Part shown: positions 1 to 64,000 of the stretch, piece after piece
Layout: each line of letters starts with the position of its first letter
Numbering within the stretch: the first letter of the stretch is position 1
Origin: Rhizobiaceae bacterium
GTDB taxonomy: Bacteria > Pseudomonadota > Alphaproteobacteria > Rhizobiales > Rhizobiaceae
Direction: 5' to 3'
Assembly (NCBI GenBank): GCA_020628035.1
Contig: JAHDFS010000001.1
Location: 7,207-71,206, forward strand
DNA: 64,000 nucleotides
Program-made: the position numbers and the translations under genes
The notes under the pieces: model-generated
Databases searched by the model: none
What the model was told of the DNA's origin: nothing
What the model saw: the letters and a program-made list of their open reading frames with translations, nothing else

Positions 1-721
1 TCACCGCGTCATCAAATGACGCGCGTTCCTTAAGTTGTGTCGTCCAACGATCCAGTGATAAAAATTGCTCACCCGCCCAGTCTGGTGTCAGCTGCAAAAA
101 CCCAATTCTGATGACAAATGGCAAAATGGCAAAGTCAGCGAGTGACAAGGTTTCGCCGCATAAAAACTCATGTCGCGCAAGCTTATGGTCAAGCTTGTGA
201 TAGATATTCTTCAAATAAAGGATTGCAGACGAGGCTGCAAAGCCTGATAAGCCATTTTGCACGACATCATGAATACGTTGAGCTCTGGCCGTATCCGGAA
301 TACGATCCAGCTTTAAGACAAGCTCTTCCCGCGGTAAATTTTGAAGTTTGGTGCGATTCAAGGCAAGCGTGGTCAGCACATGAACGGCCAAATGAAATCG
401 AACAGATTCCACCATCCAGTCTTTCATCACATCATCAACATTTGTGCTGAGAGAAAAACTGCGCCCCTCTTCTACTGTTGCTGCAAGATGCAGCATGATG
501 TCGTTTGATTCCGTTAAACAAATATCATGATCGATATAAGTTGGCACAGACGCCTTTGGATTGAGAGCCCTGTAATCTTTGGTAAATTGCTCACCCTTTT
601 TCAGATCAATCACTTGCCCCTGCCAAGCGATATTCAGCTCAGCCAGAACCAGCCGAACCTTTTGCGAGCAAACAGAAGTTTTAGAATGATAAAGGGTTGG
701 AATGTCCACATTATTGTTCAT
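1..721 (-). CDS. Glutathione S-transferase, C-terminus cut by window edge
   Basis: The reading frame is open from an ATG at 721 down to base 1 with no stop, so at least 240 residues are visible and the C-terminal end lies outside the window. The N-terminal thioredoxin-like half reads LYHSKTSVCSQKVRLVLAEL, with the substrate-side motif NPKASVPTYI and the glutathione-contact pair ESND. The helical C-terminal half carries the typical GETLSLADFAI. It is a cytosolic GST-fold protein. Substrate is unknown; a role in conjugation or isomerisation of catabolic intermediates is only suggested by the neighbouring genes. It follows the HMGL-like gene on the same strand with a 25-bp gap, so the two are probably co-transcribed. 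A second GST-fold gene, maiA, lies at 45.8 kb and is clearly different in sequence. Confidence 0.85.
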   Translation of the reverse strand, partial: MNNNVDIPTLYHSKTSVCSQKVRLVLAELNIAWQGQVIDLKKGEQFTKDYRALNPKASVPTYIDHDICLTESNDIMLHLAATVEEGRSFSLSTNVDDVMKDWMVESVRFHLAVHVLTTLALNRTKLQNLPREELVLKLDRIPDTARAQRIHDVVQNGLSGFAASSAILYLKNIYHKLDHKLARHEFLCGETLSLADFAILPFVIRIGFLQLTPDWAGEQFLSLDRWTTQLKERASFDDAV

Positions 722-746
722 ATGAACATTCCAATATCAATTAGAA

Positions 747-1967
747 CTAGGCAGCAGAGCTCGAACGTACGCCATCTACGATTGCCTTGAATTCGTGGTC
801 ATCAAGAATATCCCGTTTTTGAATACCAGCTTTCTTCACCTCAGCCAGCATTTCAGCGACTTGCTCATCGTCAGCTGCACCCAAATTGAGCTCTTCAAGT
901 TTATAAAGAATTGAAGCCTTTCCGCTTTTCTTGCCCAGAACAACTTCACCCACGCGACCCGTCAGTGCTGGATGTGTCCCAAACATTACAAGCGGATCAT
1001 GCATAACGAAATTAATGCCAATACCGGATTCTCGAGTAAAGTTGCCAGACCCCAAGATCGGTTTGTTGCGCTGGATTGGGATGTTTGAAAGCTTGGAAAG
1101 CAAATCACCCAGTTCAGGCAATTTGTCCATGCGATAACCCGTGTCATAGCCGTATAGAAGGTCAAGACCCAACATCAATTCTTCAAGTGCGGCATTGCCG
1201 GTGCGTTCACCCAAGCCATTACCGCATGAATGAACGCATTCCGCCCCAGCAGTCACCGCCGCCAATTCCGTGGCAACCCCCATACCAAAATCGTTATGCG
1301 TATGAATTTCAATCGGCAACGAGGTCATCTCTTTGACCCAACGCACCATATATTTAATCGCTTCAGGTGTCGCACATCCCATTGTGTCCACAATTCCAAT
1401 GGAATCCGGCGGCGCTTCAGCCATCACGCCTTTGCAGAGATTTTCCAAATCATCCGCACGCGCACGTGTCGTGTCATAAGGGAAGAACACTGCATGCAAA
1501 CCGTTTTCTTTCGCATAGCGAATGATCGGCGCACTCTTTGCCAAAACATCTTTCCATGTCCAACCAAATTGCGTGACGAGTTTTGGATAGCCAATCGGCA
1601 CCTCAATAATCACGCCATCAGCACCGCATTCAAGCGCCTTATCAATGTCAGATTTCATTGCACGGGCAAAAGTATAAATGCGTGATTTCAAACCCAGCTT
1701 TGTAATCTGTTTGATGGCTTCTTCATCTTGTGGCGATACAGCAGGCATGCCCGCTTCAATCCGCTCCACACCAACTTCATCGAGCTTTTGTGCAATCGCA
1801 ACTTTATCATCAATGGAAAACACCACACCTGGCGTTTGCTCCCCATCGCGCAGCGTTGCATCATGAATGTCTACTTTTTCCGGAAGGTCTAGGGACTTTC
1901 TAACCTCTGGCACGAAGTTATACGGACTTACCCAGTATTTTCCGTCTTCAAAATGATCTTCGCGCAC
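747..1967 (-). CDS. DRE-TIM metallolyase (isopropylmalate/homocitrate synthase-like)
   Basis: About 406 residues with a single HMGL-like TIM barrel. Metal- and substrate-binding signatures are DATLRDGEQTPG near residue 40 and IHTHNDFG near residue 225, followed by the second family signature HSCGNGLGERTGNAALEE. The family condenses acetyl-CoA with 2-oxo acids or cleaves related acyl-CoAs. The length and lack of a LeuA regulatory domain fit homocitrate/isopropylmalate synthase-like enzymes, but the exact substrate cannot be read. The longest frame begins with TTG at 1979. I prefer the GTG at 1967, which has GGAG six bases upstream. Nearby malonyl-CoA decarboxylase would supply acetyl-CoA, an inferred link only. 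Near-palindrome AAATATCAATATTT lies about 90 bp upstream. Confidence 0.8.
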   Translation of the reverse strand: MREDHFEDGKYWVSPYNFVPEVRKSLDLPEKVDIHDATLRDGEQTPGVVFSIDDKVAIAQKLDEVGVERIEAGMPAVSPQDEEAIKQITKLGLKSRIYTFARAMKSDIDKALECGADGVIIEVPIGYPKLVTQFGWTWKDVLAKSAPIIRYAKENGLHAVFFPYDTTRARADDLENLCKGVMAEAPPDSIGIVDTMGCATPEAIKYMVRWVKEMTSLPIEIHTHNDFGMGVATELAAVTAGAECVHSCGNGLGERTGNAALEELMLGLDLLYGYDTGYRMDKLPELGDLLSKLSNIPIQRNKPILGSGNFTRESGIGINFVMHDPLVMFGTHPALTGRVGEVVLGKKSGKASILYKLEELNLGAADDEQVAEMLAEVKKAGIQKRDILDDHEFKAIVDGVRSSSAA

Positions 1968-2052
1968 TTTTTTCTCCAATATAATGTTCGTGTGACCTGT
2001 CAGGTGATTTTTCTGATACTATTTTTCACATATATTTTACTATTTCAACAAA

Positions 2053-2066
2053 AAATATCAATATTT
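2053..2066. promoter_or_regulatory. Operator-like palindrome AAATATCAATATTT
   Basis: Near-perfect 14-bp dyad in the AT-rich divergent region between the HMGL-like gene and malonyl-CoA decarboxylase. It differs by one base from the perfect palindrome at 9805-9818. The rest of the 284-bp divergent region is AT-rich and presumably holds both promoters. Confidence 0.4.
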
Positions 2067-2231
2067 TTAAATAATCTACATTATAATTTTTCCGTGAAAC
2101 TGATGAAAAAATTGGTGCAATCTATCGCTCAATTTTTCAATATAGTACTGAAAATAATGAATTATTTTCGGATACACCAACCACAACAGGGACTTTTAAC
2201 TCGACAAAATATCAACTTGTAAAGTCTCAAA

Positions 2232-2243
2232 AATATCGATATT
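2232..2243. promoter_or_regulatory. Operator-like palindrome AATATCGATATT
   Basis: Perfect 12-bp palindrome ending 8 bases before the ATG of malonyl-CoA decarboxylase, where a bound protein would block transcription or translation initiation. The same 12 bases recur inside the site at 9805-9818. The GntR/FCD protein at 3706 is the nearest candidate to bind it; this is inference. Confidence 0.45.
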
Positions 2244-2251
2244 ATTATTTT

Positions 2252-3634
2252 ATGATGCCAAACTCTTTTGCAATATCTAACTTTTTATCTGCTGTGGCCC
2301 ATCGCGGGCGCACAATAATTGGGATGCCACACGAGGACCGAAAGAAAGTCACAAGCGATAAAGTCATCGAATTGTGCCACAAACTTTTGTCGAGCAAAGG
2401 TGAAGCATCGGGCATAGCATTGTCGTTCGAAATTCTCGATTGCTACCAATATTTGCCGCGACAGGAGAAGCTGCTCTTCTTCAAAGCATTACTGAGCGAG
2501 TTTTCAGCACCGCAAGAACAAGCGCTCAATGCGGCGCGCGCATTTTTAGAAAGTCCGTCTGACAGCAATCTCGCACTTTTGTCTGAAATGAGCGAACCCA
2601 TTCGCCGGCGTTTAATCTTACGGCTCAACCAGGCCGACAATGCCACGCTTTTGCTGATTAAGATGCGCGAAGATCTGCTTGAGTTCATGAGGGAGGATCC
2701 TGAACTTTCAGACGTAGACAAAGACTTTAAAAAGCTTTTCACCTCCTGGTTCAACGGTGGCTTTCTCAACCTAAAACGCCTTGATTGGTCAAGCTCTGCG
2801 TCAATCTTGGAAAAGATTATCCGCTATGAAGCCGTCCACAACATGTCTGGCTGGGATGATTTGCGCAAACGTCTTGATCCTCCTGATCGCCATATTTACG
2901 GCTTCTTCCATCCACGCCTTGAAGAGGAACCCCTTATTTTTGTGGAAGTTGCGCTCACCGCTGATAAACCGCAAGAGATTGGCTTTATCCTTGAAGATGG
3001 TCGAGAATTTTTAAATCCGGAAAGCGCAAAAACGGCAACTTTCTATTCCATCTCAAACTGCCAAAAAGGATTAAGAGGTATTCCTTTGGGCAGCTTTTTG
3101 ATTAAACAGGTCGTTGAGGATTTGCGCGAAACATTTCCAGCGCTTGAAGAATTCGTCACCCTCTCTCCCATACCTGGATTTGCAAGATGGTTGAATAATT
3201 TCTTAAACGACGAAACCAAGTTGCTGCCAAACGAAATCAGAAGCGCATTACTAGAGCTTAAAAACACGCAATGGCTCGAAGATGAAAATACCAAATCAAG
3301 AATCTCTGCCGCAGTGCATATGGCCGTCGCCTATTACATCACCTATGAAAAAGATCGAAACGAGTTACCGCTCGATTCAGTCGCAAAGTTTCATTTAGGC
3401 AATGGCGCACGGCTTGAACGCACCAATTGGCCCGCAGATTTATCCAATACAGGGCTTAAAAACTCATTCGGAGCCATGGTCAATTACAGCTATCGCCTCA
3501 ACGAAATTGAAAGAAACCACGAGCGCTTTGTTGAAAATGGTGAGATATCCACATCTTCAGCCATATCTCGCTCTGCAAAAGGCTTCATGAACAACGTGAC
3601 CTTGTTGGAAAGCACCATCGATGATATTGCGTAA
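2252..3634 (+). CDS. matA: Malonyl-CoA decarboxylase
   Basis: A 460-residue protein spanning the whole malonyl-CoA decarboxylase family: a helical N-terminal domain (about 1-180) and a GNAT-like catalytic C-terminal domain. The diagnostic motif SPIPGFARWL lies near residue 305. It converts malonyl-CoA to acetyl-CoA and CO2 in the cytoplasm. Length agrees with Rhizobium MatA (about 460 residues). In the rhizobial mat locus the gene sits with a GntR regulator, malonyl-CoA synthetase matB and carrier matC. Here the GntR gene follows directly, but matB and matC are absent from the window. Two adjacent ATGs (2252, 2255) could serve as start. No strong Shine-Dalgarno is visible. Confidence 0.92.
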   Translation: MMPNSFAISNFLSAVAHRGRTIIGMPHEDRKKVTSDKVIELCHKLLSSKGEASGIALSFEILDCYQYLPRQEKLLFFKALLSEFSAPQEQALNAARAFLESPSDSNLALLSEMSEPIRRRLILRLNQADNATLLLIKMREDLLEFMREDPELSDVDKDFKKLFTSWFNGGFLNLKRLDWSSSASILEKIIRYEAVHNMSGWDDLRKRLDPPDRHIYGFFHPRLEEEPLIFVEVALTADKPQEIGFILEDGREFLNPESAKTATFYSISNCQKGLRGIPLGSFLIKQVVEDLRETFPALEEFVTLSPIPGFARWLNNFLNDETKLLPNEIRSALLELKNTQWLEDENTKSRISAAVHMAVAYYITYEKDRNELPLDSVAKFHLGNGARLERTNWPADLSNTGLKNSFGAMVNYSYRLNEIERNHERFVENGEISTSSAISRSAKGFMNNVTLLESTIDDIA

Positions 3635-3653
3635 ACGATCAAAAATGGTGCTT

Positions 3654-3665
3654 CACATTAATGTG
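3654..3665. promoter_or_regulatory. Palindrome CACATTAATGTG before GntR gene
   Basis: Perfect 12-bp dyad 20 bases after the malonyl-CoA decarboxylase stop and 40 bases before the GntR start. It could be an autoregulatory operator or part of an intergenic hairpin. It is unlike the AAATATCGATATTT sites, so one protein is unlikely to bind both in the same way. Confidence 0.3.
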
Positions 3666-3705
3666 GGGCAAAACCTAAAGATTTGACATAGATAAGAGCC
3701 AAAAC

Positions 3706-4434
3706 GTGAAAAACATAGACACAATGAGCGAAGAATTCGACAAACCAGCATCTGTCAACGGCAATGGCGAAGTCACATCTTCTGAGTCTATAACCAGTCG
3801 AGCTTACTCTCGTCTTCGCGATGATATTATCTCAGGTGTTTTAAAACCCGGCCAAAAGCTAAAAGTCGAAAAACTTCGTCAGGAATATGAAGTTGGTTCA
3901 AGCCCAGTTCGCGAGGCACTTAGTCTTCTCACATCAGATCATTTTGTTGAGCGCATGGATCAACGCGGGTTTCGTGTGGCATCTGTTAGCGCTTCAGAAT
4001 TTGAGGAATTGTTGAAAACGCGTTGCTGGCTTGAAGAACGGGCTTTGCGCGAATCCATCAAAAATGGCAAAAGCGGCTGGGAAGAACAAGTTGTTCTCGC
4101 AACTTATCGTCTATCGCGCGTGCCGCGCACAGAAGATGGCGATCACTTCATTGCAAATGTAGAATGGGAAAAGCGCCATAAGCATTTTCATATGACGCTG
4201 ATTTCCGCCTGCGAATCCAGTTTTCTCCTGAAATTCTGCGACCAGCTCTACGATCAAAATGTCAGATATCGCCAATTATCAGGTAAAGCGGCTTATCCAA
4301 AACGCGATGTAACAGCAGAACATGGTGCAATTTGCGATGCTGTTTTGGCGCGAGATGAGGATCTCGCAGCCAAATTATTGATTAGCCATTATGACAATAC
4401 TGGCAATTTTTTGAAGGAAAATATGGAAAGCTAA
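3706..4434 (+). CDS. GntR-family transcriptional regulator, FCD type
   Basis: A 242-residue regulator with an N-terminal winged helix (about 25-95, including SSPVREALSLL, the classic GntR recognition-helix region) and a C-terminal all-helical FCD ligand-binding domain with the histidines HKHFHMTLISACES and AEHGAICDAV expected around its metal/ligand pocket. The frame begins with GTG at 3706; an ATG at 3724 is an alternative. It follows malonyl-CoA decarboxylase on the same strand with a 71-bp gap, as MatR-like regulators accompany mat genes. By position it may control the decarboxylase, the convergent dioxygenase/TRAP operon, or both. The ligand is unknown. Confidence 0.88.
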   Translation: MKNIDTMSEEFDKPASVNGNGEVTSSESITSRAYSRLRDDIISGVLKPGQKLKVEKLRQEYEVGSSPVREALSLLTSDHFVERMDQRGFRVASVSASEFEELLKTRCWLEERALRESIKNGKSGWEEQVVLATYRLSRVPRTEDGDHFIANVEWEKRHKHFHMTLISACESSFLLKFCDQLYDQNVRYRQLSGKAAYPKRDVTAEHGAICDAVLARDEDLAAKLLISHYDNTGNFLKENMES

Positions 4435-4436
4435 CC

Positions 4437-4453
4437 AACGCTTTTTTAGCGTT
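4437..4453. terminator. Bidirectional hairpin AACGCT-TTTTT-AGCGTT
   Basis: Six-base arms around a T5 loop, between the convergent GntR and dioxygenase genes, overlapping the dioxygenase stop. Position suits a shared terminator, but the stem is short and there is no clean U-tract after it. Confidence 0.35.
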
Positions 4454-5328
4454 TAGCCAGCTTCCTTTCCAAGCACAAAATCAAAATCTACTGTGAAGAA
4501 CGGCATGGTGACATTATCACCAATTTCCAAACCTGCTGGGATTTTAGTTTTATCTGTCTGTTCAACATATTCCATGATGAGCTTTTCACGCACGCCAAAT
4601 ACCGCATCATTATCCAGGTAAGGATCATCACTTGGGAACACTTCGGTCACCAATGAACGATAGCCAGGTGCCGTAATAATGAAATGCAAATGTGATGGAC
4701 GCCAAGGGTGACGTCCCGTTGCTTTGAGCATCTCACCGACAGAACCATCAATTGGCACTGTGTAAGGCGCAGGCCGCACTGTTGTCAGCTTATAGACACC
4801 ATCATCGCCGACGACCATATGGCCGCGAAGATTATATTCTGGCTGCTCATTATCCTGATTGGAATAAAGACCATTATCTGCGGTTTGCCAAATTTCAATC
4901 TCAGCACCGGCGATTGGGTTGCCATCGGGATCTGTCACCTTACCTTCAACAATCACAGTCGCGCCATCATTATCACGCTTTAAATCACCGCCAACGGGCA
5001 GATCTGGTGCGCCCAGAATATGGAAAGGCCCCAACACACTTGATGGCGTCACACCCTCTGGCGAATGCACCATATCGACAAGCGAGGACAGCCCCAAAAC
5101 ATCAGACAAAAGCACAAATTCATTACGCTCATCATCGGTCATTTCTCCGGTAAAGCGTAAGAATTCAAGCCCGCGTCGCCACTCTTCATGGCTTAGATTT
5201 GTTTCGCGCACAAAATCATGTAGATGATGAACCAAACGATCTAGAATGAACTTTAGACGCTCATCCGTCTCCGGTTCGCAATAATCCAAAAATGCTTGGG
5301 TAATAGACTCTGTTGTTACGTTGCGCAT
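4453..5328 (-). CDS. Intradiol ring-cleavage dioxygenase (hydroxyquinol 1,2-dioxygenase type)
   Basis: A 291-residue enzyme with the N-terminal helical dimerisation domain and C-terminal beta-sandwich of intradiol dioxygenases. The four non-haem Fe(III) ligands can be placed at Tyr155 (DNGLYSNQ), Tyr189 (RPAPYTVP), His213 and His215 (RPSHLHF). The stretch GRHPWRPSHLHF and the overall length resemble hydroxyquinol (1,2,4-trihydroxybenzene) dioxygenases more than catechol or protocatechuate enzymes. The expected reaction is ring opening to maleylacetate. No maleylacetate reductase is in the window. It ends the operon headed by the TRAP genes (17-bp gap to dctM), so the TRAP system probably imports an aromatic precursor. 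The exact substrate is inferred. Confidence 0.85.
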   Translation of the reverse strand: MRNVTTESITQAFLDYCEPETDERLKFILDRLVHHLHDFVRETNLSHEEWRRGLEFLRFTGEMTDDERNEFVLLSDVLGLSSLVDMVHSPEGVTPSSVLGPFHILGAPDLPVGGDLKRDNDGATVIVEGKVTDPDGNPIAGAEIEIWQTADNGLYSNQDNEQPEYNLRGHMVVGDDGVYKLTTVRPAPYTVPIDGSVGEMLKATGRHPWRPSHLHFIITAPGYRSLVTEVFPSDDPYLDNDAVFGVREKLIMEYVEQTDKTKIPAGLEIGDNVTMPFFTVDFDFVLGKEAG

Positions 5329-5345
5329 TTAAGGCCTCCAATAAG

Positions 5346-6656
5346 TTAGTTCAAAATCCCAATGGATAGAACTGGGTATTTAATAATAAGAACAAGAACG
5401 AGCAGCATGATCACTGCAAATGGGAAGGCACCCATAAAGACGTCTTTGAGTGAAATTTTGGGATCGTTCAGTGTCGCTTTGATCACAAAACACGAGATCC
5501 CTAAGGGTGGTGTAAGCAGCCCGATTTCCGCACCGATCACAGTAACGATGCCGAACCAAACTAAGCTAAGCCCCATGGATTCAATCAAAGTCAAAAATAG
5601 CGGCACTACAATGAGAATGATCGAGGCCGTATCCAAAATGGTGCCCAAGAAGAGCATCAAAAGGACGTAGATGATCATGACGGTCACAAAACCAAAATTA
5701 TATTCTTGCAAGAACGCATTCAGCTCATTTGGCAAACCGGCATAACCAAGCATGCGGCTATAAAGCGATGCCATCAAAATGAGAAACAAAATAGACGCGG
5801 TGATATGACCAGTTTCAATGGCTGTTTGCCACAAACCTTTCCAAGTGATCTTCTTGCGCATGAAGGCAATGATCAACGCGACAAATGCGCCTGCAGCCCC
5901 CGATTCAACCGGCGTCAACCAACCAGTGTATATTCCGCCCAGCACAACAGTGATCAAGAACAAAATTGGCACAGTTTTATCAAACACCTCAAACCAGGTA
6001 AGTTCTTCAACCTCTGTGCTTTTCACATTTTTGCCAATAAATGATGGCCAAAAACGCCCTGCCAATAAAATGCCAATGATATAAGCGGCCGTTAAAACCA
6101 AACCAGGAACAATGCCGGCTAGAAACATTTCACCAACGGACTGCTCGGCCACAAAAGAGTAAATGATCAGCATCGCACTTGGCGGAATAATCATACCAAG
6201 AACCGATGATCCAGCGACCACGCCAACAGCAAAGCGCGGGTTATAGTTTAAGCGCTGCATCTCCGGCACTGAGATTTTGGTAAACACAGAAGCGGACGCA
6301 ATGGATGAACCGGTCACAGCAGCAAATACAGCATTTGCACCCACCGTTGCCATGCCAATACCGCCTGTGATCTTGCGGAACCCACGGCTCATAACCGTAT
6401 AAATATCGGTCCCTAATCCGGCCCTGGACACCAATAACCCCATGACGGTGAACAAGGGTATGGTGGCGAATGCATATTCCTCCACACCATCGCCCACCGC
6501 CACTTTTAAAAAGTTAAACGCTAAAATGGACTTGCCCGAAATCAACCAGATGGACACAAATGACACCAAACCCAAAGCGATCGGGATATACATGCCGATA
6601 TAGACAAGGAAAATAATTGCGACGACTGAAAACGCGCCAATTTCTACAGGTGTCAT
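5346..6656 (-). CDS. dctM: TRAP transporter large permease DctM
   Basis: A 436-residue, strongly hydrophobic protein with about 12 membrane segments. The DctM/SiaM signatures include PLFTVMGLLVSRAG, the serine/alanine-rich GSSIASASVFTKI and the helical-hairpin region VLGMIIPPSAMLIIYSF. It is the Na+-coupled large subunit of a tripartite ATP-independent transporter in the inner membrane, working with the DctQ and DctP proteins encoded just upstream. Spacing to dctQ is 31 bp. The substrate is not deducible from this subunit; the co-operonic intradiol dioxygenase points to an aromatic or related compound. Confidence 0.93.
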   Translation of the reverse strand: MTPVEIGAFSVVAIIFLVYIGMYIPIALGLVSFVSIWLISGKSILAFNFLKVAVGDGVEEYAFATIPLFTVMGLLVSRAGLGTDIYTVMSRGFRKITGGIGMATVGANAVFAAVTGSSIASASVFTKISVPEMQRLNYNPRFAVGVVAGSSVLGMIIPPSAMLIIYSFVAEQSVGEMFLAGIVPGLVLTAAYIIGILLAGRFWPSFIGKNVKSTEVEELTWFEVFDKTVPILFLITVVLGGIYTGWLTPVESGAAGAFVALIIAFMRKKITWKGLWQTAIETGHITASILFLILMASLYSRMLGYAGLPNELNAFLQEYNFGFVTVMIIYVLLMLFLGTILDTASIILIVVPLFLTLIESMGLSLVWFGIVTVIGAEIGLLTPPLGISCFVIKATLNDPKISLKDVFMGAFPFAVIMLLVLVLIIKYPVLSIGILN

Positions 6657-6687
6657 AACAAGCTTCTTTTTTGGTATTTATTATTCA

Positions 6688-7338
6688 TTACGTATCGACC
6701 GATTTTGCATTTTCAGCCATGGCCTTTTGATGATTGCCGAACAAAAGGGCCTGTTCAGTATCGAGCAAGGCTTTGAGCAAAAATATGATGGCGCAGAGCG
6801 TGACGCTAAACGCGATCGCAAGCTTGACGGGCCATGTGGGTGCTGTGAAAATTCCCGGCGTTCCGGCATATTCACAACGTCCAAACGCGTCAGATAAATC
6901 GCGGAAAAAATCACCCGTTAATGGCGGCCCAAATTCTGGCGCCACAAAGAATGAGCATGTCTCATAGGATTCGACAAATTCTGGCCAAACGGTCCATGCG
7001 ATTAACACCATGAAAACCCCAGCAATAAAATCGATTACCCGCGAGATATTACACGCGACTTTGGGTTTTAACCCATGAATGAGATGCAAAAATCCATCTG
7101 ATCTCGTCAGGCGATTTGATCTGACCACATCAGGTAATTGCAAGAATACGATGAGTGCCAGAGAAAAGATCACAAGCTCGACGACGCCATTAATAGGGTC
7201 GTGCAAAATGCCTCTGGCAACCACATCCGCATTGAGGATCGCAACAAGTGCGAAGATCAACATGGTTCCGATGGTATTGGCAACAATGGCCACACTCACG
7301 GAACTGTTGAAAAACCGGCGAAAGAACGCGCTAATCAT
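6688..7338 (-). CDS. dctQ: TRAP transporter small permease DctQ
   Basis: A 216-residue membrane protein with four predicted membrane segments (about residues 15-40, 50-75, 95-120 and 165-190), as in DctQ subunits. The loop between the last two segments is longer than usual (roughly residues 122-165, rich in acidic and aromatic residues and holding two cysteines), making the protein larger than a typical 160-180 residue DctQ. It lies between dctP and dctM (27- and 31-bp gaps) and is expected to pair with DctM in the inner membrane. Confidence 0.85.
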   Translation of the reverse strand: MISAFFRRFFNSSVSVAIVANTIGTMLIFALVAILNADVVARGILHDPINGVVELVIFSLALIVFLQLPDVVRSNRLTRSDGFLHLIHGLKPKVACNISRVIDFIAGVFMVLIAWTVWPEFVESYETCSFFVAPEFGPPLTGDFFRDLSDAFGRCEYAGTPGIFTAPTWPVKLAIAFSVTLCAIIFLLKALLDTEQALLFGNHQKAMAENAKSVDT

Positions 7339-7365
7339 TAAATATTTCCTCCGCCGGTTAACGTC

Positions 7366-8469
7366 TTAAAGTTCTGCAGCCCAGTCACGAAGTGGCGTGA
7401 AGCCAGCATCTTTGAGCTTACCAATGTAAGCTTTGAGCATATCTGAACCTGGTGCACCTTCTGAATCAAGCTTCTTAGCCCAATCAACAGCAATATTCGG
7501 CATTGAATCTGCCCATGCTTGGCGTGCTTCAGCACTCATTTCAACAACGGTGCCACCACCAGCTTTATAAGCTTCAAGGGATTCAGCTGCGCGATCCATC
7601 GCAATACCGGCAACATGGTCACGATATTCAAGAGCAACCTTTTGAAGCACAGACTTCACTTCGTCGGGCAGTTTGTTCCAGACATCTTTGTTCACTGTCA
7701 CTGTTTTGGAATTCACAGCACCCAGGTCAACTTTGAGCATATATGGCGCAACTTCTGCGATCTTAAATGTTTTCGCAGCTTCTGGCCAAAGCATGGCAGC
7801 TTCTGTCACACCTGTTTGGATCATGTTATAAAATGTTGGCAGACCGCCACGTACACCGGCTGCGCCTTCGATGCCTTCAAGATATCTTAGGTTATAACCC
7901 GCACCAGCGACTTTCTTACCTTCCAAATCAGCCAGTGAATTGATCGGTGTTTTTGAGAACAACTGATAGGTATCCAGCACAACACCTGTTGCGAGATAAA
8001 CCTGGTTTTCGTCATCCAGCTCTTTCGCCATTTGTGGGAATTCGCGGGCAATTTCATCAACTGCTTGAGCGACAACGCGTGCATCAGCTGCAATAAACGG
8101 TGTAACGGCTGAGATACCTTGGCTAGGTAGTTTTGAGTTATGGAAAATTGTTGTGACAATACCGATATCGCCAAGACCAAGCTGGATGCCTTCAAGCACA
8201 CCGCGTGGCTTAACAATCGTTCCGCCATAACCTTCTTGCCATTTGATTTCATATTTGCCGCCTGCGGCGAGCTCTTCATTCACCCGTGGAATAAAGAAAC
8301 CTGAGAATTCTTTTACCCACATAGAACGCTCTGGATATCCGTCGATCGCAATCATATTGATTGTTTCAACGGCAGATGCCTCAGATGTGTGTAAAGCAGT
8401 ATTGGCTCCTAACGCCAATGCTGCGAGTACAACACTCGTAGTACTGATTTGTTTGACTAATTTTAACAT
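7366..8469 (-). CDS. dctP: TRAP transporter substrate-binding protein DctP
   Basis: A 367-residue periplasmic binding protein with a Sec signal peptide (about 1-34). A strong ribosome site GGAGGAAG precedes the ATG. The DctP fold is recognisable from LADLEGKKVAGAG and the C-terminal helices. The arginine that most DctP proteins use to bind a substrate carboxylate in the motif G-K-R should fall near residue 188, where this protein has Ala (GKKVAGAGYNL). An unusual ligand or a substitute residue is therefore likely. It heads dctP-dctQ-dctM-dioxygenase. The 106 bp upstream, before the OsmC gene, may hold a promoter, or the operon may begin at the RutE-like gene. Confidence 0.9.
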   Translation of the reverse strand: MLKLVKQISTTSVVLAALALGANTALHTSEASAVETINMIAIDGYPERSMWVKEFSGFFIPRVNEELAAGGKYEIKWQEGYGGTIVKPRGVLEGIQLGLGDIGIVTTIFHNSKLPSQGISAVTPFIAADARVVAQAVDEIAREFPQMAKELDDENQVYLATGVVLDTYQLFSKTPINSLADLEGKKVAGAGYNLRYLEGIEGAAGVRGGLPTFYNMIQTGVTEAAMLWPEAAKTFKIAEVAPYMLKVDLGAVNSKTVTVNKDVWNKLPDEVKSVLQKVALEYRDHVAGIAMDRAAESLEAYKAGGGTVVEMSAEARQAWADSMPNIAVDWAKKLDSEGAPGSDMLKAYIGKLKDAGFTPLRDWAAEL

Positions 8470-8575
8470 TTTCTTCCTCCCAAATTGTGTTTGAAACCGG
8501 GATAGATCTCAAACCTAATAGTTAACTTGATGAAACAGAGCCTCCTCAGACCACGCCAGCAATCTGTCGTTTCAT

Positions 8576-9040
8576 CTAATCGTCTTTGCGCACCCAACTC
8601 TCTTCAATTTCAGTTCCCGCTTGCTTGAAAAGTTTGGAAAGCGGGCAATATTTCGATACTTCTTCCGCCAATCTTGCCAATTCGGCCTCTGTCGCTGTGC
8701 CATCGGCTTCAACGGTCAGCTTAATTTTGACAAATGGGACATCAATCTCCTCCTGAAGCGTCACGCCCCGTCGGTCAAAATCGCAAACAGCTGAAATATC
8801 CAAATGACCAATGTCGATGAGCAATGATTCAGCGCATTTATGTGCAATCACATTCGTGCATCCAATGAGCGCAGAAATGGCTGTATCCGTAGGCGTTGGC
8901 CCTAAATTGGTACCACCTCGTGCCTCAGGTTCATCGATCGCAAAATTGAGATCGCGAATTGAAATATTGGACAATGAATGAGACGGGCTTTGTGCCTTTG
9001 CCCTTAATTTCACAGTCATTTGAGGCTTTAAATCAACCAT
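8576..9040 (-). CDS. OsmC family protein
   Basis: A 154-residue OsmC/Ohr-fold protein. The conserved first cysteine region reads ALIGCTNVIAHKCAE and a second cysteine is found near the C-terminus (SKYCPLSKLFKQAG), matching the two-cysteine peroxidatic arrangement of the family. OsmC proteins are cytoplasmic thiol-dependent peroxidases or are of unknown function in catabolic operons. The start overlaps the stop of the RutE-like gene as TAATG, indicating translational coupling. A detoxifying role linked to aromatic breakdown is plausible but unproven. Confidence 0.85.
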   Translation of the reverse strand: MVDLKPQMTVKLRAKAQSPSHSLSNISIRDLNFAIDEPEARGGTNLGPTPTDTAISALIGCTNVIAHKCAESLLIDIGHLDISAVCDFDRRGVTLQEEIDVPFVKIKLTVEADGTATEAELARLAEEVSKYCPLSKLFKQAGTEIEESWVRKDD

Positions 9041-9723
9041 TAAACGACCTCACACACATCATCAAAATCAAAGCGCGGCAAACGCTGAAACAACGCAGTT
9101 TCATCGGCATAACCGATATTGCAAAGGAAATTTGATTTAACTGTCGTTCCTTTGAAAAATTCTTCGTCAATAACAGCGTTAGAAAATCCAGACATCGCAC
9201 CAATATCAAGACCAAGCGCGCGGGCAGCGATCATCAAATATCCACCCTGCAAGGTGGAATTGCGAAACGCTGTCTCTTCAGAATATTCAGGCTTGTCTTT
9301 AAAAAGGTGTCGTCTGTCTTCATGCGGGAAGAGTTTGGGCAATTCTTTCCAAAACTCAGTGTCATAAGCTACAATCACCGTCAGCGGTGCACCCATCATC
9401 TTCGGAACATTCGCAGGCTTTAACGATTTTGCCACGCGCGCCTTGCCCTCAGGTGTTTTCACAAAGATGAAACGCGCCGGGCAGCCATTCATGCTTGTCG
9501 AACCCATTTTCACAATATCATAAAGCTGATGGATGAGCCCGTCATCGATGGGTTTGTCTGTCCATGCATAGTGAGAACGCGCACCAGAGAGAATAAGCTC
9601 AATCGATGCATCATCCAATTGGTGAATTCTTGATTTAAGATCACGGGCATCTTGCTGAGCGGCTTCTCGCAACTTCAATAACTCTTCACCAGTGGGTGCA
9701 CTATTTGGCACATTCATATTCAT
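9040..9723 (-). CDS. RutE-like nitroreductase (malonic semialdehyde reductase family)
   Basis: About 227 residues; an FMN-dependent nitroreductase-fold oxidoreductase. The sequence tracks E. coli RutE closely by eye: ARSHYAWTDKPI, GSTSMNGCPARFIFV, GAPLTVIVAYDTEFW, EETAFRNSTLQGGYLMIAARALGLD and a C-terminal PRFDFDDVCEV. RutE reduces malonic semialdehyde to 3-hydroxypropionate in uracil catabolism. No other rut gene is present, so the substrate here may differ. Malonyl-CoA decarboxylase nearby suggests C3 dicarboxylate-related chemistry. The longest frame starts at 9786; I prefer ATG 9723 (second ATG 9717), because the extra N-terminus has no homology. It is coupled to the OsmC gene. Confidence 0.85.
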   Translation of the reverse strand: MNMNVPNSAPTGEELLKLREAAQQDARDLKSRIHQLDDASIELILSGARSHYAWTDKPIDDGLIHQLYDIVKMGSTSMNGCPARFIFVKTPEGKARVAKSLKPANVPKMMGAPLTVIVAYDTEFWKELPKLFPHEDRRHLFKDKPEYSEETAFRNSTLQGGYLMIAARALGLDIGAMSGFSNAVIDEEFFKGTTVKSNFLCNIGYADETALFQRLPRFDFDDVCEVV

Positions 9724-9804
9724 TCGACGTTTCCCGCACTTTAGGAATCTAGCTTCCAAACCTCTATAATTCAAAAATACCCACATTTATACCCATTCGT
9801 CAAT

Positions 9805-9818
9805 AAATATCGATATTT
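9805..9818. promoter_or_regulatory. Perfect palindrome AAATATCGATATTT
   Basis: A 14-bp perfect dyad between the divergent RutE-like and YciI genes. Its 12-bp core is identical to the site at 2232-2243 and one base different from that at 2053-2066. A candidate shared operator for this metabolic block. Confidence 0.5.
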
Positions 9819-9880
9819 TTTATTTGACCGGAGTTTATAATAAAGTATGGTTTTGTAGAGAATGTGGAGGAATTGAGAAA

Positions 9881-10273
9881 ATGCCAAGCTGGAAAGACTA
9901 CCGTCAGACATCAAAAGAACGCGGATCTCTTGCTTTTGAATTATATATTGTCGAATCAACACCAGCCATGCCGCCGGAACAAATGCTGGCCATCTTGCCC
10001 GAACATCTCGCCTACCAGGGTGAGATGGAAGCACAGGGCAAACTCTTTCTCGCTGGACCTTTGTCAGATGCGACGGGCGAAGAGATGAGTGGCGGTGGCA
10101 TGATTATCTATAATGCCAGCTCTTTAGAAGAAGCACGCGAAATTACTGAAAATGACCCAATGCATAAAAAGGGTGGCAGAACATTTACCATCAGACGCTG
10201 GCTCGTTAATGAAGGCTCTTTCTCGCTCAATATCGGATTATCTGGGCAGCGCGTGGAGCTGGCAAAGAACTAA
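9881..10273 (+). CDS. YciI family protein
   Basis: A 130-residue protein of the YCII/DGPF-related ferredoxin-like fold, with the features expected of the family: LPEHLAYQGEMEAQGKLFLAGP, then ENDPMHKKGGRTFTIRRW. Members occur as small dimeric accessory enzymes or dehydrochlorinase-like proteins in aromatic catabolic operons (for example muconolactone-type or chlorohydroxyquinol pathways). An open frame extends to 9824, but the ATG at 9881 with GGAGG upstream is the better start. It diverges from the RutE-like gene across the shared palindrome and ends by overlapping the convergent Pnap_2097 gene by 4 bases. Confidence 0.82.
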   Translation: MPSWKDYRQTSKERGSLAFELYIVESTPAMPPEQMLAILPEHLAYQGEMEAQGKLFLAGPLSDATGEEMSGGGMIIYNASSLEEAREITENDPMHKKGGRTFTIRRWLVNEGSFSLNIGLSGQRVELAKN

Positions 10274-11082
10274 CTTTCCGGCATAGCACATCGTTTGGAA
10301 GAGGCTTTTGCGATCAGTTTTCCATCATCTCGATGAATAAAAACGTCTGATCCAGATGATGCGAGATTGATGGATGCACCGATATCTAGATTACCAAGGT
10401 AAACGACTTCTCGCCGCTTTAATGGCTGAGTTGTCTTTTGTATTTGATCTTCAAAACGCTCCGTAAATTTCGAAAAACTTGGAAAATATAAAAGCCCAAC
10501 CGCGTTAAAGTCGAGTGATCGGCATGGCGTGTAATCTTGGTTTCGATCGCACTTCATCTCCGGATTTGTATTTACGCGGGCGGTAGTTCTGGCGTGTTCG
10601 GCCAAAGTTAGTAATTCCTGCGGCGCCATATCTAAAGACAAGCTCGGCATATATTTATTGCGAACAATTGATGTATTCGCCTTGTCCTCACCATGGCTCA
10701 CAAAGGTCGAAATCATCAATAATGATGCGATCTCTTGCTTGGCTAACAGTATTTTATGAACCGAACCGATCTGGTGATGGCTGACATGATAAAGGCTGGA
10801 GGTGATCTCCACATTTTTCGCAAGCAATTTGGTTTGTGGTGAAAGCTCAATAGATGTCGCACAAAACGCCGCATAAACCTCTCTTCCATAGACATCTTCA
10901 AACACAGCTTGTTTTTGACCCATGGCTTGGGCAATCAACGACCAATGAATATCCCCACCCAGTTTCAAAAACCACTGCTCAGATATGCCATCTGGTTGTA
11001 ATTCAGCCATTCCGAGCGTGATCGAACGTGCGCAATCTATCTTTTGAATAGGATGTGTCTCAAATGCTGCGTGACTATTCAT
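10270..11082 (-). CDS. Pnap_2097 family protein (LnmK-like hotdog fold), Nit1C-associated
   Basis: A 270-residue protein resembling the Pnap_2097 family, a relative of LnmK bifunctional acyltransferase/decarboxylases with a double-hotdog-like layout. Visible parts are the N-terminal LGMAELQPDGISEQWFLKLGGDIHW and the central DFNAVGLLYFPSF followed by KRREVVYLGNLD. This family is typically encoded beside Nit1C nitrilase clusters. Function is unknown; acyl-thioester chemistry is an inference from LnmK. The start overlaps the stop of the flavin oxidoreductase gene by ATGA, so it is the last gene of the cluster operon. Confidence 0.75.
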   Translation of the reverse strand: MNSHAAFETHPIQKIDCARSITLGMAELQPDGISEQWFLKLGGDIHWSLIAQAMGQKQAVFEDVYGREVYAAFCATSIELSPQTKLLAKNVEITSSLYHVSHHQIGSVHKILLAKQEIASLLMISTFVSHGEDKANTSIVRNKYMPSLSLDMAPQELLTLAEHARTTARVNTNPEMKCDRNQDYTPCRSLDFNAVGLLYFPSFSKFTERFEDQIQKTTQPLKRREVVYLGNLDIGASINLASSGSDVFIHRDDGKLIAKASSKRCAMPES

Positions 11083-12356
11083 TCAGCTGCCACCACCGCA
11101 TCTTGATTTAAGCTCTTTTCAATATGGTCTGCGAGATATCGTCCATCTTCATTGATGGAAAGAAAACGCCCTGACCCCCATTTGTTGAGCCAACCCAAAC
11201 CAATGAAGTAAAATCCTGGCACATCACAAACACCGCGATTATAAACGGGTCGACCCTTTTCATCGAATACATCAGCATCAATCCAATCGTAATTCGGCCT
11301 AAATCCAATCGACCATATGACCGAAGTTATGCCCTGCTCCTTAAGATCAATTTCAGTGATCTCGTCTTTCGGTTCCCAAAGCTTTTCAAAAGGCGCTTCC
11401 ACGGGAGCAGAGATGTTATTTTTTGAAATATATTCGTCAATAACGTTGCAAATACCGAGATAACTATTATCCGCGTCATCCAGATTTTTGCGGAGGTCTG
11501 GAAGAAAACGCAGCTTCTCATCATCCATATCTGATAGCGAGCCATAAAGGCTGACATCGCTTTCAACAACAAAGCGCCTGAGATCGATTTCCTTACCGCC
11601 ATCACGCCCCGACATATAATGGTTGGTTTGCGTGAGCGCCTTATGTGGATCGGGGTGCTCTGCAATTGTTATATCATAATGCCCCATATCATAGAGCCAA
11701 TCCGTTGCATCGCGCCCACGATATTTCCGCGGACTACGCGGGGCAGGTCCAACAGCTAGATGAACTTTGCGTCCATCGCGCACCAGATCTTCCATGATCT
11801 GCACACCGGATTGTCCCGTCCCCACAATAAGGGAAGCACCTTGAGGAATTTGCGCCGGCCGGCGATAGTCTTTCGAATGCATCTGCATCACAGATGGATC
11901 AAGCTTTTCTGCATAAGGCGGAACAATGGGCGCATCATATCCACCGGTGGCAATCACGACCTGTGAACAATGCCAATGACCATCAGACGTGATAACATCA
12001 TAACCATCAGCTTCTTTGCTCACGTTTTTGACTTCGACATTTTCCAAAATAGGAGGTTCAAAACTTCGCGCAAAACCATCGAGATAATCAACAATCTCAT
12101 CTTTAAGCATAAAGCCATCTGGATCATCTCCTGAATAAGGAAAATTCGGCAATCGACATTGCCAATTTGGGGTCACAAGGCAAAAGCTGTCCCAGCGATT
12201 TTCACGCCAGGAATGGAACTTTTGATATTTTTCCAAAACCACATGTTCAATGCCTTTATTATGTAAGTACCAACTTACAGTAAGGCCGGCTTGCCCGCCG
12301 CCAACTATGACAACAGGAATTTGGATTTTGTTTTCATTGGTATTTGTTAAATTCAT
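11079..12356 (-). CDS. MSMEG_0569 family flavin-dependent oxidoreductase (Nit1C)
   Basis: About 425 residues; a flavin monooxygenase-like protein with an N-terminal FAD Rossmann motif (VVIVGGGQAGLTVSWYLHNKG), the sequence NRWDSFCLVTPNW typical of this family, and a second nucleotide motif SLIVGTGQSGVQIMEDLV. The C-terminal FAD contact reads GVCDVPGFYFIGLGW. It should be a cytoplasmic NAD(P)H-using oxygenase. In Nit1C clusters its substrate is unknown. The open frame extends to 12389; ATG 12356 has GGGGAA six bases upstream and avoids overlapping the previous gene. Coupled to the Pnap_2097 gene. Confidence 0.88.
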   Translation of the reverse strand: MNLTNTNENKIQIPVVIVGGGQAGLTVSWYLHNKGIEHVVLEKYQKFHSWRENRWDSFCLVTPNWQCRLPNFPYSGDDPDGFMLKDEIVDYLDGFARSFEPPILENVEVKNVSKEADGYDVITSDGHWHCSQVVIATGGYDAPIVPPYAEKLDPSVMQMHSKDYRRPAQIPQGASLIVGTGQSGVQIMEDLVRDGRKVHLAVGPAPRSPRKYRGRDATDWLYDMGHYDITIAEHPDPHKALTQTNHYMSGRDGGKEIDLRRFVVESDVSLYGSLSDMDDEKLRFLPDLRKNLDDADNSYLGICNVIDEYISKNNISAPVEAPFEKLWEPKDEITEIDLKEQGITSVIWSIGFRPNYDWIDADVFDEKGRPVYNRGVCDVPGFYFIGLGWLNKWGSGRFLSINEDGRYLADHIEKSLNQDAVVAAE

Positions 12357-12367
12357 AAAAAGTTCCC

Positions 12368-12655
12368 CTATGAAGACATGCTTAAACAAGTGACCATCGG
12401 ATCGCTGTCTTGCTCAAACTTTGCAACCTGATGATTGATACGCTCCAATTGCCCCATCGCTCGGCTGCATGGATGACCATATATTTGCGCAACACGATTG
12501 GATGCAGATTGCAAAGCTGTCGTTGCTCGCAAACTGAAATCTGAAAGCGGGTAGGTCGTATTGGCCGAAAGGTGTTGAGTGACAATGGTTGAAGGCGAAT
12601 AACACCGCTCCCGACTGCCATCGGGCCATTTAAGCGTGAACCATACTTCAGGCAT
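12368..12655 (-). CDS. MSMEG_0570 family small protein (Nit1C, nitrogen starvation response)
   Basis: A 95-residue soluble protein recognisable as the MSMEG_0570 family by MPEVWFTLKWPDGSRERCYSPS at the N-terminus and the later YPLSDFSLRATTALQSASNRV. The family is a constant small member of Nit1C clusters and has no known activity. Its start overlaps the end of the AIR-synthase-like gene by 8 bases (ATGCCTGA), showing translational coupling. It is followed after 11 bp by the flavin oxidoreductase start. Confidence 0.85.
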   Translation of the reverse strand: MPEVWFTLKWPDGSRERCYSPSTIVTQHLSANTTYPLSDFSLRATTALQSASNRVAQIYGHPCSRAMGQLERINHQVAKFEQDSDPMVTCLSMSS

Positions 12656-13619
12656 AACAGACCTCCGTTTTCCCCAATCCCAAATAAGCTGCTTCTTGAT
12701 AGTCCCAAAAAAGCGTCGAGCGACCTTCGAAACTCAAATCAATGGATGTGTTCTGATTAACCGAACCGATTGCATGTGCAGTAATACCCCGCGCCGCAAA
12801 CCGTTGCTGAACATCGGCCGCGTTTTCAGGCGTTGCGGACAACAAATATCCAAAACTTGGAAATGATCGCATCCAGCGCATGACGCCGATATGTTCTGGT
12901 GGTTTTATGCGGGAAATATCAATCTCGATACCGACACCTGAGGATTCTGCCAGCATCAGGGCTGTTCCGATCAGCCCGCCTTGGCTAATATCCTTTCCAG
13001 CACGGACCAATCCGTCGTCCGCCAATTGCGGCAGTAACTCCAAATCAGCACGCAATTCTTCAGGTGAACGATTGCTGGCCGCAAAAAAATTATCGAAATT
13101 CCGATAACTTCCGCGATGATCAATCGCTGCAATCAACACATCGCCGGGCTGTGCACCAAAACTTGTAATCAATTTATTTGCGCGTCCGAAGATCGAAACC
13201 GCCAAGTTCAATTCCGACGCTGAAAAATTTGTATGCCCACCCAGAATTGAAACGCCATAGGCCTCAGCTGCATCCCGTAATCCTTTTAAAAGTGGCTTGG
13301 CAAGTTCAGCATTGGGTGCCCAAATTTGATCAATCACACCAATTGCACGACCACCCATTGCAGCAATATCTGACGCATTGACCATGACGCCGCACCAACC
13401 GGCAAACCAAGGATCATCATTCACAAAGGATGGGATAAAACCTTCACCTGCCAACAAATCAAACCCACCATCTGAACGTTGCAGAAATGCCGCGTCATCG
13501 CCCGGATGCCCCGCACTTCCAGACCCTATCTGCAGCCCCTTTGCAGCGTCAGATATCGATAGTTTTGAAGTAATAGAAGGGTGCAATCTCAATTCAGATG
13601 CCAATTGCGAAATATCCAT
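12648..13619 (-). CDS. sll0787 family AIR synthase-like protein (Nit1C)
   Basis: About 323 residues with the AIR synthase/selenophosphate synthase (PurM-like) fold. The ATP-binding region includes GSGSAGHPGDDAAFL and VNASDIAAMGGRAIGVID. The second half has KDISQGGLIGTALMLAESS, the counterpart of PurM glycine-rich segments. PurM-like enzymes activate a carbonyl or thio group with ATP; the true substrate in this cluster is unknown. The frame is open to 13694, but ATG 13619 begins where family similarity starts and lies 4 bases after the acetyltransferase stop. It overlaps the MSMEG_0570 gene by 8 bases. Confidence 0.88.
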   Translation of the reverse strand: MDISQLASELRLHPSITSKLSISDAAKGLQIGSGSAGHPGDDAAFLQRSDGGFDLLAGEGFIPSFVNDDPWFAGWCGVMVNASDIAAMGGRAIGVIDQIWAPNAELAKPLLKGLRDAAEAYGVSILGGHTNFSASELNLAVSIFGRANKLITSFGAQPGDVLIAAIDHRGSYRNFDNFFAASNRSPEELRADLELLPQLADDGLVRAGKDISQGGLIGTALMLAESSGVGIEIDISRIKPPEHIGVMRWMRSFPSFGYLLSATPENAADVQQRFAARGITAHAIGSVNQNTSIDLSFEGRSTLFWDYQEAAYLGLGKTEVCYA

Positions 13620-13623
13620 CTGA

Positions 13624-14166
13624 TCACGCCGCAATTTTGTGAGGGCGATGATACCAACCCTCTTCTGGACTGTAGTTCGGCGGGTAATGCGCAAGATCAG
13701 CCGACATCAACATATGCGCCACACCATGACAATCTACCTCTTCGACCGGTTTCCAACGCATGCGTCTGAATAGAACGACATTTTGCATTTGAACATGGGC
13801 ATTAAACAAACGGCACCCCCGCGCATTTGCGCTCCGAACGGCAAGGGAAATCAACTCAGCACCCAAACGACCAACATTGCGGTATGCAGGATCAACGGCA
13901 AGACGAGAGCCCCACCATACCCCCGGCTCTGCTGTGTGAATGCGCACTGTTCCAACAACCGAATGCGCTTCATGAGCAATGGTTGAAATTGCCACAAGAT
14001 GGGTCGCAATCTCGTCAACATCATCACGATCATGCTCTTTGAATATGCCTTGCTCACCCACAAAAACTTTATTGCGTAAATCAAACGCTCCCTGCCGCTC
14101 CCAATGCGTTGAAGCAGCTCGAATAAAATAACCCGGTGAGTGAAAAGGGATGACGTTTTTAGCCAT
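13624..14166 (-). CDS. MSMEG_0567 family GNAT N-acetyltransferase (Nit1C)
   Basis: A 180-residue GNAT-fold protein. The acetyl-CoA region is read at RLAVDPAYRNVGRLGAELISLAVRSANARGCR, split over the beta4-alpha3 segment; a family-typical N-terminal block is VFVGEQGIFKEHDRDDVDE. It lies between the radical SAM gene (2-bp gap) and the AIR-synthase-like gene (4-bp gap). It is expected to acylate a small-molecule intermediate in the cytoplasm. Identification relies strongly on the cluster order as well as the GNAT motif. Confidence 0.87.
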   Translation of the reverse strand: MAKNVIPFHSPGYFIRAASTHWERQGAFDLRNKVFVGEQGIFKEHDRDDVDEIATHLVAISTIAHEAHSVVGTVRIHTAEPGVWWGSRLAVDPAYRNVGRLGAELISLAVRSANARGCRLFNAHVQMQNVVLFRRMRWKPVEEVDCHGVAHMLMSADLAHYPPNYSPEEGWYHRPHKIAA

Positions 14167-14168
14167 GA

Positions 14169-15266
14169 TCAGACCTTTAACTTCTCATATGTCGAAAGCG
14201 CTGAACATGCACCGCAGCGGCCACAACCCGCCTTAATGTCTTCAGATTTCATTCCAGAATTTCTGATCATCTCACTCAACGGCTTTAAGATAGCTGCCAT
14301 AAATTCAGATTTTGGTGCTGGCAGACTTTCAAGCGGCGTTCCTGAAATGGGGACAAAAGGAACTACAAACGGATAGACACCCATATTGCAGAGCTTTTCC
14401 GACATTTCTAAAATGGCGTCGGCGGTATCACCCAAACCTGCCAGAATATAAGTCGATACCTGACCATGTCCGAACACTTTAACGGCCGCTTCAAAAGAGG
14501 AGAAATATTTCTCTAACGGCACTGAGGCTTTTCCTGGCATCACATCAGCGCGAACTTCCGGAGTTACAGCTTCTAAATGCATACCCAAACTATCAATGCC
14601 TGCATCAAACATGCGCTGATGCCAAATATCATCTGCAGGTGGTTCACACTGGCCTTGGATGGGAATATCAACGGCAGCCTTGATCGCTAATGCACTTTCG
14701 ACCAACACCGACGCACCGCGATCATCACTGGCGGGCGTACCCGTTGTCATGACCATATGCTCAATGCCATCAAGTTCAACAGCCGCCTTGGCAACTTCTG
14801 CCAGTTGCTCAGGGGTTTTATGCGCGATTGTTCGACCTGCAGCCAAGCTTTGGCCAATGGAACAAAACTTGCAGGTCTTCTTACGGCTTTCATAGCGAAT
14901 ACAGGTTTGCAAAACCGTTGTCGCCAAAACGTTACGCGAATGCAAAGTAGCGATATGATTATATGGAATACCTTCAGCGGTTTTTAAATCATAAAATTTT
15001 GGTCGTCCCGGAAATTTGATCCGCGCAATTTCCTCACCGTTTTTGGTAACTTGAGATGAGCCATCTTGATCAGGCGCCTTTACCAAATAAGGACTTTTAA
15101 ATGCCGGTGCCGTATGTACAGGCACCATCACAGTGGTGCCATCTATCGTCAACGCCTTATGGTCCGAAGGCCCCGCCCCACCACGACGACTCTCGTGGCC
15201 GGCATTTGGGTCATCAAGGCGCATGCCTCGGGTTTGTAAATCATTGATGAGCTCAGAAATCGACAT
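14169..15266 (-). CDS. MSMEG_0568 family radical SAM protein (Nit1C)
   Basis: About 365 residues. The [4Fe-4S] cysteines are spaced C-X9-C-X2-C (Cys122, Cys132, Cys135: TCIRYES...[10 protein letters not shown]), not the canonical CX3CX2C, as is usual for this family. A further cysteine cluster CGRCGACS lies at the C-terminus and may bind an auxiliary cluster. Sequence between them fits a partial TIM barrel ([34 protein letters not shown]). It should generate a 5'-deoxyadenosyl radical; substrate unknown. The longest frame begins with TTG at 15272; the ATG at 15266 with AGGA upstream is preferred. It overlaps the nitrilase stop by 14 bases. Confidence 0.92.
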
Positions 15267-16257
15267 GTTCAAATTCCTTTTGTGCGATGTCTGCTAATTC
15301 GGGCATATTGGGTTCTAAAGTGTCGAGATTTGAAACCTGACGCACCTGCGTGGGGCGCTGATCATGCACCAAATGTAAAAGCTCTGGCCGCGCGTAATGG
15401 CCAACGCTATCCATCATCCGTTTGCGCTTTGTGATGAGCTTCATATCCAGATCGGCAATCAAAATGCCCTCACCTTCGGTGATGGGATCAACAACATGGC
15501 GTCCTTCGGGCGAAATGATGCACGTCATACAGCCATCTCTCAAACCCTTTTGCAGGGAAGGATCTGGATGGATGGATTGAATTTGTTCTTCCGTCAGCCA
15601 CCCGGTTGCATTGACGACAAAACAAGCGGCTTCAAGCGCATGGTGTCGCATAGAAACTTCTATTTGCTCACCAAATATCGGACCGACGAGACTCCCTGGG
15701 AAATGGGCAGCATGAATTTCTTCATGCTGAGCCATTAATGCGTAACGAGCCAGCGGATTGTAATGCTCCCAACAGGCGAGCGCGCCGACGCGACCAACTT
15801 TTGTCTCGACAACTTTCAATCCGGAACCATCGCCCTGCCCCCAAACCATGCGTTCATGATAAGTCGGTGTAATCTTACGGCGCTTGAGAACAATTTCTCC
15901 GCTCGCATCGAACACCAATTGAGTATTGTAGAGCGAGCCATGATCACGCTCATTAATTCCCACAACGATCACCGCATTGGTTTTGCGCGCCGCATTGGCA
16001 AGAGCCTTGGTTTCCGCAGATGGCACAACAACGGCTTCTTGATACAATTCAAGATGCGGCTTCCCCTGTTGGACGGGAGGCAGAACAAACGAAAAGTAAG
16101 GATAATAAGGGATAAATGTCTCGGGAAAGACGATGAATTCAGCACCTTTTGATGCAGCTTCATCAATCGCATTTAACACCCGTTCCATGGTTTTCTCGCG
16201 TCCTGAAAGATCAGGGGCAATTTGAACAGCTGCGGCTCTGACAGTATCGGTTCGCAT
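15253..16257 (-). CDS. Nitrilase, Nit6803 family (Nit1C)
   Basis: A 334-residue carbon-nitrogen hydrolase with the catalytic triad visible: Glu46 (VFPETFIP), Lys128 ([20 protein letters not shown]) and Cys162 ([16 protein letters not shown]). These extended motifs match aliphatic/aromatic nitrilases of the branch that includes Synechocystis Nit6803. Nitrilases convert nitriles to acid plus ammonia. Nit1C clusters have been linked in Pseudomonas to growth on cyanide as nitrogen source (cyanotrophy), an attractive role here. It is the second gene of the cluster, preceded by an 11-bp-stem hairpin, and overlaps the radical SAM gene. Confidence 0.93.
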
Positions 16258-16296
16258 TAAATTTTAATTCTCCGCGGGGTGGATTTAAATCAGATT

Positions 16297-16325
16297 ATGT
16301 CAGGCCGAACGATCCGGCCTGACAT
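16297..16325 (-). other. Intercistronic hairpin in Nit1C operon
   Basis: Perfect 11-bp arms (ATGTCAGGCCG / CGGCCTGACAT) with a 7-base loop, between the MSMEG_0572 stop and the nitrilase start. There is no U-run after it on the minus strand, so it is more likely an mRNA processing, stability or attenuation element than a full terminator. It could raise the level of the first cistron relative to the rest. Confidence 0.6.
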
Positions 16326-16333
16326 GGTTGGGG

Positions 16334-16816
16334 TTACACAGTCCATGTATCCAAAATCACGGCATCGGCCTTTTTGTGGATGAGAATGCAATCGAGCACA
16401 TCTTGCGGTGCAATCGGCGTAATACCCGGCAAAAGTGATGGCTCACCATGGCCGTAAAGTGCTTGCAAAGCGAAACGACATGCATACACTTTGCCACCTT
16501 CACCCATGAATTTTTGCAAGTTCACGGCAAAGTTTTGGTGACCGGGAAATGCTTCATCGCCCAATGTTGGGAAACCACGTTGAATTCCCAATGTGACACC
16601 TGGACCATACAGCAATATCGATGTTTCGTATCCCTTACGGTTTAAGCGTATCGCATTGAGAATATTGACTAATCCGATAGACCCTTCAAAAGCAACGGTG
16701 TGAAACGTTACCAGTGCTTTCTCGCCTTCATCGGCTTTGACATCTTCAAAAACTTTTTCTTCGTAATCGACGAAATAATCTCCGTCTTTATGAGCTTCCT
16801 TAGCTACAGCTGGCAT
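16334..16816 (-). CDS. MSMEG_0572 family protein (Nit1C, nitrogen starvation response)
   Basis: A 160-residue DsrE/TusD-like small protein of the MSMEG_0572/Sll0783 family, first gene of the cluster. Distinctive stretches are [25 protein letters not shown] and [22 protein letters not shown]. Homologues are induced by nitrogen starvation in several bacteria; activity is unknown. Its promoter region faces the divergent MocR regulator and holds repeated TTGTATGT-type sites, so it and the downstream seven genes are probably controlled by that regulator. Confidence 0.88.
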
Positions 16817-16860
16817 TTTAAACTCCTTCTAAATGACAACATAAGGCTAAGTCACGTAAA

Positions 16861-17046
16861 TTGTATGTGTCAATCATAAGTGCAATCTACATACAATAAA
16901 AAATCATTATAAATACAAAACGCATATTTCACGAGCAAAAACACATTAAATGTGCAGTGAATGACCTATAAGTAGTCAAAATATCGCTTCAAAACATCTT
17001 GATATGCGAAAAAAAATGATCCATACATTATGCAACAATTGTATGT
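16861..17046. promoter_or_regulatory. Candidate MocR operators: TTGTATGT / ACATACAA repeats
   Basis: In the 255-bp divergent region between MSMEG_0572 and the MocR gene, TTGTATGT occurs at 16861-16868 and 17039-17046, and its reverse complement ACATACAA at 16889-16896. A further ATACAA lies at 16913-16918, 22 bases (two helical turns) after the ATACAA at 16891. MocR regulators such as GabR and PdxR bind spaced direct repeats, so this arrangement suits binding by the neighbouring protein. The 17039 copy lies just before the regulator start, consistent with autoregulation. Confidence 0.55.
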
Positions 17047-17071
17047 AACAATTTTTGCGGGGCACTTTTTT

Positions 17072-18445
17072 ATGATCGATTGGAAACCGATTCTGAGCAA
17101 TGACGGAACACCGAGATATCTCGCGATCGCCGATGCATTATCTGAAGATGTACGAAGCGGTGTTTTAAAAGTGGGAACGCGACTGCCTCCACAACGAAAA
17201 CTGGCATCCCGTCTTGGTATCGATTTCACAACAGTCACCCGCGCTTATGCAGAAGCACAAGCACGTGGGTTAGTCCGAAGCGAAGTTGGCCGAGGAACAT
17301 TTATCGCCCGCAGCTCAAGGCACGGCGCACAGCCTGATCCTGAACGATCAGCGGCTGAAGATCTTTCAATGAACATGCCACCGGAAACAAAAGATCCAAA
17401 ATTGATTGAAGCCATGCAGCAAGGGCTGGACTATATCTCCACCAATATGCTTGGGCTTTTGCGCTATCAAACCGCCTTGGGTGGGGAGAAGGATAAAATC
17501 GCAGCATCGAGTTGGCTTTCCCTGCGCGGCATGGTGCCCAAACTTGAACGCGTTGCTGTAACCCCAGGTGCCCATGCGACCATGACAGCAATATTATCCA
17601 TGATCGCCGACAAAGGTGATTGTATCTTATGCGAAAAGATCACTTATCCAGGCATAAGGAATATCGCAAATTTGATGGGCGTTGCACTTATTGGCTTGGA
17701 AATGGATGAAGATGGTATTTTGCCAGATGCGCTGGAAAAAGCCATCAAACAACACAAACCAAAAGCACTTTACCTCAATCCAACGCTGCACAATCCCACA
17801 ACAATTACCATCCCAACGGACCGTCGTTTAGCGATCTCACAGATCATCAATAAACACGGCTTGCAACTGATTGAAGACGACGCCTATGGCTTCATCCCCG
17901 AAAAAGCACCAGCACCTCTTGCTGTGTCGTCCCCTGATTTAACCTGGCACATTGGCGGCTTGGCAAAATGCATTGGTGCAGGCCTGCGCATTGCCTATAC
18001 GGTGACCCCGTCAGCCAAACACACGCTTGCACTGGCTCAATCCTTAAGAGCACTAACGGTTATGCCATCACCCATGTCGATGGCACTGGCAACCTGCTGG
18101 ATTGAGGATGGTACAGCTGATCAAATCAGACGGTTTATTCGCTCTGAAACCGCGATCCGGCAAAATATGGCGACCAAAGCGTTAGATGGTTTGGATTTTA
18201 ATTCAGCAGAGAACGCGTTCAATATTTGGTTGCGCCTTCCTGAGGGGGCAGCACGCGCCGAAATCATTGCCAATATGGCCGGGCGACATATCGGCATTAT
18301 TCCATCTGATGCATTTACCGTCGGTGGCAACGCGGATGAACATGTCAGACTATGTTTGGGTGGCACAATCGACCGCGATAGGCTGCAGTCGAGCTTACAT
18401 TATCTCTCACATTTATTGATGCCGGGAAGTTTTATGACGGGTTAA
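17072..18445 (+). CDS. MocR-family (GntR/aminotransferase fusion) regulator
   Basis: About 457 residues. An N-terminal GntR winged helix (about 10-85: RLPPQRKLASRLGIDFTTVTRAY) is fused to a fold-type I aminotransferase domain. PLP-site features are the NPT-like NPTLHNPTTITIP, the Asp-containing IEDDAYGFIPE, and the Schiff-base lysine in GGLAKCIGAGLRIAYT. MocR proteins sense PLP plus an amine or amino acid. The open frame begins at 17030, but ATG 17072 with GGGG upstream fits the family start better. Divergent from the Nit1C operon, it is the obvious regulator of that cluster, a contrast with reported Nit1C clusters that use other regulators. Confidence 0.92.
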   Translation: MIDWKPILSNDGTPRYLAIADALSEDVRSGVLKVGTRLPPQRKLASRLGIDFTTVTRAYAEAQARGLVRSEVGRGTFIARSSRHGAQPDPERSAAEDLSMNMPPETKDPKLIEAMQQGLDYISTNMLGLLRYQTALGGEKDKIAASSWLSLRGMVPKLERVAVTPGAHATMTAILSMIADKGDCILCEKITYPGIRNIANLMGVALIGLEMDEDGILPDALEKAIKQHKPKALYLNPTLHNPTTITIPTDRRLAISQIINKHGLQLIEDDAYGFIPEKAPAPLAVSSPDLTWHIGGLAKCIGAGLRIAYTVTPSAKHTLALAQSLRALTVMPSPMSMALATCWIEDGTADQIRRFIRSETAIRQNMATKALDGLDFNSAENAFNIWLRLPEGAARAEIIANMAGRHIGIIPSDAFTVGGNADEHVRLCLGGTIDRDRLQSSLHYLSHLLMPGSFMTG

Positions 18446-18485
18446 ACCGTGCAAACCTCGAAATTACTTTCCGTTTGCCAGCCAT

Positions 18486-19169
18486 TCACGGCATCATTTG
18501 ATCAACCGCATCCAAAATGGAATAAACAGGTAGATCTGTCACCGATTTGATGGCCGGAATATAAGGTGGCAGATTTCCACATTCGATTAAGATCGCGTTG
18601 ATATCAGCATCAGATTTCAAAAGATGCGTGATTTCCTTTTTGAGGAACATTTCAATCTCATCGGTCTTTAAGATATCAGATTGCTTTTGCTTTTCTTGCA
18701 AAATCGCTTCCGAAAACGCCTGACATTTCTCCATGCCAATGATCTCAACTTCATCCAGCGCAATACTTTCCGAAAATTGGAGAAGTACGCTCAAATCTGG
18801 CTTGGAAGCTGTGAGAATTGCGATCTTTTTAGCACCCAAAACAGTCTTGATTTTCGCATAAAGTGAAAGCGAAGATACCATCACGGGCACATCAACAGCC
18901 AATGCAATTCTGTCCTGCTCTTTAAACAAAAATCCACAGGTAGAAATGATGGCTGACACGCCAGATGCTTCGAGCGATTTTGCAGCATCGATGAATTTCT
19001 GACGGACAACATCCGGCATCGCTTTATCATTGACGACATCAAGACTGCTGACGCCCTCTACAACATGAATGATGACATCATTAGAATAGGTATCCGGATT
19101 TCCAGCATCACCTAATATTCTGGGAAACTGGGTATCCAGCATCAATATGCCAAGCTTCTGATTGGTCAC
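18486..19169 (-). CDS. Aspartate/glutamate racemase family protein
   Basis: About 227 residues of the Asp/Glu/hydantoin racemase superfamily. The two catalytic cysteines sit in ISTCGFLF and ILIECGNLPPY, at the expected spacing. Such enzymes racemise amino acids or isomerise/decarboxylate related acids; the second motif is not that of MurI. Several GTG starts are possible (19202, 19184, 19169). GTG 19169 has AGGGG seven bases upstream and leaves a 16-bp gap to the transporter gene. It is the last gene of an operon with a D-amino-acid dehydrogenase-like enzyme, so D/L interconversion of an amino acid is a fair inference. Confidence 0.78.
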   Translation of the reverse strand: MTNQKLGILMLDTQFPRILGDAGNPDTYSNDVIIHVVEGVSSLDVVNDKAMPDVVRQKFIDAAKSLEASGVSAIISTCGFLFKEQDRIALAVDVPVMVSSLSLYAKIKTVLGAKKIAILTASKPDLSVLLQFSESIALDEVEIIGMEKCQAFSEAILQEKQKQSDILKTDEIEMFLKKEITHLLKSDADINAILIECGNLPPYIPAIKSVTDLPVYSILDAVDQMMP

Positions 19170-19185
19170 ATCAAAGCCCCTCACC

Positions 19186-20103
19186 TTACGTTCTAGATCC
19201 ACGCCTGGCGAAAATCGCCGGCGTTATATAGATGGGTATTTGCGCAACAGCGATAAAAACACTGAGCAGCGGATTAAACGGCAAGACTGCCAGATAGATT
19301 GAAACATTGCGATTACCAAACATAAAGCCCAGCGCGTCTGCCTGATCAGATGGCATCTTATGCCGCAAAACCCAGCGCATAAACACATGACCACCTAAAT
19401 TTAACAAAAGCGCCAGCAGCAGTAGATAAAAGGCCTGCCAAGGCGCATTGATAATCTGATCGATCACACCGTCAAAAAGTGGAAACAAGAATAAGATCAT
19501 GGTCAAAACGGCAACACCTGAAAACATATCCTTATTGGATGCAATTCGATCCTGACCCACAAAACGCTGGATGAGGATCGCCATAACAAAGCCTCCTGCA
19601 ATCATCATTGCAATGTCTAAACTCATGACCCAAAGCGCCACTGAAATTTCTATTCCAATGATGGCAAAGCACAAGGGCCCCAATATTGGGACAAGCAGCA
19701 TGCCCAAAAGCGCGACTTGTAGGGTCAGCCGCGCATCAAAGCCGATCAGCATGCTCAAACTAATTGACGAGCTCAAAGGCGGCGCTGCAATAAAAACGGT
19801 GATCAGCAAAAGATACTGGCTTGGAATTTCTACAATCTGAGAAAACGCTCGTATGATTATCGCAGTAATCAAAGTCCCAGCAATAACAATCAACAGTGTT
19901 CTCAGAAAGTGTCTTGGCTTGAGCAATTCAAAACTGGCTTTTTTAAAATCAAATTGCGCAAAGCCCACAGCAAGGATCAACGCGACAAGAAAAGGCAAAG
20001 CTGGCCGCATGACCGAAGATACTTCAGGCAAGAGCGCAGCAACAAACACCCCGGCAATTAAAAATATGCCGGACCGCTGTCCGATATAGGATAGAAGTTG
20101 CAT
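19186..20103 (-). CDS. BASS-like (bile acid:Na+ symporter family) transporter
   Basis: A 305-residue integral membrane protein with 9-10 hydrophobic segments and no soluble domain. The pattern VFIAAPPLSSSISLSMLIGFDARLT and the crossover motif FGNRNVSIYLAVLP resemble bile acid:sodium symporter (BASS/ACR3-like) proteins. The substrate is not predictable; these carriers move organic anions with Na+. It sits between dctM (26-bp gap) and the racemase gene, so it may export or import a product of the same pathway. Family assignment is by pattern and moderately sure. Confidence 0.65.
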   Translation of the reverse strand: MQLLSYIGQRSGIFLIAGVFVAALLPEVSSVMRPALPFLVALILAVGFAQFDFKKASFELLKPRHFLRTLLIVIAGTLITAIIIRAFSQIVEIPSQYLLLITVFIAAPPLSSSISLSMLIGFDARLTLQVALLGMLLVPILGPLCFAIIGIEISVALWVMSLDIAMMIAGGFVMAILIQRFVGQDRIASNKDMFSGVAVLTMILFLFPLFDGVIDQIINAPWQAFYLLLLALLLNLGGHVFMRWVLRHKMPSDQADALGFMFGNRNVSIYLAVLPFNPLLSVFIAVAQIPIYITPAIFARRGSRT

Positions 20104-20129
20104 CCCAGTCCTTAGATTATGTTGGCCAG

Positions 20130-21440
20130 CTATCCAGGCGTTGCACGCATATTATCTGGTAACCACGTCGCCAATTCAGGCCAGGTCACCAAAATAACCA
20201 CCATCAACACCATGAGTAACACCATTGGTATGGCTGTTTTGGCAATATAGGAAATCTCATGTGAGGTCATGCCTTGAAGCACAAAAAGATTAAACCCAAT
20301 CGGTGGGGTTACTTGTGCCATTTCAACAACGATCACAATGAAAATGCCGAACCATATCACATCAATGCCAGCTTGACGGATCATCGGTTCAACAATGGCC
20401 ATGGTCAAAACAACGGATGAAATTCCATCCAAGAACATGCCAAGGATAATGTAGAACACCGTCAACATCGCAATGAGTGCGATGGGCGACAAACCAAGCC
20501 CATCAATAAAGGATGCAAGCGCCCGAGGAATTCCGGTAAAGCCCATAGCAAGCGATAAGAATGCAGCGCCCATAAGAATGAGCGCAATCATGGCAGAAGT
20601 CCGTGTCGCGCCCATCAAGCTCTCGTAAAAGGTACTCAAGTTCAGCGATCTTTGTGAGGCTGCGAGTACCAATGCACCGATCACACCAACAGCTGCCGCT
20701 TCGGTTGCTGTTGCCCAACCGAAATACATAGAACCGATCACCGCAAAGACCAAAACCAATACCGGAATAAGGAACCTACTTTCCCGGAACATATCACCAA
20801 GTCCCATGGCTTTATCGGCTTCTGGGCGTTCGCTCTTGCGGACAAAATGCCAAGCGACGATATAGCTCATAAAGAGGCTGGCAAGCACAAGACCGGGGAT
20901 CACACCGGCTAAGAATAATTTGGAGATCGATTCATTAATCGTCACACCATACACAATCAGCGTCAACGACGGCGGGATCATCAGTCCCAAAGTCGCAGCA
21001 CCCGCTAGCGTGCCGATTATCATATATTCTGGATACCCACGACGACGTAGCTCCGGAATGGACATTTTGCCGACGGTTGTCAGCGTCGCTGCAGACGAAC
21101 CAGACACGGCTGCAAAAATTGTGCAGCCCGCAATGTTAGTGTGCAGCAATCCGCCGGGTAACAACCTCATCCAAGGCGCAAGCCCACGGAACATATCCTG
21201 CGATAAGCGTGTGCGATAAAGGATTTCACCCATCCAAATAAATAATGGCAAGGCGGTGAGCGTCCAGCTGGATGCGCCTGTCCAAATCGTGGTGATCATG
21301 GCGTCCCCTGCCGGACGAGATGTAAATAATTCAAGTCCAACCCAAGCAACGCCCATCAGCGCGAGCCCAACCCAAACCGAGCTCCCCAACAGGCCAAAGA
21401 GGACGATCAAAAAGATAATTGTTGCATAAATTTCTGTCAT
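20130..21440 (-). CDS. dctM: TRAP transporter large permease DctM (second system)
   Basis: A 436-residue polytopic protein with around 12 membrane spans. Family motifs include ALPLFIWMGEILYRT, SGSSAATLTTVGKMSIPELRRRGYP and LGLMIPPSLTLIVYGVTINESI. It starts at the base where the dctQ stop ends, so it is tightly coupled. It forms the transport channel with DctQ and DctP. The genetic company of a D-amino-acid dehydrogenase-like enzyme and racemase suggests an amino-acid-derived substrate, which remains inference. Confidence 0.93.
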   Translation of the reverse strand: MTEIYATIIFLIVLFGLLGSSVWVGLALMGVAWVGLELFTSRPAGDAMITTIWTGASSWTLTALPLFIWMGEILYRTRLSQDMFRGLAPWMRLLPGGLLHTNIAGCTIFAAVSGSSAATLTTVGKMSIPELRRRGYPEYMIIGTLAGAATLGLMIPPSLTLIVYGVTINESISKLFLAGVIPGLVLASLFMSYIVAWHFVRKSERPEADKAMGLGDMFRESRFLIPVLVLVFAVIGSMYFGWATATEAAAVGVIGALVLAASQRSLNLSTFYESLMGATRTSAMIALILMGAAFLSLAMGFTGIPRALASFIDGLGLSPIALIAMLTVFYIILGMFLDGISSVVLTMAIVEPMIRQAGIDVIWFGIFIVIVVEMAQVTPPIGFNLFVLQGMTSHEISYIAKTAIPMVLLMVLMVVILVTWPELATWLPDNMRATPG

Positions 21441-22147
21441 CAGACCATCTCGCCTTTGATATTGCTTTTATCCAGAACAACAAACCGAATGAGATTGTCC
21501 CACAATGCGATCGCAAGAAGTGTTGTGCCAATGGACATTGGAATTTGCGGCAGCCATAACGGCGTATAAACCATTTCAGAGCTTGTTGCCTCCCATAACG
21601 CTGCCCATTGCGTGGGGCTCGTTACAATGGTTTCAAACAAGGTCAACAACCATTCAGGGACCGTGTCCTGTCCTTGAGTTCTATCATTGAGCATTTCGGA
21701 AAATATATTGGCTTTAATGGCATATCTCGCAAAATAGGTGGCGATAATTGCAGCAACAAAAAGCGCGAAAATATCGACCCATCTCTTGGTGAAGTTGTTG
21801 AGATTCAGAAGAATTGAAACCCGAATATGAGCGCCGCGGTTCAGCGCATGTGCGAGCGCAAAAAACGATGTCGCTGCCATGGCATAACCGGCAAATTCAG
21901 TCGATCCATGGAAGGTAACGCCCGTCCATCGGGCAATCATTTGCGCCACGATAAGCAGCAAAATTATCACCATGAAAACGGCGGCAATAATGCCGCTTGT
22001 TGTGTAAAGCACATTGAGAACACGCCAAATGGGCGCCAAGATTTTTTGCGCTTTGTCTTTTAAATACCAACATGCAATGGTCAAAATCGTTGGCAAAACA
22101 AATAGCCAAAACCAAAGCGGCAAACCAATAAATGGTTTCCAATCCAT
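21440..22147 (-). CDS. dctQ: TRAP transporter small permease DctQ (second system)
   Basis: A 235-residue membrane protein with about five hydrophobic segments, longer than usual: an extra N-terminal segment (PLWFWLFVLPTILTIACWYL) precedes the four typical DctQ spans, the core of which includes ARWTGVTFHGSTEFAGYAMAATSF. The final loop before the last span is also extended. It lies between dctP and dctM and is preceded by an intercistronic hairpin. Confidence 0.85.
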   Translation of the reverse strand: MDWKPFIGLPLWFWLFVLPTILTIACWYLKDKAQKILAPIWRVLNVLYTTSGIIAAVFMVIILLLIVAQMIARWTGVTFHGSTEFAGYAMAATSFFALAHALNRGAHIRVSILLNLNNFTKRWVDIFALFVAAIIATYFARYAIKANIFSEMLNDRTQGQDTVPEWLLTLFETIVTSPTQWAALWEATSSEMVYTPLWLPQIPMSIGTTLLAIALWDNLIRFVVLDKSNIKGEMV

Positions 22148-22168
22148 TATATAACCCTCAACAAAATT

Positions 22169-22193
22169 CAGGCCCTTCGCAAGGAAGGGCCTG
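22169..22193 (-). other. Intercistronic hairpin between dctP and dctQ
   Basis: Perfect 10-bp arms (CAGGCCCTTC / GAAGGGCCTG) with a 5-base loop, 8 bases after the dctP stop. A GC-rich stem right behind a binding-protein gene is a common arrangement that stabilises the upstream message or partly terminates, giving more binding protein than permease. Confidence 0.65.
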
Positions 22194-22200
22194 GATAGTA

Positions 22201-23178
22201 TTACTTCATAGCTTTGTAAGCGTCGAGAATTTCTTGACCTTCGCTACCAGCTGTTTCAAGCCATGCCGCGGTCATTTTCTCACCAATAGCCTGAAGCTCT
22301 GCCAAGAACTCAGGACCAGCATCTTCAACTTTCATGCCATTGGCTTCTAGTTGCTCAAAATACCAGTCTGCAAGTTCAGCTGATTTCGCTGCACATGCTG
22401 CACCTGTTTCATCAGCAGCTTTTTGAATTCCAGCTTTCACATCATCTGCCAAACCATCCCAAACACCTTTATTGACGATGACAGAATTGCGCGGCAACCA
22501 AGCGTTCACTTTGTAGTAATGTGTCAAATGCTCCCAAACCTTACGGTCATAACCCGTTGAACCAGATGAGATGAAGGCTTCAGCCACACCCGTTGCCAAA
22601 GCTTGGCTCAACTCTGCAGCTTCCACTTGCACTGGCACCATGCCTAGTTCTTCAGCGAAAGTCGCCGTTGCCGTGTTATAGGAACGGAACTTAATCCCTT
22701 GCGTATCTTTGGATGATCCCACTTCTTTTTTGAAGTAAAAACCCTGACCCGGCCATGGGCATGTGTATAGTGAAACGAGATTGAGTGCTGCAAGCTGAGC
22801 ATTCACCTTAGGTGCAGCAGCTCTCCAAAGCATATCATTTTCTTCGTATGTTGTAGCTAGGAACGGCACATTGTCCCATGCAAGCAATGGAGCTTCATTG
22901 GCATGCGCTGACATAAAGCGCTCACCAATTGGAGCCTGTCCGGTTTGAACAGCACGCTTGATCTCGCCACCTTTAAAGAGTGAACCACCTGGATGCACAG
23001 TAATTTCAATTGCACCATTGGTATATTCTTTAACTTTATCAGCAAATACGACACCCATTTCACTGTGATAGTTAGTGGCCGCATATGCCATTGGCATATC
23101 CCATTTCTCAGCCGATGCTGCACTGCTCAGCGCGAGTGCCGCAACACCTGTTGCTAATGCTAATTTTACATTTTTCAT
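22201..23178 (-). CDS. dctP: TRAP transporter substrate-binding protein DctP (second system)
   Basis: About 325 residues with a Sec signal peptide (residues 1-23, ending ASA). The DctP core includes VKEYTNGAIEITVHPGGSLFKGGEIKRAVQTGQ and the substrate-carboxylate arginine in GIKFRSYN, retained unlike in the first system. The frame is open to 23196, but ATG 23178 has GGGAG upstream and gives a clean signal sequence. It lies 20 bp after the oxidoreductase gene. It binds the ligand in the periplasm and hands it to DctQM. Confidence 0.93.
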   Translation of the reverse strand: MKNVKLALATGVAALALSSAASAEKWDMPMAYAATNYHSEMGVVFADKVKEYTNGAIEITVHPGGSLFKGGEIKRAVQTGQAPIGERFMSAHANEAPLLAWDNVPFLATTYEENDMLWRAAAPKVNAQLAALNLVSLYTCPWPGQGFYFKKEVGSSKDTQGIKFRSYNTATATFAEELGMVPVQVEAAELSQALATGVAEAFISSGSTGYDRKVWEHLTHYYKVNAWLPRNSVIVNKGVWDGLADDVKAGIQKAADETGAACAAKSAELADWYFEQLEANGMKVEDAGPEFLAELQAIGEKMTAAWLETAGSEGQEILDAYKAMK

Positions 23179-23198
23179 TTTCTTACTCCCGTTCATTG

Positions 23199-24446
23199 TT
23201 ATCGATCCGCTGCATATGCAGAAAGATCAGTGTTAATTGGTTGATTAGATGCAAGTCTCGCCAGCCACTGACCTGTTTTGGGCCCTGCCGACAAGCCTAT
23301 ATGCTGATGCCCATATCCCAAAATAATATTTTTCACCTTGGGACTAACGCCGATCACAGGAAGTGAATCGACCGTAGATGGACGGTGACCCATCCATTCT
23401 TCAATCCGGTCATATTTTAGATCCGGAAACAATTTGGCCATTTGTTTTTTCAAAAGCTCGAGCGGTGCTTTTGATGCTTTATTTTTAAGGCCACCAAATT
23501 CAACAACACCCGCACAGCGCATGCGACCATCCATCGAATTCACTACAAATTTTCCACTCGCCACCATGATGGGCGATTTCAAAGTTATCGACGGATTGTA
23601 ATATTCCAGATGATAACCGCGCTCTGATTCCATCGGCACCGATATCCCTAAAAGCTCATTCCATTGAGATGTCCAAACACCTGTCGTCATGATGTATTTA
23701 TCGGCTTTGAGCGGGCCATCACTTGTAATGATATGCTCGCAATGATCGCCTTGAATATCAAATCCGGTAATGGTCGCCTTGGAAATTGTGCCACCATTTT
23801 TTTCAAACTCAGCGGCAAGCGCTTTGACATAAGCGCCAGGATCAGAAATGCGACCGTGATTTGCGCATTGGACACCATAACCAAATCGCCCGGCTAAATT
23901 TTCATCATATTCAGCGATTTGTTCTGCGCTTCTGACCTTATAAGAATAGCCTCTGTTCTTGCGAATCTTCCAAACATATTTTTCAGCGTGAAATGCATCT
24001 TCATCATCATAGCCGAACCAATAATCTTCAGTGCCGATATATTTCTTTGCCTCGCTATCACCAGCAACAGCCAAATGCTGTTCAGGGCAATCATGCAAAA
24101 GCTCCTGTAATGCCTGCGAGATATGTTCGACCGAGCTATCATTGGCATTTTTCAGATAGCGCCCCAGAAATGGCAGCAGCTTTGGAAGATAAGACCATTT
24201 GACAAACAAAGGTTGGTTGGGATCAAACAACATGCCTGGCGCTTTTTTCAAAATGCCGGGGGTCGGCACTGGCACAACCGCAATTGAAGCTAATATACCT
24301 GCATTGCCATGAGATGTGCCTGCGCCCGGCCCGTCACGATCCACAAGCGTAACCTTATTTCCCAAGCGTTGCAGCCATATTGCGGTTGAAACACCGACAA
24401 TCCCCGCGCCAACAACAATGACACTTTGTTGATTTTCTTTCGTCAC
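23199..24446 (-). CDS. FAD-dependent D-amino-acid dehydrogenase-like oxidoreductase
   Basis: A 415-residue DAO/DadA-superfamily protein. The N-terminal dinucleotide motif reads VIVVGAGIVGVSTAIWLQRLG, followed by the GTSHGNAGI segment typical of DadA-like enzymes, and the C-terminal FAD contact GYGHQHIGLSAGPKTG. It should oxidatively deaminate a D-amino acid or related amine at the membrane, passing electrons to the respiratory chain. The GTG start at 24446 has AGGAG upstream. First gene of a six-gene operon (with dctP, dctQ, dctM, the BASS-like transporter and the racemase), divergent from a LysR regulator. Confidence 0.88.
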   Translation of the reverse strand: MTKENQQSVIVVGAGIVGVSTAIWLQRLGNKVTLVDRDGPGAGTSHGNAGILASIAVVPVPTPGILKKAPGMLFDPNQPLFVKWSYLPKLLPFLGRYLKNANDSSVEHISQALQELLHDCPEQHLAVAGDSEAKKYIGTEDYWFGYDDEDAFHAEKYVWKIRKNRGYSYKVRSAEQIAEYDENLAGRFGYGVQCANHGRISDPGAYVKALAAEFEKNGGTISKATITGFDIQGDHCEHIITSDGPLKADKYIMTTGVWTSQWNELLGISVPMESERGYHLEYYNPSITLKSPIMVASGKFVVNSMDGRMRCAGVVEFGGLKNKASKAPLELLKKQMAKLFPDLKYDRIEEWMGHRPSTVDSLPVIGVSPKVKNIILGYGHQHIGLSAGPKTGQWLARLASNQPINTDLSAYAADR

Positions 24447-24502
24447 TCAAATTCTCCTAAAGGGAGTTTGACTTGACTGGGGTATAATTACAAATACTAT
24501 TA

Positions 24503-24523
24503 TTTTATGAAAGCATCATAAAA
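24503..24523. promoter_or_regulatory. LysR operator, perfect TTTTATGA-N5-TCATAAAA
   Basis: Eight-base perfect arms around AAGCA, a T-N11-A type LysR binding box, ending 9 bases before the LysR start and about 57 bases upstream of the divergent dehydrogenase gene. Position fits an autoregulatory and activating site for the 24533 regulator. Confidence 0.65.
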
Positions 24524-24532
24524 AGTGATATA

Positions 24533-25429
24533 ATGATATTCAGACAATTACAGGCATTTCATGCTGTTGTAGAAAAAGGCACAGTTACAGCGGCCGCGCA
24601 AAGCCTGGGAATTTCCCAGCCAGCGATCAGTAACTTGTTGGCACAACTTCAGGCGAAAACCAATCTAGAACTATTTAAGAAAGACCGCGGTCGATTGGTC
24701 GCAACGCCAGAAGCCAGCATATTGTTTAGCGAAATTGACACGGTTGTGCGTGGTCTAAGCCGAGTCGATCATCTCATCTCCAATTTACAAAACGAACGCG
24801 TTGGCTCGCTGCAAATTGCTTGCACGCATGCCGTATCATTCGGGTTTATGACCGGCTTGGTCTCCGAATTTGTGCGCGATTATCCCAATATCGATGTGCT
24901 TTATCAAACCAGATATTCTCATAATATTCAGGAATGGGTGGAATCAGGCCTGGTTGAAATCGGCGTATCAGAGACACCGGTATTAAAGGAAAATCTTGTC
25001 AGTTATCCCTTGCGATTTATCTGCCAATTGGCAATTCCTGAAAACTCGCCACTTGTCGAACTTGATGAGATCACTGCCGAAGATCTCGACAATGTGCCAT
25101 TTATCGAAATGGGTGCCGACCATATCACGAGCCATAGAATTCGGCAGTTATTCCTAGATTCCAACGCGCGTCTGCGCATTAAGTGTCAATCCCACTTATT
25201 CAGATCATTGTTGGAATTTGTCAAAACAGGGTTGGGTGTTGCCCTGATTGATCCCTTCACCTTGGCAAATGATGATGGGAAAGGATATGTGGTGCGCCCA
25301 TTCAAACCGTCCATCTATTTCGACATGGCGATTATCCATCACAAGACCCGCCCTGTATCCGCGCTCGGCCTTAAATTCATTGAACAGGTCAAAGCCCATA
25401 TGTCAGTCTATAGCGTCCCAATTACGTAA
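24533..25429 (+). CDS. LysR-family transcriptional regulator
   Basis: A 298-residue LysR regulator: winged helix at about 1-60 (FRQLQAFHAVVEKGTVTAAAQSLGISQPAISNLLAQL) and a periplasmic-binding-protein-like effector domain (about 88-290). It is divergent from the six-gene dehydrogenase/TRAP operon with a perfect T-N11-A box between, so it almost surely regulates that operon. The downstream sulfatase on the same strand, 105 bp away, may be part of its regulon. The effector is unknown, probably the imported compound or its oxidation product. Confidence 0.92.
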   Translation: MIFRQLQAFHAVVEKGTVTAAAQSLGISQPAISNLLAQLQAKTNLELFKKDRGRLVATPEASILFSEIDTVVRGLSRVDHLISNLQNERVGSLQIACTHAVSFGFMTGLVSEFVRDYPNIDVLYQTRYSHNIQEWVESGLVEIGVSETPVLKENLVSYPLRFICQLAIPENSPLVELDEITAEDLDNVPFIEMGADHITSHRIRQLFLDSNARLRIKCQSHLFRSLLEFVKTGLGVALIDPFTLANDDGKGYVVRPFKPSIYFDMAIIHHKTRPVSALGLKFIEQVKAHMSVYSVPIT

Positions 25430-25534
25430 ATTGCGTCATCAATCCATCAGATATCTACCAGCGATAGATGGATAAGCGCGAGTTTCACAAACAGTTTGGT
25501 TGACGGATCAGGATGATCCCGCGATAGATGGGTC

Positions 25535-27130
25535 ATGACGCAAACAAAACAGCCCAATATCGTAATGATCCTTGCCGATCATGTCGCCTATGCCGGACAT
25601 TATGGATCGGAACGATATGACTATACTTGGCCACATTTAGAACGAATTGCCAAGGACGGGGCGAAGTTTAACAAAGCCTATGCCATTACGCCGGTATGTA
25701 CGCCATCTCGCGCAAGTTTTTTGACCGGGAAAAGACCCGATAAACACGGCATGCGATGGAATAGCGAATATCCAATCCCTTATAATAGAACCGAATTCAG
25801 AGACGATGAGCAATTGTATAATGCACATCTCACCAAGGTAGGTTATGAAAATTACTATTATGGAAAATGGCATTGTGGCATTGATAAAACAGCTGAAGAT
25901 TATGGCCTAAACGGCTGGAGCCTTGCAGAATATGGCAATCTTTATGCATCAGAACGCTACAAGGAATATTTAGCCAAAATCGATCAACCGCAACCCGTTT
26001 GTCGGATTGACCATCATTTGTTACGTCCTGAACTGGATGGCACCGAGGTTTTGATGAACCCGAACGAGCCATGGGATTTCATGGATGGCGCAGGCGTTCT
26101 ATTGGGATCAGCAGAAGTCCAAGAACAATTCTTTATCGCCAATCTTGCAATCGAACAAATTCAAAAGCTCGCCCAACGAAAAGATGACAAACCATTTTCC
26201 ATGGTGATCAGCATGTGGGGGCCGCATCACCCCTATTATCCAAGTGAAGAGTTTGCCAATCTCATCAACCCCGATGACATCCCGAAATATCCAAGTTTTG
26301 ACGAAAACCTGGACGATAAAGCCTGGCGCTATCGTATCCAACGAGATCTGCGCTGCCAGCATCGTGCCTTTGAACGCTGGCCAGACTGGAAAATCTGGCA
26401 AACGGTCATGGCACGCTGTTATGCAGCCGGTCTGCAAACCGATGCCGCGATTGGCAAAATTAGCGATGCGCTTGAAGCGGCTGGTTTAGCGGATGACACA
26501 CTTCTCATTGTTACGGCAGATCACGGAGATGGCATTGCCGCCCATGGGGCAGGATGGGATAAATATTCTTCTTTTACGGAAGAAGTTGGTCGTATCCCGC
26601 TCGTCATGCGCTGGCCTGAGGGTTTGACGAAAAACACTGAAATTGCTTCTCCCGTTAATTTGTTGGATGTGACGGCAACCATGCTGGCTGCTGCGGGTGC
26701 AACATCTCAATTCGATCAAGCGCTCAAACCTGATGGCGAGAGCCTTTTGCCGATGGTAAATGACGGCAAACAACGAGATCACATGATCTGCGATCATTAT
26801 GGTCATTCAGGCGATGTTTTATTCCAGAAAATTCTCTATCTGGATAACTGGAAATACACATCCGTTTGGGGTGATGATGATGAGCTCTATAACCTGAAAG
26901 ACGATCCTCATGAGCTCAACAATCTAATTGACGATGAGCCACAAAGAGATCGCGCTACGAAGATGCGTCAGATCATCTTAGATCATCTCACCCAACGACG
27001 CGATGAACGTAGCAAATGGCACAAAGCGGAATTTTGGGAGGATGGTATTGTATTTTCCTCACCAGAATGGCCGCGTGAAGAAACACTGCAAGTCTATAAG
27101 CTAAAGGTTCAACTGGGTTTACCGACGTAA
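25535..27130 (+). CDS. Sulfatase (cytoplasmic, type I, choline-sulfatase/phosphonate hydrolase-like)
   Basis: A 531-residue alkaline-phosphatase-superfamily hydrolase. The formylglycine motif CTPSR has Cys55, so activation by FGE is expected. Metal-site segments are NIVMILADH near the N-terminus (His replaces the usual second Asp or Gln) and TADHGDGIAAHG near residue 330. No signal peptide is present, so it acts on an intracellular sulfate or phosphonate ester. The 105 bp between LysR and this gene carry the 11-mer GCGATAGATGG twice, 60 bp apart. Its substrate may be the compound taken up by the adjacent TRAP system; inference. Confidence 0.9.
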   Translation: MTQTKQPNIVMILADHVAYAGHYGSERYDYTWPHLERIAKDGAKFNKAYAITPVCTPSRASFLTGKRPDKHGMRWNSEYPIPYNRTEFRDDEQLYNAHLTKVGYENYYYGKWHCGIDKTAEDYGLNGWSLAEYGNLYASERYKEYLAKIDQPQPVCRIDHHLLRPELDGTEVLMNPNEPWDFMDGAGVLLGSAEVQEQFFIANLAIEQIQKLAQRKDDKPFSMVISMWGPHHPYYPSEEFANLINPDDIPKYPSFDENLDDKAWRYRIQRDLRCQHRAFERWPDWKIWQTVMARCYAAGLQTDAAIGKISDALEAAGLADDTLLIVTADHGDGIAAHGAGWDKYSSFTEEVGRIPLVMRWPEGLTKNTEIASPVNLLDVTATMLAAAGATSQFDQALKPDGESLLPMVNDGKQRDHMICDHYGHSGDVLFQKILYLDNWKYTSVWGDDDELYNLKDDPHELNNLIDDEPQRDRATKMRQIILDHLTQRRDERSKWHKAEFWEDGIVFSSPEWPREETLQVYKLKVQLGLPT

Positions 27131-27152
27131 CGACAATTGAAATACGACATAA

Positions 27153-28487
27153 CTAAAACTGGATAAACACCTCAAATCCATCCGCCTCACCTCGTCGGGG
27201 CGAGAAAATGGTGAGCTTACCACTACATTGCTCAACGATGGATTTTGCTATTGATAATCCTAACCCGGTACCTTCTGCACTTGTATCGCCGCGTTCAAAC
27301 GGCAAGCCCAGACGTTCTATTACATCCTGCGGAACCACTTCACCCTCATTGGAAACCGATAAAGTTTTTTCACTCTGAATATCAATGCAAACTTTTTGAT
27401 CTAAAGCGCCATGAATAAGCGCGTTCTCAATCAGATTACGTAACAAAATCGCAAACGCGTCCTTTGTAAGCTTTGCGGATAATTGATGATTTTCAGAATT
27501 GGTGAGCTCGACGCGGTCACTCATTTTCGAATTGGAGCGAAAGTCATTTATGATGAGCGACAAAACAGGCATCAAATCCACATCTTGATCGCTTTTAGCA
27601 AAGCCCGCTTCAAGACGAGAGAACTGCAAGAGCTTCTCTGATAAGTCGGATAAATGGCGCAGCGATTTTTCGATATCATCAGCACGCTGTTTGCCCGGAA
27701 TGTTCGCAAGCTCAATAGCAAGTCTTTGCGCTTGCGCGAGGGCACCTGCTAAAGGCGTTCGCAATTCATGCGCACTTTTTGCAGCAAATGCCCGCTCAGT
27801 ATTGAGTGCTCGACCCAAACGATCCAAGAGACTGGCAACTTCGTCAGCAATGGGTGCGAGTTCGCGCGGATAAAAATTTGATGTTAAGGGAGAAAGGTTG
27901 GTTCCGTCGCGCTCTGCGATATCTTTTTGCAATTGATTAACTGGCTTCATCGCGTGCTTGGCTGCAAACCATACACCCAAAACCATGAGCGGGATCAAGG
28001 CAGCAAGTGGCAACAATAATGCCAAAATACTTTCCCAAAGTGCGTGGCTGCGATGATTAGTCCGTTCGGCAATAACAATGCCATATCCAGTTTCAGGATC
28101 GGTGATCGCGAAATATCTGACATTATCAATATTGGAAAACCCATCTAGCACCCCTGAGGACGCAATATCGGCCTGTAAATCATCTGAAAGCGCAATGCGT
28201 TTCCCACTGGCATTACGAATATAATAAGCAAAATTTGCGTTATAGTTTTGAAGCGAAGCTATCTCATATTCGTTTTCTGGCAATTCGCCCTCAGCCAATT
28301 CTTCCAAATCATGAATGGCAAGTGGCAACAATCGAATGGCCGCCTGTTCAAGCGATTGATCAAAGGCTTCATTTAGCTCATGGCGAACGACAAGACCAGA
28401 AATCATCGCAGCTCCGAGCCAAAAGCAAACAACGCCAAAGACGAGACCGAGTGTAAGTCTTCTGGTAATTGAAAAGGATCTATTCAT
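27153..28487 (-). CDS. Sensor histidine kinase
   Basis: A 444-residue membrane histidine kinase: membrane span near residue 12-32, periplasmic sensor region to about 150, second span around 160-180, HAMP linker, phospho-accepting histidine in AKSAHELRTPLAGAL, and a catalytic ATPase domain with N, G1 and G2 boxes (LLRNLIENALIHG, VSNEGEVV, GTGLGLSIAKSIVEQ). It resembles QseC/TctE-type kinases. Its start overlaps the response regulator stop by ATGA, so the regulator is translated first and the pair is coupled. It faces the flavin-module genes across 146 bp and probably controls them. Confidence 0.92.
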   Translation of the reverse strand: MNRSFSITRRLTLGLVFGVVCFWLGAAMISGLVVRHELNEAFDQSLEQAAIRLLPLAIHDLEELAEGELPENEYEIASLQNYNANFAYYIRNASGKRIALSDDLQADIASSGVLDGFSNIDNVRYFAITDPETGYGIVIAERTNHRSHALWESILALLLPLAALIPLMVLGVWFAAKHAMKPVNQLQKDIAERDGTNLSPLTSNFYPRELAPIADEVASLLDRLGRALNTERAFAAKSAHELRTPLAGALAQAQRLAIELANIPGKQRADDIEKSLRHLSDLSEKLLQFSRLEAGFAKSDQDVDLMPVLSLIINDFRSNSKMSDRVELTNSENHQLSAKLTKDAFAILLRNLIENALIHGALDQKVCIDIQSEKTLSVSNEGEVVPQDVIERLGLPFERGDTSAEGTGLGLSIAKSIVEQCSGKLTIFSPRRGEADGFEVFIQF

Positions 28488-29140
28488 TTATTGACCTGAT
28501 AACCAATCCCACGCACAGTGTGGACGATATTCTTACCAATCTTTTTGCGCAATCGGCTGATATAAACTTCTACAGCATTGCTTTCGATCTCAGCGCCAAA
28601 CTCATAAAGCGATTCTTCAATATCCCTTTTGGGAACGATCGCCCCGCGATTGCGTATGAGCCTTTCAAGTACCGACCATTCCCTTGCCGTTAAAGTAAGT
28701 TGCCTGTGGTTTAACGACACTGTTTTGCGTGCCAGATCAATTGTAAGATCATCAATTTCAATGCTTGGAAGCGTATGAGATGAATAACGCCGTGCAACGG
28801 CAGTTAATCGGGCGGTGAGTTCATTAAGATCATAAGGTTTAATGAGATAATCATCCGCGCCTGAATTAAGCCCTTCAATCCTCATTTCGATCTGATCTTG
28901 CGCAGTAGAAATAATGACCGGAACATCGTTAGCCTTGGACCGCAGATGATTAAGAATATCCATGCCCTTGCCATCTGGAAGACCAAGATCGAGCAAAACA
29001 AGTTCATAAGACGTTGTTTGCATCGCAAGCATGGTCTCATCAACACGCCTCATCCAATCAACACTATGACCGCTGGCGACAATGTGATCACGAATGGCCG
29101 CACCAAGAATATGGTCATCTTCTACAAACAATACACGCAA
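28484..29140 (-). CDS. OmpR-family response regulator
   Basis: A 218-residue regulator: receiver domain (about 1-118) with the phospho-acceptor Asp in LVLLDLGLPDG, acidic pair EDD near the N-terminus and Lys in LIKPYDLNEL; then an OmpR-type winged helix (about 125-218) with EVYISRLRKKIG and VRGIGYQV. The start is TTG, preceded by AGGA seven bases upstream; no in-frame ATG exists before the receiver begins. It partners the overlapping kinase gene and is divergent from the DUF2271 gene. Confidence 0.92.
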   Translation of the reverse strand: MRVLFVEDDHILGAAIRDHIVASGHSVDWMRRVDETMLAMQTTSYELVLLDLGLPDGKGMDILNHLRSKANDVPVIISTAQDQIEMRIEGLNSGADDYLIKPYDLNELTARLTAVARRYSSHTLPSIEIDDLTIDLARKTVSLNHRQLTLTAREWSVLERLIRNRGAIVPKRDIEESLYEFGAEIESNAVEVYISRLRKKIGKNIVHTVRGIGYQVNK

Positions 29141-29172
29141 ATGAAAATCCTTTCATGATCGCATTTGCGACA

Positions 29173-29210
29173 CAAACCTTACAGGAAGCTGAACAAATAT
29201 TTCAAACCTT
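29173..29210. promoter_or_regulatory. Direct repeat CAAACCTT, 30 bp apart
   Basis: CAAACCTT at 29173-29180 and 29203-29210, three helical turns apart, in the divergent region between the response regulator and the DUF2271 gene. OmpR-family regulators bind tandem half-sites on one DNA face, so this is a plausible binding site. The evidence is suggestive only. Confidence 0.35.
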
Positions 29211-29285
29211 GTAAGCATACTGTCAGCTTTCTTGCCTAGCTCTAACACACGTCAATTTTTTGAGCAAAACAGGAAAGGACAAAAA

Positions 29286-29759
29286 ATGAGGAAGACTTTA
29301 GCTGTACTTGCAATTTCAACGACACTAATTGCGCCGGGCATCGTTCAAGCTAAAAACATTTCAGCGACCATCACCATGAAAGGTTTTCGAGGCCCACCTG
29401 CTTATGTTGCGGTTTATCTTACAAAGCCCAATGGCCAATTCCATTCCACTTTGTCCGTCCATGGTAAAAAAAGTAAATATCGCAGGCATCTGCGTGGTTG
29501 GATCAGAGGTGCATCGCGATCCAAACAAAGGCTCGATGGCTTAACCGGTGCAAGTGTGGGGTCGGGACGCACGCTCACCGTTAGCGCAAATGTTCAAGAT
29601 TCGCTGTTAAACGCAGGCTATCAAGTTCACGTCGATACCGCCGTTGAAGATCGCGGTGAGTTTCGAAGTGATGCAGCCATCCAAGTCAACACATCTCAAC
29701 CAAGTGCCGTCACCGCAGGCAAGGGCTTCGTAAAATCACTGAAAGTTCAACTTAATTAG
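29286..29759 (+). CDS. DUF2271 secreted protein with FMN-attachment motif
   Basis: About 157 residues after ATG 29286, which has AGGAAAGGAC upstream (an open frame reaches back to 29232). A Sec signal peptide (about 1-22, ending VQA) sends it to the periplasm. The body fits DUF2271 predicted periplasmic proteins (MKGFRGPPAYVAVYL...). Residues 84-90 read DGLTGAS, which matches the ApbE flavinylation pattern Dxx(S/T)GA(S/T); Ser90 would carry FMN. With an ApbE and a PepSY-flavoreductase downstream, it is probably a flavinylated electron carrier. FMN attachment is inferred from the motif and neighbours. Confidence 0.8.
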   Translation: MRKTLAVLAISTTLIAPGIVQAKNISATITMKGFRGPPAYVAVYLTKPNGQFHSTLSVHGKKSKYRRHLRGWIRGASRSKQRLDGLTGASVGSGRTLTVSANVQDSLLNAGYQVHVDTAVEDRGEFRSDAAIQVNTSQPSAVTAGKGFVKSLKVQLN

Positions 29760-29770
29760 GAACAACTAAA

Positions 29771-31972
29771 ATGCGTTCTATTCACTCGCTGTTTGGTGTC
29801 GCGACCGCCATTTTGATCAGCGTGATCGCAATGACCGGAGCTTATCTCGCCTTTGAACCGGTCATCAACCAGTTTTCTGTTGCACAAAATTCTGGGTTAA
29901 GCGTCGCTGATATTGCCGGCATAACTGTCGATCATAACCCGCAGGTTGAGCGAATAGAACGCAAAGCAAATGGAGAATTTATTATCCATGCTGTCAGCCA
30001 AGATATTCCCACAAGTTCGGTGTTAGATCTTCAAACCAATCAGCTTCTACCAAAAGAAAAACCATCAGAACTCACCCAGTTTTTCACAGAACTTCATCGT
30101 TCATTGTTTTTGGCTGACTTTGGACGCGGTGTCATTGGGTTTGGCGCTTTTCTACTCATATTGATCTCATATTCGGGTCTTGCTCTATTGGCCAAACGAA
30201 TGGGCGGTTGGCGCAAAATATTTGCACCAGCTAAAGGTACCCATGCCCAAAAACGGCACATCGATGTGGCGCGTTTTACTTTGCTTGGCTTTTTGATTTC
30301 TGCGCTAACCGGAATTTATATGTCGCTTGCAACCTTTGGCGTTATTCCAAGTTCGTCAGATGAAACACTGCCCTTTCCCGATCAAGTGGCAGTGGGCGAA
30401 AAAATGTCAGTCGCCCAAATGCAAGGATTAGCGAACATTCCGGCCGCCAGTTTACGCGAACTCATTTTCCCCTATCCGGACGATCCGATGAATGTTTTCA
30501 CTATCAGAACGGATCAAGGTGAAGGTTTTATTGACCAAGTCACAGGTAAGATAATCGCATTCCAACCCAACTCGCTTTGGCAAAACATATACGAATCCGT
30601 CTATGTGATACATACGGGCCGAGGAGGAATTGCAGCCGCCGCATTCGCGCTCATATTAGGTCTTTGCGCATTGGCTGTTCCTTATCTTTCAATAACGGGC
30701 ATGGTCATCTGGTGGAGGCGCCGGAAAACAACGACACGCGCATTCTCAAATACCCCTCTTTCAAAAGCAACAACTGTCATCTTGGTTGGTAGCGATAGCG
30801 GTTCGACATGGGGGTTTGCTTCTACGCTTCACGAAGCTCTGGCAAGACATGGTGAGAATGTACACACCTCTTCGATGAATGAAGTGACGCAAACACATTT
30901 TAACGCGAGCAAAATCTTTATTCTGACATCAACTTATGGAGATGGAAACGCGCCCACATCTGCCGATAAATTCATAGAAAAACTGGAAAGTTTAAAGATC
31001 AATTCAAATACTCAGTTTACCGTTTTGGGATTTGGCGATCGCCAATTTTCCAATTTCTGTGGCTTTGCACATTTGGTGGAAAATCAACTTTTGAGAAAAG
31101 GTGCACACTTCTTTTTCCCATTAGCCAAAATTAATCAGCAAAGCTCAAGTGCATTTAAAGTTTGGGGCCAATATATATCGCGTTGTTTAAGCTGCGAAAT
31201 AGTGCTTGAACATAAGCTTAAACGCCCAGACACTAAAAAGATCACGCTCGAAAAAATCGTTGGCCGCTCGGAAGAAACAGAGGAACAAACAGCGATATTG
31301 AGGTTCAGAACGCCGCGTCATCACCTGAACCTATTGGGGCATGGCATTAAATTCAAAGCAGGCGATTTAATTGGTATCCTCCCCCCTGGAAGTCATAAAC
31401 CGCGCTATTATTCAATCGCATCATCTTCAGAGGATGGTTTTGTCGAAATCTGTGTAAAGCGCCACAAATTTGGCCTGTGTTCAAACTATCTTTTGAACCT
31501 AAATGTTGGTGACGAAATCGATCACTTCATTAAAGAAAATTATAACTTCAAGCCAGCACCCAATACCAAACCACTGGTCATGATCGGCGCTGGAACTGGC
31601 ATTGCGCCCCTGACTGGTTTTGCAAGAGAAAATGCCAAGAAACGTCCCACATATTTGTTTTGGGGTGGTCGAAATCCATATGTCGATTTCATCTACAAAG
31701 ACACATTGATCGATCTGACCAGACAACGAAAACTGAGCAAGTCCTACTTCGCATTTTCAAGATTTGCCAACCGGCTCTATGTGCAGGACAGACTTAGATC
31801 TGAAGCTGAGCTCTTAAAAAGACTCATAAATGACGGTGCTCAGATCATGGTCTGTGGTGGACCGGAAATGGCGTCCGGTGTGCGCGCAGCGATAGATGGT
31901 ATTGCGTCTCAACTGGGACAGAGCACGACTTCCCTACAACAACAAAAAAGGTATTTAGAAGATGTCTACTAA
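29771..31972 (+). CDS. PepSY membrane domain-flavodoxin-FNR fusion reductase
   Basis: A 733-residue fusion. Residues 1-320 are a PepSY-associated membrane region with four spans and periplasmic loops (HSLFGVATAIL, ELHRSLFLADFGRGVIG, YVIHTGRGG). Residues about 330-470 are a flavodoxin-like FMN domain (VILVGSDSGSTWGFA, ILTSTYGDGNAPTSA, LGFGDRQFSNFCGFA). Residues about 480-733 are an FAD/NAD(P)H module of the P450-reductase type (KPRYYSIASS, MIGAGTGIAPLTGF, ending RYLEDVY). It should carry electrons from cytosolic NADPH through FAD and FMN across the membrane to a periplasmic acceptor such as the DUF2271 flavoprotein or ferric complexes. Its gene lies 11 bp after DUF2271 and overlaps apbE. Confidence 0.88.
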   Translation: MRSIHSLFGVATAILISVIAMTGAYLAFEPVINQFSVAQNSGLSVADIAGITVDHNPQVERIERKANGEFIIHAVSQDIPTSSVLDLQTNQLLPKEKPSELTQFFTELHRSLFLADFGRGVIGFGAFLLILISYSGLALLAKRMGGWRKIFAPAKGTHAQKRHIDVARFTLLGFLISALTGIYMSLATFGVIPSSSDETLPFPDQVAVGEKMSVAQMQGLANIPAASLRELIFPYPDDPMNVFTIRTDQGEGFIDQVTGKIIAFQPNSLWQNIYESVYVIHTGRGGIAAAAFALILGLCALAVPYLSITGMVIWWRRRKTTTRAFSNTPLSKATTVILVGSDSGSTWGFASTLHEALARHGENVHTSSMNEVTQTHFNASKIFILTSTYGDGNAPTSADKFIEKLESLKINSNTQFTVLGFGDRQFSNFCGFAHLVENQLLRKGAHFFFPLAKINQQSSSAFKVWGQYISRCLSCEIVLEHKLKRPDTKKITLEKIVGRSEETEEQTAILRFRTPRHHLNLLGHGIKFKAGDLIGILPPGSHKPRYYSIASSSEDGFVEICVKRHKFGLCSNYLLNLNVGDEIDHFIKENYNFKPAPNTKPLVMIGAGTGIAPLTGFARENAKKRPTYLFWGGRNPYVDFIYKDTLIDLTRQRKLSKSYFAFSRFANRLYVQDRLRSEAELLKRLINDGAQIMVCGGPEMASGVRAAIDGIASQLGQSTTSLQQQKRYLEDVY

Positions 31973-32957
31973 TCCAGATATGGGCGTTATATTTATTCCA
32001 TCTATCCAACCAGAATTGAAGCACTACACCATCCACGGCCCCACAATGGGAACACGTTATTCAGCAAGTTTTTATGCGCCATCGTCCATAGATATCGCAA
32101 AGCTTCATCGCTATCTGCAAAGAGCCGTAGACAATGTGGATGATCAAATGTCTCCGTGGAAAAAGCAATCTGACTTAGTACGTTTCAATGCAGAACCGAT
32201 CGAAAAATGGATTGATATCCCCCTTGAAATGGCTGTTGTAATCAGCCAAGCCCTGAATATCAGCAATCTAAGCAATGGTGCTTTCAACATTGGTGTGGGG
32301 GATCTCATAAATATGTGGGGCTTTGGTCCTGACGAAGAATTTGTTGACGACCCTTCAACAGATACGCTTGTTGTTCCGCCTGCTCATCATGTATTTGAAC
32401 TGGATATGGAAAGATTTCAGTTAAAGCGAAATGCCGCCGTCGCGCTTGATCTATGCGGAATTGCAAAAGGCTTTGGTGTCGATGAATTAGCACGCGTTCT
32501 GATCAATTTTGATATCAATGATTTTTTCGTATCGATTGATGGGGAGATCAAAGCCTCAGGTTCAAAACCAGGAGATACTCCATGGAATGTGGGGATTGAA
32601 AACCCAGATCCGTTAATACGCGATGCCGACATCAGCCTTGAGATTGAAGACATTGCGATTGCAACATCAGGGGATTACCGTCATTTCAAAAACACCGGTG
32701 ATCACAAAATTTCCCACACGATGAACGCTGAACGAGGTCTGCCCGTTATGAGCAAAACCACATCTGTGACAATTGCTGCAAAAAACTGCATCTCGGCAGA
32801 CGCTTGGGCCACGGCGTTGATGGTTATGGAGCGAAAAGACGCGATTGCGCTTGCTGATCAGATAGGCATCGATGCATTTATCTGCGAGCGATCAGACGAA
32901 GGGGTAAATTCATACGCAGCGGGTGCTTTTTCCGCGTTAGCAAGTGAATTAAACTGA
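31962..32957 (+). CDS. apbE: ApbE family FAD:protein FMN transferase
   Basis: A 331-residue ApbE-fold protein: GPTMGTRYSASFY near residue 28, substrate/metal region DLCGIAKGFGVDELA near 163, HTMNAERGLPV (usually HxxDPxTGxP) and SADAWATALMVM. It transfers FMN from FAD to Ser/Thr of exported flavoproteins, here probably the DUF2271 protein. Unlike most ApbE proteins it shows no signal peptide or lipobox from any plausible start (31962 or 31980), so its site of action is uncertain. The first ATG overlaps the reductase gene end by 11 bases. Confidence 0.9.
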   Translation: MSTNPDMGVIFIPSIQPELKHYTIHGPTMGTRYSASFYAPSSIDIAKLHRYLQRAVDNVDDQMSPWKKQSDLVRFNAEPIEKWIDIPLEMAVVISQALNISNLSNGAFNIGVGDLINMWGFGPDEEFVDDPSTDTLVVPPAHHVFELDMERFQLKRNAAVALDLCGIAKGFGVDELARVLINFDINDFFVSIDGEIKASGSKPGDTPWNVGIENPDPLIRDADISLEIEDIAIATSGDYRHFKNTGDHKISHTMNAERGLPVMSKTTSVTIAAKNCISADAWATALMVMERKDAIALADQIGIDAFICERSDEGVNSYAAGAFSALASELN

Positions 32958-33116
32958 TACAGATTTCGCAGGTGCTAGCAAAGAATATAAAAGCCCTATG
33001 GGTCCGAAAACCACGCCCAAGACCGAATGTAATTTAACGTTCAAATTCTTGCGCTCGGCAATTTGAGAACTCAAAATGCCACACGCCAAGGAAACAACTA
33101 ACGCGATCACCAACAT
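32949..33116 (-). CDS. Small 55-residue hydrophobic protein
   Basis: A short frame from ATG 33116 (GGGAGAG five bases upstream) to the stop at 32949-32951. It encodes 55 residues beginning MLVIALVVSLACGILSSQIA, a possible single membrane anchor or signal, and then a second hydrophobic stretch (LGVVFGPIGLLYSLLAP). It resembles small Rhizobiales hydrophobic proteins with a short hairpin of two segments. It ends convergently inside the last codons of apbE (9-base overlap). No function can be given. The rest of the interval up to 33222 holds no other gene. Confidence 0.5.
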   Translation of the reverse strand: MLVIALVVSLACGILSSQIAERKNLNVKLHSVLGVVFGPIGLLYSLLAPAKSVSV

Positions 33117-33222
33117 AAATCTCTCCCACTCAAAATCTCACCTTATATGTGGGATGCAGCTTTCTAATTTCAAGTTCCATAGAACGTTAAGTAATATTTC
33201 TAAGCTGAATTCCAAAAAGCGC

Positions 33223-33253
33223 TTGACCCTGACACTAGTGTCAATGCTCTAGA
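33223..33253 (+). promoter_or_regulatory. MerR-type promoter with 19-bp spacer and central dyad
   Basis: A -35 box TTGACC (33223-33228) and -10-like TCTAGA (33248-33253) are separated by exactly 19 bp, the overlong spacing characteristic of MerR-activated promoters. The spacer holds the perfect palindrome TGACACTAGTGTCA (33230-33243). It lies 42 bp before the SDR start. The MerR regulator at 34168 is the obvious binding candidate. Confidence 0.65.
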
Positions 33254-33295
33254 AGATCATTCGCATCAAATTTTGCAGCATTAATAAGGAGCATT

Positions 33296-34066
33296 ATGCG
33301 AATGACTAATCAGAATAATTGGCAGGATAAAGTAGCAATCGTAACCGGGGGCAGTTCGGGTATTGGACTGGCAACAACAAAAGCGCTTATTGAACAAGGC
33401 GCAAAAGTTCTCATTACCGGCCGTAATGAAGACAAGCTCAATGAAACCGCTGCGTCTGTAGATGGCATTGTAACTCTTAAGATTGATAGCGCTGATCCCG
33501 ACAGTGGCAAACGCATCACCGAGATGGCGCTTGAAAAGTTTCAACATATCGATCTAATCGTCAATAATTCTGGTGCTGGTCAGCCAATGCCAATGGCGGC
33601 CTATGACGCAGATGTCATCAACAATATGTCGGCTGTGAATATCATTGCGCCCTCCATTTTGATCAAAGAAGCAAAAACCGAATTGAGCAAATCCAAAGGA
33701 GCCATCGTCAATATTGGCACAGCTGTATCACGAAACGCGGTTCCAATGATCGCCCATTACGCAGCAACAAAAGCGGCGCTGGAACATCTGACAAAATCCT
33801 GGGCGATCGAACTGGCAAGCGATGGCATTCGCGTGAATGCTATTTCGCCCGGCCCCGTAAAAAGCGGCGCGCTGACTGGTATGATGGGCTTGCCCGAAGA
33901 GATGGCACAACAAATTGAGGAACAGGAAGCCAAGCAGGTTCCCTTGGGTCGCCGTGGATTAACATCAGATATTGTGCCTTGGATCCTCCGACTAGGCCAT
34001 ACCGAAAATGAGTGGCTAACCGGACAAGTCCTTACAATCGACGGCGGTTGGTCTTTACGAGATTGA
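33296..34066 (+). CDS. Short-chain dehydrogenase/reductase (SDR)
   Basis: A 256-residue classical SDR: cofactor motif VTGGSSGIGLA, NNSGAG, catalytic Tyr-x-x-x-Lys in HYAATKAALEHL, and the C-terminal GQVLTIDGGWSLRD. It is a cytosolic NAD(P)-dependent oxidoreductase of unknown substrate. The ATG at 33296 has GGAG six bases upstream. It follows a MerR-type promoter and is followed by a hairpin and a MerR gene, suggesting an inducible stress or xenobiotic response gene. Confidence 0.92.
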   Translation: MRMTNQNNWQDKVAIVTGGSSGIGLATTKALIEQGAKVLITGRNEDKLNETAASVDGIVTLKIDSADPDSGKRITEMALEKFQHIDLIVNNSGAGQPMPMAAYDADVINNMSAVNIIAPSILIKEAKTELSKSKGAIVNIGTAVSRNAVPMIAHYAATKAALEHLTKSWAIELASDGIRVNAISPGPVKSGALTGMMGLPEEMAQQIEEQEAKQVPLGRRGLTSDIVPWILRLGHTENEWLTGQVLTIDGGWSLRD

Positions 34067-34079
34067 TGTGATGATACGT

Positions 34080-34104
34080 CTGGGCGGGTCAATTGCCCAC
34101 CCAG
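34080..34104 (+). terminator. Hairpin between SDR and MerR genes
   Basis: CTGGGCGGG / CCCACCCAG arms (eight of nine pairs) with a 7-base loop, 13 bp after the SDR stop. It lacks a U-tract, so it may be a weak terminator or an mRNA 3'-end stabiliser. Confidence 0.4.
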
Positions 34105-34167
34105 CGACCACTTGATCAATACTCAGACCACACCCACATAAACTTGAACAAATGAGTGAGGACAAAA

Positions 34168-34590
34168 ATGCAGGCAAAAGAAGCAGCTAATTATTTGGGC
34201 ATATCACAACGGATGTTGCGGCATTACGAAAAAGTTGGGCTGCTCGACATTCGCCGCAACGATAATGGCTACCGCATCTATACCGATGCTGATTTAAGAC
34301 GTGCGCGGCGCATACGCGACTTTATCGCGACTGGTTTTTCAACACGCGAAATCCATTTGATGAGCGCATGTTTGTCAGATGAAGGCGACGGACCTTGCGA
34401 AGGCGGCATTACGCAGATGATGGAAAAGCTCGCTCATATCGACCAATTAATGCTGGATCTAAATCAGAAAAGAGAAGCCGTACTTGCGCGTATTTCTTCA
34501 TTGAAAGCGGCTTTTCCTGAGAACAATTTAGATGCCGATATACAACCAGCCAAAACCGATAATCGGGTGCTCGAACACGAGCTAAACTGA
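34168..34590 (+). CDS. MerR-family transcriptional regulator
   Basis: About 140 residues: N-terminal MerR winged helix (MQAKEAANYLGISQRMLRHYEKVGLL), the wing NDNGYRIYTDADLRRA, then the dimerisation helix. Two cysteines in the loop ACLSDEGDGPCEGG (C-X8-C) could bind a thiol-reactive ligand or metal, though the spacing is not that of CueR or ZntR, so this is speculation. ATG 34168 with GAGGA upstream is preferred to the GTG at 34156. By position it regulates the SDR through the 33223-33253 promoter. Confidence 0.9.
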   Translation: MQAKEAANYLGISQRMLRHYEKVGLLDIRRNDNGYRIYTDADLRRARRIRDFIATGFSTREIHLMSACLSDEGDGPCEGGITQMMEKLAHIDQLMLDLNQKREAVLARISSLKAAFPENNLDADIQPAKTDNRVLEHELN

Positions 34591-34744
34591 CGCAAAAATC
34601 GCAATTTTTAATCTGTATCTGCGTCAAATCAGCGAATTCCATCGCGGATTTTCGTGATATTTTTGATGAAAACCGGACATTAATCCTGGTAATTATCCCA
34701 AAATGAGACTTTTTTGCAAAATTTTTTTTCGAGGAAGTGATTGA

Positions 34745-34787
34745 TTTTGCACGCGGTTTCAAAACGGTTTTGCATCCGCGTGCAAAA
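34745..34787. repeat. 43-bp quasi-palindrome
   Basis: In the 354-bp gap between the MerR gene and the chemoreceptor. The outer arms TTTTGCACGCGG (34745-34756) and CCGCGTGCAAAA (34776-34787) are perfect inverted repeats of 12 bp; nested inside is CAAAAC-G-GTTTTG (34760-34772). Together 19 of 21 positions pair around a single central base. A further TTTTGCAAAA palindrome lies at 34712-34721. It may be a complex operator with several TTTTGCA half-sites or a cruciform/hairpin. The rest of the gap is AT-rich with no gene. Confidence 0.6.
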
Positions 34788-34944
34788 GTTTATTTTTGTT
34801 TACCTTTTCTTATCCAAAATAAAATGTACTCGAAAAACGGGAAGGTCGAACCTTGTGGGGAATACAATTTAGCTTCGACGTGCATGATGCCATCTTCGCT
34901 CATTAACTGAGATGTTTTATTGGTTGCTTGGATGGGAGGTTCGT

Positions 34945-37212
34945 ATGCGAATTTCAAAAAAATTACCCTTAGCCGCGGTAAGCTTAACACTATTTGCAAT
35001 TCTAGTCGGTGCGGCCACGAGCCTTTCCATCAGTACAAAATTTTTACAAGAAAGTGCGCAGGAAAAACTGCAGGCCATTGCCGATGGCAGACGCAACCAG
35101 CTTGAAACTTATCTTCAGTCGATTAAGGACGATGTCCGATCCATTTCCACCAATGCCCTTTCCATTCGGGCGGTCGATAAATTTGCATTTTATTTTCCAT
35201 ATGCAGGTGACGATCCAAAGGTAGAACTACAACGACGCTATATCACCGACAACCCTCACCCATTGGGCGAACGACATAAATTGGATTCAGCTGGGACTGA
35301 TGGATTTGAAGGACAGCATGGCGAAGTGCATGGATTTTATCGCGATTTCGTTCAAAAGCGCGGATATAACGATTTGTTCTTGATCGCAATGAACGGAGAC
35401 GTGGTTTATTCGGTCAACAAAACCGATGAATTTGCCACCAATCTTGTGGACGGCGAATGGAAAGATACAGGCCTTGGCGACGCATGGCGATGGGCCATGG
35501 AATCCGAAGAAGGCACATCATTCTTTGTCGATTATTCCAAATATGGACCAAAGAGCGATATGCCGGCGTCTTTTATCACCCAGGCGATATTCAAAAAAGG
35601 TCGTCTCAAAGGCGTTCTCGTCCTCGAACTCCCAAGCGATAATATGAAGCGCATTGTTAGCAATGCCACAGGTTTGGGTGAAACAGGTGAAACACTTTTA
35701 CTTAAATCTGATGGAACGATGATTTTTGATTCTGCAAAGACAGATGAAAATGACGCCCTGGCCACAAAACTAAATCTAAGCCAAACACTCCTTGAGCAAT
35801 CATTCGATAAACAACCCGTAGATCAACTTGAAGGTTACCGCGGCGAGAGCTTTGAAATTTCAACAGCGCGTGTAGATTTTGCCGATGCAAACTGGATCAT
35901 TGGTGCATTGATTTCAAGCGATGAAGTATTTGCAGGTGTCGCAACATTACGAAATTATACATTTGCAATTTCGCTCGTGCTCATTGCCATATCAATGGGT
36001 CTGGCACTTCTCGTATCTGGCTCCATTACACGACCGATCAGCAATGCAATTGCCAGCATGAAGGACTTGGCTTCCGGCAATACAGATATCAATCTTGATG
36101 GTGCCGATAGAAAAGACGAGATCGGAGAAATTTTCCAATCCGTCGGTGTGTTCCGCGATGCAGCGCTTGAAAAAACTCGTTTAGAAAATGAAAGCGAGAA
36201 AACCCGCGCTAAAAACGAGCAAGAGCGTCAATTGGCGGAAGATTTAAAGGCGCAAGATGCCGCTAAGATCCAGGAAGCTGTAGCACAATTAGCTACAGGC
36301 TTAACCCGACTATCTGATGGCGACTTAACCGTCCAGCTCAACCAACAATTTGACGGAAGTTTAGATCAAATTCGAACAGACTTTAATTCGTCTGTTGGCA
36401 AGTTAAGCGCAACTTTGGCTCAGATCAGCCAAGTATCTAAAGGCCTTAGCATAAACTCCAACGAAATCAGCAATGCGACCAATGATCTCTCGCACCGTAC
36501 TGAAACCCAAGCCGCGTCCCTTGAAGAAACCGCAGCTGCCTTGGACGAGATTACTGCAACCGTTCAAAGAACGGTCGAAAAAGCCAAAGACGCGTCCAAG
36601 AAGGCCAATGATGCACGTCAGGATACTGCAGCTTCCAGCGAAGTTGTTGCCAATGCCGTTGCCGCAATGAATGGCATTGAAAAAGCCTCCAATGACATTA
36701 ATCAAATCATCAATGTGATTGATGAAATTGCATTCCAAACAAATCTGCTTGCGCTGAATGCGGGCGTCGAAGCTGCACGCGCTGGTGAAGCAGGAAAAGG
36801 CTTTGCGGTGGTTGCACAAGAAGTGCGTGAACTCGCAGGGCGTTCTGCTGAAGCTGCAAAAGAAATCAAAATTCTGATTTCCGCGTCAGAAAATGAAGTT
36901 TCCAATGGTGTTCGTCTTGTTCAAGGTGCGGGTGAAGCGCTTGAAAAAATCTCCAAACATGTCACCGAAATTGATGACAAAATTGGCGATATCACCATGG
37001 GCGCGTCCGAACAATTGGCTGGCATTCAAGAAGTCAACAGCGCGGTAAATTCTATGGACAAAGTCACGCAACAAAATGCTGCCATGGTTGAAGAAAATAC
37101 GGCTGTGACACACGAAGTCTCCTCGCAGGTCAATGATCTCAACCAGTTGATTTCAACATTCCGCACAAATTCTGAAACGGCTCCTGAGGAGCAAAATCAA
37201 AGTGCAGCATAA
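34945..37212 (+). CDS. Methyl-accepting chemotaxis protein
   Basis: About 755 residues: membrane span at about 8-28, a large periplasmic sensor (about 30-340, double-Cache-like in length, with [14 protein letters not shown] and [17 protein letters not shown]), a second span (about 342-365), HAMP region, then the cytoplasmic signalling domain whose hairpin tip reads [33 protein letters not shown]. No CheR-docking pentapeptide is seen at the C-terminus (ends QNQSAA). The open frame reaches 34912; ATG 34945 with GGGAGG five bases upstream is preferred. The ligand is unknown. No other chemotaxis gene is near. Confidence 0.95.
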
Positions 37213-37899
37213 TGAAATTCGCAACGAACAGTACGAGGCAAATCTGTTGGGGCCAAAAGAGCTCCTTCTCAGATATCGTCCGAAGTGAATTCGCAGCTTC
37301 TTGGATCAGGTTCTTACGCATTAAAGATCGCGATTATCCCCTGACGTAAAATCGCCAATTGATTTAACCCAGATCAAGGTCCAAATTTTCACTTCATTTT
37401 TCACAGTAAAGTGATGGATTACACAGGCGGATCTGACGCTATATCCCGACGTCTTGCAACCAGGTTTTTTTACAATTTGCTCTTTACAACTATATGCAAT
37501 CTAGAATAGAAGAGCAAAATTAGTGGTAAAAATTATCTAAAATGCCATCATTAACGATATTTTTTTATGCACAGCTTCAAATTGTACTTTGCAAGAAAAG
37601 TATCAGCAAGCTATCGAATTATACATGTTAACGTTACTTCAAGTATTATTACTAGTAAAAATCGGTAATATTTGATTTAGAAATAAAAATATTATTCTTT
37701 ATTTTACTCTATATTTGAAGTATTTTTCCTGCTGACAAATAAATATGCAATCGACTTAAAGTTGTGCATTTGTAAAAAAATTAACGAAACCTTAAAAAAA
37801 ACAGTTGCATCCCCCAAAGATTTCCAATCACAATCTCAACCTGTAATTGATTATTCTGAATTTCTTAAATTAAGTATTTTAGTAAATTGGGGATCTACT
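37213..37899. other. Long AT-rich intergenic region before cellulose operon
   Basis: About 690 bp with no convincing gene. The second half is strongly AT-rich. A sequence TTAACCCAGATCAA at 37364-37377 is one mismatch from an FNR/FixK box (TTGAY-N4-RTCAA). The size suits an extensively regulated promoter and leader for bcsA. I see no recognisable riboswitch. Confidence 0.4.
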
Positions 37900-40140
37900 A
37901 TGCGTAACTTAGTTGGTTTTTTCTGGTTGTTTTTAGCGATTGCCGCTGTTGTCATGATCGCTCAACCTGTCGGCATTGCCGCGCAAAGTTTCATATCACT
38001 GGCGATCATCTCATTGCTCGCAATCATCATGTTTATCCGTACCCAAGGTGTGTGGCGGCATATCTTTTTAGCATTAGCATCAGTCTGCGTGCTTAGATAT
38101 GCTTTCTGGCGTGCCTTTAACACACTGCCACCCGCAGATGATCTTTATTCTTTCATTCCTGCCGTCATATTATTTGCAGCCGAACTTTACTGCATGTTGA
38201 TGTTGGGCATGAGTTTGTTCGTATCCTCAGATCCCATTGCACGGCCGAAAGCGCCAACCTTTGATGATCACATCTTGCCGTCAGTCGATATTTTCGTCCC
38301 AAGCTATAATGAAGATGCAAAAATTTTAACGCTCACTTTAGCTGCCGCCAAGAAACTTGATTACCCAAAAGATAAGCTTACCGTTTATCTCCTTGATGAC
38401 GGTGGCACAGATGAGAAATGCAATGGCAGCGATAGAGCAGCTGCCATTGCAGCGAAGGCTCGACGCAAAGAACTGCAAGATCTCTGTGCAAGATTAGGTG
38501 TCATTTATCATGCGCGCGAAGAGAACACCCATGCAAAAGCTGGCAATCTCAATGATGGTTTAAGTGTATCAACTGGTGATTTGGTTGCAGTATTTGATGC
38601 TGACCATATCCCAAGTCGAGAATTCTTAACCGAAACCGTCGGGCATTTTGTCAGCAATGAAAGACTGTTTTTAGCGCAAACACCGCATTTCTTTTCAAAC
38701 CCCGATCCGATTGAAAAAAATCTCGGCACATTTGGCAAAATGCCATCAGAGAATGACATGTTTTACCAAAGGATCCAGCTTGGTCTGGACCGCTGGAACG
38801 CGTCGTTCTTTTGTGGATCAGCAGCCATTTTGCGACGCGATGCGTTAGAGCGTGTTGGCGGATTCTCTGGCATTACAATCACAGAGGATTGCGAAACGGC
38901 ATTGTCATTACACGCACGTGGATGGGAAAGCATCTACATCAACAAACCAATGATTTCCGGCCTTCAGCCTGAAACACTCTCAAGCTTCATTGGTCAGCGT
39001 TCTCGTTGGTGCCAAGGCATGATCCAGATCATGCTTTTAAGAAACCCTCTCTTTCAGGCAGGCTTATCTGGTGCGCAACGCATTTGTTACCTGACCAGCA
39101 ATCTATTTTGGATGTTCCCTCTCGCTAGGATCGCCTTCCTGATTGCGCCATTATTGTTCATCATATTCGACATGAAGATATATGTGTCTTCCTCAGATGA
39201 GTTCATGGCCTATGCCTTAACCTATCTGATCGTTGGCGAAATGATCAGAACATATCTCTATGGTAAAGTTCGGTGGCCCTGGATTTCAGAGATCTACGAA
39301 TATATCCAATCGATATATCTCATTCGTTCAATCATCGCGGTTATGCTGTCACCACGTTCACCAAAATTTAACGTGACGGACAAATCATCAGGCAATACTG
39401 AACGAGCCTATCTATCCAATTTAGCACCCGTTTATATCATTTTATTTGCGATATTATGCGCCTCACAAATCTACGCAATTTATCGTTATCAAACAGAACC
39501 TGAAATTGGTGGACTGCTCCTTATCGTAGGTGCATGGAACCTTCTTAATCTCACCGTAGCAGGCGCTGCTTTAGCGGTAATCATAGAAAAACCATGGTCA
39601 AAAGATCCGCAAACATTGCCTGTTTCTCGTGAGTGCGAGATGCATTTAGGTGACCGAACAATCCCGGTGCTTCTAACATCCATCTCAGGAACAACTGCAA
39701 CGATCCGACCGCTCAATGGAGAGATCATTGGCGCCGACGAACGAACCAGCGAAAAGAAGCGACTTTGGGCACAAAATGAAGCCACAGCAAACTTGATTTC
39801 TTTCATTGATTTCACCTTTAAATCCGGGATCAATCGCAAGGGTGAGGATATCGAACTTGAACTGGATCCATCAACGGAAGAGTTTGAACTCATATCAAAT
39901 CTCATGATGGCAGATATGAATATTGCAAGAGACCAACGCGCGGCTCTCCAGAAACGAAAAAGTTTCATTCTGATGACATTTAAGCTCATTGGTTGGGCAA
40001 TTACATCTCCGGTCAAAGCCATCTCCATGTGGATTTTTGACCGAGGCAACGACGATCTCAAAATGGAGCAGTCGCGTTCAAATATAGGCTTAAAAGACAA
40101 AAAAGGTTCGACGGTGCAACACCAGGTCGAGGCGGTATAG
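37900..40140 (+). CDS. bcsA: Cellulose synthase catalytic subunit BcsA
   Basis: About 746 residues from ATG 37900 (GGGGATC upstream; an open frame reaches 37762). It is a GT2 processive glycosyltransferase in the inner membrane with N-terminal spans, the catalytic D residues (LLDDGGTDE, FDADHIPS, TITEDCETAL) and QRSRW (the QxxRW motif) on the cytosolic face, then further spans and a C-terminal PilZ-like domain (about 560-650). It polymerises UDP-glucose into cellulose. In the PilZ region neither a clear RxxxR nor D/NxSxxG can be seen (SKDPQTLPVSRECEMHL; LLTSISGTTATI), so c-di-GMP control may be altered. bcsB follows after 3 bp. Confidence 0.95.
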   Translation: MRNLVGFFWLFLAIAAVVMIAQPVGIAAQSFISLAIISLLAIIMFIRTQGVWRHIFLALASVCVLRYAFWRAFNTLPPADDLYSFIPAVILFAAELYCMLMLGMSLFVSSDPIARPKAPTFDDHILPSVDIFVPSYNEDAKILTLTLAAAKKLDYPKDKLTVYLLDDGGTDEKCNGSDRAAAIAAKARRKELQDLCARLGVIYHAREENTHAKAGNLNDGLSVSTGDLVAVFDADHIPSREFLTETVGHFVSNERLFLAQTPHFFSNPDPIEKNLGTFGKMPSENDMFYQRIQLGLDRWNASFFCGSAAILRRDALERVGGFSGITITEDCETALSLHARGWESIYINKPMISGLQPETLSSFIGQRSRWCQGMIQIMLLRNPLFQAGLSGAQRICYLTSNLFWMFPLARIAFLIAPLLFIIFDMKIYVSSSDEFMAYALTYLIVGEMIRTYLYGKVRWPWISEIYEYIQSIYLIRSIIAVMLSPRSPKFNVTDKSSGNTERAYLSNLAPVYIILFAILCASQIYAIYRYQTEPEIGGLLLIVGAWNLLNLTVAGAALAVIIEKPWSKDPQTLPVSRECEMHLGDRTIPVLLTSISGTTATIRPLNGEIIGADERTSEKKRLWAQNEATANLISFIDFTFKSGINRKGEDIELELDPSTEEFELISNLMMADMNIARDQRAALQKRKSFILMTFKLIGWAITSPVKAISMWIFDRGNDDLKMEQSRSNIGLKDKKGSTVQHQVEAV

Positions 40141-40143
40141 ATC

Positions 40144-42528
40144 ATGAAAAATTCAAAAAAATATTTGCTCACGCTAGCAACTTCTAGCGCAATCTTCCTC
40201 TCTGCTTTTACTCAGGCGCATGCAAATGCTCCGTTTAAACTGGCACAGGACACTGCAACAAAATCGCAAGCGAGCAACGCGATTTCAGGAGCTGAAAATC
40301 TCGTCCCATTTGCAGCAAACTCAAAGGAGTTATTTTTCTCCGGCGAGCGAAATGTACGCGAGTTTCCATTTTTCGCTAAGCCTGAAGATATCTCCGGTGA
40401 TGTAACATTGGTCATCACTCAAAAAAGCGCCATTTCAAATGTTCCTGAATATTCAAAGGTTTCAGTCTTTGTAAATGACAACAATGTGGGAACGTTGCCA
40501 ATTGTTTCAGGCGACCCCAATACAACTGAAATCAATATTCCCGCAGGGATCATTCAGCCAGGTTTTAATTCTATCGCATTTGATGTCGATCAGGCTCACC
40601 GTGTTGATTGCTCAATTGATGCCACCTATGAGCTGTGGACCCAAATCGACCCTTTACGCAGCGGATTTAAATTCTCGTCTGCAACAGGTGGCATATCTAC
40701 AATTTCTGATCTCACAGCAATCGCCCGCACAAACAATGGAAAAACCTCCATTACCGGGGTCACAGATGAGCTTGATACAAAGCTTATGGATGGTCGCTTT
40801 CTGTCTGTTATTCAAGCAGTCGCAATCGCTGCGGGTCTCGATTACCCCGATGTTAAAATCTCTAGCACTATGGGCGAAGGCCCAGGCATCGATATTGCTG
40901 TTGGAGATAGAAACAGGCTGTTATCGCAATTCCCTCAATATGCTGAAATTATAACGCAGCAATCAGGTCTTGTTGTAACCAGCGATCCGTCTGGCAAACG
41001 CGCCCAGGTATTTGTCATAGCGGGAACGGATCAAGAATTAGATCAAATCAAATCTGGTCTATTATCCGTTGCCAATGACATTCATAATACTGGAACTGCG
41101 GCTGGTTTGAGAGCCTTACGAAAGTTTCAAGGCATCACGCTTGAAGCAAACCAACAAATCGCACTGACTGAACTTGGCTTAGACAATGGACTGTTTAAAG
41201 GCAGACGATTTTCACAAGCCATGCAGTTCCAGCTGCCCGATGATTTTTACCCAGGTGATTATGGCCGCGCTGAAATTGTTTTAAACGCGTTATATGCCCC
41301 CGGCCTGTCAGACGAAGCGAGAATGGTCATTACGGTTAATGACCTTGTTGTTTCAGACATCTCATTAGGAGAGTCAAAAGAAGGCATTATTGATGATCAA
41401 CAACTGCCCATCCCCTTTAGCGCTTTTAGACCTGGAGAAAACTCAATTGAGATCACCGCCAGACTGCCTGCGCCAATCGACAAGGCTTGTGAAGTCTTGC
41501 CCGGCACACAGACCGCCGGTCGTTTCCAAATCTTAAGAAACTCATATTTGAATCTACCAGGCTTTGCGAAATCAGGTCATTATCCGGATCTTGCAACAAC
41601 CGGGCGCACATTCACCGAGTTTCAAAACAAATCAAATGAAAACCGCATCAATATCTTCGCAAATCCTTTGAACGAAGATACCATCAATGCGGCGGCAACT
41701 TTCATGACCAAACTCGCTTATGCAAACAATGTCATCTACGACACTCAGTTTGTTGACGCGCTACCTGAAAATTCCAATGACCCTTTGCTTGTTCTTGGGT
41801 CTTTTGCAGAAATTCCTTTCAATTTCACACAAAAAATGAACATCGATCTATCCTTTGGCGTGGGTAGTTTCGAACGATTAAACAATGAAAAACCCGACCC
41901 ACAAACCGGTCTTCTGTCGTTGACGCCTGATCTAGGTGTCGACAAAACTCAAGAGACTGAAAACGCCTTTGAAGAAGTGAATATTTCTTTCGTCGTTGAG
42001 CGAACAAAAACCCTATTCAGTACTAGCTTAAGGACCGTCAATAGCGCCATCTCAGAGCTTAAAAACGGCTTTATCTCCCTTGCCAATCTGCCTCAAGAAA
42101 AAGGGATACAAAGTGGTGAATTAGAATTTGAAGAAAGAGCTTACTTCCCGCCTGTTCGCGCTGACTTTGTGTTGGCGCAACGCATGGAACCCACCCGGAT
42201 GATCGCACCTTGGATTATGATCGCAGCTAGCCACCCCGATAAGTTAGACGCATCCGTATCCACCATCACACACCCGATAGTGTGGCGAAAACTGGGGGGT
42301 TCCATTCAGGCGTTCGACTTTAAAGGAAATGTGTTGGAGCAAAAAGCCGCGAAGCAGCAAATTTTCTTCAATACTGTTGACCCAACTGATTTTACAAATT
42401 CCAGGCTCCTGGCCGCGGGTTGGCTCTCCAACAATTCAAACATGTACACAATCATCACAATATTTGTGTTTGTCCTTTTAGGTTTGTTTACCCACCTAAG
42501 CCTTAAAAGCGGACGTAAAAAACCATGA
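40144..42528 (+). CDS. bcsB: Cellulose synthase regulatory subunit BcsB
   Basis: A 794-residue periplasmic protein with a Sec signal (about 1-27), two repeated carbohydrate-binding/flavodoxin-like units typical of BcsB (visible as paired FARPGENSIEI-type segments) and a single C-terminal membrane anchor (MYTIITIFVFVLLGLFTHLSL), which docks it to BcsA. It guides the growing glucan through the periplasm. It overlaps the downstream glycoside hydrolase start by 4 bases. Confidence 0.93.
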   Translation: MKNSKKYLLTLATSSAIFLSAFTQAHANAPFKLAQDTATKSQASNAISGAENLVPFAANSKELFFSGERNVREFPFFAKPEDISGDVTLVITQKSAISNVPEYSKVSVFVNDNNVGTLPIVSGDPNTTEINIPAGIIQPGFNSIAFDVDQAHRVDCSIDATYELWTQIDPLRSGFKFSSATGGISTISDLTAIARTNNGKTSITGVTDELDTKLMDGRFLSVIQAVAIAAGLDYPDVKISSTMGEGPGIDIAVGDRNRLLSQFPQYAEIITQQSGLVVTSDPSGKRAQVFVIAGTDQELDQIKSGLLSVANDIHNTGTAAGLRALRKFQGITLEANQQIALTELGLDNGLFKGRRFSQAMQFQLPDDFYPGDYGRAEIVLNALYAPGLSDEARMVITVNDLVVSDISLGESKEGIIDDQQLPIPFSAFRPGENSIEITARLPAPIDKACEVLPGTQTAGRFQILRNSYLNLPGFAKSGHYPDLATTGRTFTEFQNKSNENRINIFANPLNEDTINAAATFMTKLAYANNVIYDTQFVDALPENSNDPLLVLGSFAEIPFNFTQKMNIDLSFGVGSFERLNNEKPDPQTGLLSLTPDLGVDKTQETENAFEEVNISFVVERTKTLFSTSLRTVNSAISELKNGFISLANLPQEKGIQSGELEFEERAYFPPVRADFVLAQRMEPTRMIAPWIMIAASHPDKLDASVSTITHPIVWRKLGGSIQAFDFKGNVLEQKAAKQQIFFNTVDPTDFTNSRLLAAGWLSNNSNMYTIITIFVFVLLGLFTHLSLKSGRKKP

Positions 42529-43607
42529 AGCGCCGGAGAATATTAACAATGTTGGGCGTCCTAATGTCCACAAGTGCCTTGCCTTCATTGGCGGTTAACA
42601 CCGCCAACTATGCCGCACAAGATATCGTCATTGGCGCATGGCATCTTTACAAAGCACGATTTCTGGATGAGAGCGGTCGTATTGTCGATAATGTCAACGG
42701 AGATATTTCGCATAGCGAGGGGCAAGGCTATGCCATGTTGCTTGCAGTTGCGGCCAATGACAAATCCGGCTTCGACAAAATTTGGCTTTGGACCCAACAG
42801 GAACTTTTCATAAGAGACGACCACCTGGCTGCATGGCGGTGGGACCCTAATGAAAGCCCGAATGTAACAGATATTAACAACGCCACAGACGGTGACTTAC
42901 TCATTGCCTGGGCACTTCTAAGGGCCAGACTGGTTTGGCGTGAAGATAGATACATCCAGCATGCTCGTAATATCTTAAAAGATATCCGGCAAAAACTGAT
43001 CATAAAAACAAGTTTTGGAAGGGCTTTGTTACCCGGTGCAAATGGATTTAAAGCAGAAGACCAAAGTGATGGTCCATTAATCAATCTATCTTATTGGGTC
43101 TTCCCCGCAATTAGTGAGCTGGGATTGATAGACCCGCTCTTTCCAGACCGGGAGCTTATCGAAACAGGCTTATCCTTGGTTAGAAAGGCATCTTTTGGAC
43201 CAAGTGGCTTGCCCGCAAATTGGCTATCTCTTGCAGATAACACAGTAAAATTAGCCGAAAATTTTGATCCATTTTTCGGATATGATTCCATCCGTATACC
43301 CTTATATCTCGCATGGTATTCAAATGAACACATGGATCTTCTCACGCCTTACGCCAATGAATGGGTGAAGGAACGGGGATATTCTCTCAAAGTCGTTGAT
43401 CTGCAAAACGGAAAAGCCGTCGGCGCAATGACCGATGCAGGCTATCGGGCGCTTGCAGACATGGTTGTTTGTTCCATGAACGGCGTTGTTTCAGACAATC
43501 TGATCAATAATTTTTCACCAACCGATTACTACCCATCGACACTTCATATTTTAAGTTTACTTGCCATAAGTGAAAGGTACCCGACATGCCTAATCAATCA
43601 ATATTAA
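42525..43607 (+). CDS. bcsZ: Glycoside hydrolase family 8 endoglucanase (BcsZ/CelC)
   Basis: A 360-residue GH8 cellulase with an N-terminal signal (about 1-23). Catalytic general-acid Glu is in SHSEGQGYAML and the Asp in NNATDGDLLIAWAL. In cellulose operons this periplasmic hydrolase is needed for normal cellulose assembly. The A-B-GH8 order matches Agrobacterium celABC. It overlaps the neighbours by 4 and 22 bases. Confidence 0.92.
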   Translation: MKRRRILTMLGVLMSTSALPSLAVNTANYAAQDIVIGAWHLYKARFLDESGRIVDNVNGDISHSEGQGYAMLLAVAANDKSGFDKIWLWTQQELFIRDDHLAAWRWDPNESPNVTDINNATDGDLLIAWALLRARLVWREDRYIQHARNILKDIRQKLIIKTSFGRALLPGANGFKAEDQSDGPLINLSYWVFPAISELGLIDPLFPDRELIETGLSLVRKASFGPSGLPANWLSLADNTVKLAENFDPFFGYDSIRIPLYLAWYSNEHMDLLTPYANEWVKERGYSLKVVDLQNGKAVGAMTDAGYRALADMVVCSMNGVVSDNLINNFSPTDYYPSTLHILSLLAISERYPTCLINQY

Positions 43608-45304
43608 AATACATCGCGGTCGCGGTTGTAAGTGCATCCTCGATCGCCGCTGCGCAAACTGTTTATTCGACAAATTCTGGCGCATTCATGCCGGCAAATC
43701 CATTGCCCGACTTCAGCCAACCACAGGATAATCGATCAGGTTCAAATATCCTTGGATTGAATAAGCTGGTTATGCCGGGACAAACGCCAACGCATAATCT
43801 GGCGCTTCAACAACAGACCAATATCTTGCCGGATCAGTATGGCAAGCCTCAGCAATTGCCAGTTTCTCAAGGGCAATTATTGCCACCGCCTCAAAATCAA
43901 AATATTGCACCGCTATTGCCGCAGCAAACAAAGGTGAACCCTGCCGGTGCAATCAAATTTGATAGCCAGCAGGCTAATTTAAACAACAATACAGCTAGCT
44001 TTAATTTCGGCAATAACGAAGAGACAAACTCGTTAAAGCCGGCATTGAGACAAGATAAATCTTTGGAAGTCGACACATCTGCATTACGGTTTTATGCAGC
44101 GCAACGGGATCTACAACGCGTTGGTATCGAAATGCGGAGATTACAAGCAGCGCATCCTGGATGGGCTCCCCCACCGGATCTATTTTCCCCGCAACAAAAA
44201 ATTGATGAGCAACCATTATGGGATCTATTTGCGACAGGTAGTTACGACCGGGTTCGAGCGGAGATCACGGAAATAAAATCGCTTCACCCTGAATGGCTTC
44301 CATCTGAAGACCTAATGCAAAAACTCAAAGTTGCTGAAGCCAGAACAAGCCTTGAAAGAGCTTTTGGATTTGGAGATTGGGCGTCCGTTATTTCCATTGC
44401 GTCGCGCGAGCCCAACCTTCTGGTTTGCGAGGAACTTCAAAGTCTTTGGTATTTAGGAGAAACCCTTGCACGCGTTCAGGACTATCAACGCTCATTTGAT
44501 CTTTATAAATATATATTATCAACATGTGACAACACAGAAGAACGTTTCGCAACTGTGCAAAAAGCAAGCCTTGTTCTCCCGTCTAACGGATTTCAAGCCT
44601 TAGTACAACTAGGCAAAACACTGCCAAATGGTTTGTCTGAATTTGAAGATATCAGTTACGATATCATGCGAAGACAACTCGGTGAAATCACAAAAAATGG
44701 TCGAGATCTTTTTAATCAAGTCGATCAGACACAGCTTCAAAAATATGCAAATTTTGCCGTTAAATCCGGCAACCCGAACGACCTTGGCTTGTTGGGTTGG
44801 TACTATTATTCGCAAGAAGAATATGAAGCGGCAAAGGCATGGTTTTTAACAGGTGCACGCATTAACCGCGACCCCAAACTTGTCGAAGGTTTGATATTAA
44901 GTTTGCGCGGTATGGATGATCATATTTCTGCGTTTGACATCGCCAAAACCCAACGCAAAACATCCGACGAGATTAACGACCAATACATCCAGATCGTGTC
45001 TTCATCACTTACGGATGAGGACATCGAACTCAAGTTATCAGAAAAATCGATGACACAATTTGAAGACATTGTCATGGATGCTGAATCTGCCTTAGGCGCA
45101 CAATCTATCGGTTGGCACTTACTCGATGAAGGCGAATTGGACGACGCACGCGACTGGTTCTCTCAATCCATTAAATGGGATGTCAATGAGGAAGCAGTTA
45201 TTGGACTTGCTGTGAGAGCCGCCCGTGCAAAACACCACCGAACTCTGCGATCAATCATCCGTAAATACGGAGATGAATACGCATCTTTGAAAAAATTCAG
45301 ATAA
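43586..45304 (+). CDS. Secreted TPR protein of cellulose operon, BcsC-like without barrel
   Basis: A 572-residue protein with a probable Sec signal (about 1-24), a long Gln/Asn/Pro-rich low-complexity segment (about 30-150) and a helical C-terminal part with TPR/SEL1-like repeats (LGLLGWYYYSQEEYEAAKAWFLTGARINRDPK, GWHLLDEGELDDARDWFSQSIKWD). A BcsC would be about twice as long and end in an outer-membrane beta barrel; none is visible here. It overlaps the GH8 gene by 22 bases, so it belongs to the operon, perhaps as a periplasmic scaffold. Function is unproven. Confidence 0.7.
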   Translation: MPNQSILKYIAVAVVSASSIAAAQTVYSTNSGAFMPANPLPDFSQPQDNRSGSNILGLNKLVMPGQTPTHNLALQQQTNILPDQYGKPQQLPVSQGQLLPPPQNQNIAPLLPQQTKVNPAGAIKFDSQQANLNNNTASFNFGNNEETNSLKPALRQDKSLEVDTSALRFYAAQRDLQRVGIEMRRLQAAHPGWAPPPDLFSPQQKIDEQPLWDLFATGSYDRVRAEITEIKSLHPEWLPSEDLMQKLKVAEARTSLERAFGFGDWASVISIASREPNLLVCEELQSLWYLGETLARVQDYQRSFDLYKYILSTCDNTEERFATVQKASLVLPSNGFQALVQLGKTLPNGLSEFEDISYDIMRRQLGEITKNGRDLFNQVDQTQLQKYANFAVKSGNPNDLGLLGWYYYSQEEYEAAKAWFLTGARINRDPKLVEGLILSLRGMDDHISAFDIAKTQRKTSDEINDQYIQIVSSSLTDEDIELKLSEKSMTQFEDIVMDAESALGAQSIGWHLLDEGELDDARDWFSQSIKWDVNEEAVIGLAVRAARAKHHRTLRSIIRKYGDEYASLKKFR

Positions 45305-45321
45305 GTATTGGGGTAACAATT

Positions 45322-45729
45322 ATGCTTAAGAAAATTTTCTCTCAGACACTCAAACAACTGTTTATCGTAACGACTTTTGCAGCGTTGATCCTACCAATAA
45401 GCGTTGCAGACTCGGTCGCTGTCACCCCTGTATCAGCGGCCGAGCTTCAAACAAGCCTATCGGGTCGTTCTTGGCTATGGAAAGCTGAAGGTGTTGGTGC
45501 TGGAATCTACTTTGGTCCCGGCGGGCAAGGCACCGTTTCTTATCGTGGCAAAGTGAAGAAAATCCGTTGGTACACGCAAAACGGAAAGGTTTGCTATAGC
45601 GGTAGTGGAAGTTCTTGCTGGCTGGTTTATAAAGTTGGACGGGACTATTACTCTAGGTCAGCCCGCGGAGGACAGCCATATAAGTGGCACCCTCGACGTT
45701 CCACCCGCAAAGGAAATCATGTCTTTTAA
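45322..45729 (+). CDS. Small secreted protein, DUF995-like
   Basis: A 135-residue protein with a long Sec signal (about 1-38, ending VSAAE) and a basic, aromatic-rich body (LSGRSWLWKAEGVGAGIYFGPGG, then a cysteine pair CYSGSGSSC). The pattern resembles DUF995 proteins, which are common in Rhizobiales and have no known function. It starts 17 bp after the TPR gene and probably ends the cellulose operon. GGGGTAAC precedes the ATG. Assignment is tentative. Confidence 0.6.
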   Translation: MLKKIFSQTLKQLFIVTTFAALILPISVADSVAVTPVSAAELQTSLSGRSWLWKAEGVGAGIYFGPGGQGTVSYRGKVKKIRWYTQNGKVCYSGSGSSCWLVYKVGRDYYSRSARGGQPYKWHPRRSTRKGNHVF

Positions 45730-45750
45730 AATCTAAGCTGCATCAATTGG

Positions 45751-46365
45751 CTAATCCGGCCTAGCCCTCACAAATGCGGGAACTTTGTCGCAGAGATTTT
45801 CGACTGTACAAATGCGTTTAAGATCTGAGTAATCGACTTTCCAGCGGCGCGCATTATATAGCTGCGGAATGAGGCAGATATCCGCCAGACCTGGTTCCTC
45901 GCCTGAGCAAAATGGCTTGTTATTTGAACTTTCAAGCAGCTTTTCAAATGCGACTAAACCGGGTCGGATAAAGTGATGCATCCAATCTGTTCGCGCAGGA
46001 TCTTGCCCGCCTGTTGCATGACGCATCACTGATAAATTGCAGATGGGGTGCACATCAACAGCTATAGAATAGGCAAGCGCTCGGCTGATCGCCCTTTCTT
46101 TCGGATCTAAAGGTAACAGACCAAGATCGCGCGTATCATTTAAATATTCCAATATCGCCAGTGACTGTGTGAGACATATGCCATCGATATCCAGCACCGG
46201 CACCAAACCTTGCGGATTTCGTTTAAGATGGGCATCTGATTTTTGGTCACCGTCGAGCAGATCGATATTCACAATTTCAAAATCTATGCTCGCCAAATGA
46301 AGTGCAATCCGCACCCGATATGAGGCCGAGGATTTTGGATAATCATAAAGCGTGACAGCTGCCAT
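45751..46365 (-). CDS. maiA: Maleylacetoacetate isomerase
   Basis: About 204 residues, a zeta-class GST. The glutathione-binding active-site motif SSASYRVRIALHLASI (SSCSWRVRIAL in other family members; here Ala replaces Cys), the NPQGLVPVLDIDG and QSLAILEYL segments and the late IDVHPICNLSVMRH-like region are all as in MaiA. It isomerises maleylacetoacetate to fumarylacetoacetate. The open frame reaches 46377; ATG 46365 is the better start. It is the last gene of the homogentisate operon. Confidence 0.92.
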   Translation of the reverse strand: MAAVTLYDYPKSSASYRVRIALHLASIDFEIVNIDLLDGDQKSDAHLKRNPQGLVPVLDIDGICLTQSLAILEYLNDTRDLGLLPLDPKERAISRALAYSIAVDVHPICNLSVMRHATGGQDPARTDWMHHFIRPGLVAFEKLLESSNNKPFCSGEEPGLADICLIPQLYNARRWKVDYSDLKRICTVENLCDKVPAFVRARPD

Positions 46366-46386
46366 GATAAACTTCAATACTTTCGA

Positions 46387-47394
46387 TTAGATCTTTTGAA
46401 CCTGCTGCTCAATCTTGCCAAAAATACTGTGCCCTTCGGCATCCTTCATCTCAATTGAAACCTGATCACCAAATCGCATAAATGATGTAGAGGGCTTTCC
46501 ATTTGCAATGGTTTCAATCATCCGAATTTCAGCGATGCAAGAATAGCCAACTCCACCCTCTTCGATCGGTTTGCTTGGCGCGCCATCGACTTTGTTCGAG
46601 ACTGTCCCCGAACCAATAATGGCACCAGCGCGCAATGGCCGCGTTTTCGCAGCATGAGCAACCAATTCACCAAAGTCAAAAGTCATATCGACACCCGCAT
46701 TGGCCTGCCCAAATGGCTGGCCATTATATTCGACCAACAATGGAAGATGGACTTTTCCATCACGCCACTCATCCCCCAATTCATCTGGCGTCACGGCAAC
46801 GGGAGAAAAAGCCGAAGATGGTTTGGATTGGAAAAAGCCAAAGCCTTTGGCGAGCTCTGCGGGGATCAAACCACGTAACGACACATCATTAACCAGCATA
46901 ATGAGGCGAATGGCTGAAAGCGCTTCTTCACGACTTGCACCCATTTCAACATCATCAACAATAACGGCGACCTCACCTTCCATATCAATGCCATAGGCTT
47001 CGTCTGCAGCGAGGATAGGTTCACGCGGTGCTAAAAAAGCATCTGACCCGCCCTGATACATCAACGGATCTGTGTAAAAACTTTCTGGCACTTCAGCACC
47101 CCGCGCTTTTCTAACTAATTCCACATGGTTGATATAAGCTGAACCATCTGCCCACTGATAAGCTCTGGGTAACGGAGATAATGCGTTACGTTCATGAAAT
47201 CTCTGCTCAGGTTGTGACCCGGTTTCCAAGGTCTCAGAAACACGTTCCAATCGTGGCGCAACATCAGCCCAATCATCAAGAGCTGCCTGTAGTGTTGGTG
47301 CAATATGACCAACCGCTGAACATTTTGTCAGATCTTTTGACACAACAACAAGCACGCCATCACGCGTGCCATTATCAAGTGTTGCTAATTTCAT
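46387..47394 (-). CDS. Fumarylacetoacetase family hydrolase
   Basis: A 335-residue FAH-family enzyme. The metal-binding acidic motif is DMEGEVAVIVDDVEMG, followed by NDVSLRGLIPAELAKGFGFFQSKPSSAFSP with the catalytic lysine/glutamate region, and IGSGTVSNKV. It hydrolyses fumarylacetoacetate to fumarate and acetoacetate, the last step of tyrosine breakdown. It sits between maiA and hmgA, gaps 21 and 47 bp. Confidence 0.93.
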   Translation of the reverse strand: MKLATLDNGTRDGVLVVVSKDLTKCSAVGHIAPTLQAALDDWADVAPRLERVSETLETGSQPEQRFHERNALSPLPRAYQWADGSAYINHVELVRKARGAEVPESFYTDPLMYQGGSDAFLAPREPILAADEAYGIDMEGEVAVIVDDVEMGASREEALSAIRLIMLVNDVSLRGLIPAELAKGFGFFQSKPSSAFSPVAVTPDELGDEWRDGKVHLPLLVEYNGQPFGQANAGVDMTFDFGELVAHAAKTRPLRAGAIIGSGTVSNKVDGAPSKPIEEGGVGYSCIAEIRMIETIANGKPSTSFMRFGDQVSIEMKDAEGHSIFGKIEQQVQKI

Positions 47395-47441
47395 TTCGGT
47401 ACTTTCTTAATACTCAATTGCCCAATTATGTTTGACTACAC

Positions 47442-48797
47442 TCATTTGGGGTCTGGTGTGCCGTCAAATTTCTTTTCAATATCAACCCAACAGTCGATAT
47501 AATCGTCCTGTAAGGGCGCTTCTTTTGCAGCAAAATGAGTAAGATGCTGCGGAAAACGTGTTTCAAACATAAACGACATCGTATCACCAAGCTTTTCAGG
47601 CGCAAGTTCGGAATTGCTGGCACCTTCAAACGCTGTTTTGTCAGGACCATGCGGCAACATCATGTTGTGCAGCGACATTCCACCAGGCGAAAAGCCATTG
47701 GGTTTTGCATCATATACACCATGAATATTACCCATCAGCTCGGACATCACATTTTTATGGTACCAAGGCGGACGGAAAGTATCTTCCGCCACCATCCAGC
47801 GATCTCGGAACAATACAAAATCGATATTGGCGGTACCCGCTTGCCCAGATGGTGCTGTTAACACGGTAAATATTGAAGGATCGGGATGATCAAATAATAC
47901 CGCGCCGACTGGGCAATAGGTTCTCAAATCATATTTGCAAGGCGCGTAATTGCCATGCCAGGCAACAACGTCAAGTGGTGAGTGATCGATCTTAGTCTCA
48001 TGGAACTGACCACACCATTTCACAGTGACTTTGCTCGGCGCATCCCTGTCTTCAAATGCGGCAACCGGTGTTTTAAAATCACGGCGATTGGCCATGCAAT
48101 TGGCTCCGATAGGACCACGTGATGGCAACTCAAACTTCTGACCATAATTCTCACACACAAAGCCGCGACAAGGGCCATCTATAACTTCAACGCGATAAAC
48201 CAAACCACGCGGGATAATAGCGATCTCTTGTGGCTCAAGATCAATCACACCAAGTTCGGTACAAAACCTTAGTGTACCTTCTTGCGGCACAACCAGAAGC
48301 TCAGAATCTGCGGAGTAAAAATATTCATCCACCATAGATTGGGTGACAAGATATATATGGCTGGCCATGCCAATTTGCGTATTCACATCTCCTGCCGTCG
48401 TCATTGTGTGCATACCCGTAAGCCAGGTAAGCTTATCTTCGGAATGTGGGAGCGGATCCCATCGATATTGACCAAGAGAAACAATATCAGGGTCGATATT
48501 TGGCGCTGATTGCCAATAAGGTAATTCAGTCTTGGTAAACTTATGCGTATGCTTGACTGACGGCCTTATGCGGTAACACCACGTACGTTCGTTCTGGTGG
48601 CTGGGTGCTGTAAAGGCTGTGCCTGACAGCTGCTCACCATAAAGACCATAGTTACATTTTTGTGGGCTGTTCATCCCTTGAGGCAAAGCATCCGGCAAAG
48701 CTTCCGTTTCAAAATCATTGCCAAATCCTGGCATATAACCTTTATGCGGGCCATCAAGAGATGGTGCAAAGGTCAATGTCGAAAACTTGGATGTCAT
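47442..48797 (-). CDS. hmgA: Homogentisate 1,2-dioxygenase
   Basis: A 451-residue homogentisate dioxygenase of the usual length. Recognisable are the N-terminal [32 protein letters not shown], the central [10 protein letters not shown] and the C-terminal [11 protein letters not shown] with metal-ligand histidines and HGPDKTAFE. It is a non-haem Fe(II) extradiol-type dioxygenase producing maleylacetoacetate. Its ATG shares one base with the hpd stop (TAATG), showing coupling. Confidence 0.96.
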
Positions 48798-49900
48798 TAT
48801 GCTGTAACCTTATCGCCATAATCACCATTTGCAATTTCTTCGGCCTCAATACTTTCAAACAGGGCTTTGAAATTTCCTTCGCCGAAACCATCATCGCCCT
48901 TGCGTTGAATAAACTCAAAGAAGATGGGACCGATCACGGTTTTTGAGAAGATCTGCAAAAGGATTTTGGTTTCCCCTCCATCAACAACACCTTCACCATC
49001 GATCAAGATACCATGCTTTTTCATCTGATCAATTGGTTCATCATGATTGGCGACCCGCTCATGCGATAACGTGTAATATGCATCTGGCGGACCCGGCATA
49101 AAGGCAACGCCTCTGTCAGCAATTGCATCCACAGATTGGTAAATATCATTGCTGCCAACTGCGATATGTTGGATCCCCTCGCCTTTATACTTTTTCAAAT
49201 AATTGACGATCTGACCCGTCTCACCGCGGTCTTCATTGATCGGGATGCGAATGCGCCCGCATGGAGATGTCAGCGCGCGCGAAAACAAACCGGTATATTT
49301 GCCTTGGATATCAAAAAAGCGAATTTCTTTGAAATTAAACAGATCGCCATAAAAGCGAAACCAGACATCCATATTGCCTTTAAAGACATTATGGGTCAGG
49401 TGATCAAGATAGTAAAAACCAACACCACTCGGATGTGCATTGGTGATCCAATCAAACTCGTCATTATAGGCGCTTTGATCATAATATTGATCAATAAAAT
49501 ATATAAGCGAACCGCCAATGCCAACAATTGCGGGAACATCCATTACTTTGCCTTCACCGGTATATGGTTCGGCGCCGTTTTTGACTGCATGTTTGAAAGC
49601 ATGTTCTGCATCCACAACGCGCCATCCCATAGACGGTGCACAAGGGCCATGTTCATCAATAAAGCCAGCAGCATGCGTGCCAGGCTGCGCGTTAATCAGG
49701 TAAGACACATCACCTTGTTGCCAAAGTTCAACCGCCTTTGTTTTGTGGTTGGCGACATGGGTATATCCCATTTTGGAAAAGGTATCCCGAAGACATTGCG
49801 GATCCGGATGAGCAAATTCGACAAATTCAAATCCATCCGTTCCAGCTGGATTTTCGAGTGTGATTGTGGCGCGCGGCGCATCATGCGGGAAAGGACCCAT
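48797..49900 (-). CDS. hpd: 4-hydroxyphenylpyruvate dioxygenase
   Basis: About 367 residues of the vicinal-oxygen-chelate family. Fe(II) ligands can be placed in [13 protein letters not shown] (His), [11 protein letters not shown] (His) and [12 protein letters not shown] (Glu), with the C-terminal [15 protein letters not shown] typical of HPPD. It converts 4-hydroxyphenylpyruvate to homogentisate. The open frame reaches 49942; ATG 49900 with GGAG seven bases upstream is preferred. First gene of the tyrosine-degradation operon, divergent from an Lrp/AsnC regulator. Confidence 0.95.
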
Positions 49901-49984
49901 AAGACATCTCCAAGTTTTGTTCTTGGATATTGTAAAACGCATCTGATGCGTTGGGGTTGCATTCTAACCCTTTTTTGATGTATT

Positions 49985-50003
49985 TTTGCGTAAATTTCGC
50001 AAA
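49985..50003. promoter_or_regulatory. Inverted repeat TTTGCG-N7-CGCAAA
   Basis: A perfect 6-bp-arm dyad, with AT-rich spacer TAAATTT, between hpd and the divergent Lrp/AsnC gene, 13 bases before the regulator start. Its 19-bp size and AT centre suit an Lrp-family binding site. Confidence 0.55.
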
Positions 50004-50015
50004 CTTTGGTAAAAA

Positions 50016-50462
50016 ATGACATTAATAACTCTTGATACTTACGATCATGCAATTTTAAACGCATTAGTTGCTGATAGTACGCAGACCAGCGCGCAACTCT
50101 CTCAGATCGTCAACTTGTCCGCGTCGCAATGCGCGCGGCGCAAAGCCCGCTTAGAAGAAATTGGCATCATTTCGGGATACAGCGCACGCACCAATAACGA
50201 GGCTTTGGGATATACGTTGCGCGCGATCACACGCGTTAATCTGATCAAGCACAATGAAGATGTGGCCAATAAATTCGCACGATTTTTAGAAACCACACCT
50301 GAGATCGAAGCCGCATGGTCTGTTTCGGGAGATGCCGATTACGTACTTAATGTCTTAACTCGAGATTTAAACGCATTTGCAGAATTCATTCACACCAGAT
50401 TATTGCCGCAGCCGAATGTCACCCAGGTCAAATCCGAGATCGTGTTAACGACGCTGAAATAG
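50016..50462 (+). CDS. Lrp/AsnC-family transcriptional regulator
   Basis: A 148-residue regulator: N-terminal winged helix (LSQIVNLSASQCARRKARLEEIGIISGYSA) and C-terminal RAM effector domain (about 65-148, GDADYVLNVLTRDLNAF). It is divergent from the hpd-hmgA-fah-maiA operon and probably an autoregulated controller of tyrosine/phenylalanine degradation, sensing an aromatic amino acid or an intermediate. Confidence 0.93.
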   Translation: MTLITLDTYDHAILNALVADSTQTSAQLSQIVNLSASQCARRKARLEEIGIISGYSARTNNEALGYTLRAITRVNLIKHNEDVANKFARFLETTPEIEAAWSVSGDADYVLNVLTRDLNAFAEFIHTRLLPQPNVTQVKSEIVLTTLK

Positions 50463-50473
50463 TCGCACCAACA

Positions 50474-51160
50474 TCATACGCCCACATATTTCTCGGTAAT
50501 ATCGCGGGTCAGCTTATCGATTTGACCGTTCCAAACGGATGCGCCTCGTTCGATGATATAAGCGCTGTCGCAAATAGCCTTGAGCTCCTTGATGGATTTA
50601 TCAATCAATAAAATCGCCATGCCTGTTTCAGATTTTAGCTTGGCAATCGCCGCCCAAATTTCTTGGCGCACAATCGGTGCAAGACCTTCGGTTGCTTCAT
50701 CGAGTATCAGCAGTTTTGGATTGGTCATAAGTGCCCGCCCAATTGCAAGCATTTGCTGTTCTCCGCCGGACAAAGATGCTGCGATCTGATGTTTGCGCTC
50801 TTCCAACCTTGGAAACAACTCTGCGACATTTGCAAAATCCCAATGCCCGTCTCTTGATGCAGCTTGCAGATTTTCAATCACTGACAAATCACGAAAACAA
50901 CGCCGCCCTTCGGGCACAAGACCAATCCCAAGCCGCGCAACCTGATGACTTGGCAATTTGCTAATATCGCGCGCAGCAAACGTAATCTTTCCTTGTGAAG
51001 GCAACATCCGGCAAATGGATTTCACAGTGGTTGATTTGCCCATACCGTTTCGCCCAAGAAGGGCAATGACCTGACCCTCATCAATTTGCAATGACACATC
51101 AAACAATGCCTGACTTGAGCCATAAGATGCGGATAGATTTTCAATCTCTAAAAGACTCAT
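50474..51160 (-). CDS. livF: Branched-chain-type ABC transporter ATPase LivF
   Basis: A 228-residue ATPase with Walker A GRNGMGKST, ABC signature SLSGGEQQMLAIGRAL and Walker B LLILDEATEGL, followed by the LivF-type ending. It is one of two ATPases powering LivHM. Its start overlaps the livG stop by ATGA. It ends the liv operon, convergent with the Lrp/AsnC gene. Confidence 0.95.
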   Translation of the reverse strand: MSLLEIENLSASYGSSQALFDVSLQIDEGQVIALLGRNGMGKSTTVKSICRMLPSQGKITFAARDISKLPSHQVARLGIGLVPEGRRCFRDLSVIENLQAASRDGHWDFANVAELFPRLEERKHQIAASLSGGEQQMLAIGRALMTNPKLLILDEATEGLAPIVRQEIWAAIAKLKSETGMAILLIDKSIKELKAICDSAYIIERGASVWNGQIDKLTRDITEKYVGV

Positions 51161-51906
51161 TCCGCATCTCCCAAATAGGCTTCTTTGACGCGTTTATCTG
51201 CCCGGATTTCATCAACAGTACCCGTGGCAATCACTTTGCCATAAACTAAAACGCTGATCCGATCAGCCAGGGCAAAAACAGCGTCCATATCATGTTCGAC
51301 CAGCAATATCGGCGCTTCTTTGCGCAAATCATCTAAGAAACCTGTCAGCCTCTTTGAACCTTCTGCCCCCAATCCAGCCATTGGCTCATCCATGATAAAG
51401 GCTTTCGGCTTAAGCGTTAAAGCAATTGCGACCTCGAGCTGGCGTCGTTGTCCATGGGACAATTCAGACGTTTGCATATGTTGCATATCTTCAAGCCCAA
51501 CGCGCCTGAGCGCATCTTCTGCCGTTAATAAAAGTGTTTTATCCTCGAGTGCTTTTTGAAAGAAACGCCACGGCTTTTGTGACGCGCCAAGTGCACCCAA
51601 AACAACATTTTGCAAAACGCTATCTTCCATGGCGAGTTGCGAGATTTGAAATGTGCGTCCTAGCCCCATTTGCGCACGCTGTTGTGGTCCATCATGTGTG
51701 ATGATCTGCCCAAGCAGCTCAACTTCGCCCATATCCGGTTTTAATGTCCCGCATATTTGCGCAATTAATGTTGATTTTCCTGCCCCATTGGGACCGATGA
51801 TAGCGTGGATCTCTCCTTTATATAAATCAATCGACACATCATCGCTGGCCTTCAGCGCACCAAAGTTTTTGGTGATGTTGTGGGTGGATAATATTGCGTC
51901 AGCCAT
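51157..51906 (-). CDS. livG: Branched-chain-type ABC transporter ATPase LivG
   Basis: About 249 residues with Walker A GPNGAGKSTLI, signature TSELSHGQRRQLEVAIAL and Walker B AFIMDEPMAGLG. The open frame reaches 51963; ATG 51906 with GGGAGG upstream gives the usual LivG N-terminus and overlaps the livM stop by 8 bases (ATGGCTGA). It is paired with LivF. Confidence 0.94.
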   Translation of the reverse strand: MADAILSTHNITKNFGALKASDDVSIDLYKGEIHAIIGPNGAGKSTLIAQICGTLKPDMGEVELLGQIITHDGPQQRAQMGLGRTFQISQLAMEDSVLQNVVLGALGASQKPWRFFQKALEDKTLLLTAEDALRRVGLEDMQHMQTSELSHGQRRQLEVAIALTLKPKAFIMDEPMAGLGAEGSKRLTGFLDDLRKEAPILLVEHDMDAVFALADRISVLVYGKVIATGTVDEIRADKRVKEAYLGDAE

Positions 51907-52882
51907 GTTTGACCTCCCGCCCGGATAATATTCCGATAATGCCACCTTTGCCGAATAGCACAATCGACAGCAACAAAAGACCCAAATAGATATGCCAAAA
52001 CTCGCTCAATCCACCCAGAAAATGTTCAAGACCCACAAAAACAAGCGCGCCGATTACCGGACCAAATAAACGTCCGACACCACCAATAATGATAAAAATC
52101 ATAATCTCACCGCTCAGCTGCCAGCTAAACATGGAAGGGCTGACAAAGCGATTGAGATCAGCAAATAGCGCACCTGCAAGACCAGTGATCGCACCGGATA
52201 TAACAAAGGCAATGAGCTTAATGCGCATTGGGTCAAGACCGACCGTCACAACACGCTGCGGTGTTTGCCGTGCCGCATTGAGCGCCAAGCCAAATGGCGA
52301 CCGCGCAAGTCGGTGCACAAAAAATAAACCCGCACTCAAAATAATGAAACAAATCGCATAGAACTGGATGGGATCAAGCGTGTTTAATCCGGGAAATCCA
52401 TTGCGCACATAAATCGATAATCCGTCTTCACCCCCATATTCTGACCAACTGATGGAAAAGAAAAAGAACATCTGCCCAAAGGCGAGCGTGATCATGATGA
52501 AATAAACGCCTGAAGTGCGAAGCGATAAAACACCAATTAAAAAGGCAGCCAGTGCCGATATAACCACAGCGACAAGCCAAATGATGGGCATGGATTTCGT
52601 GCCGTCAATTAAAAACGGCCATTCCATAAAGGGCGTATAATTTTGCGCATGATAGGCAAGAATACCCATGGCATAACCACCCAGGCCGAAAAACACCGCA
52701 TGACCGAAACTTACCAACCCGCCATAACCCAGCGCAATATTGAGGCCTAACGCGGCCAGTGCAAATATTGCTGCACGTGTCATTAAAGTGATGGTGAAAG
52801 GCTCATCCACAAAAAGTGCATAGGCTGGAATGAGCACAAACAAAGCCAGAATGGATAAATTTAAATAGCGTTCTTTGATCAT
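51899..52882 (-). CDS. livM: Branched-chain-type ABC transporter permease LivM
   Basis: A 327-residue inner-membrane permease with about 8-9 spans. The family core is LNIALGYGGLVSFGHAVFFGLGGYA, with NAARQTPQRVVTVGLDPMRIKLIAFVISG as the cytosolic loop that meets the ATPases. Overlaps livH by 4 bases and livG by 8 bases. Confidence 0.95.
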   Translation of the reverse strand: MIKERYLNLSILALFVLIPAYALFVDEPFTITLMTRAAIFALAALGLNIALGYGGLVSFGHAVFFGLGGYAMGILAYHAQNYTPFMEWPFLIDGTKSMPIIWLVAVVISALAAFLIGVLSLRTSGVYFIMITLAFGQMFFFFSISWSEYGGEDGLSIYVRNGFPGLNTLDPIQFYAICFIILSAGLFFVHRLARSPFGLALNAARQTPQRVVTVGLDPMRIKLIAFVISGAITGLAGALFADLNRFVSPSMFSWQLSGEIMIFIIIGGVGRLFGPVIGALVFVGLEHFLGGLSEFWHIYLGLLLLSIVLFGKGGIIGILSGREVKHG

Positions 52883-53799
52883 GCGCGCGCTCCAAACAAA
52901 CCTGTTGGTCGCCAGATCAAAACTGCGCCCATTAAGATATAAATCGCCATGGAAGCAAGTGATGACCCCACCGATGTAGCAGCAGAATTATCCAAAAACA
53001 GCGCAAAAAACCTCGGCAAGAAAACCCCGCCCAATGTGTCGGTTAACCCAACCAATATGCCGCCAACAAGCGCACCCTTAATCGAGCCAATACCGCCGAT
53101 CACAATCACGACAAAAGCCAAGATCAGCACCGGCTCGCCCATGCCAACTTCCACCGATTGGATGGTACCGACTAGCGCACCAGCAAGACCCGCAAGTGCC
53201 GCACCCAATGCAAAGATGATCGTGTAGAGCTTAGAGATATCCACACCGAGCGCAGCAATCATTTCACGATCATTTTCGCCGGCGCGAATTTGGATGCCAA
53301 TCCGTGTCTTTGTAATGAGAAACCCAAGCCCCGCCGCGATCGCAAGCCCCACAACGATTAATACAAGCCTGTAAAGCGGATACTCGATGCCGCCCGGTAA
53401 GCTGACTGGTCCCGATAAATATTCCGGAATATCAAGGAATAGAGGGAAAGATCCAAAGACCCATCGAGTTCCTTCTGAAAAAATCAAAATCAGGGCAAAT
53501 GTTGCCAATACCTGATCTAGATGGTCTTTGTTGTAAAGCCGCCGGATCACCAAAATTTCAATCAATGCACCTGCAGCAGCTGCAGCGATAAGTGCGGAAA
53601 TGAGAGCTAATAAAAATGATCCAGTTGCACCTGCAACGGCGGCGGCGGCAAACGCACCCACCATGTATAGCGAGCCATGCGCCAAATTGATCAGCCCCAT
53701 TACTCCGAAAATTAATGTCAGCCCAGCCGCCATCAAGAACAGCATAATGCCAAACTGAAGACCGTTCAAAATCTGTTCTGCGATAAGAATAAAAGACAT
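52879..53799 (-). CDS. livH: Branched-chain-type ABC transporter permease LivH
   Basis: About 306 residues with around 8 spans. Motifs LTLIFGVMGLINLAHGSLYMVGAF and the ATPase-contact loop GENDREMIAALGVDISKLYTIIFALG are typical of LivH. The start is ATG 53799 or, less likely, the upstream one at 53811. First gene of the liv operon. No livK/livJ periplasmic binding protein occurs in or beside the operon, so the partner must lie elsewhere. The nearby tyrosine operon hints at an aromatic or branched-chain amino-acid ligand, which is inference. Confidence 0.94.
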   Translation of the reverse strand: MSFILIAEQILNGLQFGIMLFLMAAGLTLIFGVMGLINLAHGSLYMVGAFAAAAVAGATGSFLLALISALIAAAAAGALIEILVIRRLYNKDHLDQVLATFALILIFSEGTRWVFGSFPLFLDIPEYLSGPVSLPGGIEYPLYRLVLIVVGLAIAAGLGFLITKTRIGIQIRAGENDREMIAALGVDISKLYTIIFALGAALAGLAGALVGTIQSVEVGMGEPVLILAFVVIVIGGIGSIKGALVGGILVGLTDTLGGVFLPRFFALFLDNSAATSVGSSLASMAIYILMGAVLIWRPTGLFGARA

Positions 53800-53921
53800 T
53801 AAATAACCCAAGCTTTAATTGAGACCGGAGCAATCCGAACCCAGAAGAAAGCACCCCAAAGAACACGAACTCTAAAGCTCTATAACGTACAAATAGCTGC
53901 GTAAAAACCAGAATGTTGTGT

Positions 53922-53958
53922 TAAATCAGAATTTTGATTTTTAGATGGATCTGATTTA
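53922..53958. promoter_or_regulatory. Inverted repeat TAAATCAGA / TCTGATTTA upstream of livH
   Basis: Perfect 9-bp arms with a 19-base spacer in the 200-bp gap between livH and the DedA gene. It lies upstream of livH and downstream of DedA, so it could be a liv operator or a terminator of the DedA transcript. No U-tract is attached. Confidence 0.4.
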
Positions 53959-53999
53959 GCAGGAGATGCTGCATCGATGCGTGTCAAAACTGATAGAGT

Positions 54000-54608
54000 T
54001 TAGACAGCACCTTCATATTCAAATTTTCGCCAAGAGACCACCAGCCAGATTGCAAAGCCGATGGCAGCAATCAACGCAATACCAACGATTAACATGCTCG
54101 CGACCAAATCAGAGATTTGCGGAAGATTACCGGCAAACAAATAACCGATGAAGCAATAGCTGAGCGTCCAAAGCAAAGATGAAGGCAAGGCCACACTTGT
54201 AAATTTTGCCCAACTTGTTTGCACCGCACCACTGACATAAGACACATATGGTCCTGTCGGGCTGATGATCGTATGGCTGAGCAAAATAGCGAGCCATCCA
54301 TGTTTGGCCAGCATGGCCTCACTTCGTTCAATTGTTGGAGTGATGCTCTGAAAATTTTTGAGCTTTATCAGCAAACCGGGTCCTAAAAACCGCGCAAGCA
54401 AAAACGCAAATTGGTCCCCAATGACATAAGCTGCGGCGACGATAAATACGACTTGCCAAATAACCAAATCACCTGCTGCAGCCAATGCACCAGCCGTCAA
54501 AACAACAATTGAAGATGGCATGGGTATCCCCATACATGCGGTCATAACAACGAAGAAAATAACATAAAGACCATATTGTGGAATGAGGTTAAGAACGATA
54601 TCAGTCAA
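54000..54608 (-). CDS. DedA family membrane protein
   Basis: A 202-residue inner-membrane protein with about four to five spans, with the DedA/SNARE-associated core: GDQFAFLLARFLGPGLL, then AMLAKHGWLAILLSHTIISPTGPYVSYVSG. Bacterial DedA proteins are lipid or cation/proton transporters needed for membrane homeostasis. The start is TTG with GGGAG seven bases upstream; it overlaps the preceding small-protein gene by 8 bases, so it is translated as part of the lectin-oxidase-sulfatase operon, perhaps its last gene. Confidence 0.85.
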   Translation of the reverse strand: MTDIVLNLIPQYGLYVIFFVVMTACMGIPMPSSIVVLTAGALAAAGDLVIWQVVFIVAAAYVIGDQFAFLLARFLGPGLLIKLKNFQSITPTIERSEAMLAKHGWLAILLSHTIISPTGPYVSYVSGAVQTSWAKFTSVALPSSLLWTLSYCFIGYLFAGNLPQISDLVASMLIVGIALIAAIGFAIWLVVSWRKFEYEGAV

Positions 54609-54975
54609 CTTGGTTCTCCCGATATTCTTCGGTCACACTTCTTATTTTTTCAGTCAATTCCGTGAGCGAATATCCCTGTTCCGCAGCTATATTTTCAAGC
54701 CGCAATCCTTGTCCAATCACACTTTCATCCAACCCGAGGGCATCTAACACCAAGGGCATTGGGATATCATAAGACAACATGATGTAACGCGGTGTCATCC
54801 AGCCTTTCAGGTCAGAATCTTGGTGCCTTGGATCATTGAAGTAAATCGCATCCGCCATAAAGGTAAAACCGAAATATAATGCCAATCCTGTCGAGGCGAT
54901 AAAACCTGAAATCGGCAACCAGTGTTTGCGCGCAAATTGTTTGAGTTTTTCCTGTTGGATGTTTTTAAGGAACAT
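54601..54975 (-). CDS. Uncharacterised small membrane-anchored protein
   Basis: A 124-residue protein with one clear hydrophobic helix near residue 18-40 (LPISGFIASTGLALYFGF). The part after the helix (about 45-124) is acidic and helical and would lie on the periplasmic side if the basic N-terminus stays inside. No family is recognised. It is coupled to DedA by an 8-base overlap and begins 45 bp after the sulfatase stop. The function is not assigned; it could be an adaptor between the periplasmic enzymes and DedA. Confidence 0.65.
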   Translation of the reverse strand: MFLKNIQQEKLKQFARKHWLPISGFIASTGLALYFGFTFMADAIYFNDPRHQDSDLKGWMTPRYIMLSYDIPMPLVLDALGLDESVIGQGLRLENIAAEQGYSLTELTEKIRSVTEEYRENQVD

Positions 54976-55020
54976 TCTCTAACCGCTCATAAAAGGAAAG
55001 TTCGTGGGTTTCTTGAAAAT

Positions 55021-56322
55021 TTAATTATCAGTGGCCAACAGAGATTGCCGCTTAGACATCAAAGCTTGTGAGATCGCCTTTGCCTGATCAGATCCCCCAC
55101 CTGCTAGCAAATTGGTTTGCTCAAGCGGATCACTTTCTAAATCATAAAGTTCGGCCGGCTGACCTTTCGGACTAATAATCTTGAAATCACCTTCCCGCAG
55201 CGACCAACCATAAACACCCCCACCACGCGTTTGCAGATTGGTAAAATGTTCGACATAAACATAATCTCGGCTGCCTTCGCCACCATAGAGAACCGGGCTG
55301 AAATCAATTGAATCAGGTGCATTTGTTGACGTTCCCGCCAATTTTGCAATTGTTGTATTGAGATCGGTTGTGTTGATAAACGCTTTACTGCGTCCTGGAT
55401 TAATTCCCGGACCGGCGACCACCATCGGCACACGCGTACCACTGTCATAGATCGTACCTTTGGCTCTATGATTGCCATATAAATCGCCGATCACCTGATT
55501 TGGTGTCCCGTTGTCGCCAATGAAAATGACAATAGTATTGGCGCGCTGCTGAGCGTTTAAAGAAGATAATAGTCGCCCAACTTCTGTATCCAACGCCTCA
55601 AGCATTGCCTGATAATAAGGAAGCGGATTTTGTCTCACAGCCGCGTCGCTGTCGTCCAAATCATCAAAATTGTGCAACTCTTTTGGCGGCAAATGAAAGG
55701 GTGAATGTGGCGCGTTATAAGCCAACCACAAAAACCAGGGTTTGTCTTGATCTTCAATCCAGTTAATCGCGCGATCAGTTAAAACAGTTGTTGAATAACC
55801 TTCGATCTGAACTTCCTGTCCATTCTCAATCGCAGGCCAACTGAAATAATCGCGAATACCGCCGCTATAAAGGCCAAAATAATCTGAAACGCCCATTTGT
55901 TCCGGCGCATCATATCCTGAGCGGCGACCAGTCACGTGCCATTTTCCAATAACATTTGAGGCATATTCCGTTGCATTGAGCGCGTCAAACAAAGTCGGAG
56001 TATCAACCGATAATTCATCGCTGCCATCGGGCGCAACTGGCGCTCCAACGCCAGTTCTAAAACCATATTGCCCACTTAAAATGGTCGCACGTGTTGGCGA
56101 ACATGTGGGCGCCGCATATGCGTTTTCAAACACGATGCCTTCTGCGCACATCTTCTCAAGGTTCGGCATTGGCGCTTGTTGGTTCCCAACCGCATAACAA
56201 TTGGATGCGTCTAATCCCATATCATCTGCAATGACCAACAAGATATTTGGTTTTGCAGACGCAGAGACCGGTGACAACAAAAACCCAATCATCAATAACG
56301 CAGCTGTGAGAAAGCTTTTCAT
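55021..56322 (-). CDS. Periplasmic sulfatase
   Basis: About 433 residues with a Sec signal peptide (1-23, ending ASA). The metal ligands are in VIADDMG (Asp33, Asp34), the formylglycine site is Cys74 in TCSPTR, and FIGDNGTPNQ carries later metal ligands. It removes sulfate from periplasmic esters, as in arylsulfatase-type or sulfated-glycan hydrolases. The open frame reaches 56385; ATG 56322 with AGGACGAG upstream yields the clean signal. In an operon with a lectin and multicopper oxidase, its natural substrate may be a sulfated polymer or phenol. This is a different sulfatase branch from the one at 25.5 kb. Confidence 0.92.
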   Translation of the reverse strand: MKSFLTAALLMIGFLLSPVSASAKPNILLVIADDMGLDASNCYAVGNQQAPMPNLEKMCAEGIVFENAYAAPTCSPTRATILSGQYGFRTGVGAPVAPDGSDELSVDTPTLFDALNATEYASNVIGKWHVTGRRSGYDAPEQMGVSDYFGLYSGGIRDYFSWPAIENGQEVQIEGYSTTVLTDRAINWIEDQDKPWFLWLAYNAPHSPFHLPPKELHNFDDLDDSDAAVRQNPLPYYQAMLEALDTEVGRLLSSLNAQQRANTIVIFIGDNGTPNQVIGDLYGNHRAKGTIYDSGTRVPMVVAGPGINPGRSKAFINTTDLNTTIAKLAGTSTNAPDSIDFSPVLYGGEGSRDYVYVEHFTNLQTRGGGVYGWSLREGDFKIISPKGQPAELYDLESDPLEQTNLLAGGGSDQAKAISQALMSKRQSLLATDN

Positions 56323-56368
56323 TGCTCGTCCTTTGATCTTAAAAAGCCCAAGAGTATTCATAGGCGCA

Positions 56369-57910
56369 TTACACCACTTCGACAATTTGCATCATACCCA
56401 TATCCTCGTGACGTAAAACATGACAATGGATAACAAACCGTCCTTTGAATGTCTCAAAACGCGTCTTATAAGTTATCGAACCCGCACCATTGCCAGAGCG
56501 CACGGGCACACCAATTGTGTCTTGCCATCGTCTAAGCGGATTTATTTCATCCAATTCTTCACCATTGATATGCGTAATGTAAAACGGGTTCACATGAATA
56601 TGAAATACGTGAAGCTGAGCAGCAGCATTTGTTATATGCCACTCCTCTTCGCTATCAAGTTTCATGCTCTGTTTTAAATCGCCATCATAAACTTCGCCGT
56701 CGATTAAATTTCTGCCAGAAAAATTAACCTCGCGCCTGTCTAATTTTGCGTTAGAAAATGGTTTCAACCGACTTCCGGGCAGCTCTTCAAGTTCCGACCA
56801 AGCTGCATCAACAGGTTCGCCAGAGACCTCGACATTGAGATCGAAAATATTGGCAAATTCTGCCCCATTTGTGATGTCTGAAAGTGCATTTCGGATGGTT
56901 TGAGCGAACGGTTTTGATGTAGGTTCCAAAGGTGCGCGAACAATCAAATCCATGCGATTGCCAGATGCAAGTGAAGCAGGGTTAAGCCAAGGCTCTTCTA
57001 GATTTTCCAGATCAATTGCAATGCGGCGTTCTAAGGTAAATCCGTCATATGCGATTTGATAAATCTCAAGATCTGGCTGACTTGCGCGAACAAAACCATA
57101 TTCTGTGGCATTACCCAGTGCATTAATAATACGCCATCGCTGAACTTCACCAGGGCGCATTTTTATAACCGGATCGACAGCTCCGCCACCATCTGGTTCA
57201 GCGACCACCACACCTTGGTTCATCAGCATGATGATTTTCTCATTTGCCGCTTCGATATAGTCCGGCATGGTTCCTGGTTTATCTTCAACAATTAGAGGAC
57301 CCGACAAACCTGCACCCACCTGCTGCGCTGTCGAACCATGTTTATGCGCATGATACCAATAAGTGCCCGAAGGATGTTCATCGCCCAATTCAAATCGATA
57401 TTTGGTTTCCTTCCAACGAAATGTAGATTTCACACTTTCACCACATACATCAGAACAACTCACCAGCTGTCCTTCGGGTACAACGCTGACAAAGACATTA
57501 TCGGCATCAAATTCACCTGACGAATCTGTTGTGGGCGAAACGTGCAATCCATGCGTATGCAAATTCGTCGTATTGATGCCATGAAAATTGTTGGGATTAT
57601 CAGTGCAGTCATCGTGGAGCGGTGGCAGACTATTTGTGAAATCCACGTCAATTGTCTCATCAGGATTAACGCGTATCGTCGGGCCTGGAGAAACGCCATT
57701 ATATGCCGGCCGGCCATCTACTGATCGCACATCAAGTTTAACATTGATGATGTTTGACACTGAAGCATTCGCATGTCTGGTCAAAATCGGTGCAATGCTT
57801 AATGACATCGTTGCAAGCAAACCTGCACCGAGTTTTATAGCTGATCTGCGTGTCCACCCAGACGCAATCGGAGACGTGTTTTGTTTTTTGCTCAATTTCG
57901 CACCATCCAC
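56369..57910 (-). CDS. Tat-exported multicopper oxidase
   Basis: A 513-residue three-domain multicopper oxidase. A Tat signal with twin Arg (RRSAIKLGAG) lies at about residues 21-30. All four copper regions are present: NLHTHGLH (His118, His120), YWYHAHKHGS (His187, His189), LHVFHIHVNPFY and VIHCHVLRHEDMGMM with the type 1 Cys, His and Met. It should oxidise a phenol or metal ion with O2 in the periplasm, as laccase-, CueO- or bilirubin-oxidase-like enzymes. No Met-rich insert typical of CueO is visible. The start is GTG at 57910; it overlaps the lectin gene by 19 bases. Confidence 0.93.
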   Translation of the reverse strand: MDGAKLSKKQNTSPIASGWTRRSAIKLGAGLLATMSLSIAPILTRHANASVSNIINVKLDVRSVDGRPAYNGVSPGPTIRVNPDETIDVDFTNSLPPLHDDCTDNPNNFHGINTTNLHTHGLHVSPTTDSSGEFDADNVFVSVVPEGQLVSCSDVCGESVKSTFRWKETKYRFELGDEHPSGTYWYHAHKHGSTAQQVGAGLSGPLIVEDKPGTMPDYIEAANEKIIMLMNQGVVVAEPDGGGAVDPVIKMRPGEVQRWRIINALGNATEYGFVRASQPDLEIYQIAYDGFTLERRIAIDLENLEEPWLNPASLASGNRMDLIVRAPLEPTSKPFAQTIRNALSDITNGAEFANIFDLNVEVSGEPVDAAWSELEELPGSRLKPFSNAKLDRREVNFSGRNLIDGEVYDGDLKQSMKLDSEEEWHITNAAAQLHVFHIHVNPFYITHINGEELDEINPLRRWQDTIGVPVRSGNGAGSITYKTRFETFKGRFVIHCHVLRHEDMGMMQIVEVV

Positions 57911-58413
57911 TGCTTTCGCTCAGGGGACAGATTTTCACAATTTTCGATGATCAGGTCGCGAGACATAAACGGGCCCGCACTTCTGCTTTGCGCGCCAACA
58001 CCCACACAAATTGCGTCATCGAGGTTTAGTTTAATAAGGCCGGTATCATTGGTAACGACAAATTGCTGCGCTTGCTCACCTATGTCACAATCCTCAAGCC
58101 CCAAAGGTATTTGAGCATTGCTTTGATCAATAACCGTTACGCATTTGTCTGGAAACGCGACCGATTGAATTTGCCCTGTATCTTCAAGAAATGTGAACTG
58201 CACATCCCCGCCTTGCGGCTTGCAAGAATGCGCATGCAATTTGTCGTTATAGCCCCTTCCCACGGTATCGATACACCAACCCAAATTTTGATTTTCATCG
58301 AGATTATCTGCGAGATAAATGACCGGGGAAGGTGTTTTTAAGTCAGGTTCAACAGCCAATGCACTCACGCATGAAAGTAAAAAACCAGCCAATAAAAGTG
58401 TCATATATTTCAT
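57892..58413 (-). CDS. Secreted ricin-B-like beta-trefoil protein
   Basis: About 173 residues with a Sec signal (about 1-21). Three repeats each with Cys pairs and a QxF/W-type end (GWCIDTVGRG...HAHSC...VQFTF; KCVTVIDQSN...LEDC...AQQFVV; ICVGVGAQ...IENC...RKQWMV) describe a ricin-B-type beta-trefoil. Such modules bind galactose/xylose-type sugars. ATG 58413 has GGAG upstream; a TTG at 58416 is possible. It heads the operon, with its promoter facing the two-component genes. It may tether the oxidase and sulfatase activity to a glycan. Confidence 0.78.
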   Translation of the reverse strand: MKYMTLLLAGFLLSCVSALAVEPDLKTPSPVIYLADNLDENQNLGWCIDTVGRGYNDKLHAHSCKPQGGDVQFTFLEDTGQIQSVAFPDKCVTVIDQSNAQIPLGLEDCDIGEQAQQFVVTNDTGLIKLNLDDAICVGVGAQSRSAGPFMSRDLIIENCENLSPERKQWMVRN

Positions 58414-58496
58414 CAAACCGCTCCGAACATGAATTTTGGGTCAATTTGTATCGCCTAACTCATTGCATGACTTAGAAGAATTGGCGAATGCTGCTT

Positions 58497-58541
58497 TGTC
58501 GCGGAATGTCGCAAAGTTTAACATTGATACAATTTGCGACA
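58497..58541. promoter_or_regulatory. TGTCGC repeats in divergent promoter, candidate OmpR-type site
   Basis: TGTCGC occurs at 58497-58502 and 58507-58512, exactly ten bases (one helical turn) apart. An inverted copy GCGACA lies at 58536-58541; with flanks this makes TGTCGCAAA (58507-58515) and TTTGCGACA (58533-58541), 9-bp perfect inverted arms. Tandem half-sites a helical turn apart are the usual OmpR-regulator pattern, and the site sits between the lectin operon and the response regulator. Confidence 0.6.
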
Positions 58542-58610
58542 ATTAATTATGCAAGCGCTTGGTTTTAAGTTGTATTGATGTGATAAAATTGAGAAATCAA
58601 AGAGGTAGGC

Positions 58611-59324
58611 ATGCATCAGCTACATCACATTCTTATCGTTGATGATGCGCGCGATATCCGCGAACCACTTGCACAATATCTTAAGAAAAATGGTTTTCGC
58701 GCAACGATGGCAGCAAATGCTAAAGAAGCGCGCCAGCACCTCAAAGAAACAAAATTTGAACTCGTCATTCTCGACATTATGATGCCTGGCGAAGATGGTC
58801 TCCAACTTTGCCAATGGGTTTCAAACAATGATGGACCTCCGGTAATACTTCTTACCGCCGTGGCTGATGACGTTAGCAAAGTCGTTGGATTGGAAATCGG
58901 TGCTGAGGATTACCTCACCAAACCGTTCAATCCCCGAGAATTGCTGGCACGCATTAAAATCATTCTTCGTCGTTTTCCAAAGCAAGATGACACTATCACT
59001 CCAATTCAACGCAAATTCGCCGGCATGCTGCACGACCCCCTTCATCACAAAATCACACGCGATAACGGAACTGAATTGGAACTGACCACGGGAGAAAGTC
59101 GACTTTTATCAGTTTTGTTAGACAATCCTTTTAAAATATTGGATAGATCGAAACTTCTCGATTTGGTCGCGGGTCGGGAACCAAAGGCATATGATCGAGC
59201 CATCGACAATACCGTCAGTCGCCTGAGAAAGAAGATTGAACGAGATCCCAAATCACCAGAATTAATCGTCACCAAGTGGGGCGGTGGATATATGCTCGCA
59301 TGTGACGTTGAGACTTTGCTATGA
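58611..59324 (+). CDS. OmpR-family response regulator (second system)
   Basis: A 237-residue regulator: receiver domain (about 5-120) with acidic DDA pair, Asp in LVILDIMMPGEDG and Lys in YLTKPFNPREL; OmpR-type winged helix (about 140-237; DRAIDNTVSRLRKKIERDP, KWGGGYML). It closely resembles OmpR itself in layout. It overlaps the kinase gene by 4 bases. Divergent from the lectin/oxidase operon, which it probably activates or represses. Confidence 0.93.
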   Translation: MHQLHHILIVDDARDIREPLAQYLKKNGFRATMAANAKEARQHLKETKFELVILDIMMPGEDGLQLCQWVSNNDGPPVILLTAVADDVSKVVGLEIGAEDYLTKPFNPRELLARIKIILRRFPKQDDTITPIQRKFAGMLHDPLHHKITRDNGTELELTTGESRLLSVLLDNPFKILDRSKLLDLVAGREPKAYDRAIDNTVSRLRKKIERDPKSPELIVTKWGGGYMLACDVETLL

Positions 59325-60628
59325 AATTTGCCGATTTCATCCAAGCAGGATTGTCACGCAAATTCATTCTGCTTCTTCTCATAACGGTATCTGCCTCGAT
59401 GGCGATATCGCTCGCATTTATTTACCTTGAGCGAGATCGCATAGATTTAGGTGTCCTTGCCGAGCGGAACAATCAACGCATATCCGCAATCATTATGGCG
59501 ATGGAAAGCATGGACAAACAAAGCCGCACCGCAATTATAAACAGTGTCACCACGCACCAGTTTAAAATAGCTATAGCGGATCGTCCCATTGTATCGCAGC
59601 CGCCTCTTTCAAAACGCGCAAATCGTCTGGTGGAGCAACTTCAAGCCATCTTACCAAATCACACGGTTTTGGCGGATCATGCATCAGCAGATGGGAAAGA
59701 ACGTCGCCCCAAGCGCATGCGTATATTTTCTATCAAATTGAATTCAGACGAAAGCTGGGTCAATGTGGATTCCCGATTAAACAAATCCCTTGCATCAGAC
59801 GACGATACATTGGTCGGGCTAATGGCCGCATCACTAGTAGGTGTGCTAATCGTGGGGCTGTATTTCATAGCACAATTGGTTCGTCCCCTTTCCGATATTG
59901 CACAGGCTACGCGTTCCGCTGGAAGTGGCAATAGATCAATTCGTCTGCCCGAAGAAGGTCCCATTGAACTTAAAGACATTGCCGTTGCTTTTAACGAAAT
60001 GCAGGACCAGATTTCCCATTTTGACGACGAACGAAACCGTACACTTGCCGCGGTGGGGCACGATCTAAGAACCCCCATCACTTCGCTGCGCATCCGCGCA
60101 GAAATGATGGATGAAGCGGAGAGCGCTGATTTTATTCGCATTCTTGACGAGATGACTTTATTGGCAGAAAGTTTGATCTCCTATTCAAAGGGAACTTCAG
60201 ATCAAGAAGAAGCCATTACAATTGATTTTTCAGGCTTATTAAACAATCTCTGTCAAGAACGTGACATCAAAATTCTAGGCGATGGTGAGATCAATATAAA
60301 AGGCAAACCATTTGCCTTGCGTCGTGCATTTGTAAATCTCTTAGACAATGCCATCCGTTATGCCAAAGACATATCGGTTAAAATAAATCGCCAACCCCAT
60401 CTGGTTGAAGTTCAAATATTAGATCATGGGCCTGGCATTCCTGAGGACAAGCTTGCCACGATTTTCGACCCCTTCGTCAGAGTTGATGATAGTCGAGATA
60501 AGGAAACAGGTGGGCACGGGTTGGGCCTTGCAATCGCAAAATCAATAATAATATTACATGGCGGCACTATTGAAATTGCCAATCGATCACCAAATGGTTT
60601 GACGGTTACTGTTAAGCTACCCCTGTAA
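59321..60628 (+). CDS. EnvZ-like sensor histidine kinase
   Basis: A 435-residue kinase: first span about 14-34 (KFILLLLITVSASMAIS), periplasmic sensor loop about 35-155, second span about 165-188 (LVGLMAASLVGVLIVGLYFIAQ), HAMP (LVRPLSDIAQATRSAGSG), phosphoacceptor His in AAVGHDLRTPITSLR and ATPase domain (NLLDNAIRYAK, HGPGIPEDKL, GGHGLGLAIAKSI). Its signal is unknown; as the partner of the RR it may sense a periplasmic condition handled by the multicopper oxidase and sulfatase. Confidence 0.93.
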   Translation: MKFADFIQAGLSRKFILLLLITVSASMAISLAFIYLERDRIDLGVLAERNNQRISAIIMAMESMDKQSRTAIINSVTTHQFKIAIADRPIVSQPPLSKRANRLVEQLQAILPNHTVLADHASADGKERRPKRMRIFSIKLNSDESWVNVDSRLNKSLASDDDTLVGLMAASLVGVLIVGLYFIAQLVRPLSDIAQATRSAGSGNRSIRLPEEGPIELKDIAVAFNEMQDQISHFDDERNRTLAAVGHDLRTPITSLRIRAEMMDEAESADFIRILDEMTLLAESLISYSKGTSDQEEAITIDFSGLLNNLCQERDIKILGDGEINIKGKPFALRRAFVNLLDNAIRYAKDISVKINRQPHLVEVQILDHGPGIPEDKLATIFDPFVRVDDSRDKETGGHGLGLAIAKSIIILHGGTIEIANRSPNGLTVTVKLPL

Positions 60629-60718
60629 TGGATCAACTTGGATCCGACAAAGATAGGCGTGATTTGCATTTAATAAAGCTGACTTGCGAGCCATAAACCG
60701 CAATGATATTTTTGTTCA

Positions 60719-61462
60719 ATGACAGCACAAAATTCCGACACTCAAATTGAGCTCTTACATAATATCATCATCAAAGATCTCCAAGCTTTGGGCGAGCAAT
60801 CAGCTTATAAAGCAGATGCCGATGAAATCGATCCCCGTTACTTAAGCTATGGTGTCCGCGCGCCTGAAATGAAGCGTTTTATCTCACAGATTAAACCTGA
60901 ACTTAAAACACTTGAACGAAATCAAAAAATTGAATTAGCCGGAAGATTGATCAGTTCAGGCTTCGGAGAACAAAAAACTGTTGCTTTAGCGATTTTGGAA
61001 CGGGAGGCAAATTATTTTACACCCGAACGTTTCAAATTATTGGACGAGTTCATAAGAGGTCTTTGCGGGTGGAGCAAGATCGATGCCTATACCGGATTGT
61101 TTTTAAGGCAAATTTTGAAATCGCATGAAGCTGATTTAATCAAACTGCTCAAATCTTGGAACTGTGATGACGATCTATGGCTTAGAAGAGCAAGCGTCGT
61201 ATTATTCACGCGGCAAGTTGCCAGATCACAACAATATATAGATGTGGCATTGGCCAATTGCGAGACCTTAATCCATGACAAAGAGCACTTAGTTCAAACC
61301 GGTGTCGGCTGGTGTCTGCGAGATCTTATGCGTTGGCACAAAAAAGAAATACTGCCCTATGTGATTAACCTGCGCGCAAATGGAATTAGCAGCAAGATCA
61401 CGCTCTATGCACTGCGAGATATTAAGGGTGACGAACGAAAAGAGATCCTTGGCAAAAAGTGA
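60719..61462 (+). CDS. AlkD-like DNA alkylation repair protein
   Basis: A 247-residue HEAT-repeat protein of the AlkC/AlkD family. The DNA-contact segment GWSKIDAYTG keeps the Trp-x3-Asp pair used by AlkD to excise N3/N7-alkylpurines, and DDLWLRRASVVLFTRQ and GVGWCLRDLMRW are family-typical. It acts in the cytoplasm as a base-excision glycosylase. It stands alone between the kinase and a LysR gene, 90 bp downstream of the kinase. No clear ribosome site precedes the ATG. Confidence 0.87.
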   Translation: MTAQNSDTQIELLHNIIIKDLQALGEQSAYKADADEIDPRYLSYGVRAPEMKRFISQIKPELKTLERNQKIELAGRLISSGFGEQKTVALAILEREANYFTPERFKLLDEFIRGLCGWSKIDAYTGLFLRQILKSHEADLIKLLKSWNCDDDLWLRRASVVLFTRQVARSQQYIDVALANCETLIHDKEHLVQTGVGWCLRDLMRWHKKEILPYVINLRANGISSKITLYALRDIKGDERKEILGKK

Positions 61463-61618
61463 TTTCATACTTGTTATTAGATTCATCTCAATCAAAATTG
61501 AACTGAATGTATATCGCTTGGCCAGCTCCAAAAACAGGCGTTGATTTGATACGCATCCGCGCAAATTCAAACAATCCTCGCTGTTGCAATACTGACAATT
61601 TATAAATAAAATGATTTT

Positions 61619-62530
61619 ATGAAAATTCGAAATCTTGATACATTTTATTGGGTCGCAACATTAAAGAGCTTCAGAGCCGCATCTGAACATTTACATCTCA
61701 CACAACCTGCCATCACAGCGCGAATTCAAGTCCTGGAACAAGATCTCGGTACAGATGTTTTTGTGCGCGAAACCAAAAAGGCTGAACTAACTCCAAGTGG
61801 CCGCAGGCTCATGCCATATGCCGAACAACTCATGAAGCTGGATCAATCCGTTGTCGATGCATTTTCAAATTCCGTCACCGTTGAACAAAGCATTCGCTTA
61901 GGATCATCTGAAACCATTATCGCAAGCTGGCTGCCAGACTTCATGGCGCATTTCAGCAAATCGCGTCCAAGTCTGAATTTTGATCTAACTGTAGACGCGA
62001 CCAATAATCTGCGTGATGCCTTAGTGGCGCGCGAAATCGACCTCGCATTTTTGATGGGACCAGTAGCAGAAGCGAGTATTGAGAATATTGAACTATGCAG
62101 CTACGAAATGGCCTTTGCCGCAACACCAGATATTGAAAAACAACATAAAGTCTGGTCCCTTAAGGACATAGCTGAGAAAACAATACTAACCTTTTCGTCC
62201 AACACCCGACCCTATCGACACTTAAGGGAATTGATAGAACCGCATGCGATTGGCGAGGCAAAGATTACCAGCTCCGCATCCTTGGGCGCGATCTCACGGC
62301 TGGCTCAAGCAAGCTATGGGATTTGCGCTCTGCCAAAAGCAATTATCCAAACAGATCTTAACGCGGGCGATCTAGTAGAGTTAAAAACAGATTTTGATTT
62401 ACCGCCAATTTCCTTCACCGCTAGCTTTGTATCTGGTGCTGCATCCTCTAGCCTCGCAGAAGATATCGCGAGAAGCGCTGTTGGGTTTATTCAGCCAAAT
62501 TTGATAAAAAATATTTATCAAACACGCTAA
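61619..62530 (+). CDS. LysR-family transcriptional regulator (second)
   Basis: A 303-residue LysR protein: winged helix (about 1-60, FYWVATLKSFRAASEHLHLTQPAITARIQVLEQDL) and effector domain (about 88-295). The 13-mer TGATTTTATGAAA overlaps its own start (61612-61624) and recurs at 62543-62555 just downstream, before the DUF1445 gene. That could be a LysR half-site serving both this gene and the following operon. The 156-bp gap upstream shows nothing further. Confidence 0.9.
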   Translation: MKIRNLDTFYWVATLKSFRAASEHLHLTQPAITARIQVLEQDLGTDVFVRETKKAELTPSGRRLMPYAEQLMKLDQSVVDAFSNSVTVEQSIRLGSSETIIASWLPDFMAHFSKSRPSLNFDLTVDATNNLRDALVAREIDLAFLMGPVAEASIENIELCSYEMAFAATPDIEKQHKVWSLKDIAEKTILTFSSNTRPYRHLRELIEPHAIGEAKITSSASLGAISRLAQASYGICALPKAIIQTDLNAGDLVELKTDFDLPPISFTASFVSGAASSSLAEDIARSAVGFIQPNLIKNIYQTR

Positions 62531-62559
62531 AATATTTCGATTTGATTTTATGAAATGAC

Positions 62560-62580
62560 TTCGCTGTAATGGTCAGCGAA
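62560..62580 (+). promoter_or_regulatory. Inverted repeat TTCGCTG-N7-CAGCGAA before DUF1445 gene
   Basis: Perfect 7-bp arms around TAATGGT, immediately upstream of the AAGGA ribosome site of the DUF1445 gene. In mRNA it would form a hairpin next to the ribosome site; as DNA it may be an operator (compare the 13-mer repeat just before it). Role undetermined. Confidence 0.45.
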
Positions 62581-62590
62581 GGATATTTAC

Positions 62591-63454
62591 GTGGCTGAAA
62601 TCAAAATGCATCGAGATGGAAAACAATTAAGACAGGCAATACGCGCTGGGTCATTTATGGACCAAACAGCGGGGCAAGCGCCGCACCACCTGCAAGGCAA
62701 TGTGGTGATCCTCCCCAAGACCTACGCGCAAGATTTCTTGTTATATTGTTTAAACAATTTAAAGCCCTGCCCGCTCATTGGTCTTGGTCTACCGGGTGAC
62801 ATCCACCTACCTGATCTTGGTGACATTGATATTCGAACTGACGTTCCGCGCTATCGCGTATTTAAGAACGGCGAATTCGACCAGGAAGTTGAAGATATCC
62901 GATCCGTTTGGTCCGATGATATGGTGACCTTCGTGCTCGGATGCTCCTTCACATTTGAAGAAGCACTCATTGATAATGGCTATCCTGTGAGGCACATCGA
63001 ACAAGGTTCGAATGTGCCCATGTTTGTGACCAATATCCCCACCATACCGGGCGGTATTTTCAGCGGGCCATTGGTTGTGACGATGCGATCCTATCGCAAG
63101 GAGCAAATTCCTGCGGTGTTTGAGATCTCATCGCGATTTCCCCACGCTCATGGCACGCCCATCTATTGGGGTGACCCATCTAAGATCGGCATCAAAGATT
63201 TGCAAAAACCTGATTATGGCGACGCGGTTGTTGTACCTGATGATGAAATACCTGTGTTTTGGGCCTGTGGGGTTACACCCCAAGCAGCGCTAGCTCTGGC
63301 TAAACCCTCAATATCTATCACTCATGCGCCCGGCTGCATGTTGGTGACCGACTGGACATCGGTTGACGCACCGAAAATCCAACCCTCGCTCAGTTCTTTT
63401 GAACAAACTGAAATGAAACCTCGGCAACATCCTATCGATGCGGCCCAATTATAA
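62591..63454 (+). CDS. DUF1445 / D-glutamate cyclase family putative hydro-lyase
   Basis: A 287-residue protein of the DUF1445 family, one human member of which converts D-glutamate to 5-oxo-D-proline. Family-typical parts are QTAGQAPHHLQGNVVILPK, then SDDMVTFVLGCSFTFEEAL and NIPTIPGGIFSGPLVVTMR, and the late AC-containing FWACGVTPQAAL. The start is GTG 62591 with AAGGA upstream. It lies between LysR and a TRAP binding protein, so the TRAP cargo may be an acidic amino acid or hydroxy acid that this enzyme converts. The exact reaction is inferred. Confidence 0.85.
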   Translation: MAEIKMHRDGKQLRQAIRAGSFMDQTAGQAPHHLQGNVVILPKTYAQDFLLYCLNNLKPCPLIGLGLPGDIHLPDLGDIDIRTDVPRYRVFKNGEFDQEVEDIRSVWSDDMVTFVLGCSFTFEEALIDNGYPVRHIEQGSNVPMFVTNIPTIPGGIFSGPLVVTMRSYRKEQIPAVFEISSRFPHAHGTPIYWGDPSKIGIKDLQKPDYGDAVVVPDDEIPVFWACGVTPQAALALAKPSISITHAPGCMLVTDWTSVDAPKIQPSLSSFEQTEMKPRQHPIDAAQL

Positions 63455-63479
63455 TATAGTATCATCAACAGGGAGAACC

Positions 63480-64000
63480 ATGATGAAAAAGATTTTGCTT
63501 ACATTGACGCTCTCAACAGCAATCGCGGTTCCGGCCATTGCTGAGGAGCTTTCCGTTGTCGGTAGCTGGTCAAGCTTGCCACTGCACAAAGAATATGAAG
63601 CACCATTTTGGGGTGAAACCCTGCCAGCTGCATCCGGTGGCAAACTCACCACATCAGTCACAACGCACAATCAGATGGGTCTCAATGTTGGTGAGTTTTT
63701 CCGTCTTTTAGAAGCAGGCGTATTTGATGTCGGCATGACAGTCGGTGATTACGCTGTTTCTGATGCACCCGAACTTGAAGGCCTTGATGTGCCGCTGATT
63801 GCAATGGATGCCGGTAAAGCGCAAATGGCAGTGGAAGCAGCGCGTCCGATGGTCGAAGAGATTTTCAAAAATCGCTTCAACTCCGAAGTTTTAGCCATCG
63901 CGCCTTATCCGCCGCAAGTCGTTTTCTGTAACAAAGAAATTTCAAATCTCGATGATTTGAAAGGTGTCAGAGTTCGCGCATCTGGCCGCATGACCGCAAA
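63480..64000 (+). CDS. dctP: TRAP transporter substrate-binding protein DctP (third system), 3' end outside window
   Basis: An open frame from ATG 63480 or 63483 to the right edge, giving at least 172 residues. The N-terminus is a Sec signal (about 1-20, MKKILLTLTLSTAIAVPAIA), followed by the DctP core with GKLTTSVTTHNQMGLNVGEFF. The ligand-binding arginine is in LKGVRVRASG, as is usual. GGGAG precedes the start; 63483 has the better spacing (7 bases). It lies 26 bp after the DUF1445 gene, so the two form one operon, and the dctQM genes should follow beyond the window. Confidence 0.9.
   Translation, partial: MMKKILLTLTLSTAIAVPAIAEELSVVGSWSSLPLHKEYEAPFWGETLPAASGGKLTTSVTTHNQMGLNVGEFFRLLEAGVFDVGMTVGDYAVSDAPELEGLDVPLIAMDAGKAQMAVEAARPMVEEIFKNRFNSEVLAIAPYPPQVVFCNKEISNLDDLKGVRVRASGRMTA

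Follow-up and report, generated by a model that had tools for sequence, protein, structure and literature searches.

A 43-bp palindrome upstream of a Rhizobiaceae chemoreceptor gene resolves into two predicted LacI-family operators, probably of the inositol regulator

The window analysed here, a 64-kb stretch of Rhizobiaceae DNA, contains a chemoreceptor gene preceded by the gene of a MerR-family regulator (Table 1). The chemoreceptor start is backed by a GGGAGG and by conservation in two genomes of the genus, G001 and G002; an upstream ATG at 34912 is lost in G001, its frame there being interrupted by a 1-nt gap. The 5′ leader (34831-34944) is 99% identical to that of G002 and 73% identical to that of G001, and it folds no better than shuffled sequence (z +1.0). 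It includes a mini-ORF at 34884-34910, ATGATGCCATCTTCGCTCATTAACTGA (MMPSSLIN), which retains its start and stop in G001 (MMPSSLRS) and could be a leader peptide or could have arisen by chance. Scanning the region upstream of the chemoreceptor for the sigma-70 consensus gave no match; the tentative promoter of Table 1 falls in a conserved stretch just 3′ of the second operator described below. The chemoreceptor has no sequence relative in the PDB. In its predicted model (pLDDT 89.6) the sensor resembles dCache domains, mainly those of amino-acid receptors, at 10-16% identity, a resemblance between structures that does not decide the ligand. The next gene after the chemoreceptor (37762-40140) codes for the catalytic subunit of a cellulose synthase, scoring above the TIGR03030 cut-off.

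Table 1. Genes and sequence features around the palindrome, in window coordinates.
Feature	Position	Strand	Remarks
MerR-family regulator gene	34168..34590	+	Upstream neighbour; Pfam; no evidence of binding at the palindrome
TTTTGCAAAA decamer	34712..34721	no strand	Judged incidental
Operator O1, TTTTGCACGCGGTTTCAAAA	34745..34764	no strand	Putative LacI-family (IolR-type) site, CG at dyad
Spacer between O1 and O2	34765..34767		3 bp; O1 and O2 centres 23 bp apart, about two helix turns
Operator O2, TTTTGCATCCGCGTGCAAAA	34768..34787	no strand	Putative LacI-family (IolR-type) site, CG at dyad
Tentative promoter, GTTTAC-N16-TAAAAT	34798..34825	+	Guess from conservation and position
Chemoreceptor gene	34945..37212	+	755 aa; dCache_1 - HAMP - MCPsignal (Pfam); likely regulated gene

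Between the two genes lies a 43-bp quasi-palindrome (34745-34787) with arms of 21+21 nt around G34766, complementary at 19/21 arm positions (2 mismatches). Its description in an initial annotation of this DNA was borne out: the outer 12-bp arms are perfect, 34745-34756 (TTTTGCACGCGG) pairing with 34776-34787 (CCGCGTGCAAAA), a perfect 6-bp inner dyad surrounds one base (CAAAAC-G-GTTTTG, 34760-34772), a separate palindrome, TTTTGCAAAA, stands 23 bp upstream of the 43-mer, and the setting is non-coding, with the MerR gene ending at 34590 and the chemoreceptor starting at 34945. The runner-up among 21+21 palindromes in the 64 kb has 6 mismatches (15/21 complementary), the best palindromes in ten Markov-simulated windows have 5-7, and about 7e-5 palindromes of this form with at most 2 mismatches are expected by chance per window.

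We read the palindrome as two adjacent putative LacI-family operators, O1 and O2, and not as one giant operator, and this reading is well supported by their sequences. Both are even 20-bp palindromes, within the 16-22 bp range of the family, with symmetric pairs at 7/10 positions in O1 and 8/10 in O2. The operator consensus is TTTTGCANNCGNNTGCAAAA, with CG at the dyad; this CG, a published hallmark of LacI-family operators (PMC4052901), is found at the dyad centre of both window sites and is absent solely from O2 of G002. When the window was scored with a matrix trained only on sites from other genera, O2 (19.65 bits, p 5e-8) and O1 (19.4 bits, p 6e-8) were, in that order, the two top-ranking sites of the 64 kb; the third-best score was 9.9 bits and the simulated maximum 17.6 bits. 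Reverse-complemented, the O1 core CGCGGT gives ACCGCG, the core at the iolG/iolE promoter. Sites in the genus tend to consist of two unequal halves, TTTTGCAACC and TTTTGCACGC, and the TTTTGCACGC half of O1 and of O2 points outward on both sides. Since the better half-site is thus the outer one in each operator, the outer arms are long and O1 and O2 are near-inverted copies that make up one long palindrome, and the mirrored unequal halves explain the nested structure first seen. What had been taken for an element far larger than a normal operator resolves into two standard 20-bp operators, and the multimer that it was thought able to bind would be two dimers, one predicted for each operator. 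The O1-O2 block stands 158-200 bp before the start codon, and the 158-bp gap is slightly beyond the usual 30-140 bp.

As to further copies, a question raised by the initial annotation, the 20-bp unit recurs in the genome and the whole 43-mer has no other copy. With 2 mismatches or fewer, TTTTGCA-N6-TGCAAAA has 74 matches in the genome and its reversed control 12; a stricter pattern, TTTGCANCCGNNTGCAAA, searched with no more than 1 mismatch, gave 4-6 matches versus 0 for the control in the window's genome (G000), and counts of the strict motif exceeded the reversed control across the four genus genomes (G000-G003). The upstream TTTTGCAAAA decamer looks incidental; it occurs twice in the window versus 0.7 expected, and a count of 2 was reached in 17/100 shuffles. 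We rejected it as a third operator, as it scored -18.5 bits with the operator matrix and is lost in G001.

Among the genomes searched, close orthologues of the chemoreceptor (sensor domain 88-99%) were found only in G001 and G002, and both keep the two-site block upstream of the gene, with its spacing unchanged. Absence from relatives had been named as a sign of a chance or decaying element; the double site is instead present in both relatives that have the chemoreceptor. O1 is identical in G002 and matches at 18/20 positions (90%) in G001, where its inner end is changed and its score falls to 15.2 bits. O2 is identical (100%) in G001; in G002 it matches at 18/20 positions, has CA instead of CG at the dyad and falls to 11.3 bits. 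Over the 126 bp upstream of the element, G000 and G001 are 47% identical. The number of stem pairs drops from 19 to 17 in both G001 and G002 with no compensation of any pair able to form, and these changes, seen in a comparison of three sequences only, are suggestive evidence against a hairpin. Chemoreceptor homologues elsewhere in the family (31-50% identical), whose whole loci were scanned, had no such operator sites; the predicted link between chemoreceptor and operators is confined to three genomes of one genus. The 43-bp dyad is a real, conserved regulatory feature of a known type.

The candidate regulator is the LacI-family inositol regulator of the genus, which we label IolR. Its gene (G000:C49:1434-2435, minus strand) encodes a 333-aa LacI-family protein and adjoins iolG-like/iolE genes, across two contigs in G000 and on one contig in G002 and G003. 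Operators in G000 are located upstream of iolG-like/iolE (L081:6611), iolI-like/ABC-iolDCBJG (L086:12543) and scoAB (L087:4046), and counterparts of the iol and scoAB operators are present in G001-G003. The iolD, iolC and iolG products score above NCBIfam cut-offs, and those of iolB and iolE match their own family only, below cut-off. The scoAB site, lying between scoAB (3-oxoacid CoA-transferase) and an AsmA-like gene, is of IolR type in 4/4 genus genomes (the others at L089:5619, L027:1711 and L029:1723). In G000 and G002 a weaker IolR-like site, TTTTGCACGCGGTTGTCAAA, lies between pckA and the gene of a chvI-like response regulator (L088:3093, L030:1836), and may link inositol control to gluconeogenesis. 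In G003, about 7 kb separate iolR from genes whose sequences resemble cheA and cheY (L078:1-1184). Genomes of the genus carry 14-18 LacI paralogues each, and one paralogue seems to act at a related site whose core is TACGTA. A pair of TTTTGCATACGTATGCAAAA sites preceding a sugar ABC operon, with 57 bp between them (L010:841-917 in G000:C55; L040 in G002:C16) was rejected as a member of the IolR regulon, as a LacI paralogue (C55:7896) is encoded on the same contig beside the sugar ABC locus; the C55 sites are a separate LacI regulon.

To see how the motif and the regulator are distributed, we surveyed 200 genomes of the family at E <= 1e-60 and found IolR in 20 of them. It was not found at this threshold in G001, probably because that assembly is incomplete (82% complete, 490 contigs). 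A scan of genome contigs with IolR turned up a single close relative, a Rhizobiaceae MAG. Orthologues 51-69% identical occur in 16 genomes of other genera, mostly within iol clusters, and their recognition helix, SRSAVSR, is almost invariant. In those genera copies of TTTTGCAACCGGTTGCAAAA adjoin the regulator gene, fall within the iolG/iolD divergon or precede a sugar ABC operon. The motif is present in 18/20 genomes with IolR versus 5/180 others (p = 3e-19), and in 15/17 versus 5/179 when the window's genus is left out (p = 2e-16); these p-values overstate the strength of the association, as the genomes share descent, and the pattern nevertheless crosses many genera. This strong co-occurrence points to IolR as the protein that would act at O1 and O2. 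We consider it highly probable that the two sites are an IolR operator pair in the chemoreceptor promoter region, by which the chemoreceptor would be co-controlled with the operons for inositol catabolism and transport.

Another of the 16 LacI genes of G000 might be the one served by the two operators, for example a PckR-type central-carbon regulator. The weaker site between pckA and chvI in G000 and G002 would suit such a regulator, and in S. meliloti PckR controls pckA, with opposite action reported for single versus double sites (PMC8877191). We nonetheless consider this assignment improbable and rejected O1 and O2 as PckR operators: the published core, TNNAANCGNTT (PMC8877191), is absent from O2, whose core TGCATCCGCG is without AA and TT, and is half matched in O1, which has the TT half only. 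Moreover, it is at iol operons that the genus has its best-matching sites, and in other genera the motif follows the LacI gene that is linked to iol.

A further possibility is that the palindrome works as a nucleic acid structure: a DNA cruciform or a long RNA hairpin, both of which the initial annotation had put forward, or a terminator. Its predicted folding is strong (RNA z -3.5 on the + strand and -5.2 on the - strand; DNA z -5.3), but good folding is expected of any such palindrome, and two further stem pairs are broken in each of G001 and G002, uncompensated within the stem. The 20-bp halves stand singly elsewhere as operators, no intrinsic terminator (GC-rich stem, short loop, T-run) was matched in 34700-34960, and an Rfam search of the region returned nothing at E <= 1. 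We regard a structural role as very unlikely. A long intergenic palindrome could also be a REP- or MITE-like element, mobile or repeated, or the decaying remains of one, an origin to which we give scarcely any credence: the 43-mer occupies a single place in the genome, a search of 40 relatives at E <= 1 found it only at the orthologous place in G001 and G002, and the flanks diverge faster than the element.

Under the preferred assignment to IolR, two IolR dimers would bind O1 and O2 from almost the same side of the helix, perhaps cooperatively. LacI-family intersite distances peak at 13, 22 and 32 bp, and in the survey that reported them, with tandem sites at 1118 operons, the 22-bp peak was taken as a sign of cooperative binding (PMC4052901); the 23-bp spacing of O1 and O2 is near that peak. 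IolR would control the chemoreceptor jointly with the iol operons. Repression relieved by a pathway-derived inducer is the commonest mode of action in the LacI family, and as a first choice we suggest that repression would be lifted by an inositol-derived inducer, so that chemoreceptor synthesis would occur in the presence of inositol. Activation is also possible, since the operators would lie upstream of the tentative promoter. The sites, their conservation and their recurrence at iol operons can be read from the sequences themselves; cooperative binding, the sign of regulation and inositol as the effector are inferred. Whether a LacI-type inositol regulator took over a chemoreceptor in this genus by means of mirrored operators, such that inositol catabolism directly sets chemotactic preference, with inositol or a similar compound perhaps being sensed by the receptor too, is in our judgement evenly balanced.

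The use of inositol is common in root- and soil-associated bacteria, and an inositol-regulated chemoreceptor would connect nutrient catabolism with swimming behaviour. The modest novelty lies in the target, a chemoreceptor predicted to belong to an inositol regulon; in a literature search limited to open papers, none was found that describes an inositol LacI regulator controlling a chemoreceptor. The locus also illustrates that two unequal operators facing each other can mimic one exotic cruciform.

Tandem operators of this general kind are known for RafR and ScrR (21-22 bp apart; PMC4052901), which likewise are 20-bp even palindromes with a CG dyad, placed about two turns apart in the promoter region. 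The pair described here differs from them in being mirrored, with unequal halves that form one long palindrome, and in having a chemoreceptor as its target. Seven LacI groups of IolR inositol regulons are listed in PMC4052901, and a LacI-type inositol regulator of R. etli is cited in PMC8877191. As in these LacI-type IolR regulons, iol genes and a sugar ABC transporter are associated with the regulator, and their promoters contain sites; unlike in the listed regulons, a chemoreceptor and scoAB would be added here. PckR of Sinorhizobium meliloti is similar in being an alphaproteobacterial member of the LacI family with single and double sites, and differs in its core motif, TNNAANCGNTT, and in its central-carbon target set.
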